Origin: Deltaproteobacteria bacterium
Lineage (GTDB): Bacteria; Desulfobacterota; Desulfarculia; JACQYL01
Length of the DNA stretch: 38,153 bases
Direction: 5' to 3'
Assembly (NCBI GenBank): GCA_016208165.1
Contig: JACQYL010000022.1
Coordinates: 1-38,153, forward strand
Shown piece after piece: positions 1 through 38,153 of this stretch (the stretch's first letter is position 1; each line of letters starts with the position of its first letter). A model generated the notes under the pieces. It was not told the DNA's origin, did no database searches, and saw nothing but the letters and a program-made list of their open reading frames with translations. Position numbers and translations under genes: made by a program.

Positions 1-113
1 ATTTTGGCTCGCACGACTTCACAATATGGTGACGTATATTTACGCGAGATGTTTTGTAATTGCTTCTTTTCATCAGCAGTCAACATGAGCCGATATGGGC
101 TTTTTCTGGGCAT
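1..113 (-). CDS. IS630-type transposase, N-terminal 37 residues (runs off window)
   Basis: This reading frame starts with ATG at 113 and stays open to the window edge. It has a very strong ribosome binding site (GGAGGTGATT) directly before it. The 37 visible residues begin MPRKSPYRLMLTADEKKQL and continue with SPYCEVVRAK. This matches, from memory, the opening of helix-turn-helix domains of IS630-family transposases, which carry a charged helix and then a Y-T-x-P-Y-x-x-V-x-R-A-K signature. The DDE catalytic part would lie beyond the window, so completeness cannot be judged. It is divergent from the vsr-like gene and marks the left side of the defence genes as mobile-element rich. Confidence 0.7.
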   Translation of the reverse strand, partial: MPRKSPYRLMLTADEKKQLQNISRKYTSPYCEVVRAK

Positions 114-119
114 AATCAC

Positions 120-134
120 CTCCTCTCTGAGGAG
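120..134. repeat. Short inverted repeat upstream of the transposase start
   Basis: CTCCTC and GAGGAG pair around a 3-nt loop (about 120-134) and overlap the transposase Shine-Dalgarno sequence on the minus strand. It could hide that site or be part of an element end. The evidence is the sequence only. Confidence 0.3.
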
Positions 135-214
135 AGATCATGCCATATATATGTTAATACCGCAAGATTAAGACGTCATCATATTTATGCCGATATGTAC
201 TTAGGTGCGAAAAG

Positions 215-718
215 ATGGCTGACAATGTGACGCCTCAGAGACGAAGCTGGAATATGAGCCGCATACGTTCGGCAGACACCAAGCCCGAAATGATACTTAG
301 ATCCGTATTACACCGAATGGGGTTCCGCTTCAGAGTCCACTGCCGAGGACTTCCGGGCCGGCCTGATATTGTCCTTCGCAAGTACCACACAATTATCTTC
401 GTTCACGGGTGCTTCTGGCATCAGCATTCGGGATGCATTGAGGCCGTTCGACCAAAGACGAACAAAAAGTACTGGATGGAAAAGCTTGATGGCAATGTAA
501 AGCGCGACGGGAGGAATATCCAAGCCCTCCGCGATGAAGGATGGCGTGTGTTTCGCTTCTGGGAGTGCGAGATTGAGAAAGATCCCATCGGCATTGCGGC
601 CCTAATAGCGAAGGAACTTCGGGGAGACACCAATGAGCCGGCGGGATATAGACTTCCAACACGGACTCAGCTGCTTAAGGCTGCTGAATCTCGCACGGGC
701 TACAACAAGAAGCGATAA
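215..718 (+). CDS. vsr: Very short patch repair (Vsr-like) DNA mismatch endonuclease
   Basis: Vsr nicks DNA 5' of the T in T:G mismatches made by deamination of 5-methylcytosine, and usually accompanies a cytosine-5 methylase. At 167 aa the protein is close to the family length. Key residues fall at almost the Escherichia coli positions: E25, catalytic D51 in GRPDIV, H64 and H69 in VHGCFWHQH, and zinc ligands C66, H71, C74 and C118. The N-terminal block MSRIRSADTKPE is the classic family opening. The start has an AGGTG site 7 nt upstream. The gene converges on the cytosine methylase with a 20-bp gap, so they are functionally linked but transcribed oppositely. The methylated site is unknown. 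A role as a strand-nicking part of a restriction system is possible but not shown. Confidence 0.93.
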   Translation: MADNVTPQRRSWNMSRIRSADTKPEMILRSVLHRMGFRFRVHCRGLPGRPDIVLRKYHTIIFVHGCFWHQHSGCIEAVRPKTNKKYWMEKLDGNVKRDGRNIQALRDEGWRVFRFWECEIEKDPIGIAALIAKELRGDTNEPAGYRLPTRTQLLKAAESRTGYNKKR

Positions 719-738
719 AAAGGCATGCCTTTCGAATT

Positions 739-1791
739 TCATGGGTGCAAAGTGCGGTGAATCGCCTTCCCTAATGCAAGGCCAAGCTGCGGTGGTATAG
801 CATCGGAAACCTGTCGGATCTGGTCACTGAGAGTTCCTAGCAGTTCGTAGTTTCTTGGAAAACCTTGGAGAAGCATAGCTTCGTATACGCTGAGTCGTCT
901 TTCCGCGTCAGGATGAACGTTGATCTCGCGGTTTCCATATGCAACTGTTAAGCTCGGCTTTTCCCACTCTAGAACACGAAATGACCGTCCCTGCTTATGT
1001 CCCTTGGATAGAGAACCATCGGTGAATTTCCGCGACCGAGGGTTCATGGTCCAGTGATTCGGATGAAATGCGATTTCATCCTTCCGTATTCCACGTTTGA
1101 AGAGCAATGGAGGTGGGAGTCCCTTCAATTTGCTTGCAACAGTCAGAGGAATAGTTGTCTCTGCTGTTGGAAACTTGAATTCAAGATCTGGGTATTTGCG
1201 TTTGTTGAAGCCCACGATGAACACGCGGCGGCGATGCTGCGCCACACCGAAATCGGCTGCGTCGAGTTCTCCCTCGAAGAGTTTGAAGCCCGCGCGAGAA
1301 AATAGCCTCTTGATGGTCGTATATTCATTCCGGTGCTTCGGCGATGTGATACCTTTGACGTTCTCGAATACGAAGAAATCGAGATCGTATTCCTCGTTAA
1401 GGATACGCAGCATGCATGCGTAGCGACGCGGTAAAAGATGCCTTGCATCGTTGCCATTGAAATGCACATTCCCGTTTGAAAAGGTCTGGCATGGTGCACC
1501 GCCAATCACCCCGCGTGGTGGTCCCGAGCTGCAGTTCCTACTGTAAAGTTGGGCGATGGTCTCAGGGTCTGTTTCTGCTAAATCAGCAACGTGACAGACG
1601 TGTTTGTCACGATTATGGTTATAACTCTCCACAGCTATCGCATCCACATCAAGAGCAAGTCCGATCGAGAATCCCGCTGACGAGAATCCGAGATCAAAAC
1701 CACCGCAGCCAGAGAAGAAGCTAACAATAACATCTTTCACCATCGGCTGTTTTTTATTTGTTTGTTGTTCCTCGTGTTGCATGGTTTTCAT
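739..1791 (-). CDS. DNA (cytosine-5-)-methyltransferase
   Basis: The enzyme transfers a methyl group from S-adenosylmethionine to C5 of cytosine in a DNA target. Conserved motifs appear in order: motif I FSGCGGFDLG (residues 26-35), motif IV with catalytic Cys in GGAPCQTFS (C101), motif VI FENVKG (142-147), motif VIII QHRRRVFIVG (185-194), a target-recognition region of about 90 residues, and motifs IX-X near RRLSVYEAMLLQGFP and SDAIPPQLG. At 350 aa it is a normal, complete M.C5 enzyme. Its ATG overlaps the stop of the upstream nuclease gene by 4 bp (ATGA), so translation is probably coupled. As last gene of the defence operon it probably marks self DNA. It occupies the place of DruM or DrmMII in Druantia type II and DISARM; the exact equivalence is inferred. 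Confidence 0.95.
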   Translation of the reverse strand: MKTMQHEEQQTNKKQPMVKDVIVSFFSGCGGFDLGFSSAGFSIGLALDVDAIAVESYNHNRDKHVCHVADLAETDPETIAQLYSRNCSSGPPRGVIGGAPCQTFSNGNVHFNGNDARHLLPRRYACMLRILNEEYDLDFFVFENVKGITSPKHRNEYTTIKRLFSRAGFKLFEGELDAADFGVAQHRRRVFIVGFNKRKYPDLEFKFPTAETTIPLTVASKLKGLPPPLLFKRGIRKDEIAFHPNHWTMNPRSRKFTDGSLSKGHKQGRSFRVLEWEKPSLTVAYGNREINVHPDAERRLSVYEAMLLQGFPRNYELLGTLSDQIRQVSDAIPPQLGLALGKAIHRTLHP

Positions 1792-2930
1792 TCTGTCTCG
1801 TATATGACAGTGTTCTGTGTTTCCGTATAGTCATCGGAGCGACAGTGATACATCAGGCCATAGATTGCCAGCCGGCCTCCTTTCGGTATGCGATTCAGGA
1901 GGGGGTGACGCTGTGTGCAATCCGTTAAGTTGCGGACCGTAATATAGTTTGACGTTGATAAATCGTCTTCTGCAAGCATCATACACACCTTCCCATTGCG
2001 CAGGCGTCTCATATCCTTGAGGAATCCCTCCACATCATAAGGCCACTTCTGCTGCGACTCTTTTCTCTTTGCGATCCAATAGGCTTGACACGCCGGCCTG
2101 AACAGACAATGCCTGCAATTCACCGCCTTCGGCGAGGCAAGGTCGGTGACATTCGCGCTTCCGTTCTTAACCTGAGCAATGCGCTTGTTAACAAATTGAA
2201 GAAATGAGCTTGCTTCTGCGAGCAGAAGCTCAGCATCTTCTGGGACGAATATTACCTTTACCGGCGGGCCTTGAAGCGGCACTACTTCCAACCGACTAGG
2301 CCAAACTCCACACTTTAGCCGATATAGGGCCGCATAGAGCTTCAACTGAACTTTGTATGCCCGTTTGATTTGGCCGCAGCTTTCATCTGTTCCTGACTGC
2401 AATACGGCACCGGTTTTGTAGTCAGACAAGACGACACCGGCTCTTGTCATCCTAACGAAATCAATGTATCCCCCGACGCGACCATCGTCAGACTCGACCC
2501 ATAGTTCAAAGCCTGTGGGTTCTAAGGCTTGCCTGGTACCTTCGTTTTGGGCTCGCAAGACATTGTGTGCTATCTCGGCAGCCCTGCGACATGACCGGAT
2601 CTTTCGGACTTCAAAGTCAGGAATAATTCTGCTTAAAGGCACCTGGTGACGTCTCAGTGCCGATAAGGTCATCTTTTTCTCTACCTGGGAAATCAGCTCG
2701 TCCCAAGTGGCCTCAATCTTTTCATTCCCCCCGCCGTCCAATTGACCATGTCCTGCTGCTTCGAGAAGACGATGGATTACGATGCCGAGTTCCGCCATAG
2801 GTGATGGTGGAAGGAGAGGTTCGTTGCCCGACGCAGTCCAGATCTCGCGCAGGAGGCAGGACTGCATCGCCGTAAATCGTGCTGGCGAAACACGGCCCAA
2901 CTGCTTAATAGTTAGCTTCTTCAAACCCAT
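1788..2930 (-). CDS. PD-(D/E)XK nuclease of the Cas4/AddB type, likely Fe-S cluster
   Basis: RecB-family nuclease signs are clear. There is an early helix with His in LGIVIHRLLE (about 48-57), Asp in GGYIDFV (D157), the catalytic pair in SDYKTG (D170, K172), and a later Q-x-x-x-Y helix (QLKLYAALY). Four cysteines sit as in Cas4 and AddB iron-sulfur nucleases: C25 near the N terminus and C272, C275, C281 (CRHCLFRPAC). This predicts a 4Fe-4S cluster clamp and exonuclease or end-processing activity. Residues about 300-380 form an extra beta-rich tail, possibly an OB-fold (inference). The gene lies 19 bp after the helicase gene and overlaps the methylase by 4 bp. It has 380 aa and looks intact. 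Its exact family name within known defence systems is not certain. Confidence 0.85.
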   Translation of the reverse strand: MGLKKLTIKQLGRVSPARFTAMQSCLLREIWTASGNEPLLPPSPMAELGIVIHRLLEAAGHGQLDGGGNEKIEATWDELISQVEKKMTLSALRRHQVPLSRIIPDFEVRKIRSCRRAAEIAHNVLRAQNEGTRQALEPTGFELWVESDDGRVGGYIDFVRMTRAGVVLSDYKTGAVLQSGTDESCGQIKRAYKVQLKLYAALYRLKCGVWPSRLEVVPLQGPPVKVIFVPEDAELLLAEASSFLQFVNKRIAQVKNGSANVTDLASPKAVNCRHCLFRPACQAYWIAKRKESQQKWPYDVEGFLKDMRRLRNGKVCMMLAEDDLSTSNYITVRNLTDCTQRHPLLNRIPKGGRLAIYGLMYHCRSDDYTETQNTVIYETE

Positions 2931-2949
2931 CTGTTTTTTGGGGTTGTCA

Positions 2950-5900
2950 TTATACTCCTAGCCGCTGATACACCCAGCTCATTCGGCGGTGCAGATTGAA
3001 TGTGTCCACAATCATAGTGTCATCGTCTTGACCGAGGGTAGCGAAAGCTTCTGCAAGGATTCCGTCTGGGTGGGCGATGCTCCAAAGGGGATGGTTGAGT
3101 ATGACGTTCCTCCCCGCAATTGTCCAACCGTGTAGAGGTCCGAATTCCGCAGGTTCACAGGATTGAAACGATTGGCAGAAAGTGGTGCGAAGTACGTCTG
3201 AGAAATCCAACCATCCGGAGAGTTCCGGGGGACCGAAATCGCCATCGACACCGCAAGAGTATGTCGCGTCGGAAAGAATCCGAAGCACGGACATGCCTAG
3301 TCTCCAGTCCAACAGGCTATGGTAACTCATGTTTCGATACAGGCAGAGACAGTCGTAGCACGCTGATTGGCAGCTCTGCGCATGTTCAGCGGAGAGAAGC
3401 TTGCCAATGAAGGTGTCATCACCGTACTCCGGCCCGGTGATTATATCGAGTATCATGGACCAGTTGCTATCCTGCGACAGCCAAGCCGTGAAGCCGGCCC
3501 CATTCTCCAGGTGGTCGTTCAGAATAAGTTCACCCGCGTAGGTTTCGTCATCTAACTCGACGCCCCGCACGTTGCTGATGTCAATCTCCTCTGGGTCAAT
3601 ATCAAGCTCCTCAGCGACAACTGAACGCAGTATAAAACCTGCCGAGTAATAGGCGGCTTTCACCGCGGCCCCTTGGCCAAGTTGTGATATCCTTCCATGT
3701 TCATCACGGGCGAGCAAATCAAGGCATAGGGTCTGTTGCAGCGATTGGGGTCGAATTCGCAGCACGTCCGTGACTTTCGGGGCCGCCAAAGCAACTGTGT
3801 CAATCCCTGGTGTCTCCGCAGTGAAAGATACCTTGTTATCCCCTCTCACATTTTGATATCGCTCGTCAATCCACTGGTGGGGCAGCGTGACGCCTCCGCG
3901 GCTCCATCGGGCCGTCCCAAGTGCTCCAGTAAACAAGCGACCCGCACGATCATTGATTCGGTAGACATGGCCACCAAAGGTTCGAACCAGACAGGTGTTC
4001 GTGCCCGGAACGACTGTGGGAGGCTCATCAGTCCTTTCTGCCACAGAACTCGTGCCGCGTGGAAGGAACTCGTCATCTCCCTTCGCATCGACGCCATGGC
4101 TGAAAGAAGTCCTGAACGCTGACGGTACGACGATCACAAACACGCGGAACGCATTCTCACCCTCACGGCTATTGCCGCAGTCCGGGCAGCCATCAGGCCA
4201 TATGTCTTGGTTGCTGGTGTCGGCAAAGTGGCAGAGATCGCACCGCGCCATCAACATTCTTCGTGGAAATGGATTCGAATCGACTGGTCTCCATCCACCT
4301 CTTGGATCATTTATCAGAGGAGCTGTAAATCCGATTGCAGTATAGACCCGTTTGTCCTTGGTTTTCTGCGAACCTGGGGCAAACTCTGTGATCGCAAGAT
4401 CAAGATCACGGTCGATTGACAAAGCATCGTGGCCCCGGAAGCCATGATACAGAAGTCTAACACGAGATGGCATACCATACATCGGGAGAATCGCCCCTTC
4501 TCCAAGTCGCTCAGCCAAGCCATCGCCAGCGAGTTCCAAGCTGTTTGCGCATTGCTCGATATCCCCGAAAAGGCCTTCGCGGATGTACCTGACCATCTCA
4601 TCAGCGGAAACACCCTCTGCACCGACTAGAATGGCATCTACGATTTGCGGTACTTGTGGAGAGGTAGACAGCCTTCGCTCAACTGCCTGTCTGCGATCTG
4701 CCATGTTCAGCCAGTCGGCAACCGTTCCGAATTCCCCATGGCTGTCGGGGGGTATGGGACTGTCCCACCAACGAACGCCCGCATCACGGAACGCCTCATA
4801 CAAGCACGCCTTCGCCACAAGGCGACGTGCGATTTCTAATCTTGTCATGGACAGGAATGGGACAGGGGGCAAATCTCCGGTGATGCGGCGGGGACGACTA
4901 TAATAGAATTCATCATGGCTGCGGCCCCTGCACAGCGTTAAGACAGCGGCAAAGGCTTGGCCGCGCCTCCCTGCCCTTCCAACACGCTGCTGGTAGTTGA
5001 ACCGCATAGGCGGCATGTTTGCCAATACAACAGCCTGTAGGTTACCGATGTCAACACCGACCTCCATCGTGGTCGTCACACTGAGCAGGTCGATAGAATC
5101 CACCAGAGGAATCGGCGGACGTGTTCCTGCTGCACCGCCCTGGACCACCACGTCTCTGAAGCATCGCTGCCGATCGGGTTGATCGTCTGTTTGAGCCGTC
5201 AGTTCTTCGCAATGCATTCTAAGAGGTTTCCGCCGATCAACCGCCTCACTTGCGTAATAGTTTCTGCCGTAAAGCGCCTCACACTGCGCATCCGGATCGA
5301 TACCCAACTCCGCAAGACAACCTGTACAGATCCCCGCCGCACGGTGCATGTGCACACGCTGGCAAGACGGACAGATCCAAAAGGGATCATTCTGAAGGCC
5401 GATTCTCACAAGTAAACGATGAGCTTGGAGCTTCGCGCTCGCATGCCCTCCAGCTTCGCAGATGGCATCCCAAGTAGAGGCAAGAACCGTGGGTGCGTCA
5501 ACACCATGCAGTTGCGCGCAGGCTTGTATGTAGTTCCGCAGGCGCGCTCGTGCCGGCGGCTGTAGCCAGTCTGTCCAATCGTCTAAGCGGTCGGGCGCTG
5601 GCTGACGTTCCTGATGATAGCGATAGAGATCCCCCAAAATGCGAACGCAGCCATGACAGAGGTCCCGAAAGGTATTTGTCGCGAGGGCTACACGGCCTGC
5701 GAGTTGCTCCCAAACTTGCTCAGAGAGATCGAGGCACGCATAGCCCAGACCGGCGGCCTCAAAACCGAAGTACAGTCGGCTGAACAGCACGTTCATGATC
5801 TCCGTTCGCACCTTGCCTCGGACGCGGTCTCTTCGCTCGACTGCGCTTTCGGGAAGCCCGTCTCGCCAGCACCTACTGTCGTTTGCGTAGTCGAAAAACT

Positions 5901-8826
5901 CAGTCCAATCATGATCTTCGCCTTCAAAATTAAACATCTGATACATCACGTCGTTGCCGGCAGGATTGATCCCCAGCTGCTTGAGACGTTTAATCAGGAG
6001 CAATGAGCGCGTACCGGATGCGTCCTCGTCCCCTCTTTCATACAGTACGCGTAGCGGGACCATTCGAGTATTGGCTCGCTGCCTGATTTCCCCCAGTTCG
6101 TCTGCGGCCCTGTCTCTTTCCTGCTCAAGGGTTTGACGGAAAATATCGGAAAGTCCGTCCGGTATTGGGGTTCTTTCTCTTTCTATATTTTGAAGAAGCT
6201 GGGCCACCGTCTCTGGATTATTTGTTGAGTAAGCGACAGCCTCAGGACATCGAGCCTCCCCATATGCCTCCAGGTCTGCGAGTAGAAAGCCCTCACCCAG
6301 AGCAACACGGTGCAACTCGTCATACATGGCTTCACGCACAAGATCCAGATAGTGCGTTCTCTCAATCCCGTTGGAGATAGACGCCGCGTCTTCCCTGCTA
6401 TCAGAGAATACGACAAGCTTGCGAGTCTCCCCTTCGGGAAGGCTGTAGAATAGTTCCTTTGAGAGAAGCTGACTGACTCGCGAGAAACCCGTTCTGAAAC
6501 CGCGTATGGGTGAAGTACGATATAGCCGCCGACTGTAATCGGCCGCACAATTGGGACAGCAGGCAGGTAGCGCCGAGAAATCCTGCTCAGTTTCGGTGCC
6601 ATCAACACCAGGAACCACATACAGGTATCCAGAGATTGCATAACCTTCTGGTGGAGTCGCACCATTTGGGGCATCCGTGACACGACCGGTGATCGCATCA
6701 AGATGCTTCGGTGCCCATCGCCCGCGTTCGGACCCATCACCAACGACTCGTGGTTGACGCCACTGTCGTGCCTCGGTGTTCAGCGTGCTTCTGCCGTGCG
6801 GCCAGAATATCGCGAAGTCATCATAGGTTCTCCTGTCCACGAAACGAGCAGCCTGTTTGTCTGGCAGTCCCTCTAAGTCGGGATCCGTACTCAATATCTC
6901 TATACCGTTGCCTTCCGGGTTTCGCAGACGGCTGCCTCCAAAGAAGACAGTTCCGCACTGTTCACAATAGAGGAGTTCCAGAACTCGGTGTTGCTGGCCG
7001 GGACTTCCGCAGAGGATTCGGTTCTGTGAGAAGAGCCTGCCCGTCGGCCGTACATCATCCAAATGCCCAGCCTCGCACTGGCAGCCTGGTAGAACACACG
7101 CCCATAGGCCCTCTATATTCCTAAAGAACCAGTGCAGCCTGAATGTAGGTAGTGATGTCGCATCTTGCCGTGAGGCAGCAATCCCGCGGGCTACAAGGAG
7201 TCCCCTGATGGCGTCCATTGCGACCTGCTCATCATCTGCGTTAGCGAACACGCGCGTCGCAAAACCTGAAAGTGATACGGCTCTCGTACGTGCACCGTCG
7301 ACGCACGCGCTTAGCACGTATGCTGCAATCCTCTCCTGTTGAGACTCAAATGCAGCGCAGAGCTTTTCTTTAGGGTCGTCGCCACCTGCCTCTGGGTCGA
7401 GTGTAGCAGCCAACTGGATGCACGATTCCGTGAAGGTTTCTTCGTTGTGCTCCTGGTAGCTTCGGGCCAAGGCCGCAAAGGAGGCGCTGTCAAGAGGCGG
7501 GCCTCCTACGTCAGGGATCGGCTCCTCAGAGCCAGGGATAATCTGTTCCGGTTCCCACTCGCACCCGAAAAAGTCGGATAGAAAAGTCAAGCTATCAGCA
7601 TTGCCGGGATCGAGGGACGCACTGGAGCCAAGAATGCGCAACTTTGGATCAGTGGGGGTGAGGCCCAACCTGCGAAGCAAAAGGCGCAAGAGGTAAGCAA
7701 CTTCAGTCCCAGAAGTGCCACGGTACAGGTGAAGTTCATCGATTATCAGATGAAAGACGTTACCAGGCTGCTCAAGCCACTGTCGGGTCTGCTGAAATAT
7801 CGGCGAGTCAGCTTCCCTCATTAGCATAATACTGAGCATGCTGTAATTCGTGATGAGGATATCAGGCGGGGACTGCTGCATGTCCCAACGAGAGCGCATC
7901 TCAGCGCCATCAAGTCGCGGGAAAAAGCAGATGATATCGCGGGCTACTTCCCGCTCGCTTTCTGTTGTTGCCTCCGCTTCCTTCTGCGCAGCGTGCTCGG
8001 CAGCGGCCGTTGCACCACGATCCAAGTCGACAAGCTCCCGCGCCAGTCTGTCGATCCGTGGACGGTCCGGGTTCCCCCGTGGGTTCTGCTCATGGCCGGG
8101 CACAGGTGTATTGCCCGTGTATCGACCAAAGTATATTCTATTTCCGTTCATATGATCAGAACACCACTGGCGAGTCTGGGGCGAATCAAGAGAACGGCGA
8201 AGCCTCGTCAGTTGGTCTTCAACAAGGGCATTCATGGGATAAAGTATCAGGGCACGCATCGCTGCCGGTCTTGTCTCATGTCCCCTCTGTGGTACTCGGT
8301 AGGATCGCGTGATTCGGTTGTTGTGCCTACATGAGGCTTGCCAATCCTCGTTTGACCACCAATCATTGACGTGCGGGAGGGGTACGTTCGGGGCTTCCCA
8401 GTTACGGCTCTCGGAAGCGAGATATGCAAAAAGAGGAAGCAAGAAAGATTCCGTCTTACCCGAGCCTGTGCCTGCGGTGACGACAGCGTTATGGCCTGCC
8501 GCTGCGAGCTGCAACATGGCTATCTGGTGTGTGTATAGAGGATAGTTACCCACCAAGCCACAACGAGCCAGATCTTTGAATCGCTCCAATGCTTCTGGGG
8601 TCATCGCCGATAGCTCTTCTGGCCTAAGATCTGCAAGCGGCCTGTCTGTCTGGTAGCGGGGCAAGGGCTCAATCCAAGGCTCCTGGTTCAGAATCCCCGG
8701 CCGCCTGAGCATCTCTTCTCGTTCGCGTTCCAGTCCAGGGAACTGTGTACCAAACGCGGTTTTAAGATAAAGGATGAAGTTGTCTCGGATCTTCTCAAAA
8801 GCACCGATAGGATCATTCATGGGCAT
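2950..8826 (-). CDS. Giant superfamily 2 DNA helicase with DUF1998 module (DruE-like)
   Basis: This is an ATP-driven nucleic acid translocase of 1958 aa and the core of the putative defence system. In order it shows a Q-like LYTHQ (98-101), Walker A AGTGSGKT (118-125), motif Ia LYPMNALVEDQ (about 195-205), Walker B/DExH box IIDELH (361-366) and motif III GSSAS (about 400). Then come a zinc-type cluster (CEQC, later CCPNC), motif IV VVFSDSRED, a long helical insert with another Cys cluster, and motifs V-VI TTTMEVGVDIG and QQRVGRAGRRGQ (about 1277-1287). The C-terminal DUF1998/MrfA-type module has a four-Cys signature ending CYDCLCLY followed by H-S-L-L-D-W (about 1818-1840). Length and architecture fit Druantia DruE better than the shorter DISARM DrmA. 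The start may be M1 or M3 (8820), since GAGG is better spaced from M3. It overlaps the DUF3883 gene by 14 bp. Confidence 0.9.
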   Translation of the reverse strand: MPMNDPIGAFEKIRDNFILYLKTAFGTQFPGLEREREEMLRRPGILNQEPWIEPLPRYQTDRPLADLRPEELSAMTPEALERFKDLARCGLVGNYPLYTHQIAMLQLAAAGHNAVVTAGTGSGKTESFLLPLFAYLASESRNWEAPNVPLPHVNDWWSNEDWQASCRHNNRITRSYRVPQRGHETRPAAMRALILYPMNALVEDQLTRLRRSLDSPQTRQWCSDHMNGNRIYFGRYTGNTPVPGHEQNPRGNPDRPRIDRLARELVDLDRGATAAAEHAAQKEAEATTESEREVARDIICFFPRLDGAEMRSRWDMQQSPPDILITNYSMLSIMLMREADSPIFQQTRQWLEQPGNVFHLIIDELHLYRGTSGTEVAYLLRLLLRRLGLTPTDPKLRILGSSASLDPGNADSLTFLSDFFGCEWEPEQIIPGSEEPIPDVGGPPLDSASFAALARSYQEHNEETFTESCIQLAATLDPEAGGDDPKEKLCAAFESQQERIAAYVLSACVDGARTRAVSLSGFATRVFANADDEQVAMDAIRGLLVARGIAASRQDATSLPTFRLHWFFRNIEGLWACVLPGCQCEAGHLDDVRPTGRLFSQNRILCGSPGQQHRVLELLYCEQCGTVFFGGSRLRNPEGNGIEILSTDPDLEGLPDKQAARFVDRRTYDDFAIFWPHGRSTLNTEARQWRQPRVVGDGSERGRWAPKHLDAITGRVTDAPNGATPPEGYAISGYLYVVPGVDGTETEQDFSALPACCPNCAADYSRRLYRTSPIRGFRTGFSRVSQLLSKELFYSLPEGETRKLVVFSDSREDAASISNGIERTHYLDLVREAMYDELHRVALGEGFLLADLEAYGEARCPEAVAYSTNNPETVAQLLQNIERERTPIPDGLSDIFRQTLEQERDRAADELGEIRQRANTRMVPLRVLYERGDEDASGTRSLLLIKRLKQLGINPAGNDVMYQMFNFEGEDHDWTEFFDYANDSRCWRDGLPESAVERRDRVRGKVRTEIMNVLFSRLYFGFEAAGLGYACLDLSEQVWEQLAGRVALATNTFRDLCHGCVRILGDLYRYHQERQPAPDRLDDWTDWLQPPARARLRNYIQACAQLHGVDAPTVLASTWDAICEAGGHASAKLQAHRLLVRIGLQNDPFWICPSCQRVHMHRAAGICTGCLAELGIDPDAQCEALYGRNYYASEAVDRRKPLRMHCEELTAQTDDQPDRQRCFRDVVVQGGAAGTRPPIPLVDSIDLLSVTTTMEVGVDIGNLQAVVLANMPPMRFNYQQRVGRAGRRGQAFAAVLTLCRGRSHDEFYYSRPRRITGDLPPVPFLSMTRLEIARRLVAKACLYEAFRDAGVRWWDSPIPPDSHGEFGTVADWLNMADRRQAVERRLSTSPQVPQIVDAILVGAEGVSADEMVRYIREGLFGDIEQCANSLELAGDGLAERLGEGAILPMYGMPSRVRLLYHGFRGHDALSIDRDLDLAITEFAPGSQKTKDKRVYTAIGFTAPLINDPRGGWRPVDSNPFPRRMLMARCDLCHFADTSNQDIWPDGCPDCGNSREGENAFRVFVIVVPSAFRTSFSHGVDAKGDDEFLPRGTSSVAERTDEPPTVVPGTNTCLVRTFGGHVYRINDRAGRLFTGALGTARWSRGGVTLPHQWIDERYQNVRGDNKVSFTAETPGIDTVALAAPKVTDVLRIRPQSLQQTLCLDLLARDEHGRISQLGQGAAVKAAYYSAGFILRSVVAEELDIDPEEIDISNVRGVELDDETYAGELILNDHLENGAGFTAWLSQDSNWSMILDIITGPEYGDDTFIGKLLSAEHAQSCQSACYDCLCLYRNMSYHSLLDWRLGMSVLRILSDATYSCGVDGDFGPPELSGWLDFSDVLRTTFCQSFQSCEPAEFGPLHGWTIAGRNVILNHPLWSIAHPDGILAEAFATLGQDDDTMIVDTFNLHRRMSWVYQRLGV

Positions 8827-9610
8827 GTTCCTCAGATTCCAATTGTTTGGCTGACACCTGCCATTCTATACGAACAGTGAGATTGACGATTCTGCGAGGG
8901 GTAAACAAGAGAGACGGATTGGAGAAAACACGTAGCTCCGGGGTCTTGCGGAGATTGACAAAGAACGCCAGATAGTATTCGGTGCTGTCCTGTGCAGTCT
9001 GCCACTCTTTGTCTGTGAACAACACGCCTCCCTCTCGGTCAGCCACACCTTTGACTTCGACAAATTGAGCAGCTTCTCCGTCTCTGACCAGGAAATCGTA
9101 ACCACATCCATCCTCTCTTCTGTCCTCAATAGTCCCACGAAACGGGGTTCGTCCTTCACGAAACCATTCGACAAAAAGCTCTTCGGCCATCCTTCCAGTG
9201 GCACCGCGCGGGATGAAACGCCAATTTTCGCGACGTTCCCTCTTCAACTCCTTCAAAACATGCATAACCTCCCGTGATTGTCGATACGCGGGGTCCCGGA
9301 TCAAGTCTCTCACGAAGCCAGTGAGAGCATCGAAGCTTAAATCATTCAATAGTTGTAGGACCTTCTGACGACTGGGACCCAGTTCCCTCTGATGCCAACC
9401 TGCACGGGCGTTACTGAAAATCGGATCGAAATCGTCTCTCTTGTTCTTGACAGACCGCGGATTTACCCCCAGCTGCAGGCCGATGTCAACAAACGCCTCC
9501 TTAAATCTGGAGTATCCAAGGCGAGCAAGGGCTTCGGCATCAAACTTGGAGAGGTAGAAGGCCGCTACCAACGCCAGCCTGCTCCCATCGGTCATCCCGG
9601 CTTCATGCAT
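8813..9610 (-). CDS. DUF3883 (NO VEIN C-terminal) domain protein, PD-(D/E)XK-like
   Basis: The 265-aa protein has an N-terminal part (about 30-80) with a helix-turn-helix-like stretch ending in KNKRDDFDPIFSNARAGWHQR. This stretch is typical, as I recall it, of proteins in restriction-type loci. The C-terminal half (about 138-240) fits DUF3883: GRMAEELFVEWF, then D172 in GCGYDFLV, E185-V-K187 in FVEVKG, then TDKEW. This is the D...ExK layout of PD-(D/E)XK nucleases. A DNA-cleaving or DNA-sensing role is inferred. The start has GAGGAGTG about 8 nt upstream. Its end overlaps the helicase start by 14 bp, so the two are probably translationally coupled. It is the second nuclease-like gene of the operon. 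Confidence 0.82.
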   Translation of the reverse strand: MHEAGMTDGSRLALVAAFYLSKFDAEALARLGYSRFKEAFVDIGLQLGVNPRSVKNKRDDFDPIFSNARAGWHQRELGPSRQKVLQLLNDLSFDALTGFVRDLIRDPAYRQSREVMHVLKELKRERRENWRFIPRGATGRMAEELFVEWFREGRTPFRGTIEDRREDGCGYDFLVRDGEAAQFVEVKGVADREGGVLFTDKEWQTAQDSTEYYLAFFVNLRKTPELRVFSNPSLLFTPRRIVNLTVRIEWQVSAKQLESEEHAHE

Positions 9611-9654
9611 GCTATTTCACTCCTCGACAAGGACGTAAGTTTCGCTGCAAATCA

Positions 9655-10644
9655 TCATTTTATCTCTGCCCGCGCCGGAGACTGCCCCACTTTCGCGAGA
9701 GCAGCCACCGCAATTTGCGGTGGCACATCTTCAAACATCAGCCAATCCTGGCACTCAAAGCCCTGAACCAAAAACTCGTTTGCCCTGTGGACAGGTGACT
9801 TGCCGGAACACAGGCACACGGCTCTCGCGACGATTGTCGGAAGTGGTATTTTAATTGGCACACAGAGTCTAAATCGCCTCTCATCATACGCGGTAGCGGT
9901 GATGCCTTTTGACTTCAAAAGAAGGTATCGTCCCCAACTCAGATCCACTTCTGCCCCATGGCTATCCCGGAAGAAGACATGCAAAGGGAGTTTGGTTGCC
10001 GGATTGAGATAGCGTGTATAGCGAGGGAATGAGTTAGAAGTCGCGCGAACGAAGCCATTGGAGTTGAGGCTGAAATCGAAACGTGTCCAGTTCAACGTTT
10101 CGGGAATCTGAAAGTTTAGCGTTGCTTCGTATTCGGATAGTGTCCCACACCAGTTCACGAGCGTCCATGCTGGAGGAACGGCGGCCCAACGGATCCGAAG
10201 GTCTGAACAGAAGTCAACCATTGCCTCTTCCGATTCCGATTCAAACATAATAGTATCAGGCAACAAGCCGAGTGGCCCTGGACGGCGCTCGCCAATTAGC
10301 CGGATTGATCCCCCTCGTGCCCGCACCGCTTCCGCCATCTCTTTCTGTGTTCGAATGCATCTGGCCCCAGTCATGACAGCGACTGGCAAGCCGGCTCGGG
10401 GGAGGCGGCAAAGCGCGGGCGGAGTAATGGCGATAGTGCTCGTTCCCCGTTCATAGTGCGCGTTACAGTGGCCCAGCGCCTCCAAGCATTGGAGCAAACC
10501 ACTCCGAGTTGCTGTACCGTCAGTCATCCGGCCCCTCTCGGAACGGGTCGATGATAAAAAGTCGACGGCTTCACAATATTGGGGCCATACCATGCTACCG
10601 CGTGCAGAAATAACAAACAGTAAGCGATTTGGATCAACGGACAT
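9655..10644 (-). CDS. Uncharacterised defence-operon protein, 329 aa
   Basis: I do not recognise a named family. The chosen start is ATG at 10644 (protein begins MSVDPNRLLFVISARG). GAGGTG lies 7 nt upstream and this start overlaps the previous gene's stop by 11 bp. A longer frame back to 10809 lies inside the upstream gene and is unlikely. Residues about 1-110 hold a compact alpha/beta-looking stretch (VWPQYCEAVDFL, then GLLQCLEALGHC). Weakly conserved-looking beta-rich sequence follows, with many aromatic residues and no obvious Walker, nuclease or membrane motif. The WPQYCEAVDFL segment looks like a helical interaction element. Context makes it a partner or regulator of the helicase/nuclease set. 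It could correspond to a DruF- or DruG-type subunit, but I cannot confirm this from sequence. Confidence 0.7.
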   Translation of the reverse strand: MSVDPNRLLFVISARGSMVWPQYCEAVDFLSSTRSERGRMTDGTATRSGLLQCLEALGHCNAHYERGTSTIAITPPALCRLPRAGLPVAVMTGARCIRTQKEMAEAVRARGGSIRLIGERRPGPLGLLPDTIMFESESEEAMVDFCSDLRIRWAAVPPAWTLVNWCGTLSEYEATLNFQIPETLNWTRFDFSLNSNGFVRATSNSFPRYTRYLNPATKLPLHVFFRDSHGAEVDLSWGRYLLLKSKGITATAYDERRFRLCVPIKIPLPTIVARAVCLCSGKSPVHRANEFLVQGFECQDWLMFEDVPPQIAVAALAKVGQSPARAEIK

Positions 10645-12688
10645 GGCGCGCCACCTCTTTATATTTCCCCCACAGCGAGCGAAGCGTTGGATGAGGCGGT
10701 TCAGTGATCCTTTTTCTGCTGTACCATAGGACATTCCGCCATCGACGACATCGTTTCTGATCTTTACAGCCGGTTCTTCCGGGTTCTTCGTTCGCCAGAT
10801 CAGTTCCACAGTAGACAGCGGTTCCTTTGCCTCGTCCTTGCATAACTATGGCCCAGACTGGATGCCAATCCATGGGAATGGTCTCATTCGGACACTCAAC
10901 GATCTCGCCGGGGTTGCGTCCAACGAAGTAGACTCGGTGTCCCGCGCCCGGCGGAAAGTAAATCTCAGGATTGAAGTCCGGTGGAGTGAATCCATCGACA
11001 ATGGGACCGACGCATGTCTCCCCGGCCTTGCTCTCAGTATGCCGCCCAAACTTGTCAAGGTAGACTTCCGGTACCGTATCTCGCCATGCCACCGTTTCCA
11101 GAGCATACAGGGACCTTCTACAGATGCATTCTCCGTCGCGCCTGACCTCAACGATGAGTCTGTGTGCGCATATAGCGTCGGGGATGGTGTACATACCTGT
11201 CTCAGGATCTAAGTCCAGCCGGTGATCGTTACAGAAGACACTCGGACCCTCAAACGCTCCTGTCACCTCAAGCTGGGGTAACGCAAAGGTGAAGTACTGA
11301 TTCCCTTTCACTCTTAGCCCGCCTCGGAAATGGATCCGCAAGATACTTGGGAAAGCGAGAAATGGAAAGTCGTCCCGGATAAGAGCATCTGAATTTACAT
11401 TTCCTATTCCGTAGAGACGCCATCCCTCGGGCAAACCTGATGTCAAGTTGACTTCGGAGAAGCCATCGCAACACTCATTTCCCCATGAGAGAAGCTTTTC
11501 TGCACACTCATTGTTGGCAAGCAGGTAGAACGGTTTGCCTCGTGGTATCTGGCTGTGTTCTACGAATCCGTCAAAGCCAAAAGGCGTCGCACTTACCATG
11601 ACTCTAATCGGACGATTGGAAAACGTTGTTTTCCATGAGTGTTCTCGATCAATCAGGGAGAGACCGTCTATCCAATCGAGACGGGAGGGATCGAAGATGA
11701 TGGGTTGTGTTTCTGAAACGGAAAGAGGCGTTGACCATCCCTGCCAGTCTTCATAGCAGTACAACGGTTCTTGCATACCCTCTCCAATTAGCTGTAACCC
11801 TTCATCGGGATACTCACGATTTGTCCTGCAACGGAGAGATAAACGTGCGGTTCCTGCGGTACGATCCAACACCATCGCCAAACTCAGAATTCCCCTTGAA
11901 AAAATGCACGCGTGTCCGTCTTCATGCGGCAGTTGCGTAACCGATCCGTCCCAGTGTTCGAGTTCGCCCAGAAGCACTTCGATCAGCGCAGCGCGAATCG
12001 AAGAATCGCCTTCTGTTTTTGATCTGAGAAGCTCCTTGGTACGGGGTCTCAGACGATGATGCGGGTCTTCTGTGAGCAGATAGGCGAATTCCCGATCTGA
12101 TGGGGGTGAGTGAGGATCAAAGCCTTTCTCTGCGAATAGAAAGGGCAAGTTACCGCGTTCTCTGTCTGTGACTAAAGTCTGCGCCCTTGGTAAACCCACG
12201 TGCCTCCATTCTCCGACAATATCCGCATCGAATATGCCCCAATCCCCTTGTTTGTCCTGGTTTGACCAGACTGCAAGATCTTCCCAAAGACGGTACATGT
12301 AGAGGAATGACGGGTACATGCCTGTCTCTGGTTCTTCGCCAAGCAAAGACCGAAGACCGGGGTAGTAGGCGTGACGAGCGAAACCAACATCAACCGTGTC
12401 AGCAAGAACAAATAAAGCTAAGTAGTTAAGATATGGCGGGTACACGAAATTCCGAATTCGCCAGCCTTCGAGGGCCTGCAGGGCCTGTTGGCAGACGCCC
12501 CTGCCAAGACGAGTATTCCAGCGGGGACCAGTCTTCACTGCAGCAATGAAATCATTGAGATCGGCATCGTGGGGAGCGCCGATTTCCGTAATGACATCCT
12601 TTGTGACATACAGAAAAACACGGACCCCGCTTCGGTCTGGATTAAAGAAACGTGCACCGATTGCGTTATTCCACTTCAGATAGTCCAT
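10634..12688 (-). CDS. Uncharacterised large defence-operon protein, 684 aa (first gene)
   Basis: This is the first gene of the operon, with AGAAGG 7 nt before ATG. No enzymatic motif is recognised. The N terminus (DYLKWNNAIGARFF, then VRVFLYVTKDVITEIG) resembles openings I associate with large uncharacterised proteins of phage-defence loci. Residues about 40-260 look helical, with aromatic-rich blocks. From about 260 to 600 the sequence looks beta-rich, with alternating hydrophobic residues as in sandwich domains. The stretch FNPEIYFPPGAG, then YFVGRNPGEI, near 600 is distinctive. No signal peptide or transmembrane segment is visible. A large beta-rich scaffold or DNA-sensor role is only a guess. 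The stop overlaps the next start by 11 bp. Confidence 0.75.
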   Translation of the reverse strand: MDYLKWNNAIGARFFNPDRSGVRVFLYVTKDVITEIGAPHDADLNDFIAAVKTGPRWNTRLGRGVCQQALQALEGWRIRNFVYPPYLNYLALFVLADTVDVGFARHAYYPGLRSLLGEEPETGMYPSFLYMYRLWEDLAVWSNQDKQGDWGIFDADIVGEWRHVGLPRAQTLVTDRERGNLPFLFAEKGFDPHSPPSDREFAYLLTEDPHHRLRPRTKELLRSKTEGDSSIRAALIEVLLGELEHWDGSVTQLPHEDGHACIFSRGILSLAMVLDRTAGTARLSLRCRTNREYPDEGLQLIGEGMQEPLYCYEDWQGWSTPLSVSETQPIIFDPSRLDWIDGLSLIDREHSWKTTFSNRPIRVMVSATPFGFDGFVEHSQIPRGKPFYLLANNECAEKLLSWGNECCDGFSEVNLTSGLPEGWRLYGIGNVNSDALIRDDFPFLAFPSILRIHFRGGLRVKGNQYFTFALPQLEVTGAFEGPSVFCNDHRLDLDPETGMYTIPDAICAHRLIVEVRRDGECICRRSLYALETVAWRDTVPEVYLDKFGRHTESKAGETCVGPIVDGFTPPDFNPEIYFPPGAGHRVYFVGRNPGEIVECPNETIPMDWHPVWAIVMQGRGKGTAVYCGTDLANEEPGRTGCKDQKRCRRWRNVLWYSRKRITEPPHPTLRSLWGKYKEVARHVR

Positions 12689-12862
12689 AACGAAGCCTTC
12701 TGTTTCTCATCTCATACCTTTAATGGTCTCCATCCCAAGTTGACTTAGTTATTGACGCAATCAACTTCGTGTCTTCCGAACTGGCCTGTCCGGGTATAAG
12801 TCTAAATATTCTTAAGTTCCGTTAAGTAGCAGTCCGAATCGAGACGAAGATAAGTGAGCACT
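12689..12862. promoter_or_regulatory. AT-rich leader upstream of the defence operon
   Basis: About 170 bp separate the first operon gene from the IS200-like element. It is AT-rich for this window and contains an interrupted palindrome (CTTAA-gttccg-TTAAG near 12811) and GTTGA/TCAAC repeats near 12740-12770. It must hold the operon promoter unless transcription enters from the IS element. I see no clean -35/-10 pair. Confidence 0.35.
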
Positions 12863-12881
12863 CCTCCCGCAAAGCGGGAGG
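12863..12881. repeat. Hairpin at one end of the IS200-like element
   Basis: A perfect 8-bp stem, CCTCCCGC/GCGGGAGG, with an AAA loop. Its twin (8-bp stem, 3-nt loop, also beginning CCTCC) lies at 13292-13310. Subterminal hairpins recognised by TnpA are the end structures of IS200/IS605 elements, so these two probably bound the element. Confidence 0.55.
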
Positions 12882-12890
12882 CCTCAGGAA

Positions 12891-12907
12891 GCCCCCCAGA
12901 GGGGGGC
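12891..12907 (-). terminator. GC-rich hairpin downstream of tnpA remnant
   Basis: A 7-bp stem, GCCCCCC/GGGGGGC, with a 3-nt loop lies 38 bp past the tnpA stop on the minus strand. There is no long T run, so it could be a weak terminator or a second end hairpin. Confidence 0.35.
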
Positions 12908-12944
12908 TAGGGTTATGGGAAAGCACCCTTGGGGAAGTCAGGCG

Positions 12945-13202
12945 TTATTCGAATTCCAGATCCATTTGATCTTTCTCATGCTTTTCCTGGTCCCGGATGT
13001 ACTTTCGAATTGTTTCTTCATCCGGACCCACTGTGCTCACACAGTAGCCCCGAGACCAAAATTCCAAACCCGTAACCCGTTTCTCTTTCAATGTCTCTCG
13101 ATGGATTCGTATGGCACTCTTGCCTTTCAAAAAACCGATCACAAAAGATATGTGGTATTTGCAATCCCACCTTACGTGGGATAGACTCTGCCAATCGCGC
13201 AT
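12945..13202 (-). pseudogene. tnpA: Internally deleted IS200-type transposase TnpA
   Basis: The 85-residue frame starts as an IS200 TnpA (LSHVRWDCKYHISFVI) and then jumps directly to the family's C-terminal part (LKGKSAIRIHR, then FWSRGYCVSTVG and EETIRKYIRDQE). Full-length TnpA has about 140-150 aa. The missing middle of about 55-60 residues carries the HUH histidine pair that binds the metal. The catalytic Tyr in IRKY is still present. The frame remains open across the deletion, so an in-frame loss occurred. The ATG at 13202 has GGAGGA 7 nt upstream, but both lie in a strong stem. The product should be inactive as a Y1 transposase; DNA hairpin binding could survive in principle. Confidence 0.75.
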
Positions 13203-13255
13203 AGGTTCTTCCTCCAGTTCCGCCCCTTGGGCACTTCCCCGGAGGAAGAACCTAT
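13201..13255 (-). promoter_or_regulatory. Stem that sequesters the tnpA ribosome binding site and start
   Basis: A perfect 15-bp inverted repeat (13201-13215 with 13241-13255, loop about 25 nt) covers the Shine-Dalgarno sequence GGAGGA and reaches into the ATG of the tnpA remnant. In IS200 elements a leader stem-loop is known to block tnpA translation. The same arrangement is seen here. Confidence 0.65.
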
Positions 13256-13291
13256 TCTATTTCTCGCCGGAACGGTATAACCTTTCCGGGT

Positions 13292-13310
13292 CCTCCACCG
13301 AAGGTGGAGG
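13292..13310. repeat. Hairpin at the other end of the IS200-like element
   Basis: A perfect stem, CCTCCACC/GGTGGAGG, with a GAA loop is the partner of the hairpin at 12863-12881. It lies upstream of the tnpA leader and fits the left-end structure of IS200/IS605 elements. Confidence 0.55.
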
Positions 13311-13733
13311 GTTTAGATCGCAACTAATGCTGCCTGCAGTAACACTAAAACGGTTGGTCGTTTGGCTAGCCCTCGCATACCCTCCGGCGAGGTCTTCCAG
13401 TGTGAATTTGTTCTTGGAGAAAACACTTTTCCCTCATGATCGGAGTCTTGCGGCGTTCCTGAATGGTTTTGGAATCAAACCAGGAAAAGACACACGCATT
13501 TTAACCCAATCCACTCGCCTTTGGCAATATGACGGGTTTCCGTCATGGTCGGTACCGGATTTCGTATCGATGGGGGCAGTGCCGAGCAGTAGAGGCTAAT
13601 TGCTGATCCAAATGCTTCTGGGCGAGTTACTGGAATTGACGGATCGGGACATGATTTAAGGTCAGTCATCGATTTCAAGGCGATAACAATGGCATAGGCG
13701 GTTCTGCATAGTCACTATTTGGTCACCAGACGC
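13311..13733. other. Gene-free stretch between IS200-like element and tRNA terminator
   Basis: About 420 bp without a convincing gene. A short palindrome, ATGACGG-GTTT-CCGTCAT, lies near 13529-13546. Open frames here are short, have no ribosome binding site and match nothing I recognise. It is probably decayed DNA at the island boundary. Confidence 0.4.
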
Positions 13734-13766
13734 AAAAAGGGGTTAGCCAGTTTTGGCTAACCCCTT
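13734..13766 (-). terminator. Strong rho-independent terminator (distal, tRNA operon)
   Basis: On the minus strand a 13-bp perfect stem (AAGGGGTTAGCCA and its complement, 4-nt loop) is followed by a T run. It lies about 195 bp past tRNA-Glu as a second stop signal in the same direction. Confidence 0.75.
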
Positions 13767-13775
13767 GATATTCTT

Positions 13776-13787
13776 TGGCGTCCCCAA
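13776..13787. repeat. 12-bp copy of the tRNA-Glu 3' end (possible att-like repeat)
   Basis: TGGCGTCCCCAA is identical to 13961-13972, which is the CCA end, discriminator and acceptor stem of tRNA-Glu. Such repeats arise when elements integrate at a tRNA 3' end. It could also be part of a decayed tRNA copy. Confidence 0.45.
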
Positions 13788-13852
13788 TGCCGCTGCGCGG
13801 GACTTCGCCAATTGTTTTCCGTGGCTGTCGGTGCTCAGGGCGCTTTGAATCC

Positions 13853-13896
13853 CGCCTTGGCGGGATTGCCGGCGTGAAAGAGCGGGATGTCCTGGG
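13853..13896 (-). other. tRNA-Glu-like relic (T-arm and anticodon-arm fragments)
   Basis: The 14-mer TGCCGGCGTGAAAG (13867-13880) is identical to the anticodon region of tRNA-Glu (13991-14004). It is followed by TGTCCTGG in nearly the same spacing (21 versus 19 nt) and preceded by a TTTGAAtCCC T-arm-like piece. A hairpin ATCCCGCC/GGCGGGAT interrupts it. No full cloverleaf can be folded, so I call it a relic and not a gene. Confidence 0.4.
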
Positions 13897-13921
13897 GGTC
13901 CCGTTTTCGGCTTGGTCGCCA

Positions 13922-13948
13922 TAAAAAAAGGAGCACGATACGTGCTCC
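13922..13948 (-). terminator. Rho-independent terminator after tRNA-Glu
   Basis: A perfect 8-bp stem, GGAGCACG/CGTGCTCC, with a 3-nt loop is followed by seven T residues on the minus strand. It starts 13 nt after the tRNA-Glu CCA end. Confidence 0.88.
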
Positions 13949-13960
13949 GAGAATTCTATC

Positions 13961-14038
13961 TGGCGTCCCCAAGGGGATTTGAACCCCTGTTGCCGGCGTG
14001 AAAGGCCGGTGTCCTGGACCAGGCTAGACGATGGGGAC
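13961..14038 (-). tRNA. tRNA-Glu (anticodon UUC)
   Basis: A complete cloverleaf: acceptor stem GTCCCCA/TGGGGAC, D-arm, anticodon loop CTTTCAC (anticodon TTC at 14002-14000), T-arm with GGTTCAAATCC, and encoded CCA. The T-loop carries A where GTTCGA is more usual (GTTCAAA), which is tolerated. It is co-transcribed after tRNA-Lys. Confidence 0.97.
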
Positions 14039-14066
14039 GCGACGCAGGATTTCCTCAAGGCCTGTA

Positions 14067-14142
14067 TGGTGGGCCGTACAGGACTCGAACCTGCGACTCT
14101 CTGCTTAAAAGGCAGATACTCTACCGACTGAGTTAACGGCCC
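14067..14142 (-). tRNA. tRNA-Lys (anticodon UUU)
   Basis: A complete cloverleaf with acceptor GGGCCGT/ACGGCCC, D-arm with AACTCAGTCGGTAGAG, anticodon loop CTTTTAA (TTT), T-arm GGTTCGAGTCC and encoded CCA. It is the first gene of a two-tRNA operon; 28 nt separate it from tRNA-Glu. Confidence 0.98.
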
Positions 14143-14171
14143 AAAACCCCGCCAAAAGGTTGAAGTATGGC

Positions 14172-14200
14172 TTCCTATCATGATCTCCCGCCGGTGTCAA
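14172..14200 (-). promoter_or_regulatory. Promoter of the tRNA-Lys/tRNA-Glu operon
   Basis: On the minus strand a perfect -35 TTGACA (14200-14195) is followed by a 17-bp spacer and TAGGAA (14177-14172). This places the start about 20-25 nt before tRNA-Lys. The -10 is poor, so strength rests on the -35 box. Confidence 0.5.
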
Positions 14201-14292
14201 CGGATTTTTACCCCGAAAACAGATGCCCGGCGGACCGGTCCCGATTCCCCCGGCCCGGGACCGTGCGCCGCGGCCGGGCGCCCTGCTCTGGA

Positions 14293-14601
14293 TCAGTCCT
14301 TTTCCTCGTCCTTTTCCTCGTCCGGGTCTTGGTCCGTTTCCCCGGCCGGATCCTTCGATCCTGGTCTTCCCCGCCTGAAGCGCGCGTAGGCAAACACCAC
14401 GACGCACCCTACCAGAAGGATCAATAACAGGGGCAGCCGATCCATCAGGGAAGTGCTGACCAGCCGGTGTCGGAGGGACTGCATCACCCAGAACGAAATC
14501 GTAAACGTTACCGCCACCAGGCAGATCGTTACGATCAAGCGGATGAACCCCGCCTCGTTGTTGTCTTTCTCTCCAATGATTCTAGGCCGGTATTCGTGCA
14601 T
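14293..14601 (-). CDS. Small two-helix membrane protein in glycosyltransferase operon
   Basis: The 102-aa protein has two hydrophobic segments, about residues 20-41 (IRLIVTICLVAVTFTISFWV) and 55-75 (a run around LPLLLILLVGCVVVFAY). A basic patch (RFRRGR) and a very acidic tail (DQDPDEEKDEEKD) follow. It starts 5 nt after the stop of the GT4 gene, with GGAAAG about 8 nt upstream, so it belongs to that operon. No family is recognised. A helper of surface polysaccharide assembly is only suggested by position. Confidence 0.6.
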   Translation of the reverse strand: MHEYRPRIIGEKDNNEAGFIRLIVTICLVAVTFTISFWVMQSLRHRLVSTSLMDRLPLLLILLVGCVVVFAYARFRRGRPGSKDPAGETDQDPDEEKDEEKD

Positions 14602-14606
14602 GCGTT

Positions 14607-15887
14607 CTACTTTCCATTATCCGACTCAGACGAAAACGCCCACGCGGGCTTGGAATTCTTAGCTCCGCAGAGTCCACTGTACAGGTTTTCCAGGAGAAAC
14701 ACTTCCTCCTCGATGCGTGGAGGCGGTTTTATGTTTCGCCGCCATCGCTCGACGATTTCCGGCTCGTCGGCCAGGGAACGAAGGATCTGGGTCAAGGTCT
14801 CGGGTTCGTTCAAATTGAAGATGAAACCGTTCTCCTGGTGATCGATGTATTCGTAAGCGGCGCCCACCACGTCCGAGGCAATCACCGGGGTGTGGTGCGC
14901 CATGCTTTCGATGACCACGAGGCCGTAGCTTTCCAACGTGTTCGAGGGCACGACCACCACGTCCAGGTTGCCCAGGATCTCCGGCAGGTCCTCGATGGCG
15001 TAGCGGCCTTTGAACCGAATCCTCGGATCGTTGCCCGCCCGCTTGACAAGCAAATCATACCATTCTTTCTCGTCGATTTGACCCCCGTATATGTCCAGTT
15101 CGATGCGGTCTCCGGACACCTGCTTGAAACAGTCGATGAGGTAGTCCACTCCTTTGACGTGCGATACGGCACCGAGATACCCCACTCGCACGGGACCTGT
15201 TCGGCCGGTCGAGCGGCGCGACGGCGGGACTTCGCCGTAGAGGTATCCATGCTTGACCAGATGGATCTCCCTGCCCCATTCCAGGCGATGAAAGATCTCG
15301 ATCAACAGGCGTGACGGCGCCAGCAATTTGTCCGCCAGATTGAAGAAGACGTGCTTCGCCTCAAGGTAGCGCTTGACCACACTCAGCGGGGTGCCGCACG
15401 TGGAGATGCACCGGTTGCCTTCTTCCGGATTGTGGCAGATGGTGAAGTCCGGCTGATACATGCGCCCCCTCGGGCACAGGAACCAGAAGTCCGTCAGGGT
15501 GAGCACCGTGGGAATGCCGAGGGACTTGGCCACCTTGAGCGCGGAGCTTCCCACTCGCATGGGATGAGCCACTTGAACCAGATCGAAGGTGGATTGGGAA
15601 AAATAGTCCTGAAAACAGAGCTCGAGGTCCGGATAGAAGATACGGTAATGGATCTCGGACGGAAGCACCGCATGGCGGTAAGATACCACGGGCACCCCTT
15701 CATATTCATAGTCGTAGCGGATGATGGACGGGTTGCAGCCCGAGCCTTCCGTATCCTTCAGCCCGTAGGTGAGCACCTCCACCCGGTGGCCCATCTTCTG
15801 TAGCTGTTTGGCGACATTGAGTATATACCGTTCGGTGCCGGTATAAAAGTGAGGAAAGAAGTTATGCACCACGCAACAGATATTCAT
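14607..15887 (-). CDS. Glycosyltransferase family 4 (GT-B fold)
   Basis: It transfers a sugar from a nucleotide donor to a glycan acceptor on the cytoplasmic side during surface polysaccharide synthesis. The 426-aa protein opens with the GT4 N-terminal domain (NICCVVHNFFPHFYTGTERYILNVAKQL, with the acceptor-side Gly-rich turn). The donor domain starts near VRVGYLGAVSHVKGVDYLI. The EX7E-type donor motif is clear in LESYGLVVIES, followed by PVIASDVVGAAYEYI and NGFIF. The central region has a four-Cys stretch (LCPRG, TICHNPEEGNRCISTCG) often seen in GT4 enzymes of this type. The ATG overlaps the upstream stop by 4 bp (ATGA). The sugar and linkage are unknown. Confidence 0.9.
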   Translation of the reverse strand: MNICCVVHNFFPHFYTGTERYILNVAKQLQKMGHRVEVLTYGLKDTEGSGCNPSIIRYDYEYEGVPVVSYRHAVLPSEIHYRIFYPDLELCFQDYFSQSTFDLVQVAHPMRVGSSALKVAKSLGIPTVLTLTDFWFLCPRGRMYQPDFTICHNPEEGNRCISTCGTPLSVVKRYLEAKHVFFNLADKLLAPSRLLIEIFHRLEWGREIHLVKHGYLYGEVPPSRRSTGRTGPVRVGYLGAVSHVKGVDYLIDCFKQVSGDRIELDIYGGQIDEKEWYDLLVKRAGNDPRIRFKGRYAIEDLPEILGNLDVVVVPSNTLESYGLVVIESMAHHTPVIASDVVGAAYEYIDHQENGFIFNLNEPETLTQILRSLADEPEIVERWRRNIKPPPRIEEEVFLLENLYSGLCGAKNSKPAWAFSSESDNGK

Positions 15888-18535
15888 ATGCCGGCCTTCA
15901 ACACCTCCCCGACGGCCTGGATGTCCTTGTCCTGGGCCGTTCCGGGAGTTCTCGTCATGTTCTTGAAATAGAAGGCCGCCGCCCCCAACTGGGCTCCCAG
16001 ATATACGGCGGCCAGTTTCACGATGCCGGTTTGAACGCTTTCCAGATTGCCGTCGAGGGACGAATAGTGCAACATAAATGCGTAAAACCGCTCGAGGGAT
16101 TCTTCAAAAGGACCCAGCAGATACGGCGGCCGGTTCGAAGGTGAATCCTCGCGGCCGTCCCGAGATACCGTGTCCTCGAGCGAACGGACCATGTCGTGCA
16201 GGACCGGATCCCACGCGTTCAGGCCGGTTTCGTCTGCCTGTTCCCCATGACGATAGATCTCCCGCAGCCTGCGCACCACGGACTGCATGGAATCGTTCCG
16301 GTCGCTGCCAACGGCGTCGGCCAAGGCGCAGGCCGCGCCCAACAGGGGGATGTTGTTTCTGAAGAACTGACCGAACGAATTGAATCCCTGCTGTTTCCAG
16401 TCCGGCGCGTCGTAGCCCAACAGGTCGCTCAGCCAGTACGAGTCCACGAAACCTCTTTTGAAAAAATACGCAGGCGGCCGATTGTGAGAATGGATCACTC
16501 CCACGGAATGAAGGTAAGCCAGTTTGCGACCCCCTTCGAGCAACCGCAGCCCCAGATCCAGATCTTCGGCGTATTCCACCGCACGGAACTTGAACCGGTC
16601 GAAATCGCTTTTGCGCAGGCAGCAGAAGATGTTGTTGAGCTGGGCGATCTTTCGCTTTTCGAAAGGAGCAAGTTTGGGCAGCCTGGCCGCTTCGGCCGTC
16701 AGGATGGAGTCCGCGTTGAGGTCCAGCGACTTCCGATGATTGGCGATTTGCCAGCAGGCGAACATGTCGGCGTCCACACGCGGAATTTCCCTTCCGGCAG
16801 CAGCCGCCAGCTCGGGATTGTCCATGAGGGTCTTGACCATCTGATAAGCCGCGTACTCTCCGGCCGGTATGGCGTCCTGGGTCATGAACAGGAGAAACTC
16901 GCCCGTGGCGTTTTCCGCGCCCAGGTTCCGCGTGCGACCGTGGCCGAACTCTTCCGGCTTTGTCTGTATCACCTTTGCTCCGGCGTCGGAGGCGAATCGC
17001 ACGGTCTCGTCCGTGGATCCGGAATCCACCACGACGAGTTCCACTCCGCGAAGGCCTTTCTGAGCCAGGGTCTTCTGCAGGACATGTTCGAACTCGGGCC
17101 CCGCGTTCAGAGTAGGTATGACGATAGACAGTTTCACATCGAGAGGCTCATGAAACGCGTCAAATAGCTTGGGTACGGAAAACACGTACCTCTGGGCCGC
17201 CTTCGACCGTCCCGATGCCCGCCGAAACTTGATCCGCACGCGCTGAATCAGCAGCCGCACTCCCCCGGACATGAGGGTACTCAACACCTTCTTGGCGGTC
17301 TGATACGGCCATCCACGGATGGTGCCGGGTGGAAACAACAGGTTCTGGACACGCTGGAATTTCTGGAGCACCTTCCATCCCAACGTGTTGTATACGGCTT
17401 CCAATCCCGCCTGGAGTTCGCCACGTTCCGCCTGCAGGCGGAGCATCTGGTTTCGGTTGTGATCGAGGGTTCTGAGCAATCCGTCGATCTCCGCCTTGAG
17501 ACCTTCAATCTTGCCGTTCAGCTGTCCGATGTGGTGGTCCGGCTGTTCGATCGTGCGTCGATGCTCCCCAACGATCTCCCGCTCGAGGGCGATTTTTCGT
17601 TTCAGGATGCCGGATAATTGGAGGATGGCCCGCCGGCCTGCGCTCACTTTGTGCTCCCGATTCGCAAGCAGGTTGTCCACATGTTTTTTCTCGTGATACA
17701 GGCGGAGGAGCACGGCAGGCGAGTACTCTTCATGGTGTTTGCGGACCACTTTCAGGTAGGCGTCTTCAGCGACCCTCCCCCCGATGAATGCCATCTGCCC
17801 GCGACGGTTCCATTGTCTATAGAGGGCCGTTATCCGAGGTACGTGGTAAAACGAAAACAGTTTGGACAGCCGTAAAACGAAATCCCAATCTTCATACAGC
17901 TCGAAGTTCGTGTCCAAAGAACCTGCTTTGTCCAGAGCCTCTCTGGTCACCATCAGGCAGATGAAGGGAATATAGTTTTCATGGTAGAGCAACTCGGGGT
18001 CGGGATCGACGGAAATCATCGGTTTTAAGCGGTGGTCGCTGAAAGAGCGTCGGTCCGCATCGTAGGAGGTATACACAGGCTGGCAGTCCGAATACGCGAC
18101 TTTGAAATCCAGATCCTTGAGCACTCCGGCCAACGTGGAAACGTGGTCCGGCAGAAATTCATCGTCGTCGTCCAAGAAACAGATGAACTCCCCCCGAGCT
18201 TTGGCCAGGCCTGCGTTCGCCGCCTGGGCACGTCCTTTCGAGCGCTCGTGGGATACGACCTCGATCGTTGCGCCGCTCGCTGCTTGACGGACGGCTTCCG
18301 GATCGGGTTGTGCACCCCCGTCATTGACCAGCACCACCTCGATGGGCCGATAGTCTTGGCTTGCTATACTGGATATGGCTCGAAGCAACAACTTAGGTCT
18401 GTTCTTGGTCCGCACGATGATAGAGACTAACGGGTTGTCGGAATTCACTTTTCTGCTTCTCGCTTTTGCGTCGTTTAATTTATGCGCGTTGAGAGCGCGC
18501 CGACGGCCCCGGGCTTCATGCTCCCGGCTTCTCAA
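15884..18535 (-). CDS. Double-domain glycosyltransferase: GT2 - coiled coil - GT2
   Basis: The 883-aa protein has two GT-A family 2 domains. Domain 1 (about 35-280) begins PLVSIIVRTKNRPKLL and carries the D-D-D-D metal motif in FICFLDDDDEFLPDH (about 122-125). A coiled coil of about 90 residues follows (REIVGEHRRTIEQ onward, ending GWKVLQKFQRV). Domain 2 (about 462-720) begins VKLSIVIPTLNAG with VVVDSGSTDET and a rhamnosyltransferase-like LLFMTQDAIP. Such chains extend repeating units of O-antigen-like glycans. The longest frame starts with TTG (18535). An alternative GTG at 18448 gives a start just before the first domain, so the true start is uncertain. It is first in its operon and overlaps the GT4 gene by 4 bp. 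Confidence 0.88.
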   Translation of the reverse strand: MRSREHEARGRRRALNAHKLNDAKARSRKVNSDNPLVSIIVRTKNRPKLLLRAISSIASQDYRPIEVVLVNDGGAQPDPEAVRQAASGATIEVVSHERSKGRAQAANAGLAKARGEFICFLDDDDEFLPDHVSTLAGVLKDLDFKVAYSDCQPVYTSYDADRRSFSDHRLKPMISVDPDPELLYHENYIPFICLMVTREALDKAGSLDTNFELYEDWDFVLRLSKLFSFYHVPRITALYRQWNRRGQMAFIGGRVAEDAYLKVVRKHHEEYSPAVLLRLYHEKKHVDNLLANREHKVSAGRRAILQLSGILKRKIALEREIVGEHRRTIEQPDHHIGQLNGKIEGLKAEIDGLLRTLDHNRNQMLRLQAERGELQAGLEAVYNTLGWKVLQKFQRVQNLLFPPGTIRGWPYQTAKKVLSTLMSGGVRLLIQRVRIKFRRASGRSKAAQRYVFSVPKLFDAFHEPLDVKLSIVIPTLNAGPEFEHVLQKTLAQKGLRGVELVVVDSGSTDETVRFASDAGAKVIQTKPEEFGHGRTRNLGAENATGEFLLFMTQDAIPAGEYAAYQMVKTLMDNPELAAAAGREIPRVDADMFACWQIANHRKSLDLNADSILTAEAARLPKLAPFEKRKIAQLNNIFCCLRKSDFDRFKFRAVEYAEDLDLGLRLLEGGRKLAYLHSVGVIHSHNRPPAYFFKRGFVDSYWLSDLLGYDAPDWKQQGFNSFGQFFRNNIPLLGAACALADAVGSDRNDSMQSVVRRLREIYRHGEQADETGLNAWDPVLHDMVRSLEDTVSRDGREDSPSNRPPYLLGPFEESLERFYAFMLHYSSLDGNLESVQTGIVKLAAVYLGAQLGAAAFYFKNMTRTPGTAQDKDIQAVGEVLKAGI

Positions 18536-18898
18536 AAGCCGAGATAGACAGAAGGGTCAAACCGGACCGTTATTGCTCTCGGAAAAATTCACGTTTAGGA
18601 GTCCGGCGCCGGTTTTGTCAACACCCTTGTCCGAGGACCGTCCAGCGGATCGGGGCCTGAAAACGAACCTTACTCCCGAGTTCGGGATCATATCAATAAC
18701 TCCCTGATTTCACAAGTATTGGGGAACCACCGCCGGGGAAAAAGCATCGAAGCCTTTTATGGCTGAATCCCCGCTGCAATGGACTATGCCCTCATCCCGG
18801 CCTTCTCCGGACGATTACGCGTCTTTTTGCTTGTTTTTCTGATACAGCATGGTAGAAGGTAACCGCGTCGGCACAGAGCGTTCCCCGTATCCGGCGCC
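18536..18898. other. Divergent intergenic region of the glycosyltransferase locus
   Basis: About 360 bp lie between the two divergent glycosyltransferase sets, so promoters for both directions must be here. I see no strong -35/-10 pair. CGGCTT/AAGCCG near 18525-18541 is a small inverted repeat. No gene is recognised. Confidence 0.4.
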
Positions 18899-20992
18899 AT
18901 GGTCCATAACGGTTTCACGCAGGTTCTGAAAAACTACATGGCTCGACTGCTCGTTATCAGTACGTTCGAAGTTTACCCCAGAGGAGGCCTTCTATCGGGA
19001 CCGGCTATCCGCACCTTGGAAATAGCCCGCGCCCTTTCGCGCCTGGGCCACGAGATCGTCCTGGCTCAGGCCCATCGTTTGCCCGACGCCGAAGACGTCA
19101 AGGACCATTTTCGAGTGGTCCGGTGGGATGAACACAATTTCGAGTCGTTGTGCAAAGATGCCGACGCCGTTTTCGCGGCTCACTATTTAGGAGAATTCTT
19201 ATACGAAAAGGCCAAGGGCGTTCCCATTGTCATCGATCTGTTTGATCCCGAGTTCATGGCGTTACTCGAGTCCGGGGTCCTGTTCCGGGACCGGGACGAA
19301 CATTTCGATCGGCTGAGCAATGTACGAGCCAATCTGGATGCAGCCCTTACGGCGGGCGACCTGTTTGTATGCGCCAACGATCGCCAGAAAGACTTTTACC
19401 TGGGCATGCTCTCTCTGGCGGGCCGAATCACTCCCGAGACGCTGCCCGAGCAAGTTCTGGCCGTAGTGCCCACCGGCGCCCCTTCCGATCCTCCGAAAAG
19501 GAAAGGAGATCTGGTTCTCTTTCGCGGTGGCGGACTCCCCGGCAACTGGAACATCATTATCTGTCCGGGAGGTCTGTATCCGTGGTTTGATTCCGAAACG
19601 CCCATCCTGGCCCTGCGTAAACTGATCAATCAGTATCCCGACACCGCCCTTATATTCGTGGGCGCCAAGAATCCCATCTCGCCGAAATTTTCCGAAGCCG
19701 GGGTGGAAACGGCTGAAAAACTTGCGTCGGAATTGGATCTGCTGCACAAACACGTCTTTTTTCACCCCTGGGTGGCCTACGAGGACCGGGGGATCTTGTA
19801 TCTCGAATCCGATCTTGCCGTCATCAGCTCGAAAGCCTCGCATGAAACCACCTATTCCTTCCGAACGCGTATCATCGATTGCTTGTGGGGCGGTTTACCC
19901 ATTGTCTGCACTTCCGGGGACAGTCTGTGCAGTACCATCGAAGAAGCGGGAGCGGGGCGCACGGTGCCTCCCCTGGATCCCGACGCCCTCGCTTTGGCCA
20001 TGGCCGAGTACATCGGAAACGAATCGGCTCGTACAGAGGCTTCAAAATCCTCCCTTCATCTGGCGCGCAATACCTATTCCTGGGATAAGAGCGTGGAGCC
20101 CATCCACGAATTCCTGCTACGCGTTAAGGGCCCGAAGCATCCGACGCATCATGAAACGCGATCGACGGATCGAGTCACCGTCGGACTCGATCTCAAGCGC
20201 CAGCAACGGTTACTCGAGCAAAAGAGCCATTCCGAATTCAAAGTCACAGCCGCAGAGAAGAGACTCCGAAAGCTTCGAAAGAGGCTCGATCTGGCTTCCC
20301 GAACGGTGCGCAACCTCACCCTGGAAGTGGAAAGCGTTCGACAACGGGCGGAGAAGGCGGAAGCCACCATCTCATACATCCATTCCGGCAGAGGTTGGCG
20401 GCTGCTGCAAACCTACTTTCGATTCCGAGACCGTTTTTTTCCGATAGTGAACGTCCTTCGAACCCCCATCCGGTACGTCCGGACCTGGGGATTCCTGACC
20501 GCCTTTCGCCGCCTTGTGAGACGGCCCAGTGTGACCGCCGCGCCGCTGCTTCTGGAGCAGTACAAAGCGAGGATCCGAAACGGCAACGCCAACCATGTCA
20601 ACGCCGGACGGATGCGGAAAGAAGCGGACTCCTGGGCGTGGAAACCTCTGATCAGCATTGCTACTCCGACGTACAATACGGATCCGGCCTTTCTCTCCCA
20701 GGCCATCAATTCGGTGCGCGGACAATTGTATTCCAATTGGGAGCTGTGTCTGGTGGACGATGGTTCGACTCAAACGGAAGTCCGTGAGGTCATCCGATCC
20801 GCCGTCGAGTCGGACCCGAGAATCCGGTGCCGATTTCTTCCGGATAACCAGGGCATCGTGGAAGCATCCAACGCATGCCTGAGCATGTGCAAAGGGGAAT
20901 TCGTCGCATTCCTCGATCATGACGACACGCTGGAACCGCACGCGCTCTGGGACTTGAAGAGATTCACGGGTTTCGGAATGGGTTCACTATAA
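18899..20992 (+). CDS. Multidomain glycosyltransferase (GT4 - coiled coil - GT2), truncated by frameshift
   Basis: The frame encodes 697 aa. Residues about 14-410 are a GT-B domain beginning MARLLVISTFEVYPRGG, with a donor-site region ETTYSFRTRIIDCLWGGLPIV. A coiled coil (about 430-495) and a short GRGWRLLQTYFRFRDRFFP motif follow. A GT2 domain starts at about 583 (LISIATPTYNT) with VDDGSTQTE and the metal motif FLDHDDTLEPHAL. After EPHALWDL the sequence leaves the family pattern and stops at 20990. The missing second half of the GT2 domain is picked up in another frame at 20947. ATG at 18938 (MARLLVIS) is an equally good start; neither has a clear Shine-Dalgarno sequence. The first GT4 domain could still be made. 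Confidence 0.8.
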   Translation: MVHNGFTQVLKNYMARLLVISTFEVYPRGGLLSGPAIRTLEIARALSRLGHEIVLAQAHRLPDAEDVKDHFRVVRWDEHNFESLCKDADAVFAAHYLGEFLYEKAKGVPIVIDLFDPEFMALLESGVLFRDRDEHFDRLSNVRANLDAALTAGDLFVCANDRQKDFYLGMLSLAGRITPETLPEQVLAVVPTGAPSDPPKRKGDLVLFRGGGLPGNWNIIICPGGLYPWFDSETPILALRKLINQYPDTALIFVGAKNPISPKFSEAGVETAEKLASELDLLHKHVFFHPWVAYEDRGILYLESDLAVISSKASHETTYSFRTRIIDCLWGGLPIVCTSGDSLCSTIEEAGAGRTVPPLDPDALALAMAEYIGNESARTEASKSSLHLARNTYSWDKSVEPIHEFLLRVKGPKHPTHHETRSTDRVTVGLDLKRQQRLLEQKSHSEFKVTAAEKRLRKLRKRLDLASRTVRNLTLEVESVRQRAEKAEATISYIHSGRGWRLLQTYFRFRDRFFPIVNVLRTPIRYVRTWGFLTAFRRLVRRPSVTAAPLLLEQYKARIRNGNANHVNAGRMRKEADSWAWKPLISIATPTYNTDPAFLSQAINSVRGQLYSNWELCLVDDGSTQTEVREVIRSAVESDPRIRCRFLPDNQGIVEASNACLSMCKGEFVAFLDHDDTLEPHALWDLKRFTGFGMGSL

Positions 20993-22035
20993 GCCAGGAT
21001 TATGATCTCCTCCTCAGAGCCTCCGAGAAAACGGATCGTATCTATCACATCCCCAAGGTGCTTTACCATTGGCGCGTTCATAACGACTCTCGTTCCAGCC
21101 GGGAACGAGCCATGGAAGACACGAACCGGTTCAGCCGGAAGGCCCTCAGCGACGCCTTGGAACGACGGAATCTGCGCGGTGATGTGGGGTTCGGAGCGTT
21201 CTTTAATTTTTTCAGAGTAAAATTTGACATCGGGGGCCGGCCCAAGGTCTCCATCATCATCCCGACTCGAGATCAACTGCCTTTGTTGGACAAACTCCTC
21301 ACGTCACTGAGGGAAAAAAGTTCCTGGCCCAATTACGAGATTATCGTAGTGGACAATCAGAGCGGCCCCAAGACACGCGCCTATCTGAAACACTCGAGCG
21401 TAAAGACCCTGAGGGCGCCCTATCCTTTCAATTTCTCGTTGATGATGAACCAGGGAGCAGAAGCAGCCGGAGGAGAATACTTGCTTTTTCTCAATAACGA
21501 CATGGAGATCATCGAATCGGAATGGCTCGAAGCTCTTCTCCAGTATGCCCAGTTGAGAGGCGTCGGAGCCGTGGGAGCAAAACTGATCTACCCTGATATC
21601 ACCATCCAACACGCCGGTGTGGTCCTCGGGCTCAGCCACAACACCGTAGCGGGTCATATATTTCAGGGGCTGCATAGCGCCAGCCCGGGATATCAGGGCT
21701 GGATCAACACCGTTCGAAATGTCAGCGCCGTAACCGCCGCCTGTATGATGACCCCCAGGGAACTATTCCGGGACATGGGCGGTTTCGAGCCCAAACTGGG
21801 CGTTGCTTTTCAGGACGTGGACTATTGCCTCCGTTTGGTGGAAAACGGTTACCGGATCGTATACACGCCTTATTCCTGTTTAATCCATTACGAATCGGTC
21901 ACCCGGGGTCGGGCGCCGGACCGGGGGGAAGAGGTCCGATACATGCACGAACGCTGGGGACGCCTTATCGCCGATGACCCCTGCTACAACCCCAACCTGA
22001 CCCTCATACGCCCGGATGCTACGCTGAGGAACTAA
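20947..22035 (+). pseudogene. Remainder of the broken glycosyltransferase: GT2 tail plus second GT2
   Basis: Reading in this frame from 20947 gives HGFRNGFTISQDYDLLLRAS and then HIPKVLYHWR, the typical C-terminal end of the GT2 domain whose start is in the other frame. A complete second GT2 domain follows: PKVSIIIPTRDQLPLLDKL, VVDNQS, the LLFLNNDMEI metal motif, and FQDVDYCLRLVENGYRI near the end. Compared with the usual spacing between EPHAL and GGFR..SQDYDL, about 60 codons are missing. A deletion whose length is not a multiple of three therefore joined the parts near 20941-20960. The first ATG is at 21058, so a separate short protein with only the second GT2 domain could be translated from there. 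A sequencing or assembly error is the other explanation. Confidence 0.75.
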
Positions 22036-22065
22036 TCGCCGCATGCCCGAAGGACGCCCGTAAAT

Positions 22066-23043
22066 ATGGTCGAGCCGCCCGAAGTCAGCATCGTCGTACC
22101 GAACTTCAACGGACGGACGGTGCTCCCGCATTGTTTGGACAGTTTGGAGAAGCAGACCTGCCGTTCCTTCGAGACCATTGTTGTGGATAACGGTTCCTGG
22201 GACGGAAGCGTTCCCTACCTGCAAAACAGACCCGGTCTCCGGCTGCTGGCCCTGCCGAGCAATCGTGGCTTCGCCGGCGGTTGTAACGCGGGTATTCGGG
22301 AATCCAGAGGCCGCTTTATCGCGCTGTTGAATAACGACGCCGAGGCTGCGCCCGACTGGCTGGAAAAGCTTCTTGACGCGGCCGGAGATCATCCCGGGGC
22401 GGACTCGTTTGCGTCCATGATTCTCCGCCGGAACGAAGGCGACACCATCGACAGCGCCGGAGACGTGTACACCATCGCGGGCTCCGCCAAGAAACGGGGG
22501 GAGCGTCAACCCCGTAGCTCGATCTTCTCCCGCCGCCGGGTCGTATTCGGCGCCAGCGCATGCGCCGGATTTTATCGCCGCCGGTACTTCGACGTTGCCG
22601 GCTGCTTCGACGAGGATTTCTTCTGCTACTTCGAGGACGTGGACCTCTGCTTCAGGGCCGTGCTGTACGGCTTGACCTGCCTCTTTGTTCCCGACGCGGT
22701 AGTGTACCACCGGGTGAGCGCCACCAAGGGCGAGAAATCACCTTTCGTCACCTACCACAACAGCCGGAACCTCGAGTGGGTGTACCTGAAAAACATGCCC
22801 GGTCGTCTGATGCTGAAATACCTGCTGCCGACCGTGACGTTGCGCTTGATGGCATGGGCGTATTGGCAGAAGCGGAGACAGGGCCGCACGTTCCTAAAAG
22901 CCAAATGGGATGCGTATCGCGCTCTCGGCTCCGTCTGGATCAAGCGAAAACAGATCCAATCCAAGCGGGTTCGAACGCCTTCCCAGGTGGACCGCCTGCT
23001 GGAAAAACACTGGATCCGGGCTCACCTTCAAGGGCGGAGATAA
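22066..23043 (+). CDS. Glycosyltransferase family 2 (rhamnosyltransferase-like)
   Basis: This is a GT-A enzyme of 325 aa. The nucleotide-binding start is EVSIVVPNFNGRTVL, followed by VVDNGSWDGS and SNRGFAGGCNAGI. The metal site is in ALLNNDAEAAPDWL, and the acceptor/base region is FDEDFFCYFEDVDLCFRA (ED motif). This pattern is common in rhamnosyl- and related transferases of O-antigen and exopolysaccharide loci. The C-terminal 60 residues are basic with an amphipathic stretch (VTLRLMAWAYW) that may touch the membrane. It starts 30 bp after the broken gene and completes the plus-strand set. The donor sugar is not readable from the sequence. Confidence 0.9.
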   Translation: MVEPPEVSIVVPNFNGRTVLPHCLDSLEKQTCRSFETIVVDNGSWDGSVPYLQNRPGLRLLALPSNRGFAGGCNAGIRESRGRFIALLNNDAEAAPDWLEKLLDAAGDHPGADSFASMILRRNEGDTIDSAGDVYTIAGSAKKRGERQPRSSIFSRRRVVFGASACAGFYRRRYFDVAGCFDEDFFCYFEDVDLCFRAVLYGLTCLFVPDAVVYHRVSATKGEKSPFVTYHNSRNLEWVYLKNMPGRLMLKYLLPTVTLRLMAWAYWQKRRQGRTFLKAKWDAYRALGSVWIKRKQIQSKRVRTPSQVDRLLEKHWIRAHLQGRR

Positions 23044-23123
23044 GCTTGCGATAGGCGGTTACGGCACCCTGAGATCTCAGTCCGATGTGGCGGATTTCAA
23101 GTACGGCGCCTCGAAAAACAACG

Positions 23124-23153
23124 AAGGGGAACCGCTAGTGCGGCTCCCCCTTT
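23124..23153. terminator. Bidirectional terminator between converging genes
   Basis: A 10-bp GC-rich stem with one mismatch (GGGGAACCGC/GCGGCTCCCC, 4-nt loop) is followed by CCTTT on the plus strand and by TTCGTTGTTTTT on the minus strand. It sits between the GT2 gene and the PEP synthase gene and can serve both. Confidence 0.7.
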
Positions 23154-23231
23154 ATGCCTTTTGTCCATCGAACAATCTCGGGGCTACGGTCGCCGGAGTT
23201 TCGTACTATTGCTCCAGCAGGCTCTCACCGC

Positions 23232-26200
23232 TCAAACGGCCGTGGCCACGGAATCCGTCTTTTCGCCCGCTTCCTCTTTCTTGGCGGACTGCACTGCCAC
23301 AGGTTTTGCCTTAGCCGAAGCCTTTGCTCTCCGGTGCTCCTCGAATGCCTCGTAACTGTCGAATCCGCCCTGCCTCAGGGCGTCGAGCACGGTCCGGTCC
23401 CAGTCCCACGTAGCGTAGACGTACATCTTATCCCGGCTCGAAAGTGCTTCGTATTCCTTTCGGAGTTCGGCCCGCGCCTCCAAGTCCTTGGTGTCCTTTA
23501 TCTTCCTCAACAGGTCGTTTTGATCCTGAAGATGCAGGTCGTACAGTTCCTGAGCCGATTTCCGTCGAACCTGCTTTTCATCGGCCCCCTGTTCAATGAG
23601 AAATTCGATGACCCGATTCAACATACGGTCTTTGATCCACGATCCAAGCTTTTGGATCGGTATCCGCTCGGACTCGGTTTTCGAAACGTCGCGCTTGGTT
23701 TGGGCGTACGTGTCGGGTACCACACTTGCGGAGGTGATGCCCGCTATGGCGACCACGCCCCGAATCACCTCCGAGTTGGCCACGCCCTGTCCGCAAAATC
23801 CCACTTTCTTCGAGTACTTGTGCCCGGAAAAGATGGTGGCCAGGATCGCCCAGACGACCGCCGGATCCTCCTCGTCGTATACATGCTGCAGGTTGGCGTT
23901 GTCCCTGTCCACACCCAGCACGAGCTGCGTCATGTCGTTCGATCCGATGGAAAACCCGTCCACGTCGTTGATAAACTCCTTGCAGAGAATCGCGTTGGCG
24001 GGAATCTCGGACATGAGGATCACTTTCAGACCGTCCTGTCCGCTTTTGAGATTGTGGACCTTGTCCATATAGTGAATCACGTGTCTCGTCTGTGACACCG
24101 TTCGGGCAAAAGGAAACATGATGTGCAGATTTCTCGCGCCGAAAATGCTGCGAGCCGTTTTGAAAGCCTCGAACTCCCAATCGTGAACGCCCCGGCCCAC
24201 GCCTCTGTACCCGATCATGGGATTGTCTTCATGAAACTCGAACAGGCTGCCACCCAGCAGGTTCCGGTATTCGTTGGTCTTATAATCGGTCGTGCGGTAG
24301 ATAATGTCCCGCCCCTGGAAGCACAAAGAGAACAGGGAAAGCTGCTGCGCGAGCTTCTGCACGTAGAGTTCCTTGCCGCTCTTGTAACCCCGAGTGAAAA
24401 TCAGACTGCCGATCTCCGCTTCCAGACTCTCGAGTTGCTCGATTTCCGCTTTGAGCCCCGATTTCAGCGCAACATCCTCACGCACGTCTTTGATTCGATC
24501 GATGGTCCTCTTCAGCTCGGGCGAGTTCGATAAATGCTCCGTCAACTCGTCCAGATTCCGGTTCAGTCGCTGGATCGTCTCTTCCGCGTCCGGTCGCCGG
24601 CTTTGCCCCAAGTTCGTGATTTCGTCACGAACGCCGGTAACCAGTGCAATATGTTCACGCAAATCCGGAGTAATTCTCAGGATACTGTAATGACGGGAAG
24701 CCTCTTCCACGCGTCGTTCCAGCAGTTCGTACACCTTGGCGGTGGAACCTTTGGGCACGGGCGGAAAATGGTATTCGAAGAAGAATTCACGATCCATTTC
24801 GAGCATCTCATCGAGCACGTCATGGATAATGGCCACGTGCCTTCGAAGATCCAACGTAATGGATATGTGGCCCTGCTTCAGCAGCTCGAGCATGTGATCG
24901 TCCAGCTTGTGCTTGAGATGCGCCAGCCGCTCCTTAATTTTGGGTTTGAGTTCGCCCAGGTCGTACGCTTCCAGTGCGGCCGGATGGGCCCCGACATTAC
25001 CCAGCATGAACTCGGCGCGGAGCAGTCCCACCTCGAAACCCGGGATCTCTCGCAAGCGGGAGAGAATCATGGCTTGACCCACATCGGCCAGGATAAGTCC
25101 GATGCCTGCCGAGGTGGGAGGAATTTCCTTAACGTCGATGTCGTCTCCGAATTCCTCCAAACTCAGAATGCCGTCGTAGATGAGCCCCCTGGAGCCGTCG
25201 ACGGTAACCGCCCTCCCGTCCAACGACCGCAATGCTTCGCTTTTCTTGATTCCGATGACCGCCGGAATGCCCAATTCCCTCGAGGTAATGGCCGCATGGG
25301 AGGTATCGCCTCCTGCGGCAGCCAATATGGCCGAGGCAATCCGCATACCGGGAACCATGTCGGGATCCGTGCGTTCCGCCGCCAAGACATCGCCGGGATT
25401 GATCTTGTTCAACTCCAGCGCACTGCTCAAGAAGCGGACCGTGCCCGCGCCCGCGCCCCGGCTGGCTCCGTTACCTTCCAGAATGACCCGGGCGAATTGA
25501 AGCTCCGACGCTTCGACTTCCATGCGCCGCATGTGGATGATGTCCGGTTTGGTGGAATACAGTTCGTTCCATCGGGTTTCCGGTCGCGCCTGTACGAACC
25601 AAAGCCTTCCCATGTGGTCGATCACGAATTCCGTGTCCATGATAATGCCATCATAGGCGTCCCGGATCAGCCGCACTCCCCTGGCGATGGCTTCAGCCTG
25701 ATCCACGGTCAGACACCATTCGTAGACCTTCCGTTCCGGAACATCCATTAACACGGTGCCGTTTTGCGCGGCGTCGTAAGCATACTGCTTGTTCTTGTAT
25801 CCCATGGTCTTCAGGATGACTTCACGCTCGTCATCCCGTTCAAACACCACATATTTATCCGGCGTAACGATACCGCCGACAATGGCTTCCCCGATTCCCC
25901 AGCTTGCGTCTATGCTGACGAGCGTCTTTCTAAGACCGCCCTGGAATCCCGTGGCCGTATCCGCGCTGAACGCCGTTCCGGCAATGACCGGATCCACCAT
26001 GCGCATCAGGCACACGGACAGGGACGTATTCCGGATCCCCCATTCTTTTCGGGCTTTTTCGGCTATGGACGCGTCCCCTTTTGCTTCGGCCTCGCGAATG
26101 GCGTCCAGGATCGACTCTCTCCGGTAGGACAGGGAGCGGAAGTTGTAGGCGGAAGAACAGTCCCACTGATAGGCCTGAATGGCCGCGTCCTCGGTGCGGA

Positions 26201-26834
26201 TGTTCAGATACGTGTCCTGTAGTCCCGCGAAAGCCTTTCTTCTCGAATCCTCGCCGGCCGCGGAACTCCGAACCGCGATGTTCAGATCCGTTACACCCGC
26301 CTCCTTGGTCATTTCCCGATGCGCCTGGCGTATGGCTTTCTCGATTTCGTTCGGGACATCCACCGACAGTATGGCGACCTGAACCAGCATGGATCGCTTT
26401 CGAAGCGCATCCACGTCTTCGTGCGAAGTCGTAAAGGCTTCCAGTATGATGTCCACAAACGAACGCAGGGTGATGGTCTTTGCACTCCGGGCAGGATCTT
26501 TTCGAACATGGTCGGCCACGGCCCGAACAAAGGTGCGCAGGGATTCCGGATCCTCGGTGACTTCCTCGCTCGACCAGTCTATCCTCTTAAACTCCCGGTC
26601 GACCAGTCTGCGCACCAACTCCGCGTTCACGTTGGATTGATCCAGAAGCATATGAAAGGCCCTGGACGACACCGCTCGGAAAGAAGGAACGCGAATGCCC
26701 TTGATCTGGCTCAGGATCGCCATGTTGTAGTTCTTGCCGCCGACCAGCAGTTCCCCCTTGACACCCAACGCAATGATGTCCTGGTAGGTCAAGATCAGTT
26801 TCTGCTCCGAGGATGTTTCTCTTGTTGCCCCCAT
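23232..26834 (-). CDS. ppsA: Phosphoenolpyruvate synthase with large helical insertion
   Basis: It makes PEP from pyruvate and ATP (releasing AMP and phosphate) through a swinging phospho-histidine domain. The chosen start is ATG at 26834 (MGATRETSSEQ), with AAAAGGAG 6 nt upstream; the longer frame to 26891 overlaps the promoter. At 1200 aa it is about 400 longer than usual PpsA. In this numbering the ATP-grasp domain spans about 30-420 (RSSAAGEDS, FVQARPET). The mobile domain has GGDTSHAAITSRELGIPAVIG with His at about 513, and the PEP/pyruvate barrel starts at GLLRAEFM. A charged helical insertion of about 190 residues (about 626-816) then splits the barrel. The barrel resumes at TNEYRNLLGG, with SIGSNDMTQLVLG and catalytic Cys in GFCGQG (about 1014). 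A lysine/alanine-rich tail ends the protein. Confidence 0.88.
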   Translation of the reverse strand: MGATRETSSEQKLILTYQDIIALGVKGELLVGGKNYNMAILSQIKGIRVPSFRAVSSRAFHMLLDQSNVNAELVRRLVDREFKRIDWSSEEVTEDPESLRTFVRAVADHVRKDPARSAKTITLRSFVDIILEAFTTSHEDVDALRKRSMLVQVAILSVDVPNEIEKAIRQAHREMTKEAGVTDLNIAVRSSAAGEDSRRKAFAGLQDTYLNIRTEDAAIQAYQWDCSSAYNFRSLSYRRESILDAIREAEAKGDASIAEKARKEWGIRNTSLSVCLMRMVDPVIAGTAFSADTATGFQGGLRKTLVSIDASWGIGEAIVGGIVTPDKYVVFERDDEREVILKTMGYKNKQYAYDAAQNGTVLMDVPERKVYEWCLTVDQAEAIARGVRLIRDAYDGIIMDTEFVIDHMGRLWFVQARPETRWNELYSTKPDIIHMRRMEVEASELQFARVILEGNGASRGAGAGTVRFLSSALELNKINPGDVLAAERTDPDMVPGMRIASAILAAAGGDTSHAAITSRELGIPAVIGIKKSEALRSLDGRAVTVDGSRGLIYDGILSLEEFGDDIDVKEIPPTSAGIGLILADVGQAMILSRLREIPGFEVGLLRAEFMLGNVGAHPAALEAYDLGELKPKIKERLAHLKHKLDDHMLELLKQGHISITLDLRRHVAIIHDVLDEMLEMDREFFFEYHFPPVPKGSTAKVYELLERRVEEASRHYSILRITPDLREHIALVTGVRDEITNLGQSRRPDAEETIQRLNRNLDELTEHLSNSPELKRTIDRIKDVREDVALKSGLKAEIEQLESLEAEIGSLIFTRGYKSGKELYVQKLAQQLSLFSLCFQGRDIIYRTTDYKTNEYRNLLGGSLFEFHEDNPMIGYRGVGRGVHDWEFEAFKTARSIFGARNLHIMFPFARTVSQTRHVIHYMDKVHNLKSGQDGLKVILMSEIPANAILCKEFINDVDGFSIGSNDMTQLVLGVDRDNANLQHVYDEEDPAVVWAILATIFSGHKYSKKVGFCGQGVANSEVIRGVVAIAGITSASVVPDTYAQTKRDVSKTESERIPIQKLGSWIKDRMLNRVIEFLIEQGADEKQVRRKSAQELYDLHLQDQNDLLRKIKDTKDLEARAELRKEYEALSSRDKMYVYATWDWDRTVLDALRQGGFDSYEAFEEHRRAKASAKAKPVAVQSAKKEEAGEKTDSVATAV

Positions 26835-26892
26835 CCATTCCTCCTTTTCGAGCCTGCACTTTTCCGAAAGTCGTTCTAAAATCCTGCACATA

Positions 26893-26922
26893 AACGTAGC
26901 GGAAAAGTTAGAAAAGTGTCAA
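26893..26922 (-). promoter_or_regulatory. Promoter of the PEP synthase gene
   Basis: On the minus strand a perfect TTGACA (26922-26917), an 18-bp spacer and TACGTT (26898-26893) lie about 60 bp before the ATG at 26834. This supports the shorter start, because the longer frame would begin about at the -10 box. Confidence 0.6.
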
Positions 26923-27169
26923 CGCTTTAATCATCGGGCCGACGGGATTGCAAAGCTACCGGCGGATGGATTAAACTATCTTTTCCGGCAACGTTCTGTG
27001 GGTACTGAATCGACCCGTGGTCCATCGAGGAGACCGGTGCTCCGCACGCCATTGGCGGACAGTCGATGGAACGCTTTACAGGATCGGTTCGTGTTCTTCG
27101 GATGCAAACGACAATGGCAAGTTCACCCTTTTCGGGCTTTCCGGCTTCGCGCCTCTTGAACGAGCCTTG
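26923..27169. other. Intergenic region between ppsA and the rhodanese gene
   Basis: Counting from the ppsA start, 335 bp carry no recognisable gene. An open frame from 27017 runs into the rhodanese gene, but its first 51 residues (Arg/Ser/Cys-rich) do not look like protein and precede the likely start. No clear plus-strand promoter is seen. Confidence 0.4.
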
Positions 27170-27679
27170 ATGATGCAGAGCGATACAAGATCCTGGTTAC
27201 AACGCCAATTCAAAGGCCTGCTTTTGGTTGTAACGGCCAGTATCATATTAGCGGCAGGCTTCAATACCTTTCGCAGCGACGGCATCCCTTGGTTCGAGGA
27301 CTGGAACGCACGGATGCGCAGTCGAACCCTGCCGGAGGGAATCTCCGGCATCTCGTCCGAAGAGGCCCGAAACCTGTTCCAATCAGGAACCGCGCTGTTC
27401 CTCGACGCCCGCGACCCGGAGGGGTTTGTCGAAGGACACATCAGAGGGGCTTTGAATCTGCCCATCAACCAATTCGGAACCGCTTTCCCGAATTTGGCGG
27501 ATCGCCTCTCGCAAGCGGCACTGATCGTTACCTACTGCAGCGACGTTACCTGCGACATGAGTGATGAACTCGCTCAGAGCCTGCTACTGAACGGCTATTC
27601 AAACGTGATGGTGTACCTGGGAGGGGTCCGGGAATGGGAAGAAATGGGCCAACCTCTTGAAACCGGCTCCGTTGATTAG
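27170..27679 (+). CDS. Membrane-anchored rhodanese-domain protein
   Basis: The 169-aa form starts at ATG 27170 (or the adjacent ATG 27173). A hydrophobic segment near residues 15-33 (GLLLVVTASIILAAGF) acts as signal anchor and places the rest in the periplasm. The rhodanese domain follows (about 62-165): ISSEEARNLFQSG, LFLDARDPEGFVEGHIRGALNLP, then the active loop YCSDVTCDMSDELA with the expected catalytic Cys, and GYSNVMVYLGGVREW. Rhodaneses carry persulfide sulfur or act in thiol chemistry. The MauE/DoxX-like gene follows about 90 bp downstream on the same strand, and this pair is common in periplasmic sulfur/redox loci. The ribosome binding site is weak, so the start is uncertain. Confidence 0.82.
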   Translation: MMQSDTRSWLQRQFKGLLLVVTASIILAAGFNTFRSDGIPWFEDWNARMRSRTLPEGISGISSEEARNLFQSGTALFLDARDPEGFVEGHIRGALNLPINQFGTAFPNLADRLSQAALIVTYCSDVTCDMSDELAQSLLLNGYSNVMVYLGGVREWEEMGQPLETGSVD

Positions 27680-27772
27680 ACCGGCATAGGGCCACCCGGA
27701 AAGCAACGGATATGGAGCTTCCGGAATCCGATTCATGAGGCGCCCCATCATCGATATGGAGGGGAACCGAAG

Positions 27773-28237
27773 TTGAAGACAACGGCGAGTGACCGTTGGA
27801 TGGAATGGACCTGGCGATTGCTGCGCCTTGGACTGGGAAGCGTTTTTATCTACGCCGCCATCGACAAGATCCGCCATCCCGACATGTTCTCCCAGGTTGT
27901 TTACAACTATAAGCTCCTGCCGGACATCGCGGTGAATCTTTTTGCCCTGGTGCTTCCCTGGGTCGAAGCGGTGGTCGGGCTTTTTCTCATCCTGGGCCTT
28001 TATGAATGGATTTCGTTGACCCTTTTCAACGGCCTGCTTATCATCTTCATGGGGGCCCTCGGCCTGAGCCTCATCCGCGGTTTGGATATCAGCTGCGGTT
28101 GCTTTTCCTCGGACCCGACCGGCGAAAAGGTGTCTTGGTTCACCCTTTTTCGGGATTCCCTCGTACTGATTCCGGGTCTGTCCGCCTATCTCCTGCTGGT
28201 CCGGTTGAGGCGGCCGCCTTTCTTCAAAAGAGGCTGA
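27773..28237 (+). CDS. MauE/DoxX-like four-helix membrane protein
   Basis: The 154-aa protein has four hydrophobic segments (about 15-30, 55-75, 82-100, 123-142) and the DoxX/MauE opening LRLGLGSVFIYAAIDKIRHP. The loop after helix three carries ISCGCFSSD, a Cys-x-Cys pair typical of the redox-associated MauE/DoxX group. These proteins are thought to assist thiol or electron transfer in the inner membrane. The start is TTG at 27773, supported by GGAGGGG 8 nt upstream; ATG at 27800 is a fallback. It probably works with the preceding periplasmic rhodanese. Confidence 0.82.
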   Translation: MKTTASDRWMEWTWRLLRLGLGSVFIYAAIDKIRHPDMFSQVVYNYKLLPDIAVNLFALVLPWVEAVVGLFLILGLYEWISLTLFNGLLIIFMGALGLSLIRGLDISCGCFSSDPTGEKVSWFTLFRDSLVLIPGLSAYLLLVRLRRPPFFKRG

Positions 28238-28480
28238 ACTCATTCGACTTACCCCCCCATCCCTAAGACAGAGCTTCTCGTTATCACACGACGATCTACA
28301 TCCGCGCCGGAGGTCGAGCACAACGGATGTCCGGTGTCCCCACCTTCTTTCACCCGATCCGACGGACATTCGAGACGTTCCGTTGAGTATGGATTGCTGG
28401 TGGTGAACCATCCCCTCGCCGCATCCTCTCTCGCCTTTTTGCTTCGAATCGGTCCCCTTTTCTGACCCTAAGATTTTTTC
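28238..28480. other. Intergenic region upstream of the nrdD promoter
   Basis: About 240 bp (302 bp from the MauE-like stop to the nrdD ATG) without a gene. It is C/T-rich on the plus strand. No riboswitch fold is recognised. Confidence 0.35.
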
Positions 28481-28509
28481 TTGACACACAACATATGGTG
28501 CTCTATGAT
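28481..28509 (+). promoter_or_regulatory. Sigma-70-type promoter of nrdD
   Basis: A consensus TTGACA (28481-28486), a 17-bp spacer and TATGAT (28504-28509) give an expected start near 28516. The ATG at 28495 would lie inside this promoter, so the gene must start at 28540. Confidence 0.85.
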
Positions 28510-28532
28510 CCAAACTACACAACAAGTAGGGG
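28486..28532. promoter_or_regulatory. Pair of NrdR-like boxes overlapping the nrdD promoter
   Basis: ACACAACATATGGTGC (28486-28501) fits 13 of 16 positions of the NrdR box consensus as I recall it (acaCwAtATaTwGtgt). A weaker copy, 11 of 16, lies exactly 31 bp downstream (28517-28532). NrdR dimers bind such pairs about three helical turns apart. The first box fills the -35/-10 spacer, so binding should block transcription when dATP/ATP is high. Confidence 0.65.
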
Positions 28533-28539
28533 GATTGAA

Positions 28540-30711
28540 ATGAGTAACATCCTTGAGTTCGTCCCGAAAAACGAGCGGCTTCAGGACGCATCCGAGACTA
28601 CGGATATGGCCCTTTTCGTTCGGACTTCGAGCGAGGACATCGAGGGCTGGAACCGCCGGAAGATCACCGAGGCGCTCATTCGCGAAACCTTTGTGGATGC
28701 GGATACGGCTGCCGGTATCAGCGAATCCGTCGAGGAACGGATACAGCAGTCCGGGATTAAAGTGATCACAGCCCCGCTGATACGCGAACTCGTAAACTCA
28801 CGCCTGATCGAACTCGGGCTGGAAAACGCGCGCAAGCTGCATACCCGACTGGGCGTGCCCCTCTACGACGTGGACCAGATGATTCTCCGCCCGAATAAGG
28901 AGAACGCCAATGTACCGCATGGGCCGGAAGCCACAAATCTGACCCTGGCTGAAGGCATCAAGAAGGAATACGCGCTGCTGACCGTATTTGACCAGGACGT
29001 GGCGGACGCCCACATGAGGGGAGATATTCACCTTCACGACTTGGGGTTCATCGATCGTCCCTACTGCTCCGGACAATCGCTGGAATATCTGAAGCGGTTC
29101 GGACTGAACTTGCCGAATTCCCTGGCTATGGCCAAACCGGCCAAACACGCCGAAGTACTGCTGGCTCATATGGTCAAGTTTGCCGCGGCGCTTCAAAGCC
29201 ACTTTGCCGGAGCCATCGGGTGGGACGCGATCAACCTGTTTTTCGCCCCTTATCTGGAAGAACTCGACGACCGGCAGATCAAGCAGCTCGCTCAGATGCT
29301 GGTGTTCGAGTTTTCTCAGCAGGCCGTGGCGAGGGGGGGCCAGGCCATCTTTACGGATATCAATCTGTATTGGGAGGTCCCCAAACATTTCGAGGACGTG
29401 CCCGCCATCGGCCCGAAAGGTCAATACACGGGGAAAACCTATGCGGATTATATCGAACTCTCCCAGAAATTTGTCTGGCTTCTGTTTGAGGTATTCTTGG
29501 AAGGCGACGGATCCGGCCGGCCGTTTTTCTTTCCCAAACCGCTTGTGCACATCACGGAAAAATTCTTCAGCACACCGGGGCACATGGATTTCCTGCATCA
29601 TATCTGTCGTGTAGCCGCTGAAAAAGGGAACACGTACTTTGTGTTCGATCGGGGAGAAACTGCCAAGATCTCGGAATGCTGCCGGCTTTCATTCAAGCTC
29701 GAACAATCGGACCTGGACGATGCCAGAGAACCCTGGAAGATGCGCTATTCGGCGCTGCAAAACGTGACGTTGAACCTTCCGAGGATCGCATACGAAGCCG
29801 AGGGAAATGATGCCAGGCTGTTCGATCTGATCACCGAACGCATTCAACTCGCTGCAAGGGCCCACCGTGAAAAGAAGGACTTCATTCAGAAGCTGATGGA
29901 CCTGGGTAAGAGCGGCCCGCTCGCATTGCTGAACATGGACCCTGACGGAAGTCCCTACCTTCGCATGCATCGATGCACCTTTCTCGTAGGCATGGTCGGA
30001 TTGAATGAACTCGTTCAATTCCACCTGGGACAAGAATTGCACGAGTCTGAAGAGGCCATGAAGTTCGGATTGAAAGTGATCGCCCATATGAAACTCACGG
30101 CGGATCGCCTGGCCGAAAAGCACGACATGCGCTTTGTGCTCGAGCAGACGCCGGCGGAGAGCACGGCCTACCGTTTCGCCAAGTTGGATATGAAGCACTT
30201 CAACGGCCAGGCGAACCAGGTGGTCAAAGGGGACCATCGAAGAGGGGAGATTTATTATTCCAACTCGACCCTGTTCAACGTCGGGGCTCCGATGAATCCC
30301 ATAGAACGCGTCAAATTCGAAGGATTGTTTCATCCGCTTATCGAGGCCGGCGCGCTGACGCACATTTGGCTGGGCGAAACACAGCCTTCGCCTGAATCGC
30401 TGGCGAATTTCATCATCAAAACCTTTCGGAACACCAAAAACGACCAGATCGCGTTTTCACCGGAGTTCACCACCTGCCTCGAGTGCGGGCGCACATCGCG
30501 GGGCCTTTCCGAAACCTGCCCATATTGCGGCTCGAGCCGAGTGGAAGGCATTACCCGAATCACCGGGTATTTCACCCGTCTAACCAGTTGGAATAAGGGA
30601 AAACTGGGCGAACTCAAAGACCGTTATAGGAACCGTTTATTCCAAAACAGCTCGAACGCGCCGGGAGAAACATTCCTGAAATGGACTCCCAAAACCGGTT
30701 TTAAGGCATAG
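28540..30711 (+). CDS. nrdD: Anaerobic (class III) ribonucleoside-triphosphate reductase
   Basis: It reduces ribonucleotides to deoxyribonucleotides without oxygen, using a glycyl radical. The start is ATG 28540 (MSNILEFVPKNER), with AGGGGG 6 nt upstream, giving 723 aa. The N-terminal region (about 20-110) fits an ATP-cone allosteric domain (VRTSSEDIEGWNRRKITEAL). The barrel carries IHLHDLGFIDRPYCSGQSLE and SECCRLSF with candidate thiyl and redox cysteines. A zinc site follows: C646, C649, C660, C663 (CLECG, CPYC). The glycyl radical motif is RITGYF with Gly676, followed by WNKGKLGELKDR. These end features resemble the NrdD subgroup that takes electrons from a small redoxin and not from formate. 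The redoxin and activase genes are downstream. Confidence 0.95.
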   Translation: MSNILEFVPKNERLQDASETTDMALFVRTSSEDIEGWNRRKITEALIRETFVDADTAAGISESVEERIQQSGIKVITAPLIRELVNSRLIELGLENARKLHTRLGVPLYDVDQMILRPNKENANVPHGPEATNLTLAEGIKKEYALLTVFDQDVADAHMRGDIHLHDLGFIDRPYCSGQSLEYLKRFGLNLPNSLAMAKPAKHAEVLLAHMVKFAAALQSHFAGAIGWDAINLFFAPYLEELDDRQIKQLAQMLVFEFSQQAVARGGQAIFTDINLYWEVPKHFEDVPAIGPKGQYTGKTYADYIELSQKFVWLLFEVFLEGDGSGRPFFFPKPLVHITEKFFSTPGHMDFLHHICRVAAEKGNTYFVFDRGETAKISECCRLSFKLEQSDLDDAREPWKMRYSALQNVTLNLPRIAYEAEGNDARLFDLITERIQLAARAHREKKDFIQKLMDLGKSGPLALLNMDPDGSPYLRMHRCTFLVGMVGLNELVQFHLGQELHESEEAMKFGLKVIAHMKLTADRLAEKHDMRFVLEQTPAESTAYRFAKLDMKHFNGQANQVVKGDHRRGEIYYSNSTLFNVGAPMNPIERVKFEGLFHPLIEAGALTHIWLGETQPSPESLANFIIKTFRNTKNDQIAFSPEFTTCLECGRTSRGLSETCPYCGSSRVEGITRITGYFTRLTSWNKGKLGELKDRYRNRLFQNSSNAPGETFLKWTPKTGFKA

Positions 30712-30723
30712 CTGGAGGCATCG

Positions 30724-31008
30724 ATGACCCTTTTCACGAAAGACCTGTGCAGCAAGTGCGACTACATCAAGACCAAATTCGACCTTTCCGAATTGGGTAT
30801 TGCCGTGGAGCGGATCAGTCCTGATAACTCGGATGTTCTTGCCCACCTGGCCTGGCACGAACTGGTGGAAACCGCGCAGAAAGAGCTTCCCATCCTGGTG
30901 CTGGACGATTGTTCTTCCATTGCCGGAGCCACGCGCATCAGTAGATACTTGAAAGAACACGGCGCCACTCCCGTCGGCGTCGTGGGAATCTCCAACACCC
31001 GTGCGTGA
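30724..31008 (+). CDS. Glutaredoxin/NrdH-like thiol redoxin
   Basis: The 94-aa protein has a thioredoxin fold with the active-site pair C9-S-K-C12 in LFTKDLCSKCDYIK, then ELPILVLDDCSSIAGATRISRYL (cis-Pro loop in LPILVL). It lies between nrdD (12 bp after) and nrdG (8-bp overlap), so it is very likely the electron donor that re-reduces the NrdD cysteines. In classified NrdD subgroups that lack formate use, a nearby NrdH-like protein fills this role. That parallel is knowledge-based; the pairing here is inference. Confidence 0.8.
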   Translation: MTLFTKDLCSKCDYIKTKFDLSELGIAVERISPDNSDVLAHLAWHELVETAQKELPILVLDDCSSIAGATRISRYLKEHGATPVGVVGISNTRA

Positions 31009-31726
31009 AAGCCTCCCCTTGCGCCGGGATAGAGGCTTCGATGTCAAAGGATTCATCGAGACCTCTTTTCTGGATTGGCCCGGCTACGTCAGTTCGGTGC
31101 TTTTTTTGGGCGGCTGTAACCTTCGGTGCCCGTATTGCCACAACCACGCCCTGGTGACCCGCCCGGGCGAATTGCCCAGCCTCGACCTGGACGAGATATT
31201 GAGTCGTATGATCCGGTTTCAGGGTTGGATAGACGGAATCACCATCACCGGAGGCGAACCTACGTTGCATGCCGGACTATCTCGGCTCATCTCGGAATTC
31301 AAGGAAAAAGGCTTTCGCGTCAAACTGGATACCAACGGCACAAAGCCGGACGTACTCGAGAAGTTGATTAAAGCTCGACTGGTGGACGCGATCTCTATGG
31401 ATGTAAAAGGTCCCCTCGACTCGGCTCAGTACAGCCGGTGCGTGGGAATCGAGATGGATGTGGATGTCATCGAACGTTCCCTGGATCTCATTACGGGCAG
31501 CAATATCGAATATGAACTCCGTACCACGGTAGTTCCAACGTTGCACGGGGAAAACGAGATCTTGAATATGGCCATGCGCCTGAAAGGGTGCCGCGGCTGG
31601 CGGTTGCAGAATTTCCGGGCTCAAGACGTTCTCGCTCCTCCTCTGCGTGAAGTAAAACCGTACAGCCCGGAGCGCATAGAGCATTTCAGAACTATTTCAA
31701 GACGCTGGGTGGCGCACGTTCATTAG
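31001..31726 (+). CDS. nrdG: Anaerobic ribonucleotide reductase activating protein (radical SAM)
   Basis: It generates the glycyl radical on NrdD by reductive cleavage of S-adenosylmethionine. The 4Fe-4S motif is C39-N-L-R-C43-P-Y-C46, preceded by DWPGYVSSVLFLGG. ITITGGEPTLH gives the SAM-binding GGE element, and VKLDTNGTKPDVLEKL and DAISMDVKGPL complete the radical SAM barrel pattern. The 241-aa length fits the longer NrdG/PflA-like type. The start is GTG at 31001, overlapping the redoxin stop; no ATG is available before the motif. Gene order nrdD-redoxin-nrdG makes a compact operon controlled from the promoter at 28481. Confidence 0.93.
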   Translation: MRESLPLRRDRGFDVKGFIETSFLDWPGYVSSVLFLGGCNLRCPYCHNHALVTRPGELPSLDLDEILSRMIRFQGWIDGITITGGEPTLHAGLSRLISEFKEKGFRVKLDTNGTKPDVLEKLIKARLVDAISMDVKGPLDSAQYSRCVGIEMDVDVIERSLDLITGSNIEYELRTTVVPTLHGENEILNMAMRLKGCRGWRLQNFRAQDVLAPPLREVKPYSPERIEHFRTISRRWVAHVH

Positions 31727-31833
31727 AACTCCGTTGCCTTCGTGCATGAAACCGCCTTCCGTCGATGCCCGGCGATCGGGAAGGGCTTCTTTCATCGTCG
31801 CTTCCGGAACCGAGGCGAACAGAAGCGAATGCG

Positions 31834-32367
31834 ATGATCGTTACCGTGCGTCTTTATGAGGAACTCAACGACGTTTTGCCCGTCGAGCAAAGGAAACGGG
31901 CATTCTCTCACGAGCTTCCTGAGGACTCGACCGTATCCGCTCTCCTGAACAGCCTCCGCATACCGGTGGAAAGGGTGGAACTGGCGCTGGTGAACGGCCG
32001 CTCGGTAAACCCATCCTGCTTACTTCAAGACAACGACTACGTCAGCCTCTTTCCCGTATTCGAGTCCATTGACATAGGGCCGCTGGTGCGCTTTCGTTCC
32101 TTTCCGCTAAGGTCGCCGAAATTTCTCACGGACCGAACGGCGGACGCCCTCGGTGAAAAACTGAGGCAGAAAGGGTATGACGTGCATCAGGAGGCGAATA
32201 TGGATGATGCCGAACTCGCTGAAGTTGCCGACAGGGAGGGCCGGATTCTTCTCTCCGTCCGGATTGGATTGGGGCCGAGCGCCGGCGTGGCCCGTGCTTT
32301 GAGCGTACCTGATGGGGACCCCGAGGTCCAGTTGGCTCATCTCCTCGATCGCCTGAGCCTCGGGTAG
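31834..32367 (+). CDS. MoaD/ThiS-like domain fused to a degenerate Mut7-C-like domain
   Basis: The start is ATG 31834 (MIVTVRLYEELNDVLP), giving 177 aa; an upstream ATG at 31765 adds an unlikely tail. Residues 1-75 fit a ubiquitin-like MoaD/ThiS fold (DSTVSALLNSLRIPVERVELALVNGRSV, then DNDYVSLFPVFE), but without the C-terminal Gly-Gly because it is fused. Residues about 90-177 resemble Mut7-C, a PIN-like RNase domain (PKFLTDRTADALGEKLRQKGYDV, EVADREGRILLSV). Usual acidic and Arg-Asp residues look changed (LLSVRI where LLTRD is expected) and the zinc knuckle with four Cys is absent. So this may be a non-catalytic version. It is 107 bp past nrdG and may or may not share its transcript. Confidence 0.72.
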   Translation: MIVTVRLYEELNDVLPVEQRKRAFSHELPEDSTVSALLNSLRIPVERVELALVNGRSVNPSCLLQDNDYVSLFPVFESIDIGPLVRFRSFPLRSPKFLTDRTADALGEKLRQKGYDVHQEANMDDAELAEVADREGRILLSVRIGLGPSAGVARALSVPDGDPEVQLAHLLDRLSLG

Positions 32368-32388
32368 TCCTGACCCACACTCGACAAC

Positions 32389-32412
32389 GAAAAGGCTCCG
32401 GCTTGCCGGGGG
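32389..32412 (-). terminator. Possible terminator after the secreted protein gene
   Basis: On the minus strand a 7-bp stem with a wobble pair around CCGGC-AA-GCCGG is followed by TTTTC. It lies just past the stop at 32418. Confidence 0.4.
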
Positions 32413-32417
32413 GCGTA

Positions 32418-33443
32418 TCAGAACCCGTCGTCCGGAAGCGTAACGAAAAAGGTTCTCACGCCGGCGGAGGTGTCGGTGGACGGCTGGTCTTCCAGTAGCA
32501 GCGGGTTCTCGTAAGAAAAGCAGCATCCGGCCCGAAGCTCCGGAACGCACTGATCGGGATAAAACACACCCACCTCGAAACGGATCCAGCCATTGTCCGT
32601 TTCGCAGTTTGAGATGGATTGGACACAGTCTACATTGCCCAGGCAGAACCGAATGTCATTTCCGAAAAGCTTCTCCGTGTAAAATGTGCATGAGCTTTCA
32701 CAAGTAAAACGATCCGCCAGAGTGGTGCAAGAGGCATCCAACTTACCCGCCAGCGAGTCACATCCCAAAATGGCCAGTTGCAGAGTCTCTCCGGGAGATC
32801 GGTGCGTTCGGTTCGCCAGCCAGGTAGTCTGGGTCCGATCCGGCCGGAACATGCGCGCCAATACCTGATTCTCACTGACCAGCGAAAGGGTGAGACGGGC
32901 GCCAAGCCCGCCCAGGTCGCCGATATCCAAGCCGGCGTACAGTCCGGGATCCAGAAACACATAGCTGGAACTGAAGTCCTTCGAAACGATTACAATTTCG
33001 AATCCCGAAGTGTAGGTTTGGTACACTATGTTCACACTGTTGTCCGCAGGGGCGTACCAACCCTCGCCTGCCGGAGTTGTCCCGGATGTGTCCGCGGGAG
33101 CGGAGAACACGCGATCCATTTCCCAGCGGACAATCACGCCGTCCGGGGATTTCAGAGCAGCCTGGGATTTGGTCTCCGTTACGAAATTCCAGTCCAAATG
33201 ATATCCGTTGCCGGCCAGATCCGGAACGCTCACCGCATTCACGTAATCGGTATCGTTAAAAAAATGCCATTTCGACAGATCCGACGTGAGTACAATCAAG
33301 GCCGAACGATCCGTGTATGTCTGAACGACAGCGTTCATCGTTCCGTCGTCGGATCTGTAAATCCCGTCATACGCCCCAAACACCGGAGTGCCCAGCAGAA
33401 AACCCAGCAGCAGCATACCGCTCCACTTTGCTATAGCTCGCAT
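32418..33443 (-). CDS. Exported two-repeat protein with Cys-rich tail, unknown function
   Basis: The start is ATG 33443 (MRAIAKWSGMLLLGF), with GGGAG 7 nt upstream. A signal peptide ends near ALGTPVFG-AYDG (about residue 23-24), so the protein is periplasmic or secreted. Two related repeats of about 85-90 residues follow. Each starts with a G-x-Y/G-W-Y turn, has a V-Q/Y-Q-T-Y-T strand, a hydrophobic I-V-L/I-V-I strand and ends with an aromatic hairpin (WEMDRVF, TWLANRTH). The last 110 residues hold about 12 cysteines in short spacings (CTTLADRFTCESSC, then FCLGNVDC), suggesting disulfide bonds. No named family is recognised. It is 341 aa long. Confidence 0.68.
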   Translation of the reverse strand: MRAIAKWSGMLLLGFLLGTPVFGAYDGIYRSDDGTMNAVVQTYTDRSALIVLTSDLSKWHFFNDTDYVNAVSVPDLAGNGYHLDWNFVTETKSQAALKSPDGVIVRWEMDRVFSAPADTSGTTPAGEGWYAPADNSVNIVYQTYTSGFEIVIVSKDFSSSYVFLDPGLYAGLDIGDLGGLGARLTLSLVSENQVLARMFRPDRTQTTWLANRTHRSPGETLQLAILGCDSLAGKLDASCTTLADRFTCESSCTFYTEKLFGNDIRFCLGNVDCVQSISNCETDNGWIRFEVGVFYPDQCVPELRAGCCFSYENPLLLEDQPSTDTSAGVRTFFVTLPDDGF

Positions 33444-33846
33444 ATCCTCTCTCCCACTGAATTGAGTAAACACATAAATACGTATTATCAATACGCATTA
33501 TCGTAAAAATGTTCCTCGCCTGCAATACCAATCGCAAACCATGCGACATATTACTGCTCGCGGGCGCACGGCCCTTTCGGGGGATTCCGTACCCCTGTCG
33601 GCGTGAAAGGTGTTTCCCGTTCGAGCCGACGGCCATCGGATTCCATGCAGCGAGGCGTTCAGTCGTAGAACTCGTGTCCCCGGAAGCCTCCGGTTTCCAC
33701 GGGGTACCTGCATGAGCCGGCGACCATCCTCCGCTGCACCCGGACCGATCATGGGGCACGGTTTTTGCTTGAAACTCCCGTTGAGGCGCTGCCTTGACAC
33801 TGGAGGCAAAAAGCGTCGAATCCTTTTACTACGGTATGAAAAGGAT
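33444..33846. other. Divergent intergenic region with tRNA-Glu-like fragment
   Basis: About 400 bp lie between the exported protein and the FliL-like gene. The part at 33579-33610 matches pieces of tRNA-Glu (GGGGATT, ACCCCTGT, CGGCGTGAAAGG). The rest is unassigned. A TTGACA lies at 33793-33798 without a good -10 box. An open frame from 33610 runs into the next gene but its first 79 residues look non-coding. Confidence 0.4.
33579..33610 (-). repeat. tRNA-Glu-like fragment, second copy
   Basis: Segments GGGGATT, ACCCCTGT and CGGCGTGAAAGG occur in the same order and nearly the same spacing as in the T-arm to anticodon-arm part of tRNA-Glu (13973-14005 on the plus strand). The match is partial. 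It could be a tRNA relic or a dispersed repeat of this genome. Confidence 0.4.
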
Positions 33847-34674
33847 ATGCCCATGGAAGTCGACGACCTCCGCGAGGACAAAAAAAGCCAGGTAAAGACC
33901 GAGAAGGTCTACCAAAAGGGGAAAGGAATCACAGAGAAGGTGCTTTTCGACGACGGTTTCGATTGGGAGAGTTTTGACGACAAGGCGAAAGGAAAGGTCG
34001 CGCCGAATGAAAAATTGGCCGAACTGGACTTGATGGAGGTCGAGGATGACGAACTTTCCCCAAAAACGAAGCCTCCTTCAGAAGAGCCGCGCAAAGACCT
34101 CGACTCCTCACGCCCTCGCAGGGATTCCGATTCTCCGGCCCTGCACCGGCCGTCCAAGCGGCCGTCCAAGCGGCCGGTCCTGAATCTTGCCATATCCAGG
34201 GCCCGTCTCCGGCTTGCCGGAGGCATTCTATTGGCAGTCCTGTCACTCATCTTCGTCGTCACGTGGATGAAAATCTCATCATCCATCCGGGACCGAAACG
34301 GCGAACGGGCACACCGGGTCACCAGGGAAATCGGCACATCGGTGCAGGAACTGGTACCCCTGAAGCCCTTCATGGTGCCTGTATCCAAGGATAATGTAAA
34401 CGCCATCTCGTGGGTTTCACCAACGCTGGTGGTGCAATCCTACGGAGCGTATGTCATCAAAGCGCAAATCGAAGCTATTCGAGGAGAGATCTTTAATGTG
34501 TTGAAAACACCCCAACCGGACGGCGGGGCATTGAATGGAAACAAGCTGGCAAAACAGATAGAAAGGCGCATCAACCAGTATCTGGGTATCAATTTGGTTG
34601 AGAGGGTACAGATTGTAATCAAGGATCCGATCATTACCGACCATAAAGCGACCGGACTTGCGGACTATTCATAG
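33847..34674 (+). CDS. FliL-like single-pass membrane protein
   Basis: The 275-aa protein starts at ATG 33847 (MPMEVDDLRED), or at 33853, which is better spaced from AAGGA. Residues 1-115 are highly charged and probably disordered, with a tandem RPSKRPSKRP encoded by a 12-bp direct repeat. One transmembrane helix spans about 122-140 (LAGGILLAVLSLIFVVTWM). The outer part ends with AQIEAIRGEIFNVLK and GNKLAKQIERRINQYLG, then ERVQIVIKD, which resembles the C-terminal half of FliL proteins that support flagellar stators. No flagellar genes are present here, so it may be a FliL-fold protein with another role. The tail VIKDPIITDH is short. Confidence 0.62.
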   Translation: MPMEVDDLREDKKSQVKTEKVYQKGKGITEKVLFDDGFDWESFDDKAKGKVAPNEKLAELDLMEVEDDELSPKTKPPSEEPRKDLDSSRPRRDSDSPALHRPSKRPSKRPVLNLAISRARLRLAGGILLAVLSLIFVVTWMKISSSIRDRNGERAHRVTREIGTSVQELVPLKPFMVPVSKDNVNAISWVSPTLVVQSYGAYVIKAQIEAIRGEIFNVLKTPQPDGGALNGNKLAKQIERRINQYLGINLVERVQIVIKDPIITDHKATGLADYS

Positions 34675-34690
34675 GGAGGGGGTATTCGAC

Positions 34691-34792
34691 ATGAAAAAGC
34701 CGCCGGAGGTCGAAAAGAAGTTTCCTGCCGGTCCTGATTTGCGGTCCCTCGGAGAATCAACGGCGATGTCCTCTACCCCACGGGACCCCTGA
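34691..34792 (+). CDS. Possible 33-aa small protein
   Basis: ATG at 34691 follows GGAGGGGG by 8 nt, a much stronger ribosome binding site than most here, and starts 16 bp after the FliL-like gene. The product would be MKKPPEVEKKFPAG plus 19 more residues, Lys/Pro-rich at the start with no membrane helix. No homologue is known to me. It could be a chance frame or a truncated remnant. Confidence 0.35.
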   Translation: MKKPPEVEKKFPAGPDLRSLGESTAMSSTPRDP

Positions 34793-34857
34793 AACCCGGT
34801 TTCCCGGGCGACCCCTTCGGAGCCGTCCTTATGCCAAAACCGTTACTCCGCTCAGCG

Positions 34858-35574
34858 CTAGGCACGAAGCAGGCGGCGAATCTCATCGGGCTTTAGAGCT
34901 CGAAAGGCCCCTGGACGAAGGCTCCCCAGCTTCAGCCCGCCTATAGCCACTCGTTTCAACCGAATCACATGAAGCCCGACCTCGGCGCACATGCGTCGCA
35001 CCTGTCGTTTCTTGCCTTCGGCAATCCGGACGCTGATCCATGCCTCCCGGGGGCTCTGGCGGAGTAGTTTCACCTCTATCGCTTTTGCCACACCGTGTTC
35101 CAGGAGAATTCCCTGGGTCAAGCGGTCGAGCTGTTCCGTTCCTTTGAGCCCATGCACCAGGACTTCGTAGGTTTTCAGAACCCCATGCCGCGGGTGCTGA
35201 ATTCGCATGGACAGATCCCCGTCATCCGTCATGATGAGCAGCCCCTCGCTGTCTTCGTCCAGTCGACCCACGGGAAATAAACGGCGCGGCAAGTGGGCCA
35301 CCAGATCCGCCACGGTGGAACGGCCTTGAGGATCATGCATCGTGGTAACCACTCCCCTGGGTTTATTGAGCATGAGCACCACGCGCCTCGTGGCCGAGGG
35401 AACAGGCTTCCCATCCAGGCAGATGGCGTCCGTGCGCGGATCCGCCTTGCTTCCGGGAAGTGTTACGATCCTCCCGTTTACCGTAACCCGACCCTGAAGG
35501 ATGAACATTTCCGACTTTCGCCTCGAAGCGCACCCCGAGCGGGCCAGAATTTTATGAATCCTTTCTAGCGCCAT
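34858..35574 (-). CDS. rluB: Ribosomal RNA pseudouridine synthase, RluB/RsuA family
   Basis: It converts uridine to pseudouridine in rRNA. The start is ATG 35574 (MALERIHKILARSG), with GGAG 9 nt upstream and a 23-bp overlap with scpB; this gives 238 aa. Residues 1-60 are an S4 RNA-binding domain (HKILARSGCASRRKSEMFILQGRV). The catalytic motif is GRLDEDSEGLLIMTDDGDL, with Asp in G-R-L-D. KTYEVLVHG, EGKKRQVRRM and the C-terminal VIRLKRVAIGGL complete the family pattern. RluB is most likely from the scpA-scpB neighbourhood, where it is very often found; RsuA or RluE specificity cannot be excluded. The longer frame to 35712 only overlaps scpB. Confidence 0.92.
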   Translation of the reverse strand: MALERIHKILARSGCASRRKSEMFILQGRVTVNGRIVTLPGSKADPRTDAICLDGKPVPSATRRVVLMLNKPRGVVTTMHDPQGRSTVADLVAHLPRRLFPVGRLDEDSEGLLIMTDDGDLSMRIQHPRHGVLKTYEVLVHGLKGTEQLDRLTQGILLEHGVAKAIEVKLLRQSPREAWISVRIAEGKKRQVRRMCAEVGLHVIRLKRVAIGGLKLGSLRPGAFRALKPDEIRRLLRA

Positions 35575-36109
35575 CGACGCTTTCTCCAGTCCATTGGAAG
35601 AACTCCTCCAGTGTCGGAAGGGCCGACAGATCCATGAGGTCAAACAGCTCCAGGAACTTCCGACTGGTGCCGTAAATAATAGGTCTACCCGGCAGATTTT
35701 TCCTCCCCACAATGCGGATCAAGCCTTTCTCTATGAGCAGACGGAGAATTCCGCCGACTTCCACTCCCCGCAAGCGCTCGATCTCCGCTTTCAAGACAGG
35801 TTGTTTGTAAGCGACTATGGCGAGCGTTTCCATGGCCGGCGCGCTCAAACGGGTCGGCTGGAACTGCCGCAATCTTTTGACGTAATCCTTGAACTCCGGA
35901 CGACTGCGTATCTGAAAACCGCCCGCTACTTCTCGCAACTCGATACCGCGATGGTCCTGGGCGAAGTCCTCGATCAAGGCTTGGATAGCGCCGCTGATAG
36001 CCTCCGCTCCTGCACCGGGAATGATTTCGCGCAGGCGTTTGACCGGAAGCGGAGTCTCGGAGAGAAACAACAGACACTCGATAATGGCCTTGAGATTGTT
36101 TTCAGGCAT
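35552..36109 (-). CDS. scpB: Segregation and condensation protein B
   Basis: The start is ATG 36109 (MPENNLKAIIECLLFLSE), overlapping the scpA stop by 8 bp; 185 aa. ScpB is the winged-helix kite subunit that joins ScpA and SMC in the bacterial condensin. Two winged-helix domains are visible. The first is about 5-80 (ECLLFLSETPLPVKRL, GFQIRSRPEFKDYV). The second is about 88-165 (LSAPAMETLAIVAYKQPVLKAEIERLRGV, GLIRIVGRKNLPGRPIIYGTS). This is the most conserved ScpB block. It acts in chromosome compaction and segregation in the cytoplasm, and is co-translated with scpA. Confidence 0.95.
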   Translation of the reverse strand: MPENNLKAIIECLLFLSETPLPVKRLREIIPGAGAEAISGAIQALIEDFAQDHRGIELREVAGGFQIRSRPEFKDYVKRLRQFQPTRLSAPAMETLAIVAYKQPVLKAEIERLRGVEVGGILRLLIEKGLIRIVGRKNLPGRPIIYGTSRKFLELFDLMDLSALPTLEEFFQWTGESVDGARKDS

Positions 36110-36866
36110 CCGGGCTCTTCCCGCTTCGTTGGGGCGCCAGAAACACGCGTATGACGCCATCGGCCGTGTTCTGGAAGACTCTGACCATACCTACCCGGAT
36201 CAACTCCAACAACGCCAGGAAGGTGACGATCAGTTCTCCGCGGCCAACGCTCGAAAACAGTTCAGTAAACAGCAAGCCTTTGACCGCGCGAAGGCGTTCC
36301 AGAACATCCGCCATCTTGTCTTCCAGTGCGTACTCATGCTGTTCCAGTTCGAGAATTTTGGCCCTCGAGGCGGACTCCACAACCCGTTTGAACGCGGAAA
36401 GAAGATCGAACAGAGACACGCTGATCAGTTCCTCTTCGGTTTCCTCATTCATTTCCTCGGCGACGAAATCCCTCGAGAACACGTCTCGAAACAGCAGATG
36501 TCGACCCTCGAGTTTGACCGCGGCATCCTTCAGCCGGGCGTATTCCAACAGCGGGCGCACGATGTCGAGACGGGGATCCTCCGCATCTTCTTCCTCGGGC
36601 CCTTCCGGAAGCAGTACCCGGGACTTTATATGGATGAGCGTGGACGCCACGGCCAGAAAATCCCCGGCCAGATCCAGATCGAGAATCTCGATCAGTTCGA
36701 TATATCCCAGGAACTCTTCGGTGATCCGGGCAATGGGAATATCGTAAATATCCACTTCGTTCTTGCGGACCAGGAACAACAGCAAGTCCAAGGGACCTTC
36801 GAACTGGTCCAATTTGACCCTGTAGCCTTCGGATCCCGAGTATTTGGGGCCCTCGTTGCTTTCCAC
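36102..36866 (-). CDS. scpA: Segregation and condensation protein A
   Basis: ScpA is the kleisin subunit of the SMC-ScpAB complex. The 254-aa sequence begins after a short head with YRVKLDQFEGPLDLLLFLVRKNEVDIYDIPI, the hallmark N-terminal region that contacts the SMC neck. LAGDFLAVASTLIHIKSRVLLP follows. The middle has an acidic stretch, and the C-terminal winged helix (GRGELIVTFLALLELIRVGMVRVFQ) contacts the SMC cap. It is followed directly by scpB and rluB. The upstream gap to the nucleotidyltransferase gene is 281 bp and contains nothing recognisable. Confidence 0.95.
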   Translation of the reverse strand: MESNEGPKYSGSEGYRVKLDQFEGPLDLLLFLVRKNEVDIYDIPIARITEEFLGYIELIEILDLDLAGDFLAVASTLIHIKSRVLLPEGPEEEDAEDPRLDIVRPLLEYARLKDAAVKLEGRHLLFRDVFSRDFVAEEMNEETEEELISVSLFDLLSAFKRVVESASRAKILELEQHEYALEDKMADVLERLRAVKGLLFTELFSSVGRGELIVTFLALLELIRVGMVRVFQNTADGVIRVFLAPQRSGKSPDA

Positions 36867-37147
36867 GACCCGAACCCTGTTTCAGCCGGACGGCATGGTC
36901 AAAACGAACTATCCTTGGGAGTACGCCAACGGATCCCGGTGAAGCCCATCAAGTCTGTTCTCACAAGCACGCATGGGTCTCCGCAAATCCACCACGCACC
37001 GTTCCGCCCCGTTTTCTCATCGCACCCGCAACACCGCTCCGCGTTTCGAGTCGTAGTCCGCCGCCGCTGAGCTACCCGTCGATTTTGCCGTAATCCCGGC
37101 CACGGAATCGTCCCGTTACAGGTTGGCATCCTTGCCAGGCGTCTTCT

Positions 37148-38153
37148 CTACTTGGAAAGTCGATGAGCGGGTTGCTCCGCCACCGGGAAGACACGCTCCA
37201 AGTACTCCAGTTCGTCTTCTCGGGTCAGCAGTTCATCGTTTAATTTCGCCATGAAAAGCGCGTTCAGGATCTTGCCGTAAAGTGGACCGGGAGGATATCC
37301 CAAGCGACGCAGATCCTTGCCTTGAGTAGCCAACTTCATGCCTTTGAGCCGGTTGAAGTAGGTAGAGACCGCTTTCTTCAGGCTCTCCCGTTTCGTTCTT
37401 GCCATAAGAAAGAGAAGACTCTCGACTCCCAGGGGCTTCAGTAATCGGTAGATTTCACCGCGAGTCGGCTCCCCCCGAAGAGGCATCCTTCGAGGGATGT
37501 CCTGGCCGTCGCTTTTCGCTTTCAAGAGTTCATTGAGCACGGTTTTGGGCACCTCGAAACGCTTCAGCAAGTTCTCAAACTCCACGAGGTTCAGGGGATC
37601 GGCAAGGGCCAGAAGATGCACTTTCCATTTTTCGTAACCGTTCTCCAGGTAGAGGAGGTCGTACCAGTTCAGCACCACATCCACACGAAGAAAGAGATCT
37701 TCCACTTCGCTGTTGAACGCCAGGCCCGGATGAAGGATCGGCAACAACTCGAATTCATTCATTCTGGCGATACAAAGTACCGGATGCTGCTCGCTGAGCA
37801 TCAACTTGATTTCATTGAACAGCCTGCGCCCGCTCAACCCTTTGAACACGTCGATACGACGGGCGTTGTCGATCAGTTGCTGGGTCAGCTTCCCGATCTT
37901 GAAACCGAATCTCTTTTCAAATCGAATGGCGCGGAACACCCGCGTGGGATCTTCCACGAAGCTCAGACTGTGAAGCACCCGGATGGTCTTCTCCTTGATG
38001 TCCTTCTGAGCCCCGAAAAAATCGATAAGCGTACCGAAATGTCTGCTGTTGAGCTGGAGAGCGAGTGTGTTCACCGTGAAATCGCGGCGGTAGAGGTCCA
38101 GTTTGATGGAGCTCAACTCCACGATGGGAAGCGAGGCCGGTGATTCGTACACC
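37148..38153 (-). CDS. tRNA nucleotidyltransferase, C-terminal part (runs off window)
   Basis: The frame is open to the window edge, so the true start is outside. The visible Met (MYESPASLP) is internal by family comparison. Class II nucleotidyltransferase signs are RRDFTVNTLALQLN, GTLIDFFGAQKDIKEKTIRVLH and FVEDPTRVFRAIRFEKRFGF, followed by an RNA-binding helical body. The phrase around SSIKLDLYRRDF is typical of the long enzymes that carry N-terminal DHH and CBS domains (A-adding type in several anaerobic lineages), so a much larger protein is expected (inference). Full CCA-adding versus A-adding specificity cannot be read from this part. The C-terminal residues are LEYLERVFP and a basic tail. 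Confidence 0.88.
   Translation of the reverse strand, partial: VYESPASLPIVELSSIKLDLYRRDFTVNTLALQLNSRHFGTLIDFFGAQKDIKEKTIRVLHSLSFVEDPTRVFRAIRFEKRFGFKIGKLTQQLIDNARRIDVFKGLSGRRLFNEIKLMLSEQHPVLCIARMNEFELLPILHPGLAFNSEVEDLFLRVDVVLNWYDLLYLENGYEKWKVHLLALADPLNLVEFENLLKRFEVPKTVLNELLKAKSDGQDIPRRMPLRGEPTRGEIYRLLKPLGVESLLFLMARTKRESLKKAVSTYFNRLKGMKLATQGKDLRRLGYPPGPLYGKILNALFMAKLNDELLTREDELEYLERVFPVAEQPAHRLSK

Follow-up and report, generated by a model that had tools for sequence, protein, structure and literature searches.

The gene cluster at positions 215–12688 of the window, i.e., of the 38,153-nucleotide stretch of deltaproteobacterial DNA analyzed here, probably represents Druantia of the type II/IV group, composed of DruF-DruL-DruE-DruK-DruM and accompanied by Vsr, to which a NOV_C nuclease has been added. 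The cluster itself is of an already known kind, and its new part is the NOV_C (DUF3883) gene located between druL and druE. In agreement with an earlier sequence-only reading of this DNA, six genes on the minus strand form a dense operon that converges on a vsr gene on the plus strand: open reading frames, gene order and domain calls were all confirmed, with E-values far beyond chance for the Vsr, DNA_methylase, PDDEXK_1 and NOV_C domains. The genes are as follows:

215–718, plus strand: vsr, 167 aa, T:G mismatch endonuclease, convergent to druM (TIGR00632 4.7e-44, Pfam Vsr 2e-29)
739–1791, minus strand: druM, 350 aa, cytosine-5 DNA methyltransferase (PADLOC DruM2 5.2e-73, Pfam DNA_methylase 3e-46)
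1788–2930, minus strand: druK, 380 aa, RecB/Cas4/AddB-like PD-(D/E)XK nuclease (PADLOC DruK 4e-19, PDDEXK_1 1e-16)
2950–8820, minus strand: druE, 1956 aa, giant YprA/DUF1998-family SF2 helicase with DEAD and Helicase_C domains (PADLOC DruE2 1836 bits, DruE4 1762 bits)
8813–9610, minus strand: NOV_C/DUF3883 PD-ExK nuclease gene, 265 aa (Pfam NOV_C 2e-13)
9655–10644, minus strand: druL, 329 aa (PADLOC DruL4 2.5e-57)
10634–12688, minus strand: druF, 684 aa (PADLOC DruF4 2.2e-182)

Within the operon, overlaps of 8 nt (NOV_C gene and druE), 11 nt (druL and druF) and 4 nt (druM and druK) were found. The open reading frame coordinates of the sequence-only reading stood, whereas two of its start codons were revised by comparison with homologues: the start of druL is most likely ATG 10644 (329 aa) and not GTG 10809, because its homologues begin there, giving the overlap with druF, and druE most likely starts at the third codon of the 2950–8826 frame (1958 aa), i.e., at 8820, because its homologues begin with MNDPIG.

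Assignment to Druantia and features of the core proteins

PADLOC models for Druantia matched five of the six operon proteins, namely DruF, DruL, DruE, DruK and DruM, leaving the NOV_C protein outside. The two proteins previously regarded as large and unknown are thus DruF and DruL, and the suggestion of a Druantia type II relative was upheld by these matches and by the recurrence of the DruF-DruL-DruE-DruK-DruM order in distant genomes. The giant YprA/DUF1998-family DruE that defines Druantia in general is present (DruE2, E = 0, 1835.7 bits, 1954 residues), as are the combination of DruE, DruF and DruL that characterizes type IV and the cytosine methylase DruM that characterizes type II; the signature is therefore mixed across PADLOC types, with DruL marking type IV and DruM marking type II. 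By contrast, at E ≤ 0.01 none of the seven proteins matched the DruG of type II (for DruM and DruE, among the best 25 families). Type IV Druantia was originally defined as lacking DruM and DruG (PADLOC 2021, PMC8565338), whereas here DruM is encoded inside the operon. This definition looks too narrow as far as the exclusion of DruM is concerned, because druM is also found directly downstream in four other loci (L023, L038, L041 and L048). Judging by the locus and its relatives, PADLOC types II and IV are not sharply separated from each other. DISARM, which requires DrmA and a separate DrmB (DUF1998), was not recognized by PADLOC: DrmA reached only about 30 bits, by matching the helicase motifs within DruE, and DrmB gave no match.

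The alignment of 32 DruE proteins revealed intact helicase motifs and, in the C-terminal Vsr-like nuclease domain, a conserved VHPLW motif but loss of the catalytic D and HxH, which agrees with the predicted inactivation of this domain in DruE of Druantia types I and II (PMC12458937), systems that are treated in the same work as part of 'Type IV CoCoNuT'. The earlier designation of this protein as a DUF1998 helicase was supported by the zinc-cluster cysteines C1819, C1823 and C1826, conserved in the same 32 proteins, but not by the Pfam search, in which the DUF1998/MZB model was not called on DruE of the window. The catalytic residues of DruK are retained, the pattern GxxD...DYK...QxxLY and four cysteines (25, 272, 275 and 281) being conserved among eight aligned proteins. 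Moreover, the DruM motifs APCQ, ENV and QHRRR are all present, and the catalytic region of Vsr, PDIV...HGCFWHQH, is intact.

For DruF and DruL, the fold search gave no confident PDB match among the families listed, and the readings below rest on Z values of 5–7. The AlphaFold model of DruL (pLDDT 90.5) weakly suggests a predicted N-terminal winged-helix fold followed by an alpha/beta part (VIA Z up to 6.8, 82 residues, rmsd 2.9), and that of DruF (pLDDT 80.9) a predicted helical N-terminal part and then beta-sandwich domains, Ig-like at residues 449–535 (VIA Z up to 5.7, 77 residues, rmsd 2.4), likewise a weak match. Fold matches of these two proteins at Z under 8 may simply represent common arrangements. 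With regard to the inactivated CnuB-like GTPase with coiled coil, a CoCoNuT feature, the DruF model yielded no confident structural match of any kind (best Foldseek E 1e-2, VIA Z 5.7), and no Pfam domains were found in DruF. In some cyanobacteria (L018 and L046), DruF and DruL are fused.

Related loci and the NOV_C nuclease

Of 33 bacterial and archaeal loci, almost all show the order DruF-DruL-DruE, and the full five-gene order was found in Chlorobium (L041), two archaea (L023 and L038) and a Clostridiales bacterium (L048). In the closest relative, Chlorobium sp. Tobar13m-G12, the five proteins are encoded in the same order and are 56% (DruF), 61% (DruL), 77% (DruE), 52% (DruK) and 75% (DruM) identical to those of the window, while a 154-nt spacer between druL and druE replaces the NOV_C gene and no vsr was seen. 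Since many type IV loci, including most cyanobacterial ones, lack both DruK and DruM, neither is needed for the core. Among the relatives of the host, DruF was detected in its own genome only (search of 63 genomes from the class and 395 from the phylum), and because of this confinement the Druantia cluster looks like a sporadic acquisition. Neither DruE nor NOV_C was found in IMG/VR, and DruE was not found in GenBank phages, in a search for viral origin or spread.

The combination of two nucleases with a mismatch nickase had been considered unusual, which holds only in part: helicase, DruK, methylase and a convergent vsr occur together in the Clostridiales locus, its Vsr being 45% identical to that of the window and encoded at the matching position, whereas NOV_C was found only here among the Druantia loci examined. 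Conservation thus extends to the five-gene order and not to the six-gene order: NOV_C was missing from all 34 related Druantia loci, that of Chlorobium included, and from 12 genomes carrying such loci, and a single-sequence scan of genome contigs gave no matches. In the Chlorobium spacer no remnant of NOV_C was detected, the alignment score being equal to that of shuffled sequence. Having been met only once in a Druantia operon, NOV_C may be a recent passenger.

The motif GYDF...E(V/L/I)KG and with it the catalytic residues of NOV_C are conserved among 11 aligned full-length proteins. Its homologues, 24–42% identical, belong to other defense systems, namely DISARM (two loci, each from a different phylum), Mza/Z1, an NgoFVII-type restriction-modification (R-M) locus and a GHKL R-M locus; in eight of ten other loci a gene for a cytosine-5 methylase, for mismatch repair (Vsr or MutY-like) or for both lies nearby. 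NOV_C directly follows DrmB in one DISARM locus (L056) and lies between DrmB and the methylase in the other (L066), and the N-terminal domain of the protein is fused to HNH in three loci (L070–L072). NOV_C is counted in none of the PADLOC models used here for Druantia, DISARM, Mza or R-M. In the literature searched, no paper dealt with Druantia and DUF3883 together, and the only one mentioning both DISARM and DUF3883 was an unrelated plasmid list.

Proposed mechanism and alternative explanations

The only Druantia mechanism worked out in the literature searched is that of type III, DruH-DruE (PMC13192584; PMC13316683), and the same search returned no experiments on types II or IV. The best reading of the locus is a methylase-guarded Druantia IV/II with a restriction-type nuclease added. 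In the scheme that we infer, which extends to phage protection, all biochemical activities, the order of events and the joint action of NOV_C with Druantia, DruM would mark self DNA by methylating cytosines within a site specific to the host, and Vsr would repair the T:G mismatches arising from deamination of the 5-methylcytosines made by DruM. DruF and DruL, possibly as one unit, would recognize an infection or DNA entering the cell, and would load or license DruE, which would then translocate along DNA and expose single strands. Cutting would take place in trans, because the C-terminal nuclease of DruE itself lacks catalytic residues, and would be carried out by DruK, joined in this locus by the NOV_C protein, the latter most likely cutting DNA without the DruM mark in the manner of a Type II restriction enzyme. 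The locus and its relatives thereby offer a testable division of labor for Druantia types II and IV: a nuclease-dead DruE, cutting by DruK and NOV_C, marking of self by DruM and repair of 5-methylcytosine damage by Vsr or a MutY-like enzyme.

It is conceivable, with roughly one chance in three in our estimation, that two separate systems share one transcript, a DruF-DruL-DruE-DruK Druantia and a Type II R-M system of DruM, NOV_C and Vsr, in which NOV_C alone would cut unmethylated DruM sites independently of DruE. NOV_C homologues do accompany a methylase and a Vsr or MutY-like gene outside helicase systems (L057, with an NgoFVII-type PLD enzyme, L067 and L069), and in one study (PMC10609329) DUF3883 is presumed to be a Type II restriction enzyme. 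However, the Chlorobium locus keeps DruM with the Druantia core although NOV_C is absent, and therefore DruM did not arrive with NOV_C; moreover, the position of NOV_C next to DrmB in both DISARM loci suggests its use with helicases. That NOV_C is a chance passenger between druL and druE, devoid of a role in Druantia defense, is unlikely: its occurrence in one of about 35 loci and the short spacer of the closest relative, free of any NOV_C trace, would fit, but the catalytic residues are kept, the stop codon is tied into the operon by the 8-nt overlap with druE, GC3 is similar to that of the neighboring genes, and the family is met repeatedly in defense operons.

The further proposal of the sequence-only reading, namely that the locus is a new type within the broader DISARM/Druantia group instead of a Druantia variant, is largely refuted by the PADLOC matches and the conserved five-gene order. 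The signature is indeed mixed, type IV DruL standing with type II DruM, and NOV_C falls outside every PADLOC Druantia model; nevertheless, the bit score of DruE to a Druantia model, its identity to DruE of Chlorobium, whose locus shares all five genes, and its placement in the DruE tree, inside the Druantia clade that contains this relative, make a new type highly improbable.

Returning to the Druantia variant with an added nuclease, NOV_C and its N-terminal domain might tentatively be viewed as a portable 5-methylcytosine-gated nuclease, recruited independently into Druantia, DISARM (after DrmB, in two phyla) and Mza/Z1, where it would supply the cutting absent from the helicase. If true, NOV_C would be a common effector joining classical restriction-modification with Druantia and DISARM.

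Comparison with known systems

The locus shares DruE, DruF and DruL with Druantia type IV, all as strong model matches, and differs from it by the presence of DruM, DruK, Vsr and NOV_C. With type II, reportedly described by Doron in 2018, it shares the best-scoring models of the helicase (DruE2) and of the methylase (DruM2), whereas it is distinguished by the missing DruG match and by a DruF split into DruF and DruL; the Vsr-like C-terminal domain of DruE, predicted to be inactive, is common to types I and II and to this locus. The two DISARM loci with NOV_C have in common with it YprA-family helicase parts, a cytosine-5 methylase, the NOV_C nuclease and a repair enzyme for 5-methylcytosine deamination, but there DrmA, DrmB and DrmE replace DruE, DruF and DruL, and a MutY-like repair enzyme stands in the place of Vsr. 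The Mza/Z1-AIPR cassette of Hymenobacter (L009) likewise encodes Vsr, a cytosine-5 methylase and, at 38% identity, a NOV_C protein, but combines them with GHKL ATPases, a Z1 helicase, a PD-(D/E)XK protein and AIPR in place of a YprA helicase. A single nuclease family, NOV_C, is thus encountered repeatedly next to methylases, be it in Druantia, DISARM, Mza or simple R-M loci.

Identity and conservation of the operon

Comparison with PADLOC-DB models and domain searches identified most of the minus-strand operon, which a sequence-only reading had put forward as a candidate new or divergent defence system of the DISARM/Druantia kind. Its placement of the six genes and the convergent vsr was exact and the enzymes it named were confirmed, while its two large unknown proteins matched DruF and DruL. 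In operon order, with the convergent vsr listed last, the genes are:

druF, minus strand: DruF (2e-182)
druL, minus strand, start better placed at 10644: DruL (2.5e-57)
NOV_C, 8813-9610, minus strand: 265-aa DUF3883 nuclease
druE, minus strand, start better placed at 8820: DruE helicase (1836 bits against DruE2, 1762 against DruE4)
druK, minus strand: Fe-S nuclease DruK (4e-19)
druM, minus strand: methylase DruM (5e-73)
vsr, 215-718, plus strand: Vsr

The druL and druE starts were moved downstream of the longest-ORF starts because homologues begin at these positions. The genes look like one translational unit, since they overlap (druF/druL by 11 nt, NOV_C/druE by 8 nt, druK/druM by 4 nt) or almost touch. 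At 13776-13870 and 13961-14038, tRNA-Glu is followed downstream, on the operon side, by an apparent decayed second copy of itself; a 14-mer (TTTCACGCCGGCAA) and the 3'-terminal 12-mer (TTGGGGACGCCA) recur within about 190 nt, and the copy may be an island integration scar.

Druantia type IV is defined by DruL and described as without DruM and DruG (PMC8565338). DruM is a mark of type II. The locus combines marks of both types, since DruL and DruM are present and DruG was not found there in the PADLOC-DB scan. Among 33 related loci found with an alignment of three DruE proteins, a few of which run into contig ends, the common core is DruF-DruL-DruE in cyanobacteria, Bacillota, archaea, Verrucomicrobiota and others. 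DruE is followed by DruK and DruM in Methanophagales (L023), Methanosarcinaceae (L038), Chlorobium (L041) and Clostridiales (L048), the last also with a convergent vsr at the matching place, and DruK occurs without adjacent DruM in L025, L027, L028, L029, L032 and L077. DruL and DruF form a single fused protein in Planktothrix (L018) and in a further cyanobacterium (L046), which argues that the two work together. In the DruE tree the window adjoins Chlorobium with full support, and their five shared proteins are 52-77% identical.

Five of six proteins match Druantia models and their order is conserved, which is most of what the sequence-only reading had named as its own refutation. The locus is a defence system of a known kind, to which NOV_C adds a new accessory nuclease; what stands of the proposed novelty is this extra gene and its recurrence in unrelated systems.

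In Moorella thermoacetica (L036, 305-2086), the gene upstream of DruE encodes a DruM-like methylase that also carries, as a fusion, a MutY-like glycosylase domain (HhH-GPD, Fe-S cysteines). T:G mismatches from deaminated 5-methylcytosine are within reach of both enzyme kinds (Vsr and MIG families), so this domain, with T:G as its putative substrate, is a fused parallel to Vsr. The window's own genome additionally carries a second DruE-like helicase (L073, contig C134, 2415-7312), closest to the DruE1/DruE3 models, in two overlapping ORFs of 899 and 741 aa adjoining a 1202-aa protein with no PADLOC match; this may be a second Druantia, either split or broken.

NOV_C as an accessory nuclease gene

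A profile search detected NOV_C in none of the 33 related loci, nor in L077, and in Chlorobium the druL-druE gap is a 154-nt spacer with no trace of it. Plasmids and about 1,300 genomes from four phyla were searched, and ten full-length homologues outside the window came to light.

Gene neighbourhoods of the ten NOV_C homologues
L009: vsr, methylase, GHKL, hypothetical, NOV_C, GHKL, Z1 (MzaC), PDDEXK, AIPR
L010: NOV_C, AIPR, Z1
L056: DrmE, NERD helicase, DrmA, DrmB, NOV_C; convergent DrmMII and MutY-like gene
L066 (phylum other than that of L056): DrmB, mobile-element genes, NOV_C, DrmMII, MutY-like, DrmE-like, NERD
L067: NOV_C, MutY-like, methylase
L057: methylase, NOV_C, NgoFVII-type enzyme, vsr
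L069: NOV_C, methylase, GHKL, hypothetical, vsr
L055 and L058: NOV_C, vsr
L068: NOV_C alone

A cytosine-5 methylase and/or deamination-repair gene lies within the fetched stretch for eight of the ten. Two cytosine-5 methylase genes occur in the 5.7-Mb genome to which the window belongs; at this density a randomly picked gene would have one within 20 kb about 1% of the time, a rough yardstick from one genome rather than a formal control. The second, unrelated methylase gene of this genome (L074, contig C25, 5438-7892) has its own vsr. On a Hymenobacter cellulosilyticus plasmid (L013, 2632-17808) a divergent vsr-methylase-GHKL ATPase-Z1 cassette adjoins a DruE operon that is broken; here, too, the two kinds of system occur together.

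In typical DISARM the PLD nuclease DrmC comes after DrmB (PMC12458937), the place occupied by NOV_C in L056. Both L056 (7155-19203) and L066 (1-17259), from different phyla, combine NOV_C after DrmB with DrmMII, a MutY-like glycosylase and a NERD-UvrD helicase. The two may represent a DISARM variant with NOV_C in place of DrmC. At its N-terminus the NOV_C protein has a domain that is a module coupled to different nucleases, since three more distant cyanobacterial proteins (L070, 5088-5891; L071, 6238-6999; L072, 5703-6455) bear it with a terminal HNH nuclease; it may serve in recognition.

Predicted activities and proposed mechanism

DruE retains its helicase motifs (Walker A GTGSGKT, DELH and motif VI QQRxGRAGRRG), its zinc-cluster cysteines and the VHPLW motif of its C-terminal Vsr-like domain. 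No catalytic aspartate or HxH was found in this domain in any of 32 aligned sequences, in agreement with the inactivated Vsr domain of type I and II DruE (PMC12458937). Alignments showed GxxD, DYK, QxxLY and four cysteines retained in DruK (eight proteins), GYDF and E(V/L/I)K in NOV_C (eleven proteins), and intact Vsr and DruM motifs. Any cutting would thus fall to DruK and NOV_C.

Of the AlphaFold models, that of DruL was good (pLDDT 90.5) and that of DruF fair (80.9), and a structure search gave no confident PDB match for either. Residues 449-535 of DruF aligned with an Ig-like sandwich (Z 5.7, rmsd 2.4, 77 residues) and the DruL N-terminus with a winged helix (Z 6.8, rmsd 2.9, 82 residues), both below the trustworthy level. 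As leads, if true, DruL would be a DNA-binding adaptor, and the DruF sandwich would resemble the Ig-like domains of type III DruH, a likely phage sensor (PMC13192584).

We propose that DruM would mark self DNA and Vsr repair the mutagenic by-product of this marking, that DruF-DruL would detect or select the target DNA and would licence DruE, and that translocating DruE would open the DNA, with unmarked DNA cut by DruK and, at the window locus, NOV_C. Type III DruE is reported as a helicase-nuclease engaging ssDNA-containing replication intermediates (PMC13192584); by analogy, we infer that type II/IV DruE may behave similarly, with the nuclease supplied in trans.
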